Assembly: GCA_964019135.1 (NCBI GenBank)
Contig: OZ025257.1
Span: 22,118,352 to 22,182,351, forward strand
DNA length: 64,000 nucleotides
Direction of reading: 5' to 3'
Source: Arenicola marina
Lineage: Eukaryota > Annelida > Polychaeta > Arenicolidae
The notes under the pieces are model-generated. The model was not told the origin of the DNA. It did not search any database and worked only from the letters and a program-made list of their open reading frames with translations. The position numbers and the translations under genes were made by a program. Shown one piece after another: positions 1 to 64,000 of the stretch; the first letter of the stretch is position 1; each line of letters starts with the position of its first letter.

Positions 1-155
1 CTGACGATTGCCATTCCGCATCTTTCTGTGAATTTGGAAATCGATATCTTTAGGCATTCGAAAGATAATGCCCCGCGTTACAAACAGACAGACTCTCAGA
101 CAGACAAACGGAACACACCGACATAAGACGAAAATTGAAAATTTTCGTCTTAACG
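1..155. repeat. Dispersed repeat, copy 1 (window-truncated 3' part)
   Basis: This stretch is about 90% identical by eye to 1443-1636. Both contain an AT-balanced block, a run of CAGACAGAC-like repeats, and then a near-perfect palindrome in which AAGACGAAAATT is followed by AATTTTCGTCTT. The palindromic 3' end could form a stem-loop and looks like the end of a non-autonomous element. The family is not recognised. Confidence 0.6.
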
Positions 156-1442
156 AGACGGTCAAGCAGAGCTTGAGAAGGAAGACGAAAATTGGGATTA
201 TGGGACCAATTCGACCATTTAAAGACCCATCGCCGCTCGCTCATTGGTTGTTCAGCCTGGCGTTCGAGACCATATCGCCCACTGAACGCTGTAGCGAGGC
301 CAAATTGCTGGCTGAAAGCGCAAATTAGCCCAAAATGGAACCCCAGTATCGTGGTGTGCTGGATGAGCACTATCTAACGGCTGCTGTTCAACGCGGGCTA
401 TTTTTCCAGGTCGAGGGCGTCGTTTAGAGTGAATACGTTCAAATCCCGACTTTCTACGTGTCCTTGGTCACGCTCTAAACGTTGTTCTCGTACTCTTCAT
501 CGCTGAATTACGGAGCCCCCTAGCGGCGGAACTAAGCGTGATAGGAAAAAAACGAAGGCGGTTTTCATGCCCAAGTCGACTATTGCCCGTCGTTTGCAAC
601 CAATCCCGACTCTCTAGCGTCGCTATTAAGCGAACGGCGGCCATCGCCACCCCGAAAGAGTGCCGGTCCATATCGCCCGTTGACTCATAATGGGAGCGTC
701 GGCATGGAGGGGGGTGCACCTCTTGCGAGCGCTCTAGCGGCCAAACTAAGCGTCCTAGGGCAATTCTATCGCGATTACTACATCTGTCTCTCGCTTCATG
801 CCAAATCTGGGCTCCCTAGCTCAAATATTAACCGAGTTATGGCCTTGCAAAGGTCAAAACGCCACTTGACACGTACGCTGAATATTGATTGGCCGATTAC
901 TCGAAAATCCTTCAGTATCCGGAAAAATCTGAGCACATACTGCGTTACCGCCTCTCCCTGATGAATACTCTCAAACAAACAGCCAATCTCTAGACCCGAT
1001 ATTAACGGAGTACCGCGGGAAAATCTGTTTCGTGGCCTTGACCTTGCTGTGACCTTGACCTTGGAAGCGTGACCTTGACCAATATAGTTATTCGTGCCCA
1101 ATTACTGATGTCATGTATCTCGCCAGGTGACGTTTGTCTCACTGGTAACCTTCACGGAGAAATTGAGACCATGTTCCCGCCAAAATGCTGCCGTGGGATC
1201 CCATGTTAAACTTTGGGAATTTTTTGCAAAAGAACTATTCGGAGGATTTTCAAAATTGAAACACCGTATACAAGGTACCTGTGAATGCAATACGTGAATT
1301 AATTTTGAGCGTCATTAAGTACAAACTCGGAACGCTATAGAGATTTTGCCGATTTTTGTTCCTATCTATCAATGGTTAAGCGAATTGCGAAAAATTCCTG
1401 TGACCTTGACCGTTGACCTACATAGCCCATCTACGAACTTAG
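156..1442. other. Non-coding stretch with degenerate internal repeats
   Basis: No supportable gene. A degenerate motif (CTAGCG ... AACTAAGCG or ATTAACCGAG) recurs near 515, 610, 735, 820 and 990, suggesting an old repeat of roughly 100-120 bp. Between 1035 and 1085, and again near 1400, the motif TGACCTTGA recurs. This is the reverse complement of TCAAGGTCA, the extended half-site bound by NR5A and ERR nuclear receptors. That is a sequence match only. Confidence 0.4.
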
Positions 1443-1636
1443 CCTGACGATTGCCATTCCGCATGTTTCTGTGAATTTGGAAGTCGATAGCTTAAGGCAT
1501 TCGAAAGATAATGCCCCGCGTTACAAACGGACAGACACACAGATTCACCGAACACACCGACATAAGACGAAAATTGGAAATTTTCGTCTTAACGAACACA
1601 CCGACATAAGACGAAAATTGAAAATTTTCGTCTTAA
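1443..1636. repeat. Dispersed repeat, copy 2
   Basis: Direct-orientation second copy of the repeat at 1-155. The palindromic AAGACGAAAATT/AATTTTCGTCTT end is itself duplicated (1563-1592 and 1606-1635). Upstream it is preceded by a TGACCTTGACC-type stretch that the window cuts off in copy 1. Confidence 0.6.
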
Positions 1637-1837
1637 TAATTCATTTGTTCTTTGGGCATCTCAGTCGCACTGAAAAAACATACAGAGCAAATTGTTAGTT
1701 GCAACGTACACATGTGTACCGTGTTAGGGTTCATGCCGATTGGTCAAGAAACGTATTCTTTTCTATCTACATGCAATGAGGTAAAAGGTTTTTTTGATGA
1801 CGTATCACCCAATAATGCCAAACACACACAAAGGAGA

Positions 1838-1975
1838 TGACGTAGTGCACACCAGAACACCCAATACAGCCACATATACCAACTTGATATGACGTAGTGC
1901 ACATTAAAGCTGGATATACCCACACGAGATGACGTAGTGCACACCAAAGTCAAACATACCCACAGAAGATAAACG
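1838..1975. repeat. Short tandem repeat, GATGACGTAGTGCACACC-type
   Basis: Three imperfect units (near 1838, 1890 and 1929), each containing GACGTAGTGCACA followed by an A-rich spacer and a TACCCACA-like end. They run up to the assembly gap, so the array may continue inside it. Confidence 0.6.
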
Positions 1976-1990
1976 GGTCTGGACAAAAAG

Positions 1991-2190
1991 NNNNNNNNNN
2001 NNNNNNNNNNNNNNNNNNNNNNNNNNNNNNNNNNNNNNNNNNNNNNNNNNNNNNNNNNNNNNNNNNNNNNNNNNNNNNNNNNNNNNNNNNNNNNNNNNNN
2101 NNNNNNNNNNNNNNNNNNNNNNNNNNNNNNNNNNNNNNNNNNNNNNNNNNNNNNNNNNNNNNNNNNNNNNNNNNNNNNNNNNNNNNNNNN
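1991..2190. other. Assembly gap (200 N)
   Basis: Exactly 200 N characters. The gap sits between two tandem arrays, which is the likely reason assembly failed. The length is probably a placeholder. Confidence 0.95.
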
Positions 2191-3040
2191 GTATACACTG
2201 TGTTGGGAGATACAGTGTTCGATATAGCCATACACTGAGATATATAGTGTTGGCTGTAAGTATACACTGTGTTGGGAGATACAGTGTTCGATATAGCCAT
2301 ACACTGAGATATATAGTGTTGGCTGTAGGTATACACTGTGTTGGGAGATACAGTGTTCGATGTAGCCATACACTGAGATATGTAGTGTTGGCTGTAAGTA
2401 TACACTGTGTTGGGAGATACAGTGTTCGATATAGCCATACACTGAGATATATAGTGTTGGCTGTAGGTATACACTGTGCTGGGAGATACAGTGTTCGATA
2501 TAGCCATACACTGAGATATATAGTGTTGGCTGTAAGTATACACTGTGTTGGGAGATACAGTGTTCGATATAGCCATACACTGAGATATATAGTGTTGGCT
2601 GTAGGTATACACTGTGTTGGGAGATACAGTGTTCGATGTAGCCATACACTGAGATATATAGTGTTGGCTGTAAGTATACACTGTGTTGGGAGATACAGTG
2701 TTCGATATAGCCATACACTGAGATATATAGTGTTGGCTGTAGGTATACACTGTGCTGGGAGATACAGTGTTCGATATAGCCATACACTGAGATATATAGT
2801 GTTGGCTGTAAGTATACACTGTGTTGGGAGATACAGTGTTCGATATAGCCATACACTGAGATATATAGTGTTGGCTGTAGGTATACACTGTGTTGGGAGA
2901 TACAGTGTTCGATGTAGCCATACACTGAGATATATAGTGTTGGCTGTAGGTATACACTGTGTTGGGAGATACAGTGTTCGATGTAGCCATACACTGAGAT
3001 ATATAGTGTTGGCTGTAGGTATACACTGTGTTGGGAGATT
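2191..3040. repeat. 69-bp satellite with 276-bp higher-order period
   Basis: About 12.3 units of 69 bp, each containing GTATACACTGTG, CAGTGTTCGAT and TATAGTGTTGGCTGTA. Variants are ordered rather than random: the TGTGCTGGG variant occurs at 2476-2484 and 2752-2760, exactly 276 bp (four units) apart. AAGTATAC and AGGTATAC unit starts alternate between those points. Because 69 is divisible by three, long open frames appear on both strands; they are not genes. The left end is cut by the gap. Confidence 0.93.
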
Positions 3041-4513
3041 AAACGGTTTCCAGTAGATAGCCAGTAGTTGGTGTATATATACGTATAGTTTTCCGTTTAT
3101 AGGCTGTAGATACCCACAAATCACATATCCGGTTTGCCACGTGTGTCGTACAGGGTCGGCGGTGAAAGGGGGGGGGCGATTTTAGATTATTGATTTTAAC
3201 GCAAATGTATACAGCAAATTAACATATGCTCTTTTTTTCTCTATGGGGTGTTATCTATGAGGACATGGTAACCTTTAATATTCCAATGCACGGATCAAAA
3301 ATAACCCGTGTGTGTGTCTGACAGTAGGTTTCCACCCCGAACCGGCGGACCTCGTGTTGAGGCAGGCAGGCTAACGCCCGTATGCTAGCTCAGTGTCGTC
3401 AATTAGTTAACATGGTACCTTGGATTCGTGTTCAACATAAGCTTAGCATGTCTTTTGACCCCGCAAGAAATATTCAACTTAATGGTGACAAAGCAAAAAT
3501 GCGTATCGAAAGGCCCTACCTGAATATTATATATGTATATTCACATATATGTACAAGGGCGAATCCAGGGGGTTCCAGGGGGTCCAGGGGGGTCCAGGGG
3601 GTCCAGACCCCCTCCCCGTTTTTTAGAAAGAATGTCGTTTTTCAATGCAGAATTAGGCCATCTGAGGCTTAGACCCCCCCCCTCCCCCCCCCCCCCGGTC
3701 GTCAAAAAATCGGTGGATCCCCGGTCGCAATTTTGTTCAGAGTCCCCCGTATCCGGTCGGGATTTGGACCCCCCCCCCCCCCCCTCCCCTTGACCTTTTT
3801 AAATTGCTGGATCCGCCGCTGTATGTATAAGTAACCTTAACGTCTATAATTGTGTGCACGCTGGAATCCGTCCCGCCACACTCACACGGTAGGTTCACAA
3901 TTAAACGTTGTGAAAACACGGTACTAGCACATGTAACTCAATTTAAGCCTGTGGCTGTGTGGATATGCAGTTAGTATTAACAACAAAAAACGCCTCTCTA
4001 GTAGAGCCGAAGCTCACCCAACAAGCCAGGGTGATCGATTTTCAACAGGATACAAGAACTCGGGTCAAGCACTCGAGTGTGACAACCCCTCCCCCCCCCC
4101 CCCGCCCCCCATGCCCCCGCCTATCCCCGACTGCTCCCCACTTCTCCTCCCCCCTCTCCTCTTCGCCACCGCCCCACCCCTTAAGTGCCTCATACACCAC
4201 ACAACGCACATTCACACACGAGTGTATGCATACATTTAAGGCGTTGATACTGTGGATAGGTTGTCGGGCATTGGGTAACAACAGCTAGGCGTGGGGGTGG
4301 GGGGGGGGGGCGGGGTGATGAAGCCGGAACTATACGTCCACCACGTGGAACACAGGTCTACGGGTCCCATGTCGACGTAATCCAACAGATTTGACTGGCT
4401 TGCTGCCTGGCTGGCTGGTTGGCTTTGCTTGGGTGTTCATAAATAATTACCACAGGCCTTGCTTGCTCTGTCAAACATGGCTATACTGGAACGGCCATAT
4501 ATAACGATTTCAA

Positions 4514-4556
<43 letters not shown>

Positions 4557-7500
4557 GAGTATACGTTAACATGAGGGAGGCGAATGCCACACTGTGTGTG
4601 TGTGTGGGTGGGGGGGGGGTGGGCTAAAATGGAATTTGAAATTCAAGCTCCCATTCGGTGGTGGCGCTACGCAAGATCCGCTTTATGGAGCCCTAGCGGA
4701 GCGAGTCGGAGGCAGAGAGTTGGGCCTATTACGGATCTCCGAGAACATGACGAGACTTGGCGACCGAGGGGTCAGTGTCCGTTTAAAAAAACTAAGAGTG
4801 GCGTGGGGGTTGGGGGGGGGGGGCGGCTGGGGGGCAAACAAACTGGAAAGTGTGAATAACAAGGAGAAAGCAGAGACAGTTGTATGTAGTGGATCGCGGT
4901 AAATAATGAATTGTACAAATAGCAATCCCCCAAAAGGCCAAAACATCCAAGAGTTGCAAGATGGCAATCGCGGGGATAGGCTCAACGATAGCCCCCCCCC
5001 CCCCCCGCTCTCCCCTCCCACCATACTTTTATAACAACGTCACTATATGATGTATAATATAACGCAGTGCCAGCCCATCTGTTCTGACTCAGCCACACAC
5101 CGTGCCTTCACATCACTTACTCTGACCAGAGAATGACTCAAGCACACACTCGTCCACTCTTTTTTGCTCGCCACATATGGTGTGACTGTAAGGTTACTTA
5201 CTACACTTGGTCCTCTCCTTCTGTTGAATCATTAAGACCCCGGGCCAATCAAATCAAAACCTGTGGTACTCGATCCAGATACGACCGCCTGTGATGGTAC
5301 ATGTATAGTGGTAGACATCCGGGTCTGTTTCCACGCAACGCCACAGCACCATTTTTTGTCCTTTCGAATATCCGGTCGCTAGTGGGTGAAAACAAGTCGA
5401 CAGCGACGGCCCGGGCAGCAGCGACGGGGCTTTGATGTCTGCGGGGCTGGTGGCGAAATTTATTAGTCTTCATGTGTACGCAGATGGCTTTTAACACCAA
5501 GACTTAATTATTTTGAGACCTGGATTAAATTTGTTTATGTGCAACGATCCTTGTCAGGGGGGTGTGTGCAGAAATTCTTGAAAGGGGGGCACAATAAAGT
5601 GTTCCACCAAAGAGTGTGTGTAAAAGCCTGAGACGTAGGTGACCGTGGTGCACGTTACGTACTATATTTGCCCACTTTATAATCGTTGGTAAGATAGAAC
5701 ACATAAACTAGGAAGCTTGATGCATTGTGATATCTGAGGAGCGGCCAGGGGGCACAGAATGTGAAAGAGGGTGGGGGGGCACAGATATACTTTAAGGTCT
5801 GAAAAGGGGGGGCACGTGCACCTGTGTGCCCCTCCCCCCCCCCCCCCCCACCGCCCCCTAGACACATCATGCTTGTTTATTAATAGCCGTCAAGAAATGC
5901 ATTAAAATCGTCGGCAGACCAATTCTGGCCGATGGTAAATTGCAAACACTTGCGCGAGTTGTGTCGCCCTCTAGTGGGCCGTTCCGCTGTTCAATGATCA
6001 CTGCGGTACCGACCAGTAAGCGATTTCTTTACGCTATTTCACGGTTCGGGGCCGACAGGCGGTGGTCTGTTTAAGGCGAGGTGACGTTTTCTCCAGTGTA
6101 ACCATTTGGTTGAGGCCCTGAACTGTTATTGAGGCGTCTTATGCCCTTGTGTAATGGTTCGTGGGCCCGGCATCGCAGTACCTTAATTACCAGTCTTGCC
6201 TTAACGTTATTTGTACAGATATCAATTAATATCCCGCCAATTAAAAGAAGGACATTCGCAAAATATGCTGCAATGAAACGTTAGCATCAATATTAAACTG
6301 TTACATTTGCTTCAAATGGAATCATATATGTCACTTTTGATTCTTTGCTGATACGTGTGGTTAGTTTGAAACAACGTGTAGTACGTCACCGATTTGTGTG
6401 TAGTTCACTGTAGTTATGATTTTGACTTATACCATGGGCTGTTATACACAAATACTGGCAGATATTAATGCCCCCCCCCCTACCGCCACCCCTCTCTCTC
6501 CCCTACCGCCACCCCTCCCCCTGCCGCCCCCATACCCCTACCACCCCCTTCCCCCTATCGCCCTCCTTCCATTCCAGCTGGCCTGACTGAATGACTGATG
6601 CAGCTCGTCTTGTTGACATACGAAGCTGGGATTGTTGTGTACACACATTGTGCCCGCTATTTGTGTACACACATTGTGTCTAATATTTGTGTACACAATT
6701 CATGTGTAAAGTTTCTCAGTGTATCGATTTCACTAACTCCATATCGAGCAGCCGTAACGATGGGGTCACGTGATGTCTAGTATTTTGTTTATAGTTTTTA
6801 GTTTTATAGGATTTTATAGGCCCATATGTTACAGTTACAAAACCCGTCTGTCAGCACCTGATGCCGTGATATAGATTATAGATTTGTAGATCTGCCGCCA
6901 GCAGTGTAACTAAAATAAGTGTTATAGATAGGCCCGTGAGTTCCGAATATAGTAGCAACGGTCAAAACAGTATAACCCATAAGGTAAGCAATTGAAATAT
7001 GGGCGTGTAGGTGTGGTATTTAAACAAAATATCACAGTTATACTATAACCGTTGTACAGGTCAAATATATATACCATATGTGTTGTATATATTTTGTGCA
7101 CATGTACCGGTGGCGGATCTAACGAGGGGGGAAGTTTTTTTCAAGTACCCTTTTTGAGAAATAATTGCAGGTTTTTACATGCAAAAAGAAGTGTGGGGAT
7201 CCCCCGGGCCCCCCCCCCCCACCACCCACCCGTCGTACATTTTTTTTTTAATTTTCTCACTCCTTCTCAAATTCCTGGAACCGGCCCTATGTACACAACA
7301 GAAATAGTTAGTAATATAAGCCAGGGTTGTAGCTGCGGTAGACTACGGTAGGCAGTGCATACAAGCTGTAGTCCTGGCTTTATCCTCTTTCATCGGATAG
7401 CATACGCGGCCGGACCTCTCGATGCGACCGCGGACCGCTTGAGACCCTCCTCACATTACCCCCCACCCCCCTCCCCCGACCTCCCCACCCCGAACCCACA

Positions 7501-8995
7501 CCCGCCCATGCCCGCACTAACACCCCATCCCTCCTCAGCCCCGCACCCACCCCCCCCCCCCTTCCCGCCCATAGAGCCTCACCCCTCCTCCCATCTGTAG
7601 GCGTGTGCACAATCTGTCTCTGTCTCCGCGCAGACATGGGCTTTCTGACTCATATTAATATAATGTCATATAATATTATGTGTCTACAAATATGTGACTG
7701 CTATCTTTATTGCCCATATTAGGCATTCATTCCTTGATAACGCAAACTCATAGGCTTTATATATTGTCTAGAACAAGACCTGCCCTTATGTGTGTGCACT
7801 TTGCGGAGATTTCTTCGGATAAGTGTCACAATTTAAGTCAGTGTTATTGATATTTGAACGATATCGGGTGCTAAGTGCTAAGAGCTGGCGCATACAATGT
7901 TTGGAATTACTGTATGCATAGTAAGCATTGGGGTAACTGGGTCGAGGCGGACAGTCAGCCACACATACACCGAATGAACTCATTTACAAAGTAGGTACCT
8001 ATAAAAATAACTACTTAGCCTATGTCGAGATTACATATTTAGATTTTCCAATAAAGCCGTATATACGAAGGATTAAGACTGCATTTATTACGACGGGCCT
8101 CCTTGAAACGAGATAGCGTGGACGACCCCCCCCCCCCCACGCCTTTTTCTCTCTCGCCCCCCCCCCCCTCTCTCTCTCTCTCTTTCTCTCTTTTCTCTCT
8201 CACATAATCCACACTTAGCTTACGCATGAATACGGACGAATATGGACAAATTCTTCCGTATGCAACGGAGGAAGTTATGGTGCAATCAGTGCGATCTTAT
8301 CACGACCAAGAAGTAACTTCCACCAAAGGACACATTCTCTGCCTTCGACTCACTCCGCTAGGGCTCCATTATATCTCTGTTATCGCCTACGTCCTCAATG
8401 CATTTTTACACTCGCTCGCCAGGGCGGGGCTGCGCAAATCGACAGGAAAAATGCGTCGCGCATTTCTACAAGTTAGTGCTGGGACCCAGCCTAAGCCTAA
8501 TAACACATGAAATCAGGTGATGAAAAGAAAGAGTTCTGTCACAAGGCTAGTTATTTTTTATTCTTAAAAATTATAGTGTTGCAAGAAATTATAGCTGATT
8601 TTACCTTTTTTCAAGAATCTGGAAATTTGCTCCCGGCCGACAGCAGCGGTAAAAGCTAGCTTGCGTAGCGCCACCGTGCGGGGAGCTTGCAAAGGACACG
8701 CAAATTGCGGACGCGAAATGAGATGTTAACCATATTTGGACCGAAAGATAATGTAAGGGGCGGATGGGTTTAATGATAGTGGAACTTTTGACAAACCAGA
8801 AAGAAAAAAACGTTCTGCTCTCTGGTCTCTGCCTTCGTCAAGCTCCACTAGGGGGCTAGACTAGGCTAATGTGTTTCAATCGGAGCTTGCGAAGCGCCGC
8901 CGTGCAGAAATCGACCAACTAAACCCCGAAATGAGTGACTAATAGGAGTATTTAATATTTGAACTGTAACAGTTTTTATTTCATATCTCCAATAG
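3041..8995. other. Non-coding stretch, homopolymer-rich, no supported gene
   Basis: No ORF with recognisable protein features. It holds many C or G homopolymer tracts (3666-3698, 3768-3789, 4088-4105, 4292-4312, 4811-4824, 4991-5006, 5828-5850, 8127-8138), a GGGGTCCA-rich block (3565-3610), C-rich low complexity at 6470-6570 and 7450-7590, and CT-rich repeats at 8157-8200. The first exon(s) of the coactosin-like gene, about 27 residues, should lie in or before this stretch but I could not locate them. Confidence 0.5.
4516..4552. repeat. (ATA)n/(AAT)n microsatellite
   Basis: Uninterrupted trinucleotide repeat of about 12 units. Confidence 0.9.
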
Positions 8996-11900
8996 GTTAG
9001 TCATCAAGTACAATGTCGTAGACCTGAACGTCGAGGCCACTGGAACCGACTACGAAGATTTCCTCAGCCACTTCACAGGTAAAAATGCTTCCACTCATTT
9101 CTCCCGGTGTCTGCCTTTACATAAAGTGCTCGTGCCAGGTTTATAAGCACCTGTTGAACAAATACGAATGTGTTTTAATCACACGTTATAGTCTTTAATT
9201 AATCCATGAAAAATCACTAAATATGCATTCATCAAAGTAGCAACTATTTCTGGGAGCATTACCCGTGAGCGATATTGGGAAATTGCTCCATGATATCACA
9301 AGATTAACATATGAGCTTTGACGCTGTACATAATCATGTGTTGTCGATAGGGTGTATTTGTATTCATGGTTACAGTTGCATCTCGAGCTGTTTCCCGCCA
9401 AAACTAAAGAGATCAAAACACAAATAAGAATCAGTCCTTGAATCATCCAAGATTTTTTTGGTCTCTATTCCACGCATGCCGGACGGCCAAAGGGGGTTTC
9501 TTAGCCTTGCCCGTGATATCAATTTACCACAGGTTTTCAACTTAGTGGTAAACGTCATCAGTTTGTGTGCTGCGCGATGCGTTGTTATAAGTAGCGCTGC
9601 CGCGACAGAGTTCTGTGGTGTCCAGGGATAACCACGTTTGCCACATCAAAGTCGAAACGGCCATGTTTATTAGGTTTTCGAATTCATAGAATAAAAAAAT
9701 CGAGTTTCCTGCGAATTGTCATATATATATATCGCATGGGCTTAATGTTGGCGAGAAAGAGCTCGATATGCAACTTTAAATGTGTTTTCGTTAAGTACTA
9801 GCCAATGAAAATGGACTTCAGGATTTTAGTATGATAGCGTCGGTTTGTGTTTCTCTCTGACGTCATTTTCTGTTTTAAAATTCTACGTGGGCATTATAAA
9901 TTGAGAAAATAAGCGGGTAAACACAAGATAATAATATGAGTGTTTAGTTTATTATAACGGAGGGTCAGGCATTAAAGAAATGGGTCAAAAAAGTACAGGA
10001 AGACCTGTGTCAGAAACACCCCTTTTAAAGTAAGGGACGGACCATTTGATATCGAGGGGAAGGGTGGGGGAGGGCTATGATTTTTGGATGAAAGCAAAAC
10101 TAAAAAATTATGTGGGGTTCGACGAGGGCTGATTTTATTTTTGGCCATGGGGAGATCAACATTTTTTAATCTGCAAAATGTATTCAGTTTAATAGTCAAT
10201 AATATCTGGTGAGGGAGCGGGGCGGGGGGGCTAAGGTTGTGCTCCCTTATCCCCAGTTATGTGTGGCTGTAGGACGGACAGTAATCGGCACCCTGTCCAT
10301 CATCCAACAATTAACCACGTGCAGAACTGGGGCTAGTGCCCCATGAGCCTTCAAAAGCAGGCCCTGGTATTAACTCCACACAAATATTGTATTTCGATGA
10401 TTGTGTTTACGCTTGGTCTGATCCGGTTCGCGGTGGAGCGGCGCCCCAGATCAGTTCTTTGTCCGTTTGGTGCTATATTCATATAGCTATATGATTATCT
10501 CGTTTATCCTGCTGTATGATATCTCGGGGGAGGAGAGGGATGGGAAGGGGGGTGTACTTTTATACTACTCTGTGCGATGTAGTTTATGTAGTGGTAGTCC
10601 AGATCACAGTCATTAGGTGGATCCTGTTTCAGGATTAAAACTCGCTCTGCCCGGATATAGGGTTTATGACTTGTATCTGGCGATCATTTTGTTGCAACAG
10701 GACGCGGTCGGCACCAAACAGGACACAGGGCTGGGTTACCCTGGGATAATTACAACTGCAACTGAACATTCAGGGGAGGGGAGGGGGCAAGAGAACAGGA
10801 GGGGGGTTTAGTTTTGTGTTAGCGGAGTGGGGCGTCGGTGTTTACATGATAATTTATCTCATCAGTATACGCCGGACGTATGGACGGTTATTTTACCACA
10901 TATTTATTCACCTAATTCCATGCCTTTAACGCGAAATCCACATGCAATTGCATGATGCATATGTTGCTATGGTAAATATATATATATATCACATGTCAAG
11001 AATAATATTGAATGGTTGCGTCCAAGAAAGTTTGATGTGAATGAGGACTGGGAGTTGAGTTGTCAGGCTCCGGGACGTGCAGGGGTGGAGAGATGGGGTG
11101 GGGGGGTGGGGGGGTGGGGTGGATGGGCTGCTTGTTGTAGCTGTTAACCCAACGCAGATAAATAGCGTCTGGGTTCGAATCCGGGTCCCAGAGCCGTATT
11201 CATAACCGCCACTCAGGCTACGCCACTAGACTGAGCGCTAAGTGGAAAATTGGTCGAGCGAATATCGGGTTCGAAATACATTGTAGTAATCACCCAAAAA
11301 GTGTATTTTTTTAATTAAGAAAGTGCTGAAATTATATTGAATATGATTTCCTTATAATGAACGCCACCACAACGAGATGGTGAAGCTAAGACGAAAATGC
11401 ACTTTTCGTGCGTAACTTAGAGGGGATTATGAATCCGGGTCCAGACACCTAATCTGGCGCAGGTGTCGTCCATTCATCCGTCAGCGTCCCGAAAGGTTCC
11501 TTGGCCCAGTTTAGCCCTTGGAGGAACAAAAGTAGTAGGTTGGTTGGTTGTTTGTTCAGGACGCTTTAACCACTTTTGGTCATATCGCGTCAATGAGAGA
11601 AGGAAGGGAGAGTGGAGCCCCTACTCTTTACGAAGAAAGACATGGGATCTTTATCCTGCGACCACGCAGACATGGCCAAGGCAGGGCTCGAACCACCGAC
11701 CCACGTGCCGTTAGGCTCTCAGGTGACCAGAGCACTCAATGAGAACGCTGTAGCCCACTGAGCTGTCGCGCTGGCCCTGGCCTGAAGTGGCGTAAAGCAC
11801 TTCATTTCTTCACTTAGTGTGCTTGGATTTATTTGTACCAGGCAACGTTTTTGTCCCTCCTCGATATGGCGTCAAAAAGCATTGGTGTATACACTTTATG

Positions 11901-13547
11901 TGACACCTTTATTGTATATGTGGCGCAGTAAAAAGCACCCTCGGTCTGATAGTTAGGCCTATAAGGCAATCATTGGTATCTAAGTAGAGGAGGGGGGGCG
12001 GGGATACCCTGAATCGCGAATTATGCCGGGTTTACACGGTACGATCATGCCTTGAGCGGTCGAAGCATCGGTTGGTCAACAGTTCACACGGTCAAACCGC
12101 GTACCAACCGACTCAACAATTATCAGCATCATTAGAGCATCCTTCGTAACGTCATGCATGCAACCCACACATAAGTTTATAACTGTCATATCGCAAAACG
12201 ATATCAACGTGATCATCTCAACGCTGATGGGCTAAAATGTCTCGACGCTGATTGGCTACAATGTTCGATGCTGATTGGCTAAAATGCTCGACACTGATTG
12301 GTTGACACTTTCCAACTCGTGAATTGTGAAAGTTGATCGAATCAAACACGAATCGAACACGACTAAGAATGGAGTCTGAGGGCGAATCCCGAGGACCCAT
12401 TGTTACCTGGTAATTTCGTTTTCCGAAGACGCTAACTTAGACGTAAAATCCACTTCCTTATGACACACTACATTAACGAGAAATAATGTCGTGGAAGAAC
12501 AGTGGGGTGAAGTCACCAGTGGATTTTACAAGACGATCTGTCATCTGGTCATGTCAACAGATTCCATGACTTACCATCGAGCCATTTGTTCAGCGCAAAG
12601 GAACGTTCACCTTCCGCGTTAGAGCCCACGAGCCCAATGTAGTAAATGGTAGGCGTGAGTAATACACGAGCTATGCTTAAACAATGATTCGCCTTACCTA
12701 CCAAGCTATTCTTCAGGGGTATTCAAATTTTCAGTTGAAGCCGTGGGCTTCTTGGCCCACCTTAGCTATAATGACTGCGCAAAAAGTGAACAAACTGTTT
12801 TACGTATAGGTTTGTTTTACATTCGTATTTATGTCTTTACAGAGGACGAGCGAGCCTTTGGTTTCGTACGGGTGATCACGGGTGACGAGATGAGTAAACG
12901 GGCCAAGTTTGTCTTAATCACCTGGATAGGTAACGAGGTCAGCCCGCTGAAGCGAGCCAAGATGAGCACCGACAAAGCTTTCGTCAAGTCTATTATAAAC
13001 GTTAGTGACCTCGTGCATTTTATAGACAACCTCGTGCAGTTTATTGATTTAACCTCGTGTTTTTTATTGCGTTAACCTTGTGCACTGTATAAAGTAACCT
13101 CGTGTACTGTATGGAGTAACCTCGTGTATTTTATAGAGTAACCTCGTGCACTGTATGGAGTAACCTCGTGCATTTTATAGAGTAACCTCGTGCGCTTTAT
13201 TGATTTAACCTCGTGCACTGTATAGAGTAACCTCGTGCACTGTATGGAGTAACCTCGTGCATTTTATTGAGTAACCTCATGCACTTTATCGATTTAACAT
13301 CGTGCACTTTATTGATCCAGAGAGTTATGCCTGTATAGCAAGGATCTTCTTGATCCAGAGAGTTATCTGTATAACACGCATGCATGTTTCTCATCCAGAT
13401 AGTTGTCATAGTTGTATAACAAGGATGTTTCTGATCCAGAATGTCGCTGTGGAGATCCAGACGAGCGATTTCGAGGAGCTGAGTGAGAGCTACATCAAAG
13501 AGACGTTGCTCAAGGCTGGAGGGGCCAACTACGGCACCGGGATCTAG
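8996..13547 (+). CDS. COTL1: Coactosin-like protein, three C-terminal exons
   Basis: An ADF-H-fold F-actin-binding protein that acts in the cytoplasm. Three exons with GT-AG borders and matching phases: 8996-9078, 12843-13000 and 13440-13547 (stop TAG). They encode about 115 residues of a family that is usually about 142 long. The first exon reads VIKYNVVDLNVEATG. The second contains FGFVRVITGDEMSKRAKFVL, ITWIG and the basic stretch SPLKRAKMSTDKAFVK. The third ends LLKAGGANYGTGI. From memory these align with human coactosin (FAFVRFTTGDAMSKRSKFAL, ITWIG, KKAGGANYDAQTE). The actin-contacting lysine region (MSTDKAFVK, human TGTDKTLVK) is kept. The exon(s) for the N-terminal ~27 residues were not found. 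Intron 3 is made of repeats derived from its own splice-site regions. Confidence 0.93.
11186..11441 (+). mobile_element. MITE, copy 1 (about 250 bp)
   Basis: Starts with GCCGTATTCATAAC and ends with GGGGATTATGAATC, forming short inverted ends. The interior is about 80% similar to the reverse complement of 14426-14683. GAATCCGGGTCC occurs on both sides of this copy (near 11177 and 11430) and may be a target duplication, or a remnant of the tRNA-like B box GGTTCGAATCC seen at 11172. The superfamily is not identified. Confidence 0.65.
11541..11778 (-). mobile_element. tRNA-derived SINE, family A
   Basis: Read on the minus strand it starts with a tRNA-like head (box A GCGACAGCTCAGTGGGC, box B GGTTCGAGCCC). 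A core with GGATAAAGATCCCATG and GACGCGATATGACC follows, ending in AAAGCGTCCTGAACAAAC. It is homologous to copies at 22781, 34519, 42814 and 44597, so this is a dispersed SINE rather than a tRNA gene. Confidence 0.88.
12220..12305. repeat. Four tandem units with inverted CCAAT boxes
   Basis: Units of about 24 bp containing GCTGATTGGCTAAAATG, each with ATTGG (inverted CCAAT). It lies in the second intron of the coactosin-like gene. Confidence 0.65.
13003..13311. repeat. 22-30-bp minisatellite starting at a splice donor
   Basis: About 12 units with the core AACCTCGTGCACTGTAT or AACCTCGTGCATTTTATAG. The first unit begins inside the donor region of coactosin exon 12843-13000: GTTAGTGACCTCGTGCAT immediately follows the exon and already contains the repeat core. 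Confidence 0.85.
13312..13439. repeat. Repeated acceptor-like units before the last coactosin exon
   Basis: Four imperfect units with TGATCCAGAGAGTTAT-type sequence, ending in ATCCAG at about 13320, 13359, 13398 and 13439. The last ATCCAG is the acceptor used for exon 13440-13547. The others are candidate decoy acceptors. Confidence 0.75.
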
Positions 13548-14425
13548 GCCGGGCACTCAAGTCCGGGGGCAGCCACCATGTGGGGGTGAGGGGGGGGGGG
13601 GGTATGGGTATGGGGTTGGGCGGGGGTATTAGGAGAATTAATTGTTGGGGTGGGGGGGGAATTTATATTTGGGGCTTAGAGGATGGGTGAGACGGGGTAC
13701 GTAGCACGAAATACAGAGAGAGCGAAAGACGGGGACAGGGGCGTGGTCCCCCGCAATATCTTTTTTGGGGGTGGGTGGGGGGGATACTTGGGGTACACAT
13801 GAGAGCTCAAGTGGCCACAACAACCACTCATACCACTTCAGGCTCATCAAGATCATTTGTGGAGGGAAAAACGACGTGAGAGTGAGATTTGTTATTGTAC
13901 TTGTGGACATTTTTGTTTCACACCATACGTGTGGGTGTCATGGCGTCTGGCAAGGTAGCGTGTTAGATGCCCATATGTGAGTGAGATCGCTGAAAGCGCA
14001 AACGCCACCCTGCGAGTATGCGGAGTACTAAACTAGATTCTGTTTATAGTGTGTTGTTTGTTTTTTCTAAGTCAACGGTAATAAACGATAAAATGTCAAA
14101 AGTTGTCTCGTTCTTGTTACTCACGCAGAACTGCAATCCCGACATACAAGTCTCGCTGAGCAATACGTGAGCGATGACCCCCTCATTCCTCCCGCTCGTC
14201 TGAACCTGTGTTACATATGGGTAAAGCATGAAATATATTTAAGATCTGTGTTTAAGCGAACACATGATCTGTTTTATGGTGTATTACAAGGGAACGCTAA
14301 ATATGGTTTCTATAATTTAATCCATATTATCCAGGCGAAATGAATGAATTCGTGGTAAGGGTTAAACTGGGCCAATGAACCCCTGGGAACAATAAATGAT
14401 GAATGGAGGAAATACGCATCAGATT
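13548..14425. other. Downstream of the coactosin gene, no gene seen
   Basis: G-rich low complexity (13584-13680 and near 13766-13782) and then unique sequence without recognisable coding content. No clear AATAAA was identified close to the stop at 13547. Confidence 0.4.
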
Positions 14426-14683
14426 AGGGTCTCGTATTCATAATCCCCTGGTAAGTTACGCACAAGAAGTGCATTTTCGTCTTAGATTCACCAGCTCGTG
14501 GGGTGGTGCTCATGATTAAGAAATCCTCTTCAATATAATGTTAGCACTTTCTTAATTCAGAAAATCCACTTCTTGGGTAACTACTTATGTATTTTGAACC
14601 CGATAATCGCTCGGCAAATCTTCCACTTAGCGCTAAGTCTAGTGGCGGAGCCCAAAGTGGGGATTATAAATACGGCCCCAGGC
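14426..14683 (-). mobile_element. MITE, copy 2
   Basis: Inverted-orientation relative of 11186-11441, ending in CGTATTCATAATCCCC on one side and GGGGATTATAAATACGG on the other. The shared interior includes GCGCTAAGTGGAAGAT on the minus strand. Confidence 0.7.
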
Positions 14684-15475
14684 CGGGATTCTAAGCCAGG
14701 TCCTCTTGATCGAAGGTAATATTGTCCAAGAAAGAGTTACATAACCAGGACGCAAAACCTAAAAGGGGATTTTTTGACAATAATTGCGTACTTTTGTGGT
14801 TTAATGGTGAAGTTAGGAGCAGTCCTAAATGTTCGCGTTTTAGCCACTTTTGTGCACATGAATGTGAATTGGGCCAAGGAGGCGTCCTAATCTCAAAAAC
14901 TGTAAAAAACAACATTACCCATAGCAGATGGAACCGTAAATAGGAAGGCAGTGACAAAAACAAATTACACATAGATCAAGTACATTTCGGGTTTTTCTTT
15001 ATTTTCTTTAAATCAATACATAAATTATATAGAACCCTAGATTAAAAGAGCTTAATTATTATATAAGTGTGTATACAACTCATTCATTAAAAAAAAACAC
15101 GTACATTTATATACATCACTCGGTTCGCGTATCATTCATAATAGGATAAGTAACCGAAACATATATTAGAAGTTATATTTATTCATGCTGTATTATATAG
15201 CCCAGCAAATGGGATAGTTTTGCTGTTAGACGTTCATATTACACTGATGCAATGTTTCTGTGGAGTTACTGCCTCCGTTCGCCTGGCACTGGTGCCAGAA
15301 TCGTGATATCTATATTACATTTGACGTAACGACGTCAAACTGCCACGAGAAGACTACTTGGTCAAGTATTTCGTTGCATACTGCCACGAACGTTCGGCGA
15401 ATGTATGTCCTTCCATTTCTGGTCTGCGCATTGAAGGTTCAAGGAATATGGAAATGTTTCCAGACCAACGATGAA
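14684..15475. other. AT-rich stretch, no supported gene
   Basis: Short open frames on both strands but no recognisable domain. 14980-15200 is strongly AT-rich. Confidence 0.35.
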
Positions 15476-15833
15476 TGTGAACGCACAAGGCAAGCGCACG
15501 CGGCAAATATGTACGCGGCGAACGCACAAGGCAAAAGCACAAGGCGAAAGCACAAGGCGAAAGCACAAGGCGAAAGCACAAGGCGAACACACAATGCGAA
15601 CGCAGATGGCGAACCTCCGGTGAATCGAAATGTGTTCAGACCATCCAATGATAGCGGTGAACACACACGGAGAACGTACGCGGCGAACACGTACGCGGCT
15701 AACACGTACGCGGCGAACACGTACGTGGCGAACACGTACGCGGCGAACACGTACGCGGCGAACACGTACGCGGCGAACACGTACGCGGCGAACAAGTACG
15801 CGGCGAACACGTACGCGGCGAACACGTCGAACG
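15476..15833. repeat. Two nested minisatellites: 13-bp and 15-bp units
   Basis: 13-bp units AAGGCGAAAGCAC (about 15531-15600) and 15-bp units AACACGTACGCGGCG (about 15672-15833, 10-11 copies). Each block is preceded by a related lead sequence with TTCAGACCATCC or TTCCAGACCAACG, so a longer unit was duplicated and each copy then expanded a different motif. The 15-bp period produces open frames of AANTY-type repeats; these are not considered genes. Confidence 0.85.
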
Positions 15834-16527
15834 TTCTACCGATCCATGAAAAATAACACCGATACATGCCGAAAAACACATTGCGGTCTTTCTAAGTACT
15901 GGTGTCGCATCCATAACACATATTTATCCAAAATGAGATGCCTACAAGTAACGCGAGGCTTCGTTCTGCAGCGTACTTACATGGAGAAGTATAAGAGTAT
16001 CACTATATATATTATTATTAGCGTGATAATCCTGCGCTGATACACTCTGTTATAATGATACACAGATACAGACACATCCACCTGTATGATCATAGCAATG
16101 ACAGCAAAATCACAGAGATATATTTACACATTCATGCACACAAGCGATCTCTAGGACGGCTACAGCAGACATCAATGTATTTACAACGTTAAAATCCACG
16201 TATATGCACAAAGATAATTTTAAAACGATTTTTCTACGTGTTGTATATTATATAAAACTACGTCAATAGAGGGACAAACAATGGTATGGCAAGTGGTCAT
16301 CAAACGATTGTGCAGTGACATATTGATATACACAAATTGACGAAAGGATACCTTTTTTGAGACGGCCAAGCCTCAGGAAATCGAAACAGATGTATAAACA
16401 AGATTAATCTCGAACAATCTCAGGACTTCGTTAGAAGTGGGTATCTTTACTTTATCAAACTTTAGTGTATTGAACAAGAGTTGACACCAGAGATTATTTC
16501 CAACTCAGGCGTTCATTTTTGCTCGAT

Positions 16528-16712
16528 AGTCACTATGGCGCTATGATCATAACGTCATCGCCACCATGGCGTTATGACCATGACTCTATTCTCGTCACTA
16601 TGGCGTTATGACCACGACGCTATCATCGACACTATGGCGTTATGACCACGACGGTTACCACGGCACCATGTTATGACCATGTGATCACCATGATGTTATC
16701 AATATTGTTATC
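16528..16712. repeat. Imperfect tandem repeat, ATGGCGTTATGACCA core
   Basis: Four to five diverged units of about 35-45 bp with CACTATGGCGTTATGACCAC. No coding content. Confidence 0.7.
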
Positions 16713-17152
16713 ACCAGGGATCCTATTACTCAGTCCCACGAATATATCTAGGGTACATAGATATATATACGTATCTACTTCAACACACATTTCTCCTTAC
16801 TAATTAGCGCCCTGTTAAATACAACTAACAATTTCTATTGCCACTTTTCATCCTGTGATTATCGTATCAGCAAACTGGCCGTTGCTCGGGCACGTCTATA
16901 TATATACAATGGCGGGCGACTTCAATGACCCAAATAAGAACAGGTTTCGGGGCGAGGTAGGATTCGATACAGTGCACGGAACGGTCTCCAATCAAAACCC
17001 ATCGCCATTGGCTAATAAAGGCGTACACATCACCATGGAGATGCTGAGCAGCCAATCAGGTGTTTGCGGCGCGACCACGTGAACCACTCTCACCATTGAC
17101 CATTCATACCGCACTGTACTCTGCAGGGAAAGTAATGCCACCAACGAGAGTC

Positions 17153-17154
<2 letters not shown>

Positions 17155-17194
<40 letters not shown>

Positions 17195-17200
17195 ATATAT
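17155..17200. repeat. (TA)n microsatellite
   Basis: Uninterrupted TA repeat of about 17 units, followed by TATATATCTTGCC-type imperfect repeats to about 17265. Confidence 0.9.
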
Positions 17201-17607
17201 ACATCTTGCCTTACATATATAGTTTGCCATACATAAATATCTTGCCAAACATATATATATTTACATAAATATAATAAGATTATTCCCATTTTTTAAGACA
17301 TAACATCTGTTGTGTGGGTGTAGAGCTCGTTCCCAATAACCAAATATTAGGCGTCACGAGTTATTAAACTTCTTAGCGTCGTCTTTTATTGCACGATGCG
17401 GTGGCGCCGCCTAGCGATATCAAATCACATTGTCTGTTGATAGATATATTCGCAAGGCGGCGCCACAGCCTATCGGTATTGCCGACATGCGGTATATGCA
17501 TGGTTGACTTCGTGGACTGGCAAACCACGATCTTCTACCCCACGTAGACTACACATGGGTCGGAATGCCGTCTGGTGTCGCCCCCATTTGGTGGACACAT
17601 ACATTGA

Positions 17608-17775
17608 CTTATTTCACGTACATAATCTAGCCGGATACGGGGCTTAGTCGGCTAACATCGCCTATCATTAACATGGGTCACTTTAGTCAACTAAAGTTAC
17701 CATGTAAACGATAGGCGATTTTAGTCGACTAAGCCCAGTAGCGGGTTAAATGTTGTACATGAAATAGTACAAGCT
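17608..17775. mobile_element. Foldback MITE (about 165 bp hairpin)
   Basis: Left arm GGGGCTTAGTCGGCTAACAT...CGCCTATC pairs with right arm GATAGGCGATTTTAGTCGAC...TAAGCCC, with a short centre near 17690. The arms extend outward to GTACATAATCTAGCC and GGTTAAATGTTGTAC. A partial relative occurs at 54730-54792. No coding capacity. Confidence 0.75.
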
Positions 17776-18235
17776 AAGCCAGATCTTCTTAAATATATTA
17801 CAAGCAGTAGTTCAAATACATTGATAAATTTAGGATGTTCATTTCATATTTTTTGGAGAACACTACTCTTAGAGAAAATAAGTGAGTTGCACTTTTGATT
17901 TTATCGTATGCAACTTTGCGCAACTTAGTGGTCTTCGAAATGAGCAGCATGGTAATATAAATACAAAATTCATACCCACCAAATATTAACTGTATGTGAA
18001 CAGCTACTTATAGCATAGATACTCTGGTACAAAATAAGTAAAAACATGAAAAAAATAAGTAATCACTCACTTTGTTTACAATCGTCCATCTTTGTTGTTT
18101 CAGGTCTAATTTCCCCCCTAACACACAAGCCGCTTGATCCTTCTTTCGCGGAGTTTAAACAGTCGAACGTCCCCAAATTTCTAGATAATGCTTAATGTTA
18201 AATGCTCACAGCTAAAGCTGTTGATATGCGCGTAA

Positions 18236-18508
18236 TCAGATTCTTTGAAGAGATACACCGGAGCGCTTTTTCAACCATCGTAAGATGAATTCCCACACTT
18301 CGACGAAGGCGCACCGCTGGTAGCTGATGAACGCCCACGCTCCGCTGGCGTGTTGGGACCCAGCATCGATGGGCACTCCTTGTATGTGGGACTCCTCTCT
18401 GAGTTCTCTCGCATCCATCACGTGACGACTTCCACCACACGCGGTCACGCGAGAGGGAGGCGCGAGGCCGTTACGGAAAGCTACGGTTACCGATATGATC
18501 CCCACCAC
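18236..18508 (-). CDS. Unassigned open frame, possible exon
   Basis: 90 codons open on the minus strand with balanced composition, including CGGSRHVMDARELREES and GAWAFISYQRCAFVEVWEF. I do not recognise a family. No clear splice acceptor or matching exon was found nearby. It lies downstream of NPEPL1 and on the same strand. It could be a terminal exon of another gene or a chance ORF. Confidence 0.25.
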   Translation of the reverse strand: MVGIISVTVAFRNGLAPPSRVTACGGSRHVMDARELREESHIQGVPIDAGSQHASGAWAFISYQRCAFVEVWEFILRWLKKRSGVSLQRI

Positions 18509-18559
18509 ATCGCGATAAGCATCACTTGTATATTATATCGTAGAGTGGACGGGGCATGA

Positions 18560-19085
18560 TAAGCTAGCACGCTGTGAGGGTAGGGTGCTGGGGCGGGGGG
18601 AGGGGGAGGGGAGTGTAGTGGGAGGAGGGGAATGGGGGGGGGGGGGGCTGGAGGGCGAACGTGAGTCCTGTATCACAGACCTTGTCACCGGGGTTAGCTA
18701 ACTATTAGGCTACGAACGTATCCTTGAAGAAGGCTAATGCATATATAGGCTAGTCGTTCTATATAATATATATATCTAAAGTGTAGACCTTGTGGTTGCC
18801 ACCTCCATGGCGTAATCAGGCATATGTAGCGCAATCGAACACAAAGGTTGCTTTTATAGCACTGCGTTCCTCCCTGTAGAAAACAGCTAAGCTACTTCTA
18901 AGTATCCTTCACATACAGTCAACACGTAATGAACTCAACATAACGCAAAAGAATACCATGTATTGTATATATCAAAAAGAAGACTTGGGATAAATTTGAC
19001 ACGCGCTTGGTTTCCCGATTGCCATAGTGCCTGAAAACTGCTCGGCTGACCGGCAGAAATTCGTGAATTAGGTAAACGATAAACT
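18560..19085. other. Non-coding stretch
   Basis: G-rich block 18585-18660 (a G tract of about 12 near 18636), then unique sequence up to the large array. Nothing else seen. Confidence 0.4.
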
Positions 19086-19087
19086 GC

Positions 19088-21022
19088 CATTCAGTCCACA
19101 CGTCCCGTTCAATGTTAAGCCCACACCTCCCGTTCAGTGCTAAGCCCACACCTCCCGTTCAATGTTAAGTCCACACCTCCCGTTCAGTGCTAAGCCCACA
19201 CCTCCCGTTCAATGTTAAGCCCACACCTCCCGTTCAGTGCTAAGCCCACACCTCCCGTTCAGTGCTAACCCCACACCTCCCGTTCAATGTTAAGCCCACA
19301 CCTCCCGTTCAGTGCTAAGCCCACACCTCCCGTTCAGTGCTAAGCCCACAACTCCCGTTTAATGTTAAGCCCACACCTCCCGTTCAGTGCTAAGTCCACA
19401 CCTCCCGTTCAGTTCTAAGCCCACACCTCTCGTTCAATGTTAAGCCCACACCTCCCGTTCAGTGCTAAGCCCACACCTCCCGTTCAGTGCTAAGCCCACA
19501 CCTCCCGTTCAGTGCTAAGTCCACACCTCCCGTTTAGTGCTAAGTCCACACCTCCCGTTCAGTGCTAAGCCCACACCTCCCGTTCAGTGCTAAGCCCACA
19601 CCTTCCGTTCAATGCTAAGCCCACACCTCCCGTTCAGTGCTAAGCCCACACCTCCCGTTCAGTGCTAAGCCCACACCTCCCGTTCAGTGCTAAGTCCACA
19701 CCTCCCGTTTAGTGCTAAGTCCAAACCTCCCGTTCAGTGCTAAGCCCACACCTCCCGTTCAGTGCTAAGCCCACACCTTCCGTTCAATGCTAAACCCACA
19801 CCTCCCGTTCAGTGCTAAGCCCACACCTCCCGTTCAATGCTAAGCCCACACCTCCCGTTCAGTGCTAAGCCCACACCTTGCGTTCAGGGCTAAGCCCACA
19901 CGTACCGTTCAGTGCTAAGCCCACACCTCCCGTTCAGTTCTAAGCCCACACCTCCCGTTCAGTGCTAACCCTACACCTCCCGTTCAGTGCTAAGCCCACA
20001 CCTCCCGTTCAGTGCTAAGCCCACACCTTCCGTTCAATGCTAAGCCCACACGTACCGTTCAGTGCTAAACCCACACCTCCCGTTTAGTGCTAAGCCCACA
20101 CCTCCCGTTCAGTTCTAAGCCCACACCTCCCGTTCAGTGCTAACCCTACACCTCCCGTTCAGTGCTAAGTCCACACCTCCCGTTCAATGCTAAGCCCACA
20201 CCTACCGTTCAGTGCTAAACCCACACCTCCCGTTTAGTGCTAAGCCCACACCTCCCGTTCAGTGCTAAGCCCACACCTTCCGTTCAGTTCTAAGCCCACA
20301 CCTCCCGTTCAATGCTAACCCCACACCTCCCGTTCAGTGCTAAGTCCACACCTCCCGTTCAGTGGTAAGCCCACACCTCCCGTTCAGTGCTAAGCCCACA
20401 CCTCCCGTTCAGTTCTAAGCCCACACCTCCCGTTCAATGCTAACCCCACACCTCCCGTTCAGTGCTAAGTCCACACCTCCCGTTTAGTGCTAAGCCCACA
20501 CCTCCCGTTCAGTGCTAAGCCCACACCTCCCGTTCAGTGCTAAGCCCACACCTCCCGTTCAGTGCTAAGCCCACACCTCCCGTTCAGTGCTAAGCCCACA
20601 CCTCCCGTTCAGTGCTAAGCCCACACCTCCCGTTCAGTGCTAAGTCCACACCTCCCGTTCAGTGCTAAGCCCACACCTCCCGTTCAGTGCTAAGCCCACA
20701 CCTCCCGTTCAGTGCTAAGCCCACACCTCCCGTTCAGTGCTAAGTCCACACCTCCCGTTCAGTGGTAAGCCCACACCTCCCGTTCAATGCTAACCCCACA
20801 CCTCCCGTTCAGTGCTAAGTCCACACCTCCCGTTCAGTGGTAAGCCCACACCTCCCGTTCAGTGCTAAGTCCACACCTCCCGTTCAGTGGTAAGCCCACA
20901 CCTCCCGTTCAGTGCTAAGTCCACACCTCCCGTTCAGTGGTAAGCCCACACCTTCCGTTCAGTGCTAAGTCCACACCTCCCGTTCAGTGGTAAGCCCACA
21001 CCTCCCGTTCAGTGCCCACACC
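19088..21022. repeat. 25-bp minisatellite, about 77 copies
   Basis: Consensus unit AGTGCTAAGCCCACACCTCC plus CGTTC, 25 bp, repeated for 1.93 kb with few indels. Variants include AATGTTAAG (mostly at the left end), TAAGTCC and AGTGGTAAG (concentrated from 20760 to the right end). The clustering of variants indicates local expansion of sub-blocks. The array lies 0.6-2.6 kb past the stop codon of the aminopeptidase gene. Confidence 0.95.
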
Positions 21023-21126
21023 TAGAGCCACAATGCATGATAACCCTTCTGTCTCTTCATTCACCGAGACGCATGTATCCCTTAGTTACCACCGGAGTCG
21101 TCACTCAGATTGTCAAATTGTCATCC

Positions 21127-21547
21127 CCTAGGCAACCATCGCTGTGGTCGTAACCCTTAACCGAGCTACCCCTTAATTACCGCCAACGCGGACGTAACTC
21201 GAGTTGTTTAGCCCTTAGTTACCGCCAACGCCGTCGTAACTCGCCCTGTCTAGCCCTTAGTTACCGCCAACGCCGTCGTAACTCGAAGTGTTGAGCTCTT
21301 AGTTACCGCCAACGCCGTCGTAACTCGCCCTGTCTAGCTCTTAGTTACCGCCGACGCCGTCGTAACTCGAGCTGTTGAGCTCTTAGTTACCGCCAACGCC
21401 GTCGTAACTCGAAGTGTTGAGCTCTTAGTTACCGCCAACGCCGTCGTAACTCGAGCTGTCTAGCCCTTAGTTACCACCAATGCCGTCGTAACTCGAGCTG
21501 TCTAGCCCTAAGTTACCGCTAACGCCGTCGTAACTCGACCTGTCTGG
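21127..21547. repeat. 42-bp minisatellite, about 10 copies
   Basis: Units with TTAGTTACCGCCAACGCCGT and CGTAACTCG, ending in either CCTGTCTAGC or GTGTTGAGC. It lies about 100 bp beyond the NPEPL1 stop codon and is probably in or just after the 3' UTR of that gene. Confidence 0.92.
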
Positions 21548-21648
21548 CCTTTAGTTCCCGTCAAGAGACAATCCTTAGGATCACATCGATAGTTACTGGG
21601 GGTCGTCACTGAGGCCGGAGTTGCCGCAGTAACCGTGGCGACGGGCTG

Positions 21649-24600
21649 TCATTCGAGCCGTATCTTTTTAGTAGCGCTCTCCTGATTGGCTACTCCGTCC
21701 TGGATGGCGGAGGCGGCGAGGTCCTGCAGCAGCTGGCTGGAGGAGCAATCTCCAAACATGGCCGACAGCAGCGCCACCCCGTACCCAGTGGCCCGCTCAC
21801 CCTGAAACACAACAACCCCACACCTTGTCAACACCATTGCATGCCCACAACAGCGCCACCCCGTACCCAGTGGCCCGCTCACCCTGAAACACAACAACCC
21901 CACACCTTGTCAACACCATTGCATGCCCACAACAGCGCCACCCCGTACCCAGCGGCCCGCTCACCCTGAAACACAACAACCCCACACCTTGTCAACACCA
22001 TTTCATACCCACAACAGCGCCACCTGTGAGGTCACTCGCCTCGCTATTGCCACCTATGACGTCACTCGCCCCATTCACACCTCTGGCGTCTTTCGCCGCC
22101 CCATTCACACCTCTGACGTCATTCACCCCCCCCCCCCCTATTGCCACCTCTGACGTCACTCGCCGCCCACTTCACACATCTGACGTCATTCACCCAACCA
22201 TTGTCACTTCTGATGTCATTCACCGCCTCATTCGCAACTCTGACGTCACTCGCCGCCTCATTCACACCTCCGATGTCACTCGCCGTTTCATTCACACCTC
22301 TGACGTCAGTCACCCAACCATTGTCACCTCTGACGTCAGTCACCCAACCATTGTCACCACTGACATCATTCACCCTGCCATTCACACCTATGACGTCACT
22401 CGCCCCGCCATTGCCACCTGTGACGTCACTCGCCCCGCCATTGCCACCTGTGACGTCACTCGCCCCGCCATTGCCACCTGTGACATCACTCGCCCCGCCA
22501 TTGCCACCTGTGACGTCACTCGCCGGGCCAGACTTACCGAGTAGACTGGATACGCCATGTCAATGTGGATCCAGGTTCCGGGAAAGTCGAATCCTATGTG
22601 AGCTCCAATGAAGAGTCCGGCACAGGATACCTCGGCGTTGCTACGATCCTGGAGACATTTCATACATTTTTGTGTGAATGATGAGTTGGAACAATGACCA
22701 TATGAGACTGAATAATATCGAACTTAAACGTATTCATAGATCAAAACATACTTAATATGTCACAAAATGTTCAAAATGGTTAGTTGTGTCGGTTCTTCAG
22801 GACGCTTTAACTACTTTTGGTCATATCGCGTCAATGGGAGGAGGAAGGGAGAGTGGGGCCATGTCCCCGGGGGTAACCCCCTACTCTTTACGAAGAAAGA
22901 CATGAAATCTTTATCCTGCGACCACACAGACATGGCCACAACAGGGCTCGAAGCACCGATCCACGTGCCGTTAGGCTCTCAGGTGACCAGAGCACTCAAT
23001 GCGAGCGCTCTAGCCCACTGAGCTATCGCGCCGGCCCCTTTTCGAAATGAAAAAGTTGTACTTATTCTAGACTAAAGTACAGAACTACCAGTGTTAATCT
23101 TGGAATAATATGGCAAGTGAAATTGTGTATTTTGTGGCAAAAGCATAAAATCTGGCACATTTTTTTTAACTCTTCCAACATGAAGCCTACATGGCGTCAT
23201 CTGCAACATGTAACAGGAGCTATCATAATATAATTTCAATTTTTTGGTGTATTACATGCACCATGGGCCGATGGTCTTTCAGTATAATAAAGTTACTATA
23301 TATATATCAATAAAATTAGATTATATTAATAAAGGGGGGAGGCAACGTTATTAGGCTGCCGGTGAGTGTCTCACCGCGTTAGAGTTCTTCATGTCAGCCA
23401 CCGAGCTGTTGAACTCTGAGAAGTGGAGTTCCGGGCAGTAGAGGAGCGGATGAAGGAGGTCGGCGGACACCCGGCCAGCGAGGACGGCAGTCCTCTCCCA
23501 GTCCTCATCGTTGGTCACCAAGGCACCGTGGTATCTGCCTGTAATGTACATATGGTATCTGTAATGTACATATGGTACTTGTAATGTACATATTGTGCTT
23601 GTAATGTACATATGGTACTTGTGATGTACATATGGTACTTGTAATGTACATATGGTACTTGTACTGTACATATGGTACTTGTAATGTACATATGGTACTT
23701 GTAATGTACATATGAAACTTGTAATGTACATATGGTACTTGTAATGTACATATGGTGCTTGTAATGTACATATGGTACTTGTAATGTACATATGGTACTT
23801 GTAATGTACATATGGTGCTTGTAATGTACATATGGTACTTGTAATGTACATATGGTACTTGTAATGTACATATGGTGCTTGTAATGTACATATGGTACTT
23901 GTAATGTACATATGGTACTTGTAATGTACATATGGTACTTGTAATGTACATATGGTACTTGTAATGTACATATGGTACTTGTAATGTACTTATGGTACTT
24001 GTAATGTACATATGGTACTTGTAATGTGCATATGGTGCTTGTAATGTACATATGGTACTTGTAATGTACATATGGTACTTGTAATGTACTTATGGTACTT
24101 GTAATGTACATATGGTACTTGTAATGTGCATATGGTGCTTGTAATGTACATATGGTACTTGTAATGTACTTATGGTACTTGTAATGTACATATGGTAGTT
24201 GTAATGTACATATGGTACTTGTAATGTATATATGGTACTTGTAATGTACACTGTGGTATCTGTCTGTAATGTACACCGTTGTATCTGTCTGTAATGTACA
24301 CCGTTGTATCTGTCTGTAATATCCGTCTGTATCATACACCAGACATGGGGTAATTTATAATCATAATCGATTGTAACCGATTCCATTGTCCAAGTAATCG
24401 TAATCATAATTGATCACATTGCTCTATGCTCTATTCTATGCTTGTGTTATTGTTCTCTGCATAGATAGATTAGAAGAAGTGTTGTTATAAAACGAACTTG
24501 ACTGGGTTCAGTAGTGGTACCGTTATCCCCGCGTGTCCTATAGCATTGTGGCCTTCCCTTTATTACCTGTCATTTAACATAGAGACCATTAATTTCTGTT

Positions 24601-27600
24601 ACCCTCCACGCCTCCTTCTAAGGAGAATAATTTTCCCGTCGGGAATTGAACGCACAGCCCTATGTTTAGAAATCCGCCGCTCTCCCAACCAAGCTGCCCA
24701 GCCAGCATACGTGTGGTCCCCCTCATCCAATGTTTAGCGTTTGTCGAAATAGCTACTTAAAGGTCTATTACATTACATTACAAACAGTGTATAATTTTTG
24801 TCATGTAATGGATCAATTATGCAGACAAAATTAATGGCGGATCAGAGGTGCGGCCTTACCAGTGGCGAGTCCCTGAGCACCAGTCAGTGTAGCTAGGTCA
24901 AGGATGATGTCAGCGTGCAGGTCCTTGCTCGCATACGCCACCTACAGAAGAATTATAGCATGATCAAACTCCCGAAACGCCCTAGCACGTGGTTTATCAG
25001 TCTCATATCCGCATGTTGTTACGAGATCCATAGATAAATTCATAGTAATCAAACTTACCCCATCGCCAAGCACGAGCCGTCCTTCTGCATCCGTGTTGTT
25101 AACTTCAACAGTTCTACAAAGACAAAACAAACAACAACGTTTTTTCATTCCATCTATGACGCATAGAGATGCACATAAGTCCACATGCAGTGGGGTCGCC
25201 CATTGGCCCAATGGGTAGCGCGTTCGACTACTGCCGAGTGTGCTCTGCTGGGCCAGCCCACGCGGCCGGTGCGTGGTTCGAATCCCACCTGTGTAAAATT
25301 CAATATGTTTGTGCAGGATAAATCTTCGCAAAGAGTACGGGGGATACTCCCGGAAGACATGGCTCATCGCTACCTTGACCCTTCTCATTCGTCTCGATGG
25401 AATCTACAGAGGTGAAAGCCTCCTGCTTAAACCAGCCAGCCGATTGTTGGCATATGCCATGCGGCAGATGTCGGTGGTATTGCCTGGACAAATGTGAAGC
25501 GTCAGAGAGGAAAGCCGTTAACGACCGACCAAAATATCATTGATGTGCAATAAATAGAGAGCAGGCAAATGAATGCGTATTATGGCACAATGATATCTAA
25601 AGAAGAGGGTCGAGGCGATTTGGAGAGTTAGGCTCGTTGTCATAATCATTCAACGATGTGAGCTGGGTGATGCAGTACCACTTTTATGAATATTTGTGTA
25701 GTGCTTGACGGTGGGGTTGAAGGAAACTTGGCTCAGGGCGCGAACTCACGACCAGTTGATCTGCAGCTCAACTAGCTTACCAATTGTGCTGGACTGGGTA
25801 GACAGAAGCCAAGTGCCCGGCTTTTTATCGGTGACCTTTATTTGAAGGATATGGAATCTCTAACCCGCACTAACACAGACGTTTACAAAGATAGGGGCAA
25901 ACAGTAGTTACCGTGATAAGGATAAGGTCGCTGACACGTTAAGGAAGTACACATTGTCAATTAAAGGTTCAAAGTACCAGGGTTATTGATGGTGGATCAT
26001 TGCCATCGCATTAAGCAAAGACGTGGAAAATTAAACATTTCATGTATAAATGTTTTTACATGCCCCTTTGATGTCATGTTTTGGTAACTTGGCGATGGGT
26101 AAACATTTCATGAAAAATAATATAAATCTAGATGAATCTATCTTAAGTTAACTACATAATATAGCATCATAATCAATTAAATAAGTTTCATTTCGGTAGA
26201 CTACGAGGTCTGAACACTAGATGGACCACGAAGTGGTGGTGCTTTCTTCAGTCTGTCAGCAGATTGCCTAAAAGACAAACCTTCCTGAGTAGAGTGTGAT
26301 GATGTCGTCCGGCCTCAGAGACTTAGGGCCTACAGCGTTCTCCGCCAGACAGAACACAGCGTGTAGATTCTCGCGGAAACCCTGAAACCAGAGCATACAT
26401 TACAAAGTGTTCCCTATCAAACAAGACACATTGTGCAGTCTCCCTAAGAATCTCTGAACCAATACACATATTAAGAAGCATACCCTTCCAAGATGGAACG
26501 CATTGCAAAAATTCTCTCGAATTCCGACAAATAAGCACATTTCCTTAAAACCAATACATTTATAGCACTGAGTTATCTGCCAAAACAGAACGCAGCGTGC
26601 AGCTCCATTACAAGCAGGTGCAGAAGGCGTTTCAAGCCACACTTGGGCACACATTGGGGTGAAGAACCTGTGCCCATCTAGCAATGCGTTTACTGCGAGA
26701 CCTCGATGTGGTCACAAGAGACCACCGCTGGGTTTACTGAGAGATCTTGATGGGTTCACTAGAAACCACTGCTGGGTTTACTGCGAGATCTCGATGGGTT
26801 CACTAGAGACCACTGCTGGGTTTATTGCGAGACCTCGATGGGGTCACCAGAGACCACCGCTTGATTTACTGCGACACCGCGATGGGTCCACTAGAAACCA
26901 CGGCTGGGTTTACTGCGAGACCTCGATAAGTTCACTAGAGACCACCGCTGGGTTTACTGAGAGATCTCGATGGGTTCACTAGAGACCACTGCTGGGTTTA
27001 CGGCGAGACCTCGATTGGTTCACTAGAGACCACTGTTGGGTTTACTGCGAGACCTGGATGGGTTCACTAGAGACCACCGCTGGGTTTACTGCGATACCTC
27101 GAGGGGTTCACCTGAGACCACTGCTGGGTGTACTGCGAGACCGCGATGGGTTCACTAGAGACCACGACTGGGTTTAATGCGAAACCTCGATGGGTTCACT
27201 AGAGACCATCGCTGGGTATACTGCGAGACCTCGAGGGGTTCACCAGAAACCACTGCTGGGTTTACTGCGAGACCTCGATGAGGCCACCAGAGACCACTGC
27301 TGGGTCGCTCTAACCTGTTTGACGGCGGTGTAAAAGGCCCCCAGGACTGCCGCCGCTCCGCCACAGTCTCGCTTCATCCCAGGCATAGTCGTCTGCAGCA
27401 AACCAAAACCAAAGACCCTCTATGATCTCACCAATTCCTGAACATTAACAAGCCAAGTACATGTACATAAAGTCCAACGGTGAACAACATCATATAACCT
27501 TGTATTGGTTAGGAGCGTTATTTCCAATTGTGACAAAAATTACATGGTCCACTTTTGTTGTAAAACATTTTGAAGGCTTACTTCTTACAAAACGCAACGA

Positions 27601-30600
27601 GCTGAAAACCTTCCCATAACTGGGAAGACTAAATGATGACAAATACGGCTCAGGCGACCATAAAACGGTATAAACTTATTGATATGATTCTGATGCTTGG
27701 GAATGTGTTCAGCGGCTCTCACATCCACACACAATAATTATAGGATTTTGTACTCCGACTGCTGATAAAATAATTACAGTGGTAACGTAATAATTACAAT
27801 AATAATGGCACAATTACAATAACACCATTACAATAATTTATTAATAGTGTAATAATGACAGTGATCATAATAAATAATAGCTATTTAACTACCAGAATGT
27901 AAACGTGTAATATCCTAAATTGGCGCAATAATAATCAGATAATTGTTGGTGTGTCACACAGAACGTTCTGAGGACAGCCTGAGGACACGTGTCACAGTAC
28001 ATACCTTGCCCTTGATGCTGAGTCCGCCAGTGTCGTACACAATGCCCTTGCCCACCCAGGCTATGGTCTTGGAGGCCCCGGGCGGGGTATGGCTGAGGAC
28101 CACGAGGGCTGGGGGGTGAACGGCCGCCTGCCCAACACCGTACAGACCTGGGCACGGGGCGGAAACTATCAGCACACTCGCAATATATGGTCAGTGGCAT
28201 GTGGAATATGCTACTAAATCAACCGTTAAATATGCTACTAAATCAACCGTTGAATACTCTAGTAAATCACACGTTGAATACTCTAGTAAATCACACGTTG
28301 AACACTCTCGTAAATCACACGTTGAACACTCGTAAATCACACGTTGAACACTCGTAAGTCACACGTTGAACACTCGTAAATCACACGTTGAATACTCTAG
28401 TAAATCACACGTTGAACACTCTCGTAAATCACACGTTGAACACTCTCGTAAATCACACGTTGAACACTCTCGTAAATCACACGTTGAATACTCTCGTAAA
28501 TCACACATTGAACACTCGTAAATCACACGTTCAACACTCTCGTAAATCACACATTGAACACTCGTAAATCACACGTTGAACACTCTCGTAAATCACACGT
28601 TGAACACTCTCGTAAATCACACGTTGAACACTCTCGTAAATCACCCGTTGAACACTCGTAAATCACCCGTTGAACACTCGTAAATCACACGTTGAACACT
28701 CGTAAATCACACGTTGAACACTCGTAAATCACACGTTGAACACTCGTAAATCACACGTTGAACACGCGTAAATCACACGTTGAACACTCGTAAATCACAC
28801 GTTGAACACTCGTAAATCACACGTTGAACACTCTCGTAAATGACGTTTCATAGATAAGATGAATAGATAGGATACAACACGAGTAAGCAACACATGGAAT
28901 ACAATAGTGAATAATATCTAAAATAGTAACAAGTGAAATATAAAAAAATAACATTGAAAACCATTAGTAACAAGTGGAATATATGCGTAGATAACATTGG
29001 AATTCGGTTATTCACTAGTGAAAATACACTAGTAAACAACCGCGTTGCGAGAACGAATCTCGACACTATTTGCTCACGTAAGTAGCTACAACACTGGAGT
29101 CTCTCTCTCTCTCACCTCCAAACCCCTTCTCTTTCAATTCTTCCCCGCTGATTACCACAGCGTCTGCGCCTAAGTGCTCTCCAATGGTCTGGATTTCCTG
29201 TTATCGAAGAAATGGAAAAATACTTTCAAATAAATACAATACAATAGAGGGCGGGGAGAGGGCGCAGGTGTCTCGATGGATAATGGCATTTACACCTTTT
29301 ATGTGTACTTTATAACGCGATGTCTACAGATAAGGAGTCATAGCCCATTTACTCAATGAGTACACTGTTGCACTGTGGATTGGAAAAGCGATTTTTGTGG
29401 TAGCAAAGCTATCTAGATCTATATTATGGATATAGAGAGCTTCTATACCACGTCATATCCGTATACCTTGTGACATCGCACTTGTTTCTATCATATAGAC
29501 CGGTATACTTACATGAAGACATCTTTTAACGAAGTACACTTTTCTGGGATTAGATATATTACACCATGTTTACTATTTACTTATATATAGTCGATTACGC
29601 TGAATAATTCACTGCATTTTGACACAAAATCGCATCTTAACAAAGGCGTCGGTGTACATCAACCAGTGAATAATTCACCGCATGTTAACACAAATTGCAC
29701 CTTAACAAAGGATTCTGTGTTCATCGACCAGTCACCAATTCACCGCATATTGACACAAATCGCACCTTACCAAAGGGTTCGGTGTTAATCGACTAGTGAA
29801 TCAGTGAATAATTCACCGCATATTAACACAAATCGCACCTTAACAAAGGCGCCCGTGCATATCCACCAGGAAATCAGTGAATAATTCACCGCATATTAAC
29901 ACATTAATATTATTAACATAAATCGCACCTTAACAAAGGCGTCCGTGTGCATCTCGGCGCAGGGCGTGTCCGTGATGCGTGCCGCCAGCCGCAGCCCGTA
30001 GGCGGCGCTCGTCAGGCAGGCCACGTCGTCGGCCGTCAGCGGCTGGTGATTGGCCGAGGCGCCCACCAACAGGAACTCGACCGTCACGCGCCGCTCGCTC
30101 TTGCTGTAGACCGACTTGCGCGTGAAGATGGGGAAAGATCTGGAGGCAGCACAAGCCGAGGCGAACACATCCTGCCGCTCGCAAACTATCTGAAATGAAA
30201 ATTTGTGGGTGTTTTTTTTTTAAGAATGAAAGGTTAAACTGGGTCAAGAATATTCCAGCGATAGCGATATGGGTCTGGATGAAACATGGGTTATTTGATT
30301 GGTCGACATACAATTTTAAAATAAAATAAGATTTAATTTACCTCCTTACCATGCATTACTCGGTGCCATAATGTATGTAATAAATGCACAGATCTTCCCA
30401 TAGCATGGATCAATTCTAGATCAACCTCTACAACTATTATCATACATACATTCTACCACCATATGTAATTCTACAACATAGACAACTATTAACAGTGTTA
30501 TCATACATATATCTTGCAACACTTTATTCTACCATTGCTACAACTGTTATCACAATACTTTGTATAGCTGCTAGCACAATATACTGGTAGTTTTGCATAG

Positions 30601-31814
30601 CCGTTACCACAATATCTTTTTTGCATAGCTGTTATGTTTTCAAAAAGCATACTGTTATGTTTTTGTAACAGTCTTTAACATCATATATTATTCATCATTG
30701 GCATGCCATATATTCACTTTTCATTCTCTGACTTGGTGGCACTATAAATGTTTTCACGTCGCCATGGCCACCTCATTTCATCTGATTTAATTTTCAAAAA
30801 GCATACTGTTATGTTTTCAAAAAGCATACTTGTTAGCACAATACCTTCCTTGTATAACATTTATCACAATACACTTTTGGATACCACTTATCACACATAT
30901 CTCACCACTATGTACTCCTCGCCACCACTCATACAGCTACGGATGACCTTGGTGAGAGCATGTGCCCTTGAGGGTGCGCTATGGCGACTGCACTTGCTCG
31001 GCAGAGCCGCCACTGTGGCCTGTGTCATCCATAGTGGGCAGGAGTCGGTGGGAGATGGATGCAAACTGTTCACTGCCGCAAGGAATGTCTGAAGATTAAA
31101 CAGCCCATGAAGATGAGACTTCAGTGGTTTTTAATGTTTTATTGGGCCACATTAGGTTAATAGAAATATGTATAAAATCATAATTTTACGGATCCAATTT
31201 TTATGCAGGGACCCATGCAATGGACTACTGTAATAAATGTACTGCACAAGTAATGTGCAAGTTATACATAAACAAACAGTGGCACTAATACTAAAAAATG
31301 ACTATCATCTTAGATACAGTACTTTTGTATCAATATTATATAAATGACACACTTCATTGATAATGCAGGAGTCTTCTGAATTATTTTTCTCAAGAAATAC
31401 TGGGTGTTCTAATCTTAAGTTTACACCATATGAACAGGAGGGGTAGGTTTGGCACCATGTCAGGATTTTTTCCCCAACAGAGACATTGATAACTGTTCAG
31501 TGGGATAGAAGCCTCCAAACTTTTTGACAGGATGTTTGGTCTACTAGGGCTTAGATATCTCAACCACCATGAACACATTATCTTCATATCACAGGATCAC
31601 CAAGCTGCTGACACCCACATCTTTTGGTAGCTTTATATGCAACTAAATACACATAAATACCTACCTCTTCAGACACCTGAGGTTCTAACTTGGCCTTAAC
31701 CTGATCAAAAGTGAGTTTGCGCAGGTTTTTTAGCTGACCCACTAATAGTACTGGATGTCTACTTGGGTCAGTTGCCTTCAACGTATTGGAGAAACATAGG
31801 TTTACATTGGTCAT
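21649..31814 (-). CDS. NPEPL1: NPEPL1-type M17 leucyl aminopeptidase, 12 exons, complete
   Basis: A cytosolic di-metal aminopeptidase that removes N-terminal residues from peptides. Coding exons in transcript order: 31665-31814, 30906-31088, 29929-30189, 29116-29197, 28005-28147, 27315-27392, 26281-26381, 25059-25113, 24860-24941, 23375-23538, 22538-22648, 21649-21801. All have GT-AG borders, the phases agree, and they sum to about 520 codons (human NPEPL1 523, from memory). The start is MTNVNLCFSNTLK. M17 residues are present: Lys and Asp in GKGIVYDTGG, Lys in LSIKGK, Asp in KRDCGG, and Asp, Glu and Arg in NNTDAEGRLVL. Further family matches are SCAGLFIGAHIGFDFPG and GERATGYGVALL. The protein ends KKIRLE. 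Several introns are largely minisatellites, some containing copies of splice junctions. The predicted enzyme looks functional. Confidence 0.96.
21789..22022. repeat. 82-bp triplication spanning the exon 12 acceptor
   Basis: Three near-identical 82-bp units start at 21789, 21871 and 21953. Each holds, on the minus strand, the acceptor TGTGTTTCAG and about 36 bp of exon 12 (GGTGAGCGGGCC...). Only the acceptor before 21801 gives the conserved C-terminus. The copies at 21883 and 21965 would run into a TGA after about 28 codons, because 82 is not a multiple of three. Confidence 0.92.
22020..22526. repeat. 30-bp minisatellite with CRE palindromes
   Basis: About 17 units of GCCACCTGTGACGTCACTCG plus CCCCGCCATT. 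About eleven units contain the perfect palindrome TGACGTCA, the consensus CREB/ATF site. The array ends about 12 bp from the donor of NPEPL1 exon 11 (22538). Confidence 0.93.
22781..23038 (-). mobile_element. tRNA-derived SINE, family A
   Basis: Same family as 11541-11778, in intron 10 of NPEPL1. Minus-strand head GGCGCGATAGCTCAGTGGGC, degraded B box, core GATAAAGAT, and end GACGCGATATGACC...AAAGCGTCCTGAAG. Confidence 0.88.
23541..24325. repeat. 20-bp minisatellite seeded at the exon 10 acceptor
   Basis: About 35 units of TGTACATATGGTACTTGTAA. From 23741 to 23890 every third unit carries GTGCTT, a 60-bp higher-order period. On the minus strand the acceptor of exon 10 reads TGTACATTACAG|GCAGATACC. 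Units at both edges keep that exon-like GTATCTG(TC)TGTAATGTACA form (23551-23570 and 24253-24325), so the array appears to derive from the splice junction. Confidence 0.93.
24500..24712 (-). mobile_element. tRNA-derived SINE, family C
   Basis: On the minus strand, a tRNA-like head with box A CTTGGTTGGGAGAGCGGC and box B GCGTTCAATTCCC, followed by CGGGAAAATTATTCTCC. It differs from families A and B. Boundaries are approximate. It sits in intron 9 of NPEPL1. Confidence 0.6.
25188..25440 (+). mobile_element. tRNA-derived SINE, family B
   Basis: Head with box A TGGCCCAATGGGTAGCGCG and box B GGTTCGAATCCC. The downstream core (GGATAAATCTTCGCAAAGAG, then TACTCCCGGAAGACATGGCT) is related to the core of family A although the tRNA heads differ. 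Intron 7 of NPEPL1. A partial copy lies at 39190-39412. Confidence 0.85.
25441..26280. other. Intron 7 remainder of NPEPL1, no repeat array seen
   Basis: Unique AT-rich sequence without tandem repeats or recognisable coding content. Confidence 0.4.
26690..27306. repeat. 44-bp minisatellite in intron 6 of NPEPL1
   Basis: About 14 units with CTGGGTTTACTGCGAGACCT and CGATGGGTTCACTAGAGACC. The array runs to within about 10 bp of the donor of exon 6 (27315). Confidence 0.92.
27393..28004. other. Intron 5 of NPEPL1
   Basis: AT-rich, with imperfect ATAATTACAATAA-type simple sequence at 27770-27880. No gene. Confidence 0.4.
28204..28845. repeat. 22/24-bp minisatellite in intron 4 of NPEPL1
   Basis: About 27 units of GTAAATCACACGTTGAACAC plus TC, with a frequent CT insertion giving 24-bp units. 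The left edge shows diverged founder units (AATATGCTACTAAATCAACC) from about 28205, roughly 55 bp upstream of the exon 5 acceptor. Confidence 0.92.
29620..29940. repeat. About 70-bp repeats containing the exon 3 splice donor
   Basis: On the minus strand, exon 3 ends GACGCCTTTGTTAAG|GTGCGA. The downstream intron holds four more copies of this junction (CTTTGTTAAGGTGCGATTTG-type), each followed by GTTAATATGCGGTGAATTA, near 29645, 29705, 29776 and 29852. Most keep a usable GT donor; the farthest has AAGATGCG instead. Confidence 0.9.
30190..30905. other. Intron 2 of NPEPL1
   Basis: AT-rich with imperfect repeats of ACAACTATTA/TCATACATA and of CAAAAAGCATACTGTTATGT (near 30640, 30795 and 30815). 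No gene. Confidence 0.4.
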
Positions 31815-32517
31815 GATTCTGGAAGATAAGAAAAAGTATCACATTAGGCAGATAGAATGTTCTGATGCAAAAAAGTAGTCAAAGGGAAAGAATATGCTTT
31901 TTTAGGATATATTCAATTGTATCATATACAGGTTTAATATTGGGCCAGTAGCAGACAAGCTAGTCCTGGTCCGAACCTCCAAACGAGCCAGGCCTACTGA
32001 AACTTCATTAAAAGAGAAATTAACAGATATTATGACAGCTAGACTCTATTTATAGGCATTGATACATTACATATCATTATATAAAAGACAAATAGTTCTC
32101 AGCCATCCAATATAAATTAATACATTTCAGAATACTTAGATATAGAAGGTGGACTACAGATTTCACTTTCCATCTTTCTGGTCCATTATTTCTTTATTAT
32201 TGTATCTAATATCTATAAGACAGATGCCTTAATATATGACAGCTGCCTTTGCCTGTAGAAAGTTGCATATTTTACCATCTTCTGCTCAGTGCTCAATCAC
32301 TGGCAGTCCTGCAAGCAAGCCGCTGCTGAACCCATATCGGAGTGGACTACGTTACATTTATGGAACTAAATTAAATTACTGGTACCTGAGCATGCAATCA
32401 CTGATCTCATTACTACTTAGGCCTAGATCTATTGCCTTGTATTGAAACGAAAATCCTTATTTATAAAGTAAGCTTACTTACTTGTTTAAACCCAGTAAAC
32501 TAACTCTAACCTAATAA
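31815..32517. other. Upstream of the NPEPL1 start, no gene seen
   Basis: Should contain the 5' UTR and promoter of the aminopeptidase gene. The sequence is AT-rich, without a clear TATA box or CpG-rich block that I can support. Confidence 0.35.
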
Positions 32518-33465
32518 AAGTGGGCGCATTTCTTTGGTACGCCGGGTGTATCCCTACGGTGGACCGAATATGCACATTACGCATCAGTTCACCGCCCGAC
32601 ACTTCTTTCACCCGAGTATGGATGCGTGCGCATGCATTCGGTATGCCGATGTACCCCGTTCTAAACAGCACAGGGCATTCGGGAGAAGATGGCGGCTGAT
32701 TGAAAGGTGATGAAGAGTAGGTTGGTTCCAGTGCCTTAATGTGCACCGGATGTGAACGGTGTGTGCATTTCATTGGAATAGGCATATCCCTATCGGCATA
32801 CTCGGAAATTTCTTGTCAAGTATTGCAGGCCCGGGGCAGGATACCGAACCTGGCCCAAAGAAATGCGCCCAGTAACAGGCAAGAGATTCATGCCATGGCA
32901 CCTGCATCTGTGGCACGTCACATCAAAACCCATGTCACTGTCCCGGGAGGTTTCTTTGGAGGTTTTTAACCGGGCACATCGGCATACCGAATGGACGTGT
33001 ACGCACCCATACCCGGGTGAAAGAAGTGTCGGGCAGTGAACCGATGCGGAATGTATGTATTCGGTCCACTGTAGGGATACCCCAGGTTACCAAAGAAATG
33101 CGCCTACTGGGCATATTTCTTTGGGCCATGTTCGGTATCCTGCCCCGGACCCGCAACACGTGACAGAGAACTTTCGAGTATGCCAATAGGGATATGCCTA
33201 TTCCAATGAAATGCACACACCGTTCACATCCGGTGCACATTAAGGCACTGGAACCAACCTACTCTTCATCACCTTTCAATCAGCCGCCATCTTCTCCTGA
33301 ATGCCCTGTGCTGTTTAGAACGGGGCGCATCGGCATACAGAATGCATGCGCGCGCTTCCATACTCGGGTGAAAGAAGTGTCGGGCGGTAAACCGATGCGG
33401 AATGTGCGTATTCGGTCCATAGGGATACACCCGGCGTACCAAAGAAATGCGCCCACTGACACGGC
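32518..33465. mobile_element. Cluster of MITEs with TGGGCGCATTTCTTTGG ends
   Basis: A copy at about 32521-32875 starts with GGGCGCATTTCTTTGG and ends with CCAAAGAAATGCGCCC. A second copy, in opposite orientation, occupies about 33110-33462. Between them (about 32965-33110) is a half copy. The two full copies are about 95% identical, so together they form a roughly 0.95-kb inverted repeat. AGT or ACT flanks the ends and may be a 3-bp target duplication. The mirrored open frames (MPIPMKCTHRSHPVHIK...) are not genes. Confidence 0.85.
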
Positions 33466-34138
33466 ACTGCAGACTGTGCAGTGTTTCAATCTGGGAACCC
33501 CGCCCACACTGTAAGCTCACAGAATCGTACAGGTTATGTTGCATATAGCTGCATCGCATATCTATCTGTCAGACTGTCCTATATTCTGATGAAATGTAAC
33601 AAAATTTCGAACATTGCACAGTAATTACCTGTATTACGGCAGCTTTTGTGCAAGTCTTTTCGCTAGACAGCAACAACCAGCAGGACCAGGCAGGAGCTAT
33701 AAAGTAACTAAAGACCGAAACCACTCAAGCCGGTTGGACAAGTGAACCGACAAATGTCGCTGATATGGAATGAGATTAGACGCTTCATCCCAGATTCTAC
33801 ATATGCCATTCATGTAACTAACGCTACTTTCAAATTCTTTGTCCGTCCTTTCAAATTCCTCATGCTATTATTTTTCTCTTTATTCTTTTGGAACTATTCC
33901 TTGCTTCATTGCCAAACAAGTTCCCGAAGTAAAAATATCCAAGTTTACTGCTTATATATCTCATAACAAGTAACGTACAAGTGCATGAATATATATCGAG
34001 CATCCCCCCCCCCCCCCCCACCCCCCACATCCGCCACCGATTTACATCAAAATGAAGTATCTGGCATTTTGGTCCTAATATCATCCCATACGCTGATTTT
34101 CAGGATCAGGTTGAATTAAGTGGGTAGCAGTCAGTGTG
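33466..34138. other. Unique stretch, no gene
   Basis: Contains a C tract (34004-34027). No recognisable coding content. Confidence 0.35.
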
Positions 34139-34159
34139 GCGGGAGGTGCATGTGCCCGG

Positions 34160-34200
34160 TAGGGGGGGGGGGGGGGGGAGGGGGGGGGGGTCGGTTCGGT
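34160..34200 (+). other. Long G tract
   Basis: About 30 of 31 bases are G at 34160-34190. It is a potential G-quadruplex former and assembly hazard. Confidence 0.7.
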
Positions 34201-34518
34201 TTGGGAGGGTTCGGTTTTTACCTTCAAAACCGGCTCGGAAGGGACATATTTTTCCATTCGCCCGCTCTGTCGCCGCTCCATGCAGAACCGCTCGGTGATT
34301 ATTTTTTTCCCGGCAAAACCGGTCTATGTTTTATGGGAGTAAGAATGTTGTATCGATCGATGTAACCCCATTACGTAGAATCGTATAGTCATTTCGACCA
34401 TGAAATTACGCGTCTGAATACTTTTTGCCATATTTCTCTTTCTCCCTCTGTATTATTCGTTACATGGGCAACACGTATGTATATATATGTACATGTCGTA
34501 GACCAAAGTGAAAAGTTG

Positions 34519-34761
34519 GGGCCGGCCCGGTAGCTCAGTGGGTTAGAGCGCTCGCCTTGATTGCTCTGGCAACATGAGAGCCTAACGGCACGTGGATCGA
34601 TGGTTCGAGCCCGCTGTGGCCATGTCTGTGTGGTCGCAGGATAAAGATCCCATGTTCTTCTTCGCAAGGAGAAGGGGGTTACCCCGAGGACATGGCTCCA
34701 CTCCCCCTTCCTGCTCCCACTGACGCGATAGGACCAAATGTGGTTAAAGCGTCCTGAATAT
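34519..34761 (+). mobile_element. tRNA-derived SINE, family A, full-length
   Basis: Head GGTAGCTCAGTGGGTTAGAG, B box GGTTCGAGCCC, core GGATAAAGATCCCATG, tail GACGCGATAGGACC and AAAGCGTCCTGAATA. One of the best-preserved copies. Confidence 0.9.
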
Positions 34762-34824
34762 TGGCATTCGTCCGTCTGCGAAAGACGATGGATTTGCAGC
34801 TTTGTTTGGTTTAAGTTATGCGAT

Positions 34825-35157
34825 TCGTAACGCGGCATTTACGTTTATGACTGAATAAGCCTATCTGTGATCGACAGAGCTTACCGCAGTCATCGCAACG
34901 GTGACCTGTCGATAGATCTTGGTTTGTGCTCGCTGGTGGACGCCTAGATTGGCGTTTCAAGTCCAGTTTCGCAAACCATAGCGAGTCGTGGTGGGCCATT
35001 CCGTCACGCACGACACGTACCCATAACAATACGTAGTCCACGTTTCACTGCCATACAGCAAGCTACTTAGAACGCACGCCCTGTAGATTAGCATTTTGGT
35101 GCTAATGGTAAGCAAAGATATTAGTACACCAAGATAGGTCATACGGCAAAAGCCCAT
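34825..35157 (-). mobile_element. LINE 3' fragment (RT end and zinc-finger tail)
   Basis: One minus-strand frame gives LIYRACVLSSLLYGSETWTT, a motif typical of the end of the reverse-transcriptase region of several LINE clades. An adjacent frame gives HRCDDCGKLCRSQIGLFSHK, a C-terminal zinc-finger-like tail (CxxC then H, RIGLFSH type). The two are in different frames, so the copy is frameshifted as well as 5' truncated. The clade is not determined (RTE- or CR1-like). Confidence 0.75.
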
Positions 35158-35620
35158 TGTAAAATGTGTAATGCGGCGAGTCGAGTGGCGCCGCTATATG
35201 CGGCGAACACGTATTATTACGAGTTGGTGGGCATGTTAACTAGTACAATAGCGTTACATCTGAAGGCCTCTAAAATGCCGTATTCTGACCCAAACCGCCC
35301 TGCTGCCCATGCAATCGACAATCGTTGCCATGGCGACGCTGCATAGAACAATGAAACATGACGTCACGCACAAAAGAATTGTATTATAGCTTTAAATAGC
35401 CCGCTTCCATGACTAGTTGCCTAGTTGCACATGCTATGTTTCTTGGCAACATATATATGCTATAAAAAGGCGAATGGCCAACTATATGTGGAAAGGCTTG
35501 CGATTTGCGGACAGTCAGTCCCAAAATGCTTTACTTTTGTCGTTGCATGCGGAAATTAAACCAAAGAAGCAGAGACAAGTCAACGCCTTAAATTTAAATT
35601 CAACTCGTAATAATAGTAAT

Positions 35621-35796
35621 AGCGCGAGTTTTGCTTGGCGTTAGGCATTTTATTGGCCCGACATCAAGCTGTAGCAGCCCGCCAATTTTTATTATCGGCC
35701 CGAGGCCGCAAGGCCGAGGGCGGATAATGAAAATGAAGGGCTGCTACAGCTTGATGAAGGACCAATAAAATGCCTAACGCCCCGCAAACTCGCGCT
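35621..35796. mobile_element. Foldback MITE (176-bp hairpin)
   Basis: AGCGCGAGTTTTGCTTGGCG... at the left pairs with ...CGCAAACTCGCGCT at the right. Inner parts GGCATTTTATTGG/CCAATAAAATGCC and ATCAAGCTGTAGCAGCCC/GGGCTGCTACAGCTTGAT pair as well, around a centre near 35710 (GAGGCCGCAAGGCCGAG). No coding capacity. Confidence 0.85.
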
Positions 35797-37982
35797 ATTG
35801 TCATAACGTTCGGCTGCCACTGCGCTGACGATAACGCAGACTGCTTGATAAGCGGTGCCCTGTGAACTACAAATTGGATTTTAGTGCTATTAATTCGGGT
35901 GATATAAAGCCTGGTGCTGTTCTTTCATGCTTTCAGGTATATTTTACATTAAATATATATAATTTAGTATTTTTTAAGGCGGCAATAAATAGTTGTTAGT
36001 GTCATCAAGGCGTCATATTTCAAGAACGTCATTGCCTGGCAGTCAACAGTTTGGCTCCCCTAATTCGCTGATAACTTTGCTGGTTGTGAACTATGATGTA
36101 TCCTTGACTGGTGGATTAGAAAACACAACAACTTCATAATTATTTAGCATTTAGCGGTCTCCTGTCTATGTTTGATTGACACATTTCGTTGGACAATAGA
36201 TTCGTCTACCCTTCAACGCCACTGGAAACAGTCTCCTAACAAGTTTACAACAAACACAACGACACTTGAAAAAGAGACATCTTGTAGATGAAACCCAGAA
36301 GCTGATCCAAGGGGAGAGGGGTTATTTAGGGATGTTAAACTTGACATTTTTTCCACCCCTCCCATTGGTTGTAAAAATTGGTGGACCTGTGCGGCCATTT
36401 TACGCCGCCCGGCATTCGTACCTGGCCCGTACGAAAAGTGATCACATTTGTGTGTATTCAATCACTTTGCCGACGGAACTGTAAAGGTATGAAGAACAAC
36501 TTGACACACCGATAAGGACCGTTTATGTGTGTACTTTTCTGTAATCGCCGCCCGAAGAGTGCACATTTTTTAATCAACGCTAAATTTGAATATTTACTTC
36601 ATGGCCCTCCGGCCCGCTCCCCAGAGCGGATAAGCCAGGGAGGGGCATGCAACAGGGCTAGATGAAGCCCGGTTAGCTCAGTCTTTCTAGCGTTGACCGT
36701 ATAGTATTGCGCAGTAGTATTGATCAATGCGTGTTTGTCCAGTTTACTGATGGCAATAATTGTTTCTGCGTAAGATCTGTTGCTTCCCACGGTCTTCAGT
36801 TTTTCAGTGACGAAAACTCTGAGATCCTCACAGTATGTGGTGCTACGAAAGATCGGAAGATTACGTCATGCAGCCCCGCCGGTTCACGTGTACTTTAAAT
36901 TAATAAAAATTAAAAGCCTACGGTATTCCTCCACTGGCTTTTCCTCCTTCTCTCCTGACACGTTCAGTAAACCGTGGACCTTTATGTGCTAGCACTCAAC
37001 GTTGAATGCATGCATTGAGGACATGTTTTTCTAGCACTCCCAACTGCTCTTGTTATAGCACTTCTACCGCTCATTCGCACCCTCTCCTCCTTATCTGACA
37101 ACTTTCTTCCTCTACTACAATAGATATCGACAATTCAGGGTTTTTATTCCCATAAAAGCCCTCGCCCCACTCTCAACAATACGTATTTTGCTGCAAGTTA
37201 AAAAAAACATTAGCTTAGGGGTAGGTGCGTTGCCCCACTTCAGCCTAAGTGTGTCTTGTACAATGGTGAGGGTGTAATGTTTGCGACGCCATAGTAGCTT
37301 TGGAAATTAAACGGGTATGTATGGTTAAACGTGTGCACTATACAATGTGTTTCATAAAGAATCAAAAGAACACGTGTATACCATGCGGGGCGGATCGTTT
37401 AAAAACTTGCCGGTTAGAGCAGGCCCGTGTCCCCTGTCTGATGATAATCTGTATAGATCTGGATATGCCTTACAAGGTACAGACAACAGTCTCAGCTTCG
37501 GTCAAGACAGTCAGAGAAAGTGTTGCAAAAAGTATGCACCAAGATCGGATGTAAAGAGTGAGCGGAAACACGTGCGCGGTCATCAATTTAACTATTGTTC
37601 CCTTAGAAAGCCTTTTTTATGTCGGAATTCTGCTCTATACCCGCGATCGAATGTTTCCCTACGGCTGTCAAGATGCTTCTAAAGGCGGTCTCGCAAAACT
37701 CGATGTCACTGCATGTGGTGTCAGTATAAAGAGAGATACATTGTAAGCCCTAACTAGATTACGCCGCCCCTTGTAAGGTTTCCCAGTAAAAATCGATATT
37801 GTAACATGACGTACGTCCACCAGGCTTTTTACTTGGCGGGTCGTCACCCTACTGCCATGTTGGGACAACGTATGTATACCACGAGTGACGTATGAGGCAG
37901 ATATCACAGACAAACTGCGCGGAAGGACTTCAAACACGAGTTTGACAGAGTAAAGGCGTCTGGCACTCCAAACTACGGAAAT
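35797..37982. other. Unique stretch without supported gene
   Basis: Short open frames but no recognisable domains. 36663-36690 (CGGTTAGCTCAGT) resembles a tRNA A box and may be a SINE head, but no B box was found. Confidence 0.35.
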
Positions 37983-40605
37983 ATGATCCATTCCATGTTA
38001 TGCTTATTGATAGCACTAAGTTTTCCATCAGTGATGAAAACAATTATAAATGCTGAGGAGACCTCGCTCTGGCGCCGACGTGCCTTCGCGGCGTTGCCGA
38101 CTGACCTTGGCGTTGGAGGTTATTTTAAGTCGTCATCCCACGCTCAATGCTGCGTCTACTGCGCCACAATGCCGAAATGTACCACGTGGCAACATGACCT
38201 TGAAAGCGGCGTCTGCGTCTGGTTTACTGGCGTCCTACCTGCGGAAGATTTGGAAGAAGAGGATTCGTCACCACCCGGAACCCTTTACCTGTGGACACTT
38301 CCGGACGTCAGTATAACTGTAAGTAGGCTTTTCAGCAAGTATTAATTTAGGTTACTATTTCAACAAAAAGTCAATATTGGACGAGCGGGAATAAGGCACA
38401 AGCTTGTGTAGTGACGTCAGCACACCGGCAGGAATAAACTCCTCCGACGGAGGGCGCAACAACTTCTCACTGGCCGTTAACTCACCGATTGCAAAAACCT
38501 CCTTGCGGGAGGGTGTTATAGTGTTCCAACAGCGAAGGCGCCTCCCTCCGATCTGACGGAACCCTCCTCCGCCAAATTTATTAAAATAGTAACTTTAATC
38601 TTTACCTGTCACAAAGATTGTTTTCATGTGAACGTAAATAGCGCCAGGAATTAGTCCGTCACTGCCTAACGCAACGATGTTGTGGTCACGAAAGGTTTCT
38701 GGCGATTTATTATTGATAACACGTTTGTGTTTTATGCAGCATGTGAAAGATTTAGACATTCTGTTATCGTAGGACCACAAGCGATGTTTCTGAACGATGT
38801 TATACAAATAAAAGGGGGTCACATTTGAAGGCGCATGACAATTTTTATAACAAATTTAATTTCACCAGGTGGGCAATAAATCTCCTTTTTCAAATGATGT
38901 ATGCCATTCATACCCCATCTGACACTGTATGCCCAAAACTGACCCATCCCTGAGCCCAAAACTGGAGAACCGCGCGTTTGCCATAGTTTACCGATCATGT
39001 CCGCTTTTCGTCATTTTGGATCGCGATATCTATAAAACTAAATTAGGTCAATGGTAATACTCAGTCATGATAAATTCCATATTAAACGTTTCATGAACTC
39101 TGTTGTGTAATTCTGCAATCGAAATAACCCAAGAGGTGGATTTTAACCTGCCCCCCCCCCCCGCCCCACCACCTTCACAATGATCTTACATTAGCCCAGG
39201 GCCCATGTTAGCTGGTTATTGAGAGTGCTCTGGGAGGCCAGCCCATGCAATCGGTGCGTGGTTCTAGGCCCACCTGTGCAAACGTCAATGTTTGAGCAGG
39301 ACAAAGATCCCATATATTTAATCGCAAAGAGTAGCTGGTTACTCCCGGAGTCATGGCTCCTTTCTACCTTGACCATGTCAAGGAGTGCATGTAAAACCAA
39401 CCAAACTGCCCAATAATATGTTTTGTAATTTCATCTTTAAATGTTTTGTTTACAAACTATAATTTCATCGCATACAGCAGGAGGAGTCTGCCTCGGGACC
39501 GGCGCTGCTCTTTAGACTGACAGTCGGTAGCCCTAGCAACGCGTTCCAACTCTGGGATGATGACGTCACGGTACCGGACGGCTATGTCAGGTCACCACTT
39601 ATATCTCAACCCGACTATTGGCAAACGGTAACCAAGGTAAGTTAAACTAATGGCATAATTTATAACCCCGTGCCAACGGTAATATTTAAAAGGCAGCTTT
39701 GTAAACTTTTGGTAACGTTCCAATAACACATGGATGCATGTGGTTTAGCGTGGGGGGATGTCTACAGCTATTCAAGCTTCATCGCACGGGCGGAGTGTGA
39801 TATGTAACTAAAGTAAACTACTTATGAAGAATTGAGGACTTCATTTGGTCATAATCTGTAATGGAACATTTCGTTTTCAGTTGCGTGTTTCCATGTTGAA
39901 GGACGGCGTAGAAGTCATGTACGTCATCTTTGACGCGGAAGATTCGGATCGGACGAGTTGGTTTTCTGGAGCGAACATCGTTGAATCCTCTTTCACGGAC
40001 ATACAATCATCGCCAGCCAATCTTTTCTCTGCCGAAGGGTATGGACATTTCTACGTTATTAACGCACCAAACACACAAATATAATTTTTTAATATATAGA
40101 AGTGGCAGGCTCAAATCGATATGGTTACATACAAATGTTATATCCTATTATGATTTTAACGGAGGCGGATTCAGGTTTTGTGGCTGGGTGATGGGCGCAC
40201 ATGTCTCGAGAATAAACCCCACCCGCTTGTCTCCCTTGTTTTAAACAAATAACGTTTAATATTGCCGTCCCAATCCCGACCACATACCTTAATTACTCAT
40301 TACGATCATCAGGCGCTTGACATGTGCGTCTCCCGCCCAATTCACCCCGTCGCCAATGGCTAAAAACTAAGTTGCTTTTATGAACAAAACAATTGTGAAT
40401 CTCGTGTATGGAGGCGTGTATCAGACGGTCAGTCGATATTTCAGCGATCCCACCACGGACAGATATTTTACGGCGATCAGCACGGGTGGATCATGCGGGA
40501 CAACCGACGGCTGGTTCTTGGTGGCAGGAGCTGCTCCAATCTGTTCTTTTGAGACCAACGCATTGATTTATTGCCCCGGACCTGCATACTGCCAATTTAC
40601 TAGAT
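37983..40605 (+). CDS. Secreted PAN/apple-like cysteine-rich protein, exons 1-4 (3' end not found)
   Basis: Exons: 37983-38318, 39481-39636, 39881-40038 and probably 40433-40605. Borders are GT-AG and phases agree (0, 0, 2, 1). Residues 1-25 (MIHSMLCLLIALSFPSVMKT...) look like a signal peptide. Exon 1 then has SHAQCCVYCATMPKCTTWQH and CVWFTGV, a cysteine pattern like a PAN/apple domain. Exons 2-3 carry GPALLFRLTVGS and MYVIFDAEDS. Exon 4 carries STGGSCGTTDGWFLVAGAAP and YCPGPAYCQFTR. No specific orthologue is recognised. The exon 4 acceptor (GGTCAG|T) has a poor pyrimidine tract and was chosen by phase. Later exons may lie near 43.5-44 kb. Adhesive or lectin-like roles are possible but unsupported. 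Confidence 0.6.
39190..39412 (+). mobile_element. SINE family B, partial
   Basis: Related to 25188-25440: AGGCCAGCCCATGCAATCGG, a degraded B box GGTTCTAGGCCC, then the core GGACAAAGATCCCAT and CTCCCGGAGTCATGGCTCC. The head is incomplete. It lies in intron 1 of the PAN-like gene. Confidence 0.75.
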
Positions 40606-40896
40606 GTAAGTAAGATGCATTTATGGTTAAACCGATCAATTGTTAGTTAATTATATTTACCCGCACATCAATTTCTCCCATAAGAAAGGTCTGAAATGTT
40701 TTAAGCGAAACAATATTATCTAGAAGCAAACCGACCAGGATGCCGCCACGCTTGTACTGACGTCAGCACATGGACGTATAGCGTGCATAATCCAGGCGGC
40801 CGGCGCAATAAATGGTTAAGTTAAAATACACTTGTAAAGTCATACTATTGCCGAAAGTGCGACTGTGTCGATTTTCATGCACAAACTAATATTTAC
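40606..40896. other. Unique stretch after PAN-like exon 4
   Basis: Donor GTAAGT at 40606 and then unique sequence. Nothing else seen. Confidence 0.4.
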
Positions 40897-40898
40897 CG

Positions 40899-41340
40899 TT
40901 ATGTCGAAATCGACACGTTGGTTCCACTGCCACCAAACATATTTCTACTAATATTTTTGCTGCCACTGGGGGCGTTGGTTTCGGAAACAACGCTTTTAGC
41001 GCTAGTTTCGTCGTCAGAAAGACACTCTACCATTGTGACGCATGTCTTCACTATTTCCTCATCTGCTGCATCTGAATATAAAAAGCGAGTCGCATTGACA
41101 CTAGAGAGTTCCAAGTTTTCAATAACATGTGCTAGAGACATGTTATTTGCATCACGGTCATTACAGCACTTCGACAGCTCAAAGAAAACATCGCATACGT
41201 ATTATTACTTTAAGTCATTTTAATTAGGTCAAGAACAGGCAGCCTCTTCCTGTCGGCGAGCATGTGCTGCATCTGGTGTGGCATTTTGCTTGCTACGTCA
41301 TCAAAATTCTGGCTTTGTGAGCGTTTTTTGCTTCTCAATA
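40899..41340 (-). pseudogene. Unassigned coding-like remnant
   Basis: One minus-strand frame carries DVFFELSKCCNDRDANNMSL, followed by AHVIENLELSSVNATRFLYS and an acidic Ser-rich tail. A neighbouring frame upstream carries FDDVASKMPHQMQHMLADRK. The composition looks protein-like and the pieces are split by frame changes and a stop, as in a decayed transposon or gene. No family is recognised. Confidence 0.3.
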
Positions 41341-41605
41341 TCTAAATAGAAATGATACAGCATACATCCAAATTTATATAGTATGGTTGGTTATTGACGT
41401 ATATAAGGCTATCGATCGGCCCATATTACGAAAAGGTGTCATATTTTATCTCGTGGAGATGGAGATGGAAAGGAACATAACATAGCAAACAATATAGACC
41501 TATGTACAACAAAACATATATAAACAACCTTAATTGTGTCCCCAACTATGTTACACGCACGATATTAATGAATTATTCTATAAATAGTGCAAATTCTGGG
41601 TTCAT

Positions 41606-41800
41606 TCAGTATATTCTAGGAACATAAATCTCACGTAAGGTTTTAAGAAAGGGACAACACAGCAGAAAATGATACTCGTCGTCAATGACGGGATAACCTG
41701 CCTTCTCACAAAGTAAAGATATTCGATTTTCTATATGGGTACCATCTCTCCTCCCTAACTCCACCCCTAATCTATGCGGGGAACATTTACATTTGGCTCG
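41606..41800 (-). mobile_element. LINE C-terminal fragment
   Basis: The minus frame contains GRRDGTHIENRISLLCEKAG and DDEYHFLLCCPFLKTLREIY. The pattern (R.DGT.IE.R.C..C then DE.HFL..CP....R) is typical of the C-terminal end of many LINE reverse-transcriptase ORFs. A short isolated remnant. Confidence 0.7.
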
Positions 41801-42813
41801 TGCGGATCTCGATCTCTGTATAAATGATATCGGATACATGAAAAAAAAAAAAAAAGAGTTATACGCTAACATGATCAGACAATGTGTTAAAAGTTTGTTT
41901 TATTAATAAGTATAAGAAAATATTTAAAGCTAATCATAAATGAGGCAATGGTTAAACTGTATAGACAATTTTAGGCTTATCATAAAGTTTAATTTACGCC
42001 TATAAATTTCAGGGGGATTTATTGTGATAGTAATGTGTATGTTTCTTGTTTCGTGTGTTTTCCTTGCAGTCGGACTTCGAGCTGACGTGTTTGAGATTTA
42101 CGCCACTACCTGATGAAACCGCTGGAAAATTGGCATTCTTGAAAACTGAATATACGAGGATTTCATTTTGAATTTGTCTGCGTCTCTGTTCTATTGTAGG
42201 TTGACAGATACTTACAAATAAAGGCATATGACATACTGATTTGTAGCCTAAACAGTATGTCCAAGTATGGCGGTTCGCTATTGGTTTTGATGTTATCTGT
42301 TTTCCGTTATATAAAGGTTACCTTTGGATAGTAGTGACATTGACATTACTAGCACCGTTGTCTTTTTTCAATGATAGAAATGGAGCCGGTCTGCTTAATT
42401 TTAAACATTCAACGTTATACGGATATACTGGGCAATTAATTATCCTGTCTAAGAACTGAGTGAAAAAGACGAGCTATATATATGGTTACCCAACAAGATA
42501 TTCTACCAACAAGATAACTCACCATTTGATCTGAAGAATTATCCATGTATGTGATTCTTTCTGGCAAGGAAAATCGGAGGAATTCTCTGTCCAGTAATGT
42601 GTATGTGACTTAGTATTTAGCTCATTTTCTTTATTGTGTCCGTCATGACTATGTTCGATGATTTCGTTTTATATTATTGTTCTCTTCACGAGTGAATCAA
42701 TTCTAAACTTGTTAATGTGTTATATCATAAAGATCTTTGGGTTACAAAATAGAAACAGCAACAACAACCAAATCTTACAACTGTCATTTCACACATGGGT
42801 CACCTATTTCATG
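41801..42813. other. AT-rich stretch, no gene
   Basis: Contains an A tract at 41841-41855. No recognisable coding content. Confidence 0.4.
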
Positions 42814-42990
42814 CTGGGGGCGGCCGAAAAATGGCACGTGGAACGGTGATTCGAGCCCCGCTGTGGTCATGTCTGTGTGGTCGCATGACAAAGATCTCTT
42901 GTCATTATATGGGGTTATATACCCCGGGGACATGGCTCCGCTCTTCCCTTCCTTCTCCCATTGCATGACGCGTTATGACCAGAATCATTG
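42814..42990 (+). mobile_element. SINE family A, head-deleted copy
   Basis: B box GATTCGAGCCCC, core GTGTGGTCGCATGACAAAGA and tail CCTTCTCCCATTG...GACGCG are present. The A-box part of the tRNA-like head is missing. Confidence 0.8.
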
Positions 42991-43514
42991 GGGTCTGAGG
43001 AAATTAAGAGATTGGGCGACAGTGTATAAGTCACTCTTATAAAATCGTGATATAAAGCAACAGTTGATGTATTATAAACCATTTTTCATCACCAACTACA
43101 TATTAGACACTCTTTTCCAGTGACGGTAGATGGGCATTAGCGGATCCTGTGGAGGTGACCACTGAGTCCAGATCCCCCACCGGACTTTTCGATCGTAGAT
43201 GCTCGTGTTTAGTGCAAGTTGAACTCTATTGACATTAGATCTGGAGGCATCCAATCGCCGCCCCCCCCCCCCCATGTCTCTCCTTATGAGAAGTATGAAC
43301 GGGTGCAGCATTTTAAAAATCTGAGGCAGGGGTTGGCGAGGGGGAAGTGAGGAGGATGTTAAATTTGGGCGAGAACAGCTCCTGAGGACGACAAAGCCGG
43401 ATCTGCCACTTCATCTGCGTTCTGTCGTGTCTCAGCATAGCTCACGTATTACTCACGCCTACCGCTTACAACAATAATACATTTCAATTGCTCAAAGATA
43501 CGTCAAGTCCCATT

Positions 43515-44034
43515 TCATTACCAACTACAGATCAGGTACGGCGTATTGTTTGTTACGTCTGCTCGGAACGTGGAATGGAAGGTCCGTGCGGTGTCCAGTA
43601 TCGATTTTTCTAAATGTAATATGCAGCTAGTGTTCACCGTCGATTATTCTGAAAACAGTGTCGGTGTCGGATTTTGGAGAACCCGGCTACAATACTCCCA
43701 TGCACAACAAATGCCTATGTACCACATTACAGCTCAAATGTCAATCTTGCACGTGAGTGATTACCAAATAGAGCTCATCCTAAACTATACACGACTATGC
43801 AAATGAGGGCTAGGGGGTTTGTCGAAACCTCTGATCATGTGATTATGAGGGTTGACGACAGAGTTTTCGGCACCAAATACAGGCAGTTACCAGTTGATCT
43901 TCGGGAGGTGCAAGGGTTCAATGTGTAGTGACAAACTGAATGACGACACTGCCTTTCAAGAGACAGACGCCCATACGAATCCGCCTCCATTTAGAAGATT
44001 CTGGTTGATGAATACCAAGTCCAGTGCAGGGTGA
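43515..44034 (+). CDS. Possible later exons of the PAN-like gene
   Basis: Two protein-like stretches on the plus strand. The first (about 43534-43690) reads FVTSARNVEWKVRAVSSIDF and NSVGVGFWRTRLQ after an ACTACAG acceptor-like site. The second (about 43858-44032) reads FSAPNTGSYQLIFGRCKGSM and PPPFRRFWLMNTKSSAG before a stop. Phases do not clearly link to exon 4 of the gene ending at 40605, so the assignment is tentative. Confidence 0.3.
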
Positions 44035-44596
44035 TGTTCACGATATGTGAGTATGCCCATTTGTCTTAATCGTCATCGACGTTCGACTATCCATCTGGTA
44101 AGTGATTTTGGACCCCATTGCGATCTCTAGCACAGTTAATGTTATTATATCATTCGATAATTTGTAAGAAACATAATATTACTAAACATATGACATTTTT
44201 GTGTGTGCATGAGCATTATTACCATCGATGGTGTTGAATCGGGTCCGATTTTCAACAATTTGTACAAACATTGCTAATTTTCGTATGACATGGATTTCGT
44301 TTGTAGACATTCAAAGTTGATTGATTTCGTTCTAAATTATATACGCAATCAAATTTGACTTATCCTCTAAATTAGAAACAAATTATGATCAAATATCTCG
44401 TCAGTGGGAATTAGGTTCATTCCGTTATTGTCATACAATTAAGGGGCAGTTCATTAAAAGGGGGAACTCGTCAAGAGGAAGATATGTTTTAATGCACTAA
44501 TTAAGCAGTATTTACACAGTGTTTAAATTCATATTTGCAGTATTTAGAATCGGACACCTGAATCTGGCTATAATATTTGCCCTAGGCCTAAAGGGG
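44035..44596. other. AT-rich stretch, no gene
   Basis: Nothing recognisable. Confidence 0.4.
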
Positions 44597-44848
44597 GTCG
44601 GCGCGACAGCTCAGTGGGCTAGAGCGCTCGCATTGAGTGTGCTCTGGTCACCTGGGAGCCTAACGGCACGTTGGTCTGTGGTTTGAGCCCTGCTGTGGCC
44701 ATGTCTGTGTGGTCGCATGATAAAGATCCCATGTCTTTCTTCGTAAAGAGTAGGGGGTTACCCCCGGGGACATGGCTCCACTCTCCCTTCCTTCTTCCAT
44801 TGACGCGATATGACCAATAGTGGTTAAAGCGTCCTGAATAACCCACCA
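44597..44848 (+). mobile_element. tRNA-derived SINE, family A
   Basis: Head GGCGCGACAGCTCAGTGGGC, core ATAAAGATCCCATGTC, GGGGGTTACCCCCGGGGACA, tail TGACGCGATATGACC and AAAGCGTCCTGAATAACC. The B box is slightly changed (GGTTTGAGCCC). Confidence 0.9.
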
Positions 44849-45112
44849 ACCGTAGGCTTAAAGTCAGTCAAGAAGACATATTATAGGCGCGTGCCTAAAT
44901 AACAAAGTGAAACTATGCATAGATATATTGCATATAAATTCATATACTTTTTACAGTGACAAGACCAGAATCTGTGTTTCTTTGCCAGTTCTGGTATGTA
45001 CCACAGCTATTCAGTCATGGCCAAATACATACATGTACATTCCGGTGTTTAGGTAAGTACTAAGCTGGTATCGCAATTTGGAGCACGGGAACCAGGCTAC
45101 ACAAGAAGCAAT

Positions 45113-45288
45113 ATGGCGGAGCGAAGTAACGTTCTGTCTCTGTCAGATCCTTTGCACGCCAACAAATTACTTTCAACCTTGAATGAGATAAGGAAGCAAT
45201 CACAACTTTGCGACGGTTCTGTCGTTATCGGCGACGTCGAGATCTTTGTGCAGCGAAATGTCCTAGCAGCTGCCAGTCCTTATTTCAG
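45113..45288 (+). CDS. GAN: Gigaxonin (KLHL16) homologue, first coding exon
   Basis: Gigaxonin is a BTB-Kelch adaptor that brings substrates such as intermediate-filament proteins to CUL3 ubiquitin ligase. This exon gives 58 codons plus two bases before a GTGAGT donor: MAERSNVLSLSDPLHANKLL, an intervening stretch with SQLCDGSVVIG, then VEIFVQRNVLAAASPYF. From memory human gigaxonin starts MAEGSAVSDPQHAARLLRAL and has EEIPVQKNILAAASPYIR, a close match that separates it from other KLHL proteins. It covers the N-terminal helix and start of the BTB domain. The rest of the BTB, BACK and Kelch exons were not found in the following 18.7 kb, which is a transposon nest, so intron 1 may be very long and end beyond the window. 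Confidence 0.85.
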
Positions 45289-45383
45289 GTGAGTTAAAGT
45301 AATATATTCTCGACTCTAATTCTGTCTTTTTTTGATAAGCCTAAAGTTTACGACACTTCATCACTCACCGGTCTCACTTTATA

Positions 45384-46775
45384 GCGAAAAGACGTGCGAA
45401 AAGACAGCCCAAATGCCAATTAACCCCGATTTGAAGCTGTTGAACTGGCTAATTCGGTTTGAAACATCTTTACTGCGGGCAGGAATGAAAAAATGTATTG
45501 TTCAATCGGGTTTATGCATATTTAACAAATATTTCAACACGGATGCTGTTCAGCGTTCGGTACGGCTGCTGTTAGATACATGTTTGCGTTATGAGGTCTT
45601 TTCGCGAAAAGACTTACATCGGCATAAAAGGGACATGTATCGCTGTTAAAAGATACTTAAAACATTAGTCATAGTAGAATTATACAGTTTATTTACACAC
45701 CTCACACCACACACATTTCACCTTCTTCTTACTTGTCGTCGTCGTTTTAGCGGAGCGCTTCTGTTTGCGCTGGCATGGCTTCTTACCGCCAGTGGGTGCC
45801 GTGACCATAAGTTGGCCGTCTATTGAGCAGATACAGCCTTTGAGCAGTTTAGAGGCCGTCATGAACCATGCCAGATGCCTCTGACGCTGGTCTAAAGTGC
45901 GGGACGCCCATTCATCCATGGGGACGGCGGTCCTGTTGAATTTCTCGCAAAGCTTGTAGTCCCCACTGCCAACCATGCTGTGCTCTACTTGGCGGTACTG
46001 GTGGATGTTGTGCCGTCTATTGAGCAGATACAGCCTTTGAGCAGTTTAGAGGCCGTCATGAACCATGCCAGATGCCTCTGACGCTGGTCTAAAGTGCGGG
46101 ATGCCCATTCATCCATGGGGACGGCGAACCTGTTGAATTCCTCGCAAAGCTCTTAGTCCCCACTGCCAACCATGCTGTGCTCTACTTGGCGGTACTGGTG
46201 GATGTTGTGCAGCATGTCAACCAGTCCCACCAGGGATTGGAGTTTCCATTCGGTTTCCAATTTGATCACATGATTGATACTCTCGCAGTTGTTGTTTGTC
46301 CAAGAAGGAGAGATGCCATGTCTTTATGAGGTTGCATAATTTTCCTTCCGTAACTGATTAGCCCTGCACGAAACCGGCGCCCTGAAACCGGGTATCTTCC
46401 GACTTCTACCTCAACTAATTAGTGTCTCCTACCCCAATAACGCTAAGATTTTATTTTGTAGAAAATGGCAACCCAATGTTGATGAATTAAAAAAAATATG
46501 TTTCAGGCGATACATGTCCCATTTACGTCTTTTCGCGAAAAGACTTCGTAACGCAAGCATGTATATGATACAGCCGTACCGATTGCTGAACGGCGTCCGT
46601 GTTGAAAGATTTGTTAAATATGCTTATGAACCCGATTAAACAATATATTTTTTCATTCCTGCTCGCAGTAAAGACGTTACAAACTGAATCAGCCAGTTCA
46701 ACAGCTTCAAATCGGAGTTAATTGGCATTTGAGCTGTTTTTTTGCGAGAATAGTGTCTTTTTGCGAGACACATCT
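45384..46775. mobile_element. TIR element (about 1.4 kb) with internal palindromes
   Basis: Left TIR 45384-45652 and right TIR 46503-46775 are inverted copies, roughly 85-90% identical by eye. Shared blocks include CAAATGCCAATTAA, TTTGAAGCTGTTGAACTGGC and GCAGGAATGAAAAAAT. Each TIR contains the perfect 18-bp palindrome GTCTTTTCGCGAAAAGAC (45596-45613 and 46527-46544). The interior holds a transposase-like C-terminal fragment. It lies about 95 bp after the gigaxonin exon. Confidence 0.82.
45689..46330 (-). pseudogene. Transposase-like C-terminal fragment with 197-bp tandem duplication
   Basis: The minus strand encodes HGISPSWTNNNCESINHVIK, then HNIHQYRQVEHSMVGSGD, RTLDQRQRHLAW and a Lys-rich tail ending CVWCEVCK. 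The SWTNNNCESINH motif resembles the end of MULE-like transposases (low certainty). About 197 bp is directly duplicated (45817-46013 and 46014-46210), which duplicates the domain and disrupts the frame. It is probably the remnant coding part of the enclosing TIR element. Confidence 0.6.
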
Positions 46776-47440
46776 CCTCACAGGCTCGCACTAAAGTGGC
46801 AGCAGACACCAGCCTTTTTGCTGGTGAAACGCTCGTGGTGGCATAAAAAGTTGCAATTTCACAATAACGCTTTGCTGTTTTCAAATTTCTTTAAAACTAA
46901 CATAACCACAAATCATTAGACTTTTCATTTGTAGCTTGCTTTTCTGCAAATAAATGTCTTATGTGCGAATTTGACTACGCGGACTGCTTAGACGCCATGA
47001 TTGTTTTCAACGGTTGGTCAAAGTGACTTTTTTCGTGGGCCTGAAAGCAGGCAATTGAAGATCGCATGTGAAACACGGAGTGGTGCCACCAACATTTGCC
47101 ATGGTTATCCTTTTTTAAGACACAAATAATATTTCTCCATACTGACACTCCATTGCCAACAGACACTTTCATTTTGTCACAAATAGACTAAATCACAGAC
47201 AATGAAATGCTTTATAGTTGCCATGGCGCTCGTGGCTGGTACAAATATAGATCATCTATTGTTCAGAGCATGTTCAGCGCCATGGCAACTATGTCATCTT
47301 ATGACGTGTGCTTTAGGTGGGAAATATGGGCCGAAACGACACGCTACAGCATTTATGACTGACTTTAAGGGTCTACGATCTTACCCATCGCTACGGGGTG
47401 GGCGTCGCTGCGGGGCGCTCCCCGCAGTGACGCCTTAATA
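46776..47440. other. Transposon-nest spacer with small hairpin
   Basis: No gene. TAGTTGCCATGGCGCT (47215-47230) is mirrored by AGCGCCATGGCAACTA (47276-47291), forming a 77-bp hairpin. Confidence 0.4.
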
Positions 47441-48110
47441 ACACTGCCTGTACTGTTAGTGGCCGTCTTGCATGCGCCCTCCCCTCTCAGACGCATAGCC
47501 AGAACTGGTCTGCATCGACAGTGGGGGTCTCCTCTGCTGGTATGTCCACAGAGGTCGCATCGTAGCGAAAGACTGTCTTTTTTGTCAAGTCGTGAATGAG
47601 GACCTTTCGGTGGTAACCGCAACGAACGCAGGAGAACCCGTAAGTGTGATCCACCAATGCTTCAAATGCTAGGTAGGCATTTTCCACATCTTGGGCATTT
47701 ATTTGTATTTGAAGTCTGTATTCCATCATCCCGAAAACCCGGGCTATAGCAGTATATGGTTGACCAAGGCGCTTCGTATTTTCATCAGCACTGGGTAACT
47801 GAGCATCAGTCTATCGTTGTAGTTGTAAACTGCAAAGTCGCTGTCTTGATACCTGTAGGGTGTTGAGCAGGAGGGACAACGGCGGTAAAAGGTCTCGATA
47901 TTGGTTGTCAGGGGGCTATCCAAGTTGAGTATCTTGCAGTGTCTTATCAACTTGGTTTCCCAGAGGCACAATGCAGTAAAAGCACAAACGCTTCTGATGG
48001 GAAGAGCTTGTCTGGCACGCTTGTGCAATTGTACTCAACAGTACAGACGGATTAATGCGGTATCGTCTTCTCGCAGTGGTGGTACTGGACTTGTCGGCTG
48101 AGCGGTTGGC
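47440..48110 (-). pseudogene. KDZ/HMGXB3-like transposase-derived ORF, middle part
   Basis: The minus strand reads FYRRCPSCSTPYRYQD, FAVYNYNDRLMLSYPVLMKI, and then in another frame ENAYLAFEALVDHTYGFSCV and RCGYHRKVLIHDLTKKTVF. From memory this matches the middle of proteins annotated as HMG domain-containing protein 3-like in fish and invertebrates (C..C...YRYQ, FEALTDH.Y.FSC..CG.HP). These are thought to derive from KDZ-type transposons. The frame changes near 47740, so the copy is decayed. Confidence 0.65.
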
Positions 48111-48573
48111 CAGAGGGGACAGTAGTAGTGGCTGTGTATGTGACAAAGTTCATACCTTTGGGTAATTCTTTTGTTTGTTATGTATAATTATTCTGTTTAT
48201 TGTTTCCCCCTGCGTAAACCATTAGGTTGTAGGGGTGTTTTCATTTATATATACATAAATATATCGTATATATGACTTATTCTCTTATCCTGACACCTTA
48301 AAGATGTGTGACTTTATGGCGAAATAAAAAAATAAAAAAAACATATTTTACCCTCATGAAACAAGAAATAGAGCTTAGACTAAATAATCACTGCCCATCG
48401 GCTAATATTTACCACCCATCGGCACCGGCACTTTCTTGTGCACTCCGTATCGCTATCAGTGGCACAAAGTGCTTTTGGATGAACCCAGATCCACCAGTTG
48501 AGACAGCTGTGGTGGTCCACATCACCCGGCAACAGGGCTCATCCGTTTGATGAACTTCTCGGCCCACTAACCG
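48111..48573. other. Spacer, no gene
   Basis: AT-rich (48170-48360). A fragment near 48360-48548 on the plus strand (FWMNPDPPVETAVVVHIT) is not recognised. Confidence 0.3.
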
Positions 48574-49095
48574 TTATGTGTAGGCAGCTGCAAGGCTGTC
48601 ATCAATGCCTGTCGAAGGCATGTAGCTCACTATCTGCCTGCTCACTACAGCACTTGAAGCATACAAGTGACTGATGTCGGCATATGCACCAACGCTGGTG
48701 ACACTACCCAGTAGGCTGGGATAGGTCGGTGGCAGCATCTGTGGCGGGTGCCCTGCCAAAAATTCTGGATCTGTCTCAGTGTCCGATGAGGGATGAAGCA
48801 TGACCTCTATCGCACAGAGGACGCGAAGCAGGCAATGATGTTCCTCCGTGCTAAAGAGGGCCAATGACAATGTCCTATAATAGCAGTTGCCATCAGCGCA
48901 AACCTGGTCCTGAAGAAGTTGCCGCCACCAGTTTTCATGCGGGTTTGGTGGGCAATTCCATCGAAGACCTTTCACGTATCGCGCCTTCAGTCCGCCGGGA
49001 AATAGCGGTCGCGGTACGCTAGGGGAAAATAACTCCACGCCTTGGTTCGGTGCAATGTTTATCTCGTGCAGCGTCAATACATCAATATAGTACAT
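48574..49095 (-). CDS. OTU/vertnin-like ORF, probably transposon-encoded
   Basis: 173 codons on the minus strand. Residues around 62-100 read CADGNCYYRTLSLALFSTEE followed by HHCLLRVLCAIEVMLHPS. This is the DGNC(Y/L)(F/Y)R box of OTU-type cysteine-protease folds, in the variant seen in vertnin-like proteins. The downstream GAYADISHLYASSAVVSRQI fits the next part of the fold. Its place between two KDZ-like fragments suggests it is part of a mobile element, not a host vertnin gene. Catalytic activity cannot be judged. Confidence 0.55.
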   Translation of the reverse strand: MYYIDVLTLHEINIAPNQGVELFSPSVPRPLFPGGLKARYVKGLRWNCPPNPHENWWRQLLQDQVCADGNCYYRTLSLALFSTEEHHCLLRVLCAIEVMLHPSSDTETDPEFLAGHPPQMLPPTYPSLLGSVTSVGAYADISHLYASSAVVSRQIVSYMPSTGIDDSLAAAYT

Positions 49096-49502
49096 CTAGA
49101 CTGGGTACATCACGATTGGTTACAACGGGTCTGCTTCCATCGGTTCTCCCTTCTCTCATACATATACCCACCGCCAACCAATCACACGACTCCTTTATTG
49201 AAATGCGGGTTACAACTTGCCCATCTCTTTATCCCCGCTTCACAACCTCGGTTCGTAGTCTCACTCGCTAACCAATCCAACGTCTTTCTTGCAACCAGGC
49301 GGGTTGCGACGTGCCGATGAACCTGCCCCAGCATCAGCCGGTTTGGCTGGCTGGGACTTGTCAGGGCACCGTTATGAACTCAGCCTTTAACCCCGTCTTA
49401 ACCACATAAGTTTATCTACCCCGGCGCCTAACGTGCTAGGGCATATTTGATGGCCGTGATAGACCCCTGCGGGTGGCGTAGCAGGTCCCGCTGGGGGCGT
49501 CG

Positions 49503-49876
49503 CCATCAGGATGGGGGCCAGTGGGGATGTCACCGTCCAAAGGGGTGATGGTGGGGGTGTCTTCGTCAGAAGCGGCTCCGGTGCCGGTGGGGGTGTCGCC
49601 CGTCAGAATGGGTGCCGGCGGGGGTGTCGCCCGTCAGAATGGGTGCTGGTAGGGGTGTCGCCCGTCAGAATGGGGGCAGGTGGGGGTGTTGCCCGTCAGA
49701 ATGGGTGCCGGTGGGGGTGTCGCCCGTCAGAATGGGGGCAGGTGGGGGTGTCGCCCGTCAGAATGGGGGCAGGTGGGGGTGTTGCCAGTCAGAATGGGGG
49801 CAGGTGGGGGTGTCGCGCGTCAGAATGGGTGCCGGCGGGGGTGTCGCCACTCAGAATGGGGGCAGGTTGGGGTGCC
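49503..49876. repeat. 31-bp G-rich minisatellite, about 11 copies
   Basis: Unit GGTGGGGGTGTCGCCCGTCA plus GAATGGGGGCA. At 31 bp, successive units cycle through three frames, giving long open frames with GCRPSEWGQVGVSPVRMGAG-type sequence. These are not genes. Multiple G runs per unit make it a quadruplex candidate. The array replaces the sequence just downstream of the KDZ-like ORF end. Confidence 0.92.
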
Positions 49877-49899
49877 ACGCCGATGTCGATGCGCACAAG

Positions 49900-50097
49900 C
49901 TGTCCGAGATTACTGAGTTGCAGGTCTGTTAGCTGCTGCTTTGTCATTGCCTTGTGGTTAATCACATTGTTCTTCTGATGGGTGACTAGTCGCCAGGCGA
50001 AGACCTGGTTCGACGGGGACATTTCGTTCAGCCAATATATGTCGCTGGCTTTGTCGCTGTGTATCTGCTCCGCTGCCTGGGTGTTGGAGTAGTGAGA
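49900..50097 (-). pseudogene. KDZ/HMGXB3-like ORF, C-terminal part after the insertion
   Basis: The minus strand reads SHYSNTQAAEQIHSDKASDI, then YWLNEMSPSNQVFAWRLVTH and QKNNVINHKAM. The NTQAAEQ...LN.MSP...F..RL..H..N pattern is the C-terminal end of the HMGXB3-like/KDZ family. It continues the sequence at 63294-63560, from which it is separated by the 13.2-kb TIR element. Confidence 0.75.
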
Positions 50098-50548
50098 GGT
50101 GAGCTTTTTGCTACCCCCATGACCCCCTCACCCCTCCCCCCCCCCTCCCCCCCCCTGTGGTCGTGCTATAGCGCGACCGAAAATTTTGAAATATCGGTTT
50201 GAAAATGCCCGCTCACGAGTTAATGAGGTCATTAATTTTTGTCAAAAGTCTTTGTTTCCGTGCTATAGCACGGGGTATAATTAGCATAAATTAGTCTGTA
50301 AATAGGTATATTCAACAAGGTTATTAATCATTGTGTGTCTTATGTTCTCGTGCTATAGTACGAGTGAATGAAGAAGACATATTGTTTGAAGTCTTCAATC
50401 TGCGATCAAGTACTATTATGAATAGGTAATAGATGAACAAGTCCTTTTGCTTTGATGAAACAGTAAATCATTTAATCGCTATAGATATCGCCATGTAAAA
50501 TGTATATTCTCGCGTTACAGTACGATTAATCGTCAATGACACGTGTAT
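50098..50548 (+). repeat. Left terminal inverted repeat of the 13.2-kb element
   Basis: About 450 bp, with roughly a dozen substitutions by eye versus the right TIR. Four palindrome-like motifs occur at about 100-150-bp spacing: TCGTGCTATAGCGCGA (about 50161), CGTGCTATAGCACG (about 50260), CTCGTGCTATAGTACGAG (about 50353) and CTCGCGTTACAGTACGA (about 50508). They may be transposase-binding sites. It includes a C-rich stretch at 50135-50155. Confidence 0.9.
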
Positions 50549-52587
50549 TGGCAGCTGATTACTATGTGGTGGCAGTAAAATTCACTGTTGTATATGATAC
50601 GAGGCGTCATTGTGTACTGATGGAAACATAAGAAGCTTGTGTTATAGGTCCACCCTTCCCCCTGCCCCCCTTTCTCTCCCCCATCTATTCACTGACGATT
50701 CTGAACACGTGACTCCCATGCTACACCTGCCCTCTTCGTCAACGATGCAGTTTTAAAATCATAATGGAGTGAATGGTGACGTCATTGACATTTAGTCATC
50801 TGTTTGTTCAGGACCTATATAAAACGGGAGAGATGAGTTAATTGGTTGTTTCTTTATGTTGGCAACCCCTTGACCTCTGTAGCCGACGTTCTGTTTGCTT
50901 GCATATGCATCCAAAAGAAGGTAGGGAGGGTGAAGGATATAACATCAATCGCCTATGTCATTGCTATACACGTTCTTGGGGAGTGTCTGTGGGTTTTTTA
51001 TTGCATTGGAGTTACCAATGTTACGAGCACCCCACATCCGACGGCACGTTTAAACGAGTTTGGGGAAAGAGCGACTGGCTCCCTCCACCTCCATACACCA
51101 TACACTCACAATATTCCTATTAGGTTATTTTGCTGTTACTCCGTCAAGTGAAAACTATTATGGTGCATGACCGCTTTTCTAGTTCATTAAAAGAAGCAGT
51201 TGCATTTGCTTGTGACATCTGCAACCAATGTCGCATTCATATAACTCATACACCGTTAAAGGAATTATTCTGTAAGTTTGAACATTGTTACTCGTTAAGT
51301 CAGTGTAAAGTAACATATATGTTAAAAATGTATTGTATTGAACTTTATTTGTTTTTATTGCACTTTTAAAAGCAGCTAAAGTAAAAACACATACTAACAT
51401 AAATTTTACCAACAATAACCGTATCCATCCATGTCAAGGAACGTAGTCAACAATTAACTTTAGCGTAATTTAAATAACTCACAAATCTCATATGTCACCA
51501 CGTCACAACTCATTCGTAGGTTTCAACAAGACTTTAAACCATTTGCAAAAGTGATTATAAAAGTGAATGCATCAACTTTAAAAATGATATTTTACGTATT
51601 GTATGTATGAAGTATTCGTTTTCCGTCACGTGTTTATATATTTTTTAAACTATCAAGTGTTACAGTAACACAATAAGTTATGCATGTATCATATATTTGT
51701 GAAACATCCATTTACCTTATTGCAATACGTCTCGCTTTACACAAACACTTACAACTTTGCAACTAGTCTTGTAGAATGTCATGTTTCATAAAGTTAACAA
51801 GTTATTGAATCAACAGATTGACGCGTGTTACGCGTGCGTGTATCGCGAATGTGAACTGAATTAAAAGTCGTCATCACGTTAACGAATTAGGAAGTGAGTA
51901 TAAACACTGCCATGTAATTTTTAGTGAGTAGCATTTGCGGTAAAAGAACTTCGCTATTGAAATAGCGTTAGCAACAGGCAAGTACTAATTCTACACAATC
52001 ATGACAAGTTCTTAAATTTTATTTAGTGAACATTGCAATTCCGAAAACAACGATATTTGTGGTGACAACATATCTGCAATGAAGTAAGAGAGAAGTAATT
52101 AGACATAAAAAATAGCGAAGCCAACGTGATGTATGTGCGAATTTAATGAATTGAATTCACCGGTATATTCAGATACATTCTAAACTACGGTGCGTAGAGA
52201 AGTATTGAATAGACTCATGACTGCCAAGAGTTTATCAAATGAATAACATTTGGAACATAACACAATATATGGATAATATAAACCTAATACTTTTGATTAC
52301 AATAAAACTCACGCGAGTATTCTGAGAGAACATGTTGTAAACGGAATAAATCATCAGTTTGTAACCATACAAAGAGATGAATGAAACATATCATTTACTT
52401 TATCTCGTAACATACATTCTAAACTTAGAAAGAGGATCGTATTAAGTAGTTGTCATAGCAAACACTAACATAAACATAACGAATGAGTTATCTGTCTTTT
52501 TTGGTATATCTTGGTGCAATGTATGACGTATCTAACTCGTGTTTTCTCTCTGCGTAGAAGGTATGTTAAAACTGAGAGTATGTATCC
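50549..52587. other. AT-rich interior of the TIR element, no gene
   Basis: About 2 kb, mostly AT-rich, with short open frames that resemble no known protein. A transposase could not be found here. Confidence 0.5.
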
Positions 52588-52603
52588 TTTTTTTTTTTTT
52601 TTT
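52588..52603 (-). other. Poly(A) tract (minus strand) downstream of the CDA-like gene
   Basis: Sixteen T on the plus strand, that is A16 on the coding strand, about 215 bp past the CDA-like stop codon. It may be the relic of an mRNA tail if the gene is a retrocopy, or a simple homopolymer. Confidence 0.45.
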
Positions 52604-52684
52604 ATACATCAAGAAGTTAAACAGATAGAATAGAATTCTCATGAGTTGTGATGTCAAGGACAATGAATCAGTATTCAGTTTGGT

Positions 52685-52690
52685 TTTATT
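52685..52690 (-). promoter_or_regulatory. Candidate polyadenylation signal AATAAA
   Basis: AATAAA on the minus strand about 130 bp after the CDA-like stop codon. It is a match to the canonical hexamer in a plausible position. Confidence 0.45.
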
Positions 52691-52818
52691 ACACATATCC
52701 CAAAACAGTTTTCTTACTCTTAATCAACCAGATTATGTAGGAATGTATGGTAATGTAATTTTTAGAACCCTTAACTTCCTACATGAATTGATACTTCTAG
52801 TATCTAATTAATCTTACC

Positions 52819-54084
52819 TTAAGCTATCCTGAAAGAAATTTCAGGGTCCACTCGTCTCCTGCGAGAATGTAACAATATGTTTAGTTGATTTATAACATGC
52901 GCGCGCTGCATGCGGTCGTACCGGATGATGATGATGTAGAGACCAATCAGGATCGCCGTCTGCCAGATCCAAATGGTCTCTACATCCATGACGTCACGCA
53001 GAGACGCCTTCGTAAGGGTCCTGTTGTAGTTCGGATCACACTTCTTGTTGTAAACTCGCTTCTCCTCGCAGTCCCAGGCCGGTGGGATGGTCCGCTTGGA
53101 GGTGGGATCCGCCATATAGGCCAGGAGCTCTTGCATGGTGATGATCCAGACATCTTCCAACTCCGTCACCCTCTTCAGGAAGGACTTAATTCCGTCCTTA
53201 GCTTTCTGGTTCTCCAGCGTCTTGGAAAAGATATTAATCTGCATTGGCGCGCGTGTACCTCTATAGAAGGTCATGAACTGCTGAAACAGGAAGTTGGCAA
53301 CTTGGTCGCCGCTCATTTGCACGATGCAATCATCCAGGACAGCGCATGAGCGGCTGGGGCCAATCAGCGAAGTGGCTGGTATTTCCCAGAAGCCCGGATA
53401 CGTGTCATACGGGCATCGCTCTTGCTTCCCGGTCCGACATCTGAAGCCCAAGTCCCGGAAGCTGGTATCCAGGGTGAAGGGCCAGGGGTAGACGTCGGAA
53501 GTGGAGTTGTCATGGGGACCGGCGGATAACGACGAGTCGTACGTGAACCCGCTGCTGTATAACATCTGCAACTGCGCGTCCCCTCCCGGTTTCTGCTTCT
53601 GCGCACGCATACCGACGATGTGGTTCTCACCGATGTACGCGTTCTCCACCAGGTGGCTCCGTTGTCCACCGATGGCGGCGTACCAGTCGCTAGGTGGCAC
53701 CAGCCCAGTGACATTCATCCCGCCCAGCGCGACCTCGTGACCTCTGACGTACATCCGGTGCACGGCGCAGTCGTCGGAGAATGAACCAACGACGAAGAGC
53801 GTGATGCCGACAGGACATCCGTTTGGGTTCTTCACGGAGTCCGGGAACAGCTCCTTCATGGCCTCCCTCTGTCTGTCTGCCACAGTCCCCGCATAGGTAA
53901 AGAGGACAACCTGAGGCGGTTTTTCCACGGGCGGGACGTCGTACTGGCAGTAACACCCGGGGAGGGCGCAGTTAACCGGGTCGCACCCCACGCTCTGGCC
54001 CTCCAGCGGGTCAAACCCAATCAGGAGTATCCAGATTACCAGGAGGGCCAAGTAACCAGACATGGATGCCATAACAGACGCCAT
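52819..54084 (-). CDS. Chitin-deacetylase-like membrane protein, catalytically degenerate, intronless
   Basis: A 421-codon uninterrupted frame. Residues 1-30 (MASVMASMSGYLALLVIW...) are a signal peptide or anchor; Met6 is an alternative start. Then comes CDPVNCALPGCYC, the cysteine motif that precedes the NodB polysaccharide-deacetylase domain in animal chitin deacetylases. The NodB domain spans about 57-320. The metal/catalytic motif TFDDA is FTYAGT here (residues 62-67), and H(S/T)xxH after GHEVAL is GGMNV. Both Asp and both His are therefore absent, so deacetylase activity is unlikely; a chitin-binding or structural role is inference. PWPFTLDT and EDVWIITMQELLAYM follow. A C-terminal membrane helix (about 370-387, IWIWQTAILIGLYIIII) and a basic cytosolic tail follow. 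Animal CDA genes usually have introns; this one has none. It lies inside the 13.2-kb TIR element. Confidence 0.9.
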   Translation of the reverse strand: MASVMASMSGYLALLVIWILLIGFDPLEGQSVGCDPVNCALPGCYCQYDVPPVEKPPQVVLFTYAGTVADRQREAMKELFPDSVKNPNGCPVGITLFVVGSFSDDCAVHRMYVRGHEVALGGMNVTGLVPPSDWYAAIGGQRSHLVENAYIGENHIVGMRAQKQKPGGDAQLQMLYSSGFTYDSSLSAGPHDNSTSDVYPWPFTLDTSFRDLGFRCRTGKQERCPYDTYPGFWEIPATSLIGPSRSCAVLDDCIVQMSGDQVANFLFQQFMTFYRGTRAPMQINIFSKTLENQKAKDGIKSFLKRVTELEDVWIITMQELLAYMADPTSKRTIPPAWDCEEKRVYNKKCDPNYNRTLTKASLRDVMDVETIWIWQTAILIGLYIIIIRYDRMQRAHVINQLNILLHSRRRRVDPEISFRIA

Positions 54085-54156
54085 AGTAACGTAATGTTAA
54101 AAGATACCACTCTCATTGACCGAAAGAGCTGTCATTGGTCTACCAGGCGCGGATGC

Positions 54157-54483
54157 CTATTGATTATGATTAAATATGTCCAACACCATAGGCAAACAAA
54201 GTGAGGAATACAGGTCGACGGTCGTGGCCGGAAAACCGGTTGGCTTGAAATAATCCGGGTTGCAAAGTTGACGGTGTTCCAGCAAAACTCTTATGGAGTT
54301 TAACAAGCTTAAGATGCTAAGCATGATCCCCTTCAGCTTGACAAAAAGGCAAACCCACAATGCTTTCCATAGGACGCGGAGGGCCTGCAAAACTGCCTTA
54401 CAGCAAAACACCCAGTGTACAGCGCACAATGCCACAATACCGGCAGCCATTGGCGGGTTGTCGAATTCTGCAACCGATCGCAC
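54157..54483 (-). CDS. Unassigned ORF with hydrophobic segments
   Basis: 108 codons upstream of the CDA-like gene on the same strand. Contains MAAGIVALCAVHWVFCCKAV and VCLFVKLKGIMLSILSLLNS, probably one or two membrane segments, then CNPDYFKPTGFPATTVDLYS. Not recognised. It may be a small membrane protein, an upstream remnant or chance. Confidence 0.3.
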   Translation of the reverse strand: MRSVAEFDNPPMAAGIVALCAVHWVFCCKAVLQALRVLWKALWVCLFVKLKGIMLSILSLLNSIRVLLEHRQLCNPDYFKPTGFPATTVDLYSSLCLPMVLDIFNHNQ

Positions 54484-54729
54484 GCACGCACGCTTAGCAA
54501 ACGAGCTCTCGATTTACAACCGATTTTCGCTACGAATTTAATGAGTCTTCATTCAGTTATAGGAATTATAGGAAGATATTCCTATACTCAAAACGACGGA
54601 AATTCTGCATTTGTGGTGACTGTGAACCATATAAACTTTATACCTCAGGACTATTGAACAGGCAAGGCGACATATTTATTCTCGCACCTGCTGCCGGTTA
54701 CGAGTTAAGCCTAGATGCTAATCCCCTAA

Positions 54730-54792
54730 CAGCAGCTTTTACATGGTAACTTTAGCCGACTAAGCCCCGTAGCCGGCTAAACTGCGTTCGTG
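54730..54792. mobile_element. Partial copy of the TTAGTCGACTAAGCCC foldback MITE
   Basis: ACATGGTAACTTTAGCCGAC then TAAGCCCCGTAGCCGGCTAA matches one arm of the hairpin at 17608-17775. Only one arm is present, abutting the LINE start. Confidence 0.6.
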
Positions 54793-55044
54793 AAATCCGC
54801 CACAGGTATGAAGTGCGAAGGACTGCCCACCGGCTCGTGCCCTTTCAGCCGTGACGGGCTCGGCGTAGAGCTCACACAGGGCGACTTGACGCTGTGCGCC
54901 CATTGCCGCGACGTTCGCTTCCCAGCCTGCGGGGGAGCCCCACCCCCCTCCCAGCCGAACCCCGGCCTCTGTGTGGATGCCTGCCGGAAGACGGACTCCA
55001 AGTTGGACACCATACGGTGCTTTCTCTGCCGGGTGTGGTTTTAC

Positions 55045-55890
55045 TAGCCCCATCAGATGGCTTGTTATGGATTTTATATTGTTCTATGTCCATAACAGCC
55101 ACACCGTAGGTCCCCATGTTTGGTCCCAATCACCATGAGAGGTCCACTTTATAAGTTGCTAGAGGTTTATATACAAAACACTCACCTTTAATTGTTACTT
55201 TTTTAGGTTCCAGAACATTATATTCCAGGAGTGTCTGACAGAAATAATTTTCCTGCTACTAATACTCACTCAATTCTTTTATTTGGTCCGTTAACAACTT
55301 TTGCTGACAAGTTTTGTTGTCTTGTGTTGTGTCGTCTCACGAGACCGCTAGATGTCACTCGTTTCTTCCGGTAAACACCCTCTGGCGAACTGGTTGCACA
55401 TTTCCCAAAGACCTGGTTCCAACACTCTTTCGGTTTATTAACAGTGACACGTGTTTTTCTGTCAGGTGTAGGCAGAAGACAGGTGACACTTACTGTTGAT
55501 AAACAGAACGGGAACCAGGGCTTTGACAAATGCGCAGCCAGTTCGCTAGAGGGCGTTGACCGGAAGGAACTAGCGACATCTAGCGATCTCGTGGGACGAG
55601 ACAACACAAGAAGATGGCAACGCTAGCCAGGAAAACTTGTTAGTGAACAAAATGAATGAGTTGAGCTAGTGTTAGTTGCATGAAACGTATTTCAGTCAGA
55701 CACTCCTTGAGGATAATGCTCCTGAACTTAAACAACTACAAATTAGAGGTAAGTGTTTGGTGTCAAAACCTCCAGCAACTTGTAAAGTGGACATCTCACC
55801 GTTCTTTAGACTGAATATGGCGGCCTACGCCGTGGCGGTAAGGACGGCCTATCAGTCTGCCGTAACCATTAACGCCATCAAACGGGGCTA
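55045..55890. mobile_element. 846-bp foldback element, 9-bp target duplication
   Basis: Inserted in the LINE PHD finger. TGGTTTTAC occurs immediately on both sides (55036-55044 and 55891-55899). The ends are TAGCCCCATCAGATGGC and, reversed, TAGCCCCGTTTGATGGC. The whole element is an imperfect inverted repeat of about 420-bp arms around a centre near 55472. For example AGGAGTGTCTGACAGAAATA pairs with AGGAGTGTCTGACTGAAATA reversed, and CGCTAGATGTC occurs in both arms. Long TIRs and a 9-bp duplication suggest a MULE-like non-autonomous element. Confidence 0.9.
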
Positions 55891-56879
55891 TGGTTTTACC
55901 AGCTGTGCGTCGCGGCCACGGAGGCAGAGGCGGCGGGCCTGTGGACTTGCCCCACATGTCGGACGGTACCCAGTGCTGTAATGAGCCTCCACGCCATGGT
56001 GACAACACTGACGACCACCCTGACGGCAGTCAACAACGACTGACTAGACTAGAGGACCGAAACAGCGGCTTGCAGAAGGACGTAAAGGACAAGACCGACC
56101 GCTGCGACAAGCTGACGAAGGAGGTTTCAGACGTGAGACGGGAAAACGCCAAGCTGACTGCCAACATCCAGAAGACGACATGGACAACACTACGGGCCGG
56201 ACAGCCAGACAAGACGCTCCTCATCGGGACAAGCCTCATCAGAGACGTTGACGAGAGGAAGCTGAAGGACACGAGCGTCAACAGTGTCTCTGGAGCGACA
56301 CTTCCGACCCTGACGGACCGACTGAAGGCCATCCTCAAGACGTTCAAGCGCATTGTCATCGTGGGAGGGGGCAACGACTGCTCCAATCGCGGCGCTTCCC
56401 TGGACACCATCGTGGAGCGCTTCAGTAAGCTCATCCGGGCTGCCAAGGACAAAGCTGCCTCCGTGATGGTGTCTGCCATCTGTCCACGACTTGGCACGGA
56501 CATGAGGGAACGCATCGACATGGTTAACTCCGGCCTGCAAGGACTACGCGACGACATGGGATGCGACTTTACCGACAACTCCCCCCTGTTTAGGCTTAAT
56601 GACGGATCCTTCAACGACGGATACATGACGAATGACGCGACACATCTGACGTGCAAGGGCCAGAACAGACTCTGCCAACTGCTCAAGTTGACACCAACGG
56701 ACGATGCGGACAAGGACAAAGACGTCTGTACCCGACCCCGTAAGACCCCCAAGGACCACGGCGGACGTGGACGCAGCCTGACGGATCAGGACGGACCGGC
56801 GACGGGACCAGGACGACGACATAACGCGACAGTAGACAGGAGACCTGCGTATCGCATCGCCGACCGCGGAGAACGGGAC

Positions 56880-57115
56880 CGTGACGGAGACGACTGGACC
56901 CAGGTTCAGCGACGGCACCGTGACGGAGGCGAGTGGACGCGGGGACAGCGACGGCACTGTGACGGAGGCGAGAGAACGCAGGTAGAGGGACGGCACCGTG
57001 ACGGAGGCGAGTGGACGCGGGGACAGCGACGGCACTGTGACAAAGGCGAGTGGACGCAGGTAGAGGGACGGCACCGTGACGGAGGCGAGTGGACACATGT
57101 AGAGCGACGGCACCG
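56880..57115 (+). repeat. Coding tandem repeat in LINE ORF1
   Basis: Seven imperfect units of about 33 bp encoding RHRDGGEWTRGQR/QVEGR. They lie between the esterase domain and the zinc knuckles and keep the reading frame open. Confidence 0.85.
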
Positions 57116-58093
57116 AGCCCGACGAGAGGCGACAGACAGATCCCGCGCGACAGAGAAGACGAACGACCAGCCTAGGTGTTACTACTGCGCGGAGGAAGGA
57201 CATGTGACCGACAACTGCCGACATGGACACTACGTCACTTGTTACACTTGTGGTCGATCGGGCCACAAGGCCAAGTTTTGTAAATAGGTATTCGGCAATG
57301 CAGGAAGGGCCGATATGTTAAGTGATGGCTCCACTGACGATTTAATATTATGAAGCAAGTCTGATTTACATTTTATGAATGAGGGGAGCTGTCAATGTGA
57401 TTTTACTGGGCAACTAGGCAGTAAAGCCCATATTTTAAGCGATCTAACCGACACAGATGTTGTAATGATGAGCTTTGTTTTATGGAAGATGACATGTCAC
57501 GTGATGTTATAACGATACCATGCAAGGTAAAAGAGTCGAAAGATATTTTAAGCCGTGCTGCAGATAGTGTAAGATACCGGCCTGATCAGCCTTTTATGAT
57601 GAATGAGGATCATACATGTGCCCCTACCGACATATTAGCTACACCCAAGAATAATGAGGTAAGGTACGACCCCACATCTGTCCAGGACTGCCGCAATCAT
57701 GAAAAGGTAAGCGAACGACAGGAGAATTTAGTGGCAGCGATCGAAGCCAACGAAGATGAAGAGTTATTTGGGCTCGCGCCATTTCATCAGAGAAATGTAA
57801 AAAATCTCAAGATAGCCCACATTAACATAAACAGCGTACGACATAAGTTTGGACCGCTTAGCCAAGCACTGGGAAAAGGCGCATTAGATGTCTTGTTCAT
57901 TCAAGAGACTAAGTTAGACGATAGCTTTCCGGCAGGCCAATTTACTTTAAATGGGTACAAGGTCCACCGAAATGATAATACAGACAGCTCTGGAGGCATA
58001 ATGGTGCAGGTAAGAGAGGATATACCACACCGGCGGCGCAAGGATATAGAAATTAATGAAGACGAGAAGGGGCGTATCGATTTCATCTCATAA

Positions 58094-61000
58094 ACCGAAA
58101 ATAGATCTGATAATGCATTCTCCGTACTTTAGGTACTTCCGGTAGCCTTTAAAAGTCAAAACGAGGCTGACCTCGACCTTCCTTCTCCATCTTGGCTTTT
58201 GAAGAAGATAGACGTGTGCTTCCGTCGGAAGTTTTTTATCGTGCGACATCGCCGCCCACTTGGGGGCATCGAAGGGTATTATGGAGGATGTGAGTGCTGG
58301 TTCACCTCCTGGACCGTCGGGGGCCTGTTTGGCCACCGACAATACCGTTTCGGACCCCGATGGGGCCGTGAAAGCCGCCTCCCCTCTGGGGTTGGTGGAA
58401 ACAAGTGCCACGGGCCTGGCGACCGGCCGGCTGGACTTAGGGACTTACAAGATCCCTAAGAAACGCAAAATTGACGTACCGGAGGTGCAGGGCCTGGACG
58501 TCAGTTTATCGTCCTCGGAATCCGAAGGACAAGCGTCATCGTCAGACGAGGGAGACAGCTCCTCTCCCGCTTCTTCGTGTGTGTCGGACCCCCCGGTCAG
58601 TGAGGTCGCTTCAGGTCCAGGGCTCGACATGTTCGATCCATTAGGCCAGAAAAAGGCAAAAGACTGGAAATTGGACCCTGAACAGGACGGTTTCATAAGG
58701 AAATATTTCACTGAGTGGCTTGGGGAGGAGGTAGCCAAGAACACGGTTTTGGCTGATAACCCTCTCTCAAAACATGATTCGTTGGAGCCACACAAGCTGG
58801 ATGATGACATTGTGGAGTTGTTGGACAAGGGGCAACAACCAGCTGCCAGGTTGATAGATGGCAGTTTTGTCAAGATTCAATCTAAACTGCTTGACACCAT
58901 GGGTCCAAAATGTGGAAGCTGCTTTTCTCAGCAAAAAATGCTAAGGACAGGTCATGTGACCTCAGAGAACTCCTACTGCTGGTGGAAAAAAGCATTGTCC
59001 TGATAGGCCAGACGAATGTGCTCACAAACTACAACAGGAGGTGGAATGTGCTATGCAAGTTCCTCCGTGATCACAAGAAAGCCAGCCATTGGCTCCGCCA
59101 AAATGAAGCTTTGCTGAATGCTAACAGGAAAGAACTGTTTGGTGGAAAATTCTATCGCGCTCTATATCATAAGGCGAAGGAATCGAAACGTTCGCGCCAG
59201 ATCAGACAGTCCCTGGGAGCCACTTCGTTTCCACCCAAGAGACAACATGTTGAGCGCAAGCCCTTTCAGAGGACCCCTCCCACGAGACCAAAAGGTCTAC
59301 CAAAACCGAAGTGGGAGGGGAAACCACGGTTTTCCCGACAAGGCCAACAGCCCAGAGGGGGGAAGGCCTCACGGTATGTATCCTTTACCTCAGTCTCAAA
59401 GTCTTCTGGTATCACCAGTAAGTCAGGATCCCCCCATAACAATGCACAACAGCATAGTAGGGTTGAACTTGTCCTCTCCAGGGATAACCCAATGGCCTGT
59501 GGGAGGGAGGATCAAGCATTTTGCCAACAATTGGGGAAAGATCACAAAAGATCCAAAGATTTTGAACATGGTAAACGGGTGTCACATAGACTTTGTGACC
59601 ACTCCTCCACCAAAACTCAATTGCTCTTCCCCAGCTCTCTCAAGAGAAGAACATACAAAAATCTCAGAACAGGTACAAGAGTTGTACTCAAAAAATGCCA
59701 TCGAGCGAACCATGAACACACCGGATCAGTTCATGAGCCATCTGTTTCTGCGACCAAAGAAAGACGGGTCCCAGCGTCCAGTGTTCAATCTGAAACAGCT
59801 GAATGCTTATGTAAGATACGAACACTTCAAGATGGAAGGGATGGTGTCAGCTTTAAACCTGATTCAGGCGGGGGACTGGATGGGGAAACTCGACTTAAAG
59901 GATGCATATTTCTGCATTCCGATGGCCCAAAATGTCAGAAAGTATCTGAAGTAGTTCAAGGTCTTGCCCTTCGGGCTAGCATCAGCTCCCCGCTCGTTTA
60001 CCAAACTAATGAAACCAGTGATTGCCCTCCTTCGACGAATGGGGATCAGAGTGGTCATCTACCTAGACGACATGCTCTTTTTGAACAGGAACAGAGAGGG
60101 GTTGGTGTTGGACATCAACACAGCACAGTGGCTGCTGGAGGCACTGGGTTTCTCGATCAACAGACCCAAATCAGTGACAGTTCCCACACAAACCCTAGAG
60201 TTTCTGGGTTTCTAGTTGGATTCGATCAAAATGACGGTGGCTTTGCCATTAGAGAAGGTGCAAACTATTCAGTTAGAATGCCAGGAATTGTGCCAGAGAA
60301 ACAGAACTTCTGTCAGAGCTCTTGCAAAACTGATAGGCAAGTTAACAGCAACGCTTTTGGCTGTGGTACCAGCACCGCTGAATTATCGCCTCCTACAGAT
60401 GCAGAAATCGAAAGCTTTACTGGCGAACAACCAGAATTATGCAGCTCATTTGACTTTATCACCAGAGAGCAAGGAGGAATTGCAATGGTGGATCAAAAAT
60501 CTGGACATGTGGAATGGCAGAACGTTGATTTCAGTCATACCAGACCTAGTCATCACTTCGGACTCCTCAATGAAGGGATGGGGTGCGGTGTGCGAAGGAG
60601 TGACCACCCAGGGTCTCTGGAGTGCAGACGAAAGGAAATTACACATAAACTGCCTGGAACTGCTGGCAGCAACTTTCGCAGTGCGAGCCTTCACACGAGA
60701 CCGATCGGTCCAGCATGTACACCTGCGAGTGGACAACAGTGCCACAGTGGCTCAGGTCAACCGGATGGGGGGCACAAGGTCAAGGAACCTGTTGAAACTG
60801 ACAAAAGAGCTTTGGCACTTTTGTCTGTCGAAAAAGATCATGCTTACTGCGGAGCATCTGCCAGGAATTCACAACACAGTTGCAGACCAGGAATCCAGAA
60901 TCTACACCGATGGCAGCAACTGGAAGTTGGACTCGGGGATATTCAAGGCAGTAGCACAGAAGTGGGGTCCCATTCAAACAGACCTGTTTGCAGACAGAAC

Positions 61001-62700
61001 CAATGCCCAGACACAAAATTATGTGAGTTGGAAACCAGACCCATTTGCACAGACAACCGATGCATTCAGCATCCCTTGGGCATGTCAGGGGAGCTATGCG
61101 TTTCCTCCTTTTTGCCTGATAAACAAGTGTCTGGCAAAAATCCAGAAAGAACAGGCCACTGTCATTCTGATTACTCCCACTTGGCAGACGCAGCCGTGGT
61201 TCCCAGTCATTCTGGGAATGCTAGTGGATCAACCTGTACTGTTACCTCCGCTACAGAGGTTACTGACGTCACCAAAAGGCGACCCGCATCCGCTGATCGT
61301 GAGAGGAGATCTGAAATTAGCGGCTTGGAAGGTCTCAGGGAACGCACACTTGCAAGAGGTCTTTCAAGCCGGGCTGCCGAGATTTTCTTGCGAGCCCGCA
61401 GAGAGGGAACTAAATCCGCTTACGGTTGCTCCTGGAATAAGTGGGTTAGCTGGTGTGGTGGACGGAAAATCGCTCCATTTCAAGCCACTCTGGGAAATAT
61501 AGCAGATTTCCTGGCTGATGTGTTTGACAAGGAAAGGAGTATACAACCATGAATGGGTACAGATCAGCTCTCTCGGCTTTTCACCCCCAGATAGAAGGAT
61601 ATCCGGTGGAGCAACATCCAGTGATCAAAACTTTGCTACAAGGGATGTTCAACATGAGGCCCCCTAAACCAAGGTATGTGGACACGTGGGATGTAGATAT
61701 GGTGCTCAGACACATTCGTTCCCTGGGAGACAATGGGAACCTAAACCTCAAAACACTCACGCTTAAGGTGACCATGTTGTTAGCCTTATGCAGCGCAAAC
61801 AGAGGCTCTGAGTTGCAACAGCTGAACCTGAAATACATGAGGATGAAGGGGGAGGACATGGAATTCTATATCCCTGGTCTCACAAAGACAAAGAGACCTG
61901 GTAAACCTCACAGTAAGGTATCTGTATCGCACTACAGATCTGATGGGCTTCTTGACCCAGTACAATGCATAAATAAATACATACAACGGACAGCTCCACT
62001 CCGGGAAAGTGAAGCTCAGAAAGCCCAAATGCTCATCAGTTTCATCAAGCCACATAACACAGTGGCGAAATGCTCCGTTGCAAGATGGCTTAAAATGCTA
62101 ATGGCCCAAGCAGGGATTGACACAAGTAAATACAAGGCTCATTCAACGCGAGCTGCAAGTACCTCAAGGGCAAAGCATCAAGGCATGAAAACAGAACAAA
62201 TCTTAGAAGCAGCCAACTGGTCAAATGCTTCAACTTTCTACAATTTCTACCATAAAGAAATTTACGGTTTATGAGATGAAATTGGAAATTTCATCAGTGC
62301 TTGTAAATTTTATTCAACAACCCATGAGAGCGGTGTGGCAGTCACTTGGCACAGATGTATGCGGAGAATACTGTCTATTTTACTTATATTTCAAATGTCG
62401 AAATTACTCCATGTCACGAATCTATCGAGAGTATTGGTCTCCAAACACCATGTGCAATGACAACTATATTCATAATTTCCAATCTGTTCACTTTCCGCGT
62501 ATCACTCGCCGGCAGTCCCCGCGTTTTATGCAAACCGCGTGCAAGACCTCTTTACCCATTGTCTAAATTGTCATGTATAATAATATGATATGAAGGTGTA
62601 TATTTTTGTGATACTAAGTTTTTGACCACGATAGATGTTGTAGCGGGTAATGGTATTCATGTAGTGATATAGGAATAAAAACTTTTCAAAATGGATGATT
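58094..62700 (+). mobile_element. DIRS-type YR retroelement, broken fossil
   Basis: A tyrosine-recombinase retroelement of the DIRS group, in + orientation. Parts in order: a gag-like acidic/Ser-rich protein (about 58.26-59.0 kb), a reverse transcriptase/RNase H region (about 59.4-61.2 kb; motifs GKLDLKDAYFCIPM, LPFGLASAPRSF, VIYLDDML, DNSATVAQVNRMGG), and a tyrosine recombinase of about 61.3-62.27 kb (KAHSTRAASTSRA with the conserved HxxR). It is broken, with a handful of interruptions, but all parts remain recognisable, so it is probably young. It abuts the truncated LINE on its left. The right border and its own terminal repeats were not resolved; 62700 is approximate. Confidence 0.85.
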
Positions 62701-62808
62701 GTATTTGCGTTAATATGGTTTACTCGATATATATCCTTAGGTTTTTACAAACAAACAAACATATTACACAGCTTATAGGATCTCACATGGCCTGATTACA
62801 TTGATTAT
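62275..62808. other. Tail of the DIRS-type element and unassigned AT-rich sequence
   Basis: No gene. The missing 3' part of the LINE was looked for here and not seen. Confidence 0.4.
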
Positions 62809-63293
62809 ATACACGTGTCATTGACGATTAATCGTACTGTAACGCGAGAATATACAGTTTACATGGCGATATCTATAGCAATTAAATGATTTACTGTTTC
62901 ATCAAAGGAAAATGACTTGTTCATCTATTACCTATTCATAATAGTACTTGATCGCAGACTTCAAACAATGATTAATGACATAGTTAACACCTTAATTGCC
63001 TCCTCCACCACCCATGTCTTCTTCATTCACTCGTACTATAGCACGAGAACATAAGACACACAATGATTAATAACCTTGTTGAATATACCTATTTACATAC
63101 TAATTTATGCTAATTATACCCCATGCTATAGCACGGAAACAAAGACTTTTGACAAAAATTAATGACCTCATTAACTCGTGAGCGGGCATTTCCAAACCGA
63201 TATTTCAAAATTTTCGGTCGCGCTATAGCACGACCACGGGGGGAGGGGGGGGGGGAGGGGTGGGTGGGTCATGGGGGTAGCAAAAAGCTCACC
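62809..63293 (-). repeat. Right terminal inverted repeat of the 13.2-kb element
   Basis: Inverted copy of 50098-50548, near-identical except for about 45 extra bases near 62965-63010 (TTAACACCTTAATTGCCTCC and neighbours). The same four CTATAGCACG-type palindromic motifs are present. It ends GGGGTAGCAAAAAGCTCACC at 63293. Confidence 0.9.
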
Positions 63294-64000
63294 ATATACT
63301 ACTTGTTGGTGTGATCTGCCAAATGCTTCACAGTGCTTGCCCGGCGCAGCATCGCCGCCAGCTGCTTGCAGTTTTCCTGATGAAACCAGTCCAACAGCAT
63401 GTACCCATTGCGTGTTCCAGTCAAGGGATGGGAGTCTGCCTCCATGGTTTGCTGTGACAGGGACCCTCCTTTGCGGCTTCCATGTTGCAATCGGTGGCCT
63501 CTACGAGGCGGTCTTCGTGAAGCGAGAATAATAGTTGAAGGAACCCTCACGGGCAATTGTCTTCTGACTGTGGTTGTACTGCGCCATCAGATTAAGAGGT
63601 TGACCGGTCGGCGGGTAACTACCGGTGGAGTCTGGGGTTCTCTCCTCCACCGCTGCTCTTTCTTCCGTCTCTTGCATCGCATAGAGGTTTGTCAGTATGT
63701 CTACGCTTAATGTGTGCTCACAAATACTTTTTGTGCAGCTTTGCATCGCAGTGAGGACATACAACAGTGTTGTCTTCATATAAGTTCGCTGAAAGTTCAG
63801 CGTCAGAGGTGGTTGAGGTCAACTCGTGATGAGAAATCCCCTTAACTGAATCACGCCTTGTTTACAACGAAAGTGGTTCATTAGTTGTGTTTCGACCTTG
63901 GCCTTTCTGTTGGGCTTAAACTTGGTCGGTGGACAAATTGGGCAGTGACCATTTGTGTACTTCCCTTCACAACCAACATTGCACCCAGTGGTGATGTTAT
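63294..64000 (-). pseudogene. KDZ/HMGXB3-like ORF, part before the insertion
   Basis: On the minus strand, entering from beyond the window: CEGKYTNGHCPICPP, a zinc-finger-like CPHCDAKLHKKYL...HIKRRH in another frame, then ADSHPLTGTRNGYMLLDWFH and QENCKQLAAMLRRASTVKHL up to 63310. HP(V/L)TG...Y.L.D.FH..N....A..LRR is the family's conserved C-terminal region, and the next conserved block (NTQAAEQ) is found at 50.08 kb. Frame changes show it is decayed. Confidence 0.7.

Follow-up and report, generated by a model that had tools for sequence, protein, structure and literature searches.

A 13,216-bp unit on contig C10 of the annelid Arenicola marina is, on the sequence evidence of its ends, its target-site duplication (TSD) and the family-B DNA polymerase of related copies, a Maverick/Polinton derivative. 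We read it as a palindrome-type, non-autonomous Maverick whose interior was probably replaced through DNA patching by a block from contig C1 (probability roughly 0.78). Within the window, by which we mean the whole 64,000-nucleotide stretch analysed, the unit and its parts are arranged as follows.

50082..50087, no strand: left copy of the 6-bp target-site duplication TGTTGG
50088..63303, no strand: whole Maverick/Polinton-derived unit, delimited by inverted repeats, ends and duplication
50088..50548, plus strand: outer part of the left terminal inverted repeat (TIR), equal to L070 545-1021
50549..52898, plus strand: inner part of the left arm, equal to L070 3518-5837 (97.9% with gaps, 18 mismatches)
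52819..54084, minus strand: 421-codon chimeric open reading frame (ORF), codons 1-395 from the C1 chitin-deacetylase-like gene and 396-421 from the element arm
52899..54177, minus strand: segment copied from C1, comprising the gene and about 90 bp upstream of its ATG (L069 2665-3944, 99.7%)
54177..56885, plus strand: 5′ portion of a LINE whose ORF1 has an esterase domain; the two C1 copies that bear a LINE (L069 4448-6246; L011, L072) are collinear with it
55049..55890, no strand: foldback (inverted-repeat) insertion, absent in both LINE-bearing C1 copies, with a flanking duplication of about 9 bp, TGGTTTTAC
56886..58079, plus strand: remainder of LINE ORF1, which has a CCHC knuckle and ends at 57287, followed by the first part of a second ORF (57482-58093)
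58080..62282, plus strand: element that we read as a DIRS-type retrotransposon (tyrosine recombinase, 23-bp inverted end repeats)
62303..63303, minus strand: rightmost part of the Maverick unit, with 62300-63254 corresponding to L071 6086-7004 and, in reverse orientation, to L070 597-1534
63304..63309, no strand: right copy of the target-site duplication TGTTGG

The unit begins with AGTAGT and ends with ACTACT, and TGTTGG stands as a perfect 6-bp repeat directly outside both ends. When the unit and one TGTTGG are removed, the minus strand reads ...LAAMLRRASTVKHLADHTNTQAAEQIHSDK... in a single open frame of 191 codons, which upholds the proposal of the initial annotation that the block was inserted as one. 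The initial annotation named this flanking ORF KDZ/HMGXB3-like; a Pfam scan of two fragments of it (the joined 191 aa and an adjoining 173-aa ORF) gave no family at E ≤ 0.01. The near-identical inverted repeats reported to bound the block are also borne out: 50.09-50.55 kb and 62.81-63.30 kb pair through three blocks, each 66-250 nt long and 88-97% complementary, and in a gapped alignment the two ends agree at 88.7% of 488 columns, the differences being 15 mismatches and otherwise indels. Dating from the divergence between left and right TIRs was set aside because the family's ends differ in sequence and type. The match of the unit's right end stops within a shared 1.06-kb repeat and so does not assign this end to type A or B. 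The sole N run in the window lies at 1991-2190, and the unit itself is free of assembly gaps.

Passages of a study of vertebrate Mavericks describe picking out these elements by (AGT)2//(ACT)2 ends and perfect 6-bp TSDs, and give the end criterion as (AGT)2//(ACT)2 or (AG)3//(CT)3 (PMC8097293). AGTAGT//ACTACT is present in the window and in all five other end pairs examined. A matching 6-bp TSD accompanies five of these six pairs, window included (four of the five others); the one miss is C10:26982793/26998656. Our search for family-B DNA polymerase, in which 53 of 53 candidates were scored, returned 32 matches to PF03175 with a best E of 5.3e-6, the model being a distant fit to these polymerases. 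Polymerase matches lie inside several copies of the TIR unit, whose TIR has at least 56 entries in our list, or within about 10 kb of them; one, C18:8676974, falls within a copy (C18:8671443-8687355) that has TIRs at both ends and a matching TSD. The window copy has no polymerase match. An 87-aa integrase-like fragment in the spacer of a related copy on C7 is a weak match to rve (E 1.3e-4; 22.6 bits, below the Pfam cut-off of 32.6). End motif, TSD and polymerase in relatives together rule out an unknown TIR superfamily. The earlier statement that no established DNA transposon family is known to carry such a gene gives way to this assignment, host-gene cargo being reported for nematode Mavericks in a passage of PMC10680173.

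The window's left arm matches the arms of copies on C7 and C12. The C7 copy is a palindrome of 16 kb with 6.2-kb arms that align over 6,228 columns at 98.1%, and, with a relative of this size, the 4-6 kb once suggested for the original unit is probably wrong. In this palindromic group the arm ORF contains two PC4-domain stretches; the window's left arm lacks about 2.5 kb, including the PC4 ORF, between the TIR (to 50548) and the inner part (from 50549). The ORF has at least 150 copies, and among those listed 32 pairs point outward, against one inward and one same-strand pair. Polymerase was not detected in 31 of the 32 outward pairs listed; 18 unpaired PC4 ORFs, also among the copies listed, have a polymerase match 3.7-5.2 kb away. 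The group's arm mark, which corresponds to codons 395-421 of the chimeric ORF, is not listed for 10 of the 32 PC4 pairs. It also occurs 4.3-4.5 kb from a polymerase match at two places on C5 (11718496 and 17494318) and is thus not strictly palindrome-specific. A palindrome on C9 (L074) has two polymerase matches and a 200-N gap at its centre, and because of this gap we set it aside as a second, independent palindrome.

It is possible, at somewhat less than even odds, that the genome houses a family of palindromic satellite Mavericks. One Maverick end, together with a PC4-domain gene of single-strand DNA-binding type, would have been doubled into a snapback while the element replicated by protein priming. 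This founding element would then have lost its polymerase and been amplified in trans by autonomous relatives, with the PC4 ORF kept under selection, and breaking palindromes might be prone to take up host DNA, as may have happened in the window. Among the matches listed from the open-licence literature (titles and abstract openings), we found no description of palindromic Mavericks; among those listed in separate queries, neither Polinton nor chitin deacetylase was found.

The initial annotation described an intact 421-codon host-type gene; the ORF is there, with codons 1-395 being host-type and the remainder element arm. Over codons 1-395 the ORF copies, at 99%, a gene that C1 has four times, and the gene DNA is 99.7% identical to C1 over 1,280 bp, so the suspicion of a recent event holds for the gene copy. 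The C1 protein terminates in RMQRAQGNCS; in the chimera the last 5 codons are replaced by 26 arm codons and the frame stays open. Over the 395 codons there are three differences from the nearest copy, C1:3207664, and four from each of the other three. All three differences from C1:3207664 are amino-acid changes, and the chimeric copy thus gives no sign of selection at the sequence level, where so few changes carry little power. A 51% paralog 10 kb from one C1 copy argues for C1 as the home of the gene.

An AlphaFold model of the protein (mean pLDDT 75.9) has as its best PDB match the insect chitin deacetylase 5zns (E 9.1e-23), and homologs named chitin deacetylase occur in molluscs. The predicted fold is that of NodB/chitin deacetylases, related to animal enzymes of this type, in agreement with the chitin-deacetylase-like gene originally proposed inside the unit; a Pfam scan of the protein gave no match at E ≤ 1. 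The catalytic and metal-binding motifs of CE4/NodB proteins are TFDD and HxxxH. FTYAG and LGGMN stand at the aligned positions in the window protein, and the usual metal-binding motifs are absent from it and from the C1 copies, making an active enzyme unlikely.

Of the 99 ORF matches, the near-identical ones are the window copy and the four on C1. The annotation had named TIR copies that never enclose the gene elsewhere as evidence against an element carrying it, and this is nearly the pattern found. The unit does contain the gene, but no other gene-holding element appears among these matches to show that it was moved as mobile cargo. None of the at least 56 TIR entries listed is on C1, and none of the at least 150 PC4 copies listed lies within 1.5 Mb of the four C1 gene copies. 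The predicted chimeric gene is a passenger of one element, and its capture looks like a one-off accident.

On C1, two of the four gene copies have the LINE 5′ part next to them, so the gene came with part of a neighbouring LINE, in a single copied block of about 3 kb of C1 DNA. The LINE is thus not simply a later insertion, as had been suggested for all the inner elements; the foldback, which lies inside the block, and the DIRS-type element, at its far end, probably are. The latter had been recognized from the start, and its tyrosine recombinase (61549-62274) matches PF00589 at 28.8 bits (cut-off 27.1). Relative to the LINE-bearing C1 copies, the window's LINE part is short of 504 bp at 54177, and GT-AG or other intron-like edges are not seen at this gap. 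A 67-bp piece at 54736-54802 is missing from C1:3207664 but present in the C1:3256899 copy, which led us to reject it as a window insertion. The exact parent accordingly matches no single present C1 copy, with codons nearest C1:3207664 and the 67-bp piece as in C1:3256899. At the C1 counterpart of point 56885 a minisatellite follows the LINE in C1, whereas the window continues with LINE sequence; the right border of the block is therefore unmappable, which requires either a second source or a parent resembling C1 but with a longer LINE. The second ORF (57482-58093) has no Pfam match; we take it for the LINE endonuclease, truncated by the DIRS-type element. At the left junction, 52898, the arm and C1 sources overlap by about 1 bp.

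These features suggest the following history. A non-autonomous, palindrome-type Maverick/Polinton integrated into an open frame on C10, leaving the 6-bp duplication that is seen today, and the left arm points to its former state as a full palindrome. Before or after integration, the inner end of the left arm, the spacer and most of the right arm would have been lost. The C1 copy, gene and adjoining LINE 5′ part, now stands in their place; this replacement is visible in the structure, and we infer its order and mechanism. The unstable palindrome may have broken, the break being patched with C1 DNA through end joining or template switching, a step that would have fused the gene to arm DNA with an open frame. 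Transfer by DNA-level patching rather than retrocopying is most likely, given the roughly 1-bp junction overlap and the 504-bp gap without intron-like edges. A spliced retrocopy was rejected on the same gap and because the four 99% C1 copies themselves show no interruption across the codons that match.

Alternatively, an extrachromosomal Maverick replicating by protein priming could have captured the gene and then integrated, loaded, as one unit. In favour of such true cargo, intact ends and a perfect TSD bound the unit, the passages on nematode Mavericks (PMC10680173) offer a precedent, and the frame is still open after three codon changes in 395. Such low divergence is, however, equally compatible with capture before or after integration, the changes carry no mark of selection (with little power to find one), and a second element with the gene was not found among the 99 ORF matches; we consider this course rather unlikely. 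Retrotransposition by the LINE is an improbable route, in which a transcript begun upstream, on the gene's antisense side, would have yielded a cDNA of antisense gene plus LINE that inserted into the left arm. Gene and LINE do stand head to head, collinear in two C1 copies and the window, and a 5′ truncation such as the one proposed at 52898 is what LINE copies usually show. Against this route, the 504-bp gap has no GT-AG edges, and neither a 3′ end or tail of the LINE nor a target duplication is seen; the 3′ side is unreadable because the LINE breaks off within its second ORF on reaching the DIRS-type element. An assembly artefact fusing an element copy to C1 sequence is very improbable: dozens of near-identical family copies are difficult to assemble, as the gapped C9 palindrome illustrates, yet the unit has no N run, its 504-bp deletion and foldback are unlike either LINE-bearing C1 copy, it combines codons nearest one C1 copy with the 67-bp piece of another, and TSD and empty-site frame match exactly.

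Replacement of a Maverick interior by C1 DNA would make the window a nearly base-by-base record of how a Maverick comes to hold almost a whole host coding region, in which a collinear DNA block, gene plus neighbouring repeat, is joined to the element to form a chimeric open frame. Genes have been proposed to pass from animal to animal through capture by Mavericks, and a case as early as this one, and not amplified, opens the capture step itself to study. The palindromic PC4 group, if confirmed, would be a satellite of a virus-like element, tying genomic palindromes to that element's replication. Nematode Mavericks with wosp/krma cargo, which reportedly spread gene families between species, likewise have a host-derived gene within a Maverick unit, whereas the window has one copy in one element with no sign of spread. 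Pack-MULEs and similar gene-capturing TIR elements, as described in passages of PMC6431247, also hold host DNA between the TIRs of a non-autonomous element; the unit in the window belongs to another superfamily (6-bp TSD, Maverick ends) and encloses, in a single copy, almost an entire coding region instead of pieces. Snapback, or palindromic, defective AAV genomes (PMC8235507) are inverted-duplicate forms of part of a linear viral genome; AAV is unrelated, and the window's group is a genomic family with a shared arm/spacer junction, so the likeness is one of analogy only. With Mavericks/Polintons (polintoviruses), the unit and its relatives share AGTAGT//ACTACT ends, 6-bp TSDs, family-B polymerase in related copies, a weakly matching integrase-like fragment and, in the C7 relative, a size of about 16 kb, and the palindromic group differs from them in its 6.2-kb arms, its ORF with two PC4 stretches and polymerase undetected in 31 of 32 pairs.

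Removing the unit together with one TGTTGG leaves a 191-codon open frame spanning the join, so that its integration into an open frame was precise. TGTTGG abuts the unit externally at both outer ends, 50088 and 63303, which each read AGTAGT inward. These observations bear out the one-block insertion proposed in the initial annotation, and inverted-repeat comparison of the window, C10:22118352–22182351, found its inverted repeats to be real.

Features of the unit and its relatives
50088–63303: Maverick-derived unit bounded by terminal inverted repeats
52819–54084, minus strand: chitin-deacetylase-like open reading frame (ORF)
58080–62282: DIRS-type element, between LINE and Maverick right end
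C1:2809819, 3207664, 3218853 and 3256899: gene copies, 99% identical, two with a LINE just upstream
C7:10081501–10091000 (L070) and C7:10091001–10098600 (L071): 16-kb palindromic Maverick derivative with 6.2-kb arms, read in these two pieces

The initial annotation knew of no established DNA transposon family with an animal NodB-domain gene; the ends, 6-bp duplications and polymerase-bearing relatives of the unit place it among Mavericks. A left-end search of the 867-Mb genome gave at least 56 matches, a lower bound because 40 of 319 candidates were scored. Flanking duplications agree on both sides in five of six end pairs examined, namely the window (TGTTGG), C18 (AGTTCT), C19 (TGCACT), C10 at 24.27 Mb (CACATT) and C7 (GAAGAC), and do not agree at C10:26.98 Mb. 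Vertebrate Mavericks have been selected by such ends and 6-bp duplications (PMC8097293). DNA_pol_B_2 matches the genome 32 times (best E 5.3e-6, a distant fit of the model): the C18 copy encloses one match between its ends, and further ones lie within about 10 kb of ends. The C7 copy holds an integrase-like fragment, a weak match.

Within the unit, codons 1–396 of the ORF are 99% identical to the four C1 copies and 51% to one more C1 place. At 52898 the DNA switches from C1 sequence to that of an arm, the long inverted-repeat half of palindromic Mavericks, with about 1 bp common to both. As the C1 protein ends in RMQRAQGNCS, 5 native codons have been exchanged for 26 arm codons. The supposed intact 421-codon host-type gene is thus open and host-type through codon 395, and its last 26 codons are arm. 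In two C1 copies (C1:3207664 and C1:3256899), homology to the window passes the gene into LINE ORF1, to 56885; in the remaining two it stops 25 bp upstream of the ATG. The LINE had been considered a possible later insertion, which does not simply hold for the part to 56885, collinear with the C1 gene neighbourhood. Beyond this point both LINE-bearing copies enter a minisatellite, and the window continues into more LINE, the DIRS-type element and the Maverick right end. The minisatellite array occupies L069 (the C1 gene and LINE locus) 6247–7900, where LINE ORF1 ends beside two gene copies. Two differences set the window apart from both LINE-bearing copies: 504 bp are missing at 54177, and an 842-bp foldback is present. 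The foldback (55049–55890) has halves about 75% complementary and a roughly 9-bp duplication, TGGTTTTAC. Because a 67-bp piece (54736–54802) is present in C1:3256899 and not in C1:3207664, but the codons are nearest C1:3207664 (3 of 395 differ, each altering an amino acid; the other copies differ at 4 apiece), the parent was their common ancestor or a copy outside the assembly.

Named best relatives of the protein are from animals, mostly molluscs, and its AlphaFold model (pLDDT 75.9) best matches an insect chitin deacetylase in the PDB (E 9.1e-23). Chitin deacetylases usually have metal-binding motifs; these are absent from the window protein, which has FTYAG and LGGMN at the aligned positions. 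None of the codons differing from C1 falls in these positions, so motif loss is older than the copy. The C1 copies represent recent duplication of a probable pseudoenzyme. We read the model as having a putative C-terminal hydrophobic helix ahead of the replaced tail.

The C7 arms are 98.1% identical over 6,228 aligned columns around a 3.6-kb spacer. Each carries an open 250-codon ORF, and the one scanned contains two PC4-domain stretches (E 1.1e-15); no polymerase was detected in the 16-kb palindrome. A genome search with this ORF gave at least 151 matches (150 of 324 candidates scored). Among the 150 listed, 32 outward-facing pairs lie 5–26 kb apart, 19 of them at 12.4–12.9 kb, with one inward and one same-strand pair. 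Set against the 32 DNA_pol_B_2 matches, these listed matches include 31 outward pairs with no polymerase match inside and 18 unpaired ORFs with a polymerase 3.7–5.2 kb off. The remaining pair, on C9, does hold polymerase matches and was set aside for its central 200-N gap: L074 (C9:1304501–1309500) has 2.1-kb inverted arms (99.6%) with one polymerase match each around this gap, and is either a true palindrome or a scaffold artefact. The arm stretch that ends the window ORF occurs at 71 places, window included (18 outward pairs, no inward). Of the 32 outward PC4 pairs, 22 have it among the listed places; of the 18 polymerase-bearing unpaired ORFs, none does. Counting against a clean split are the ten outward pairs without it and two C5 places where it lies 4.3–4.5 kb from a polymerase match.

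Type A ends continue into the PC4 ORF, and type B ends depart from the shared repeat at L070 1604 (loci L042, L046, L050 and L052); the C7 and C10:24.27 Mb palindromes are A-A. At least eight full-length matches at ≥97% to a 3,201-bp arm-end/spacer query, itself included (40 of 848 candidates scored), and the same arm ends in the C12 copy (L075) point to amplification of a founder. Variants of the PC4 ORF were counted over 21 rows, which include one locus twice, three rows with indels and one with a stop; four rows shorter than 600 columns were left out. Of these variants, 36 are nonsynonymous, 20 are synonymous and one is a stop. Their ratio to an expectation without mutation-bias correction is 0.48 (p 0.009), indicating at most modest purifying selection. 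A protein search found a single relative (224 aa, 100% over 90% of the query). The C7 spacer contains, at L070 6933–9029, a 2.1-kb repeat that is present elsewhere, with several opposite-strand pairs ~10–14 kb apart (for example C1:13976675/13988869), and that is perhaps another palindromic family.

The sequence itself establishes the precise integration, the chimeric block and its derivation from C1. As a whole, these data are best explained by integration of a palindrome-type Maverick whose interior was replaced by a C1 block (probability about 0.78, lowered from 0.80 because the arm stretch also lies near two polymerase matches); a broken palindrome would have been patched at the DNA level, yielding the chimeric block. 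Capture of the gene before integration predicts further loci with the same junction, but among the 99 places in the genome matching the ORF no further element-borne copy of the gene was found. The same count leaves unsupported the earlier proposal that the element carries the gene as mobile cargo; the unit around the gene is a Maverick derivative in which the host segment is a one-off. By title or start of abstract, no description of palindromic PC4 Mavericks was found among the open-licence papers listed, and they, compared with the gene-holding unit, are the more unusual part.
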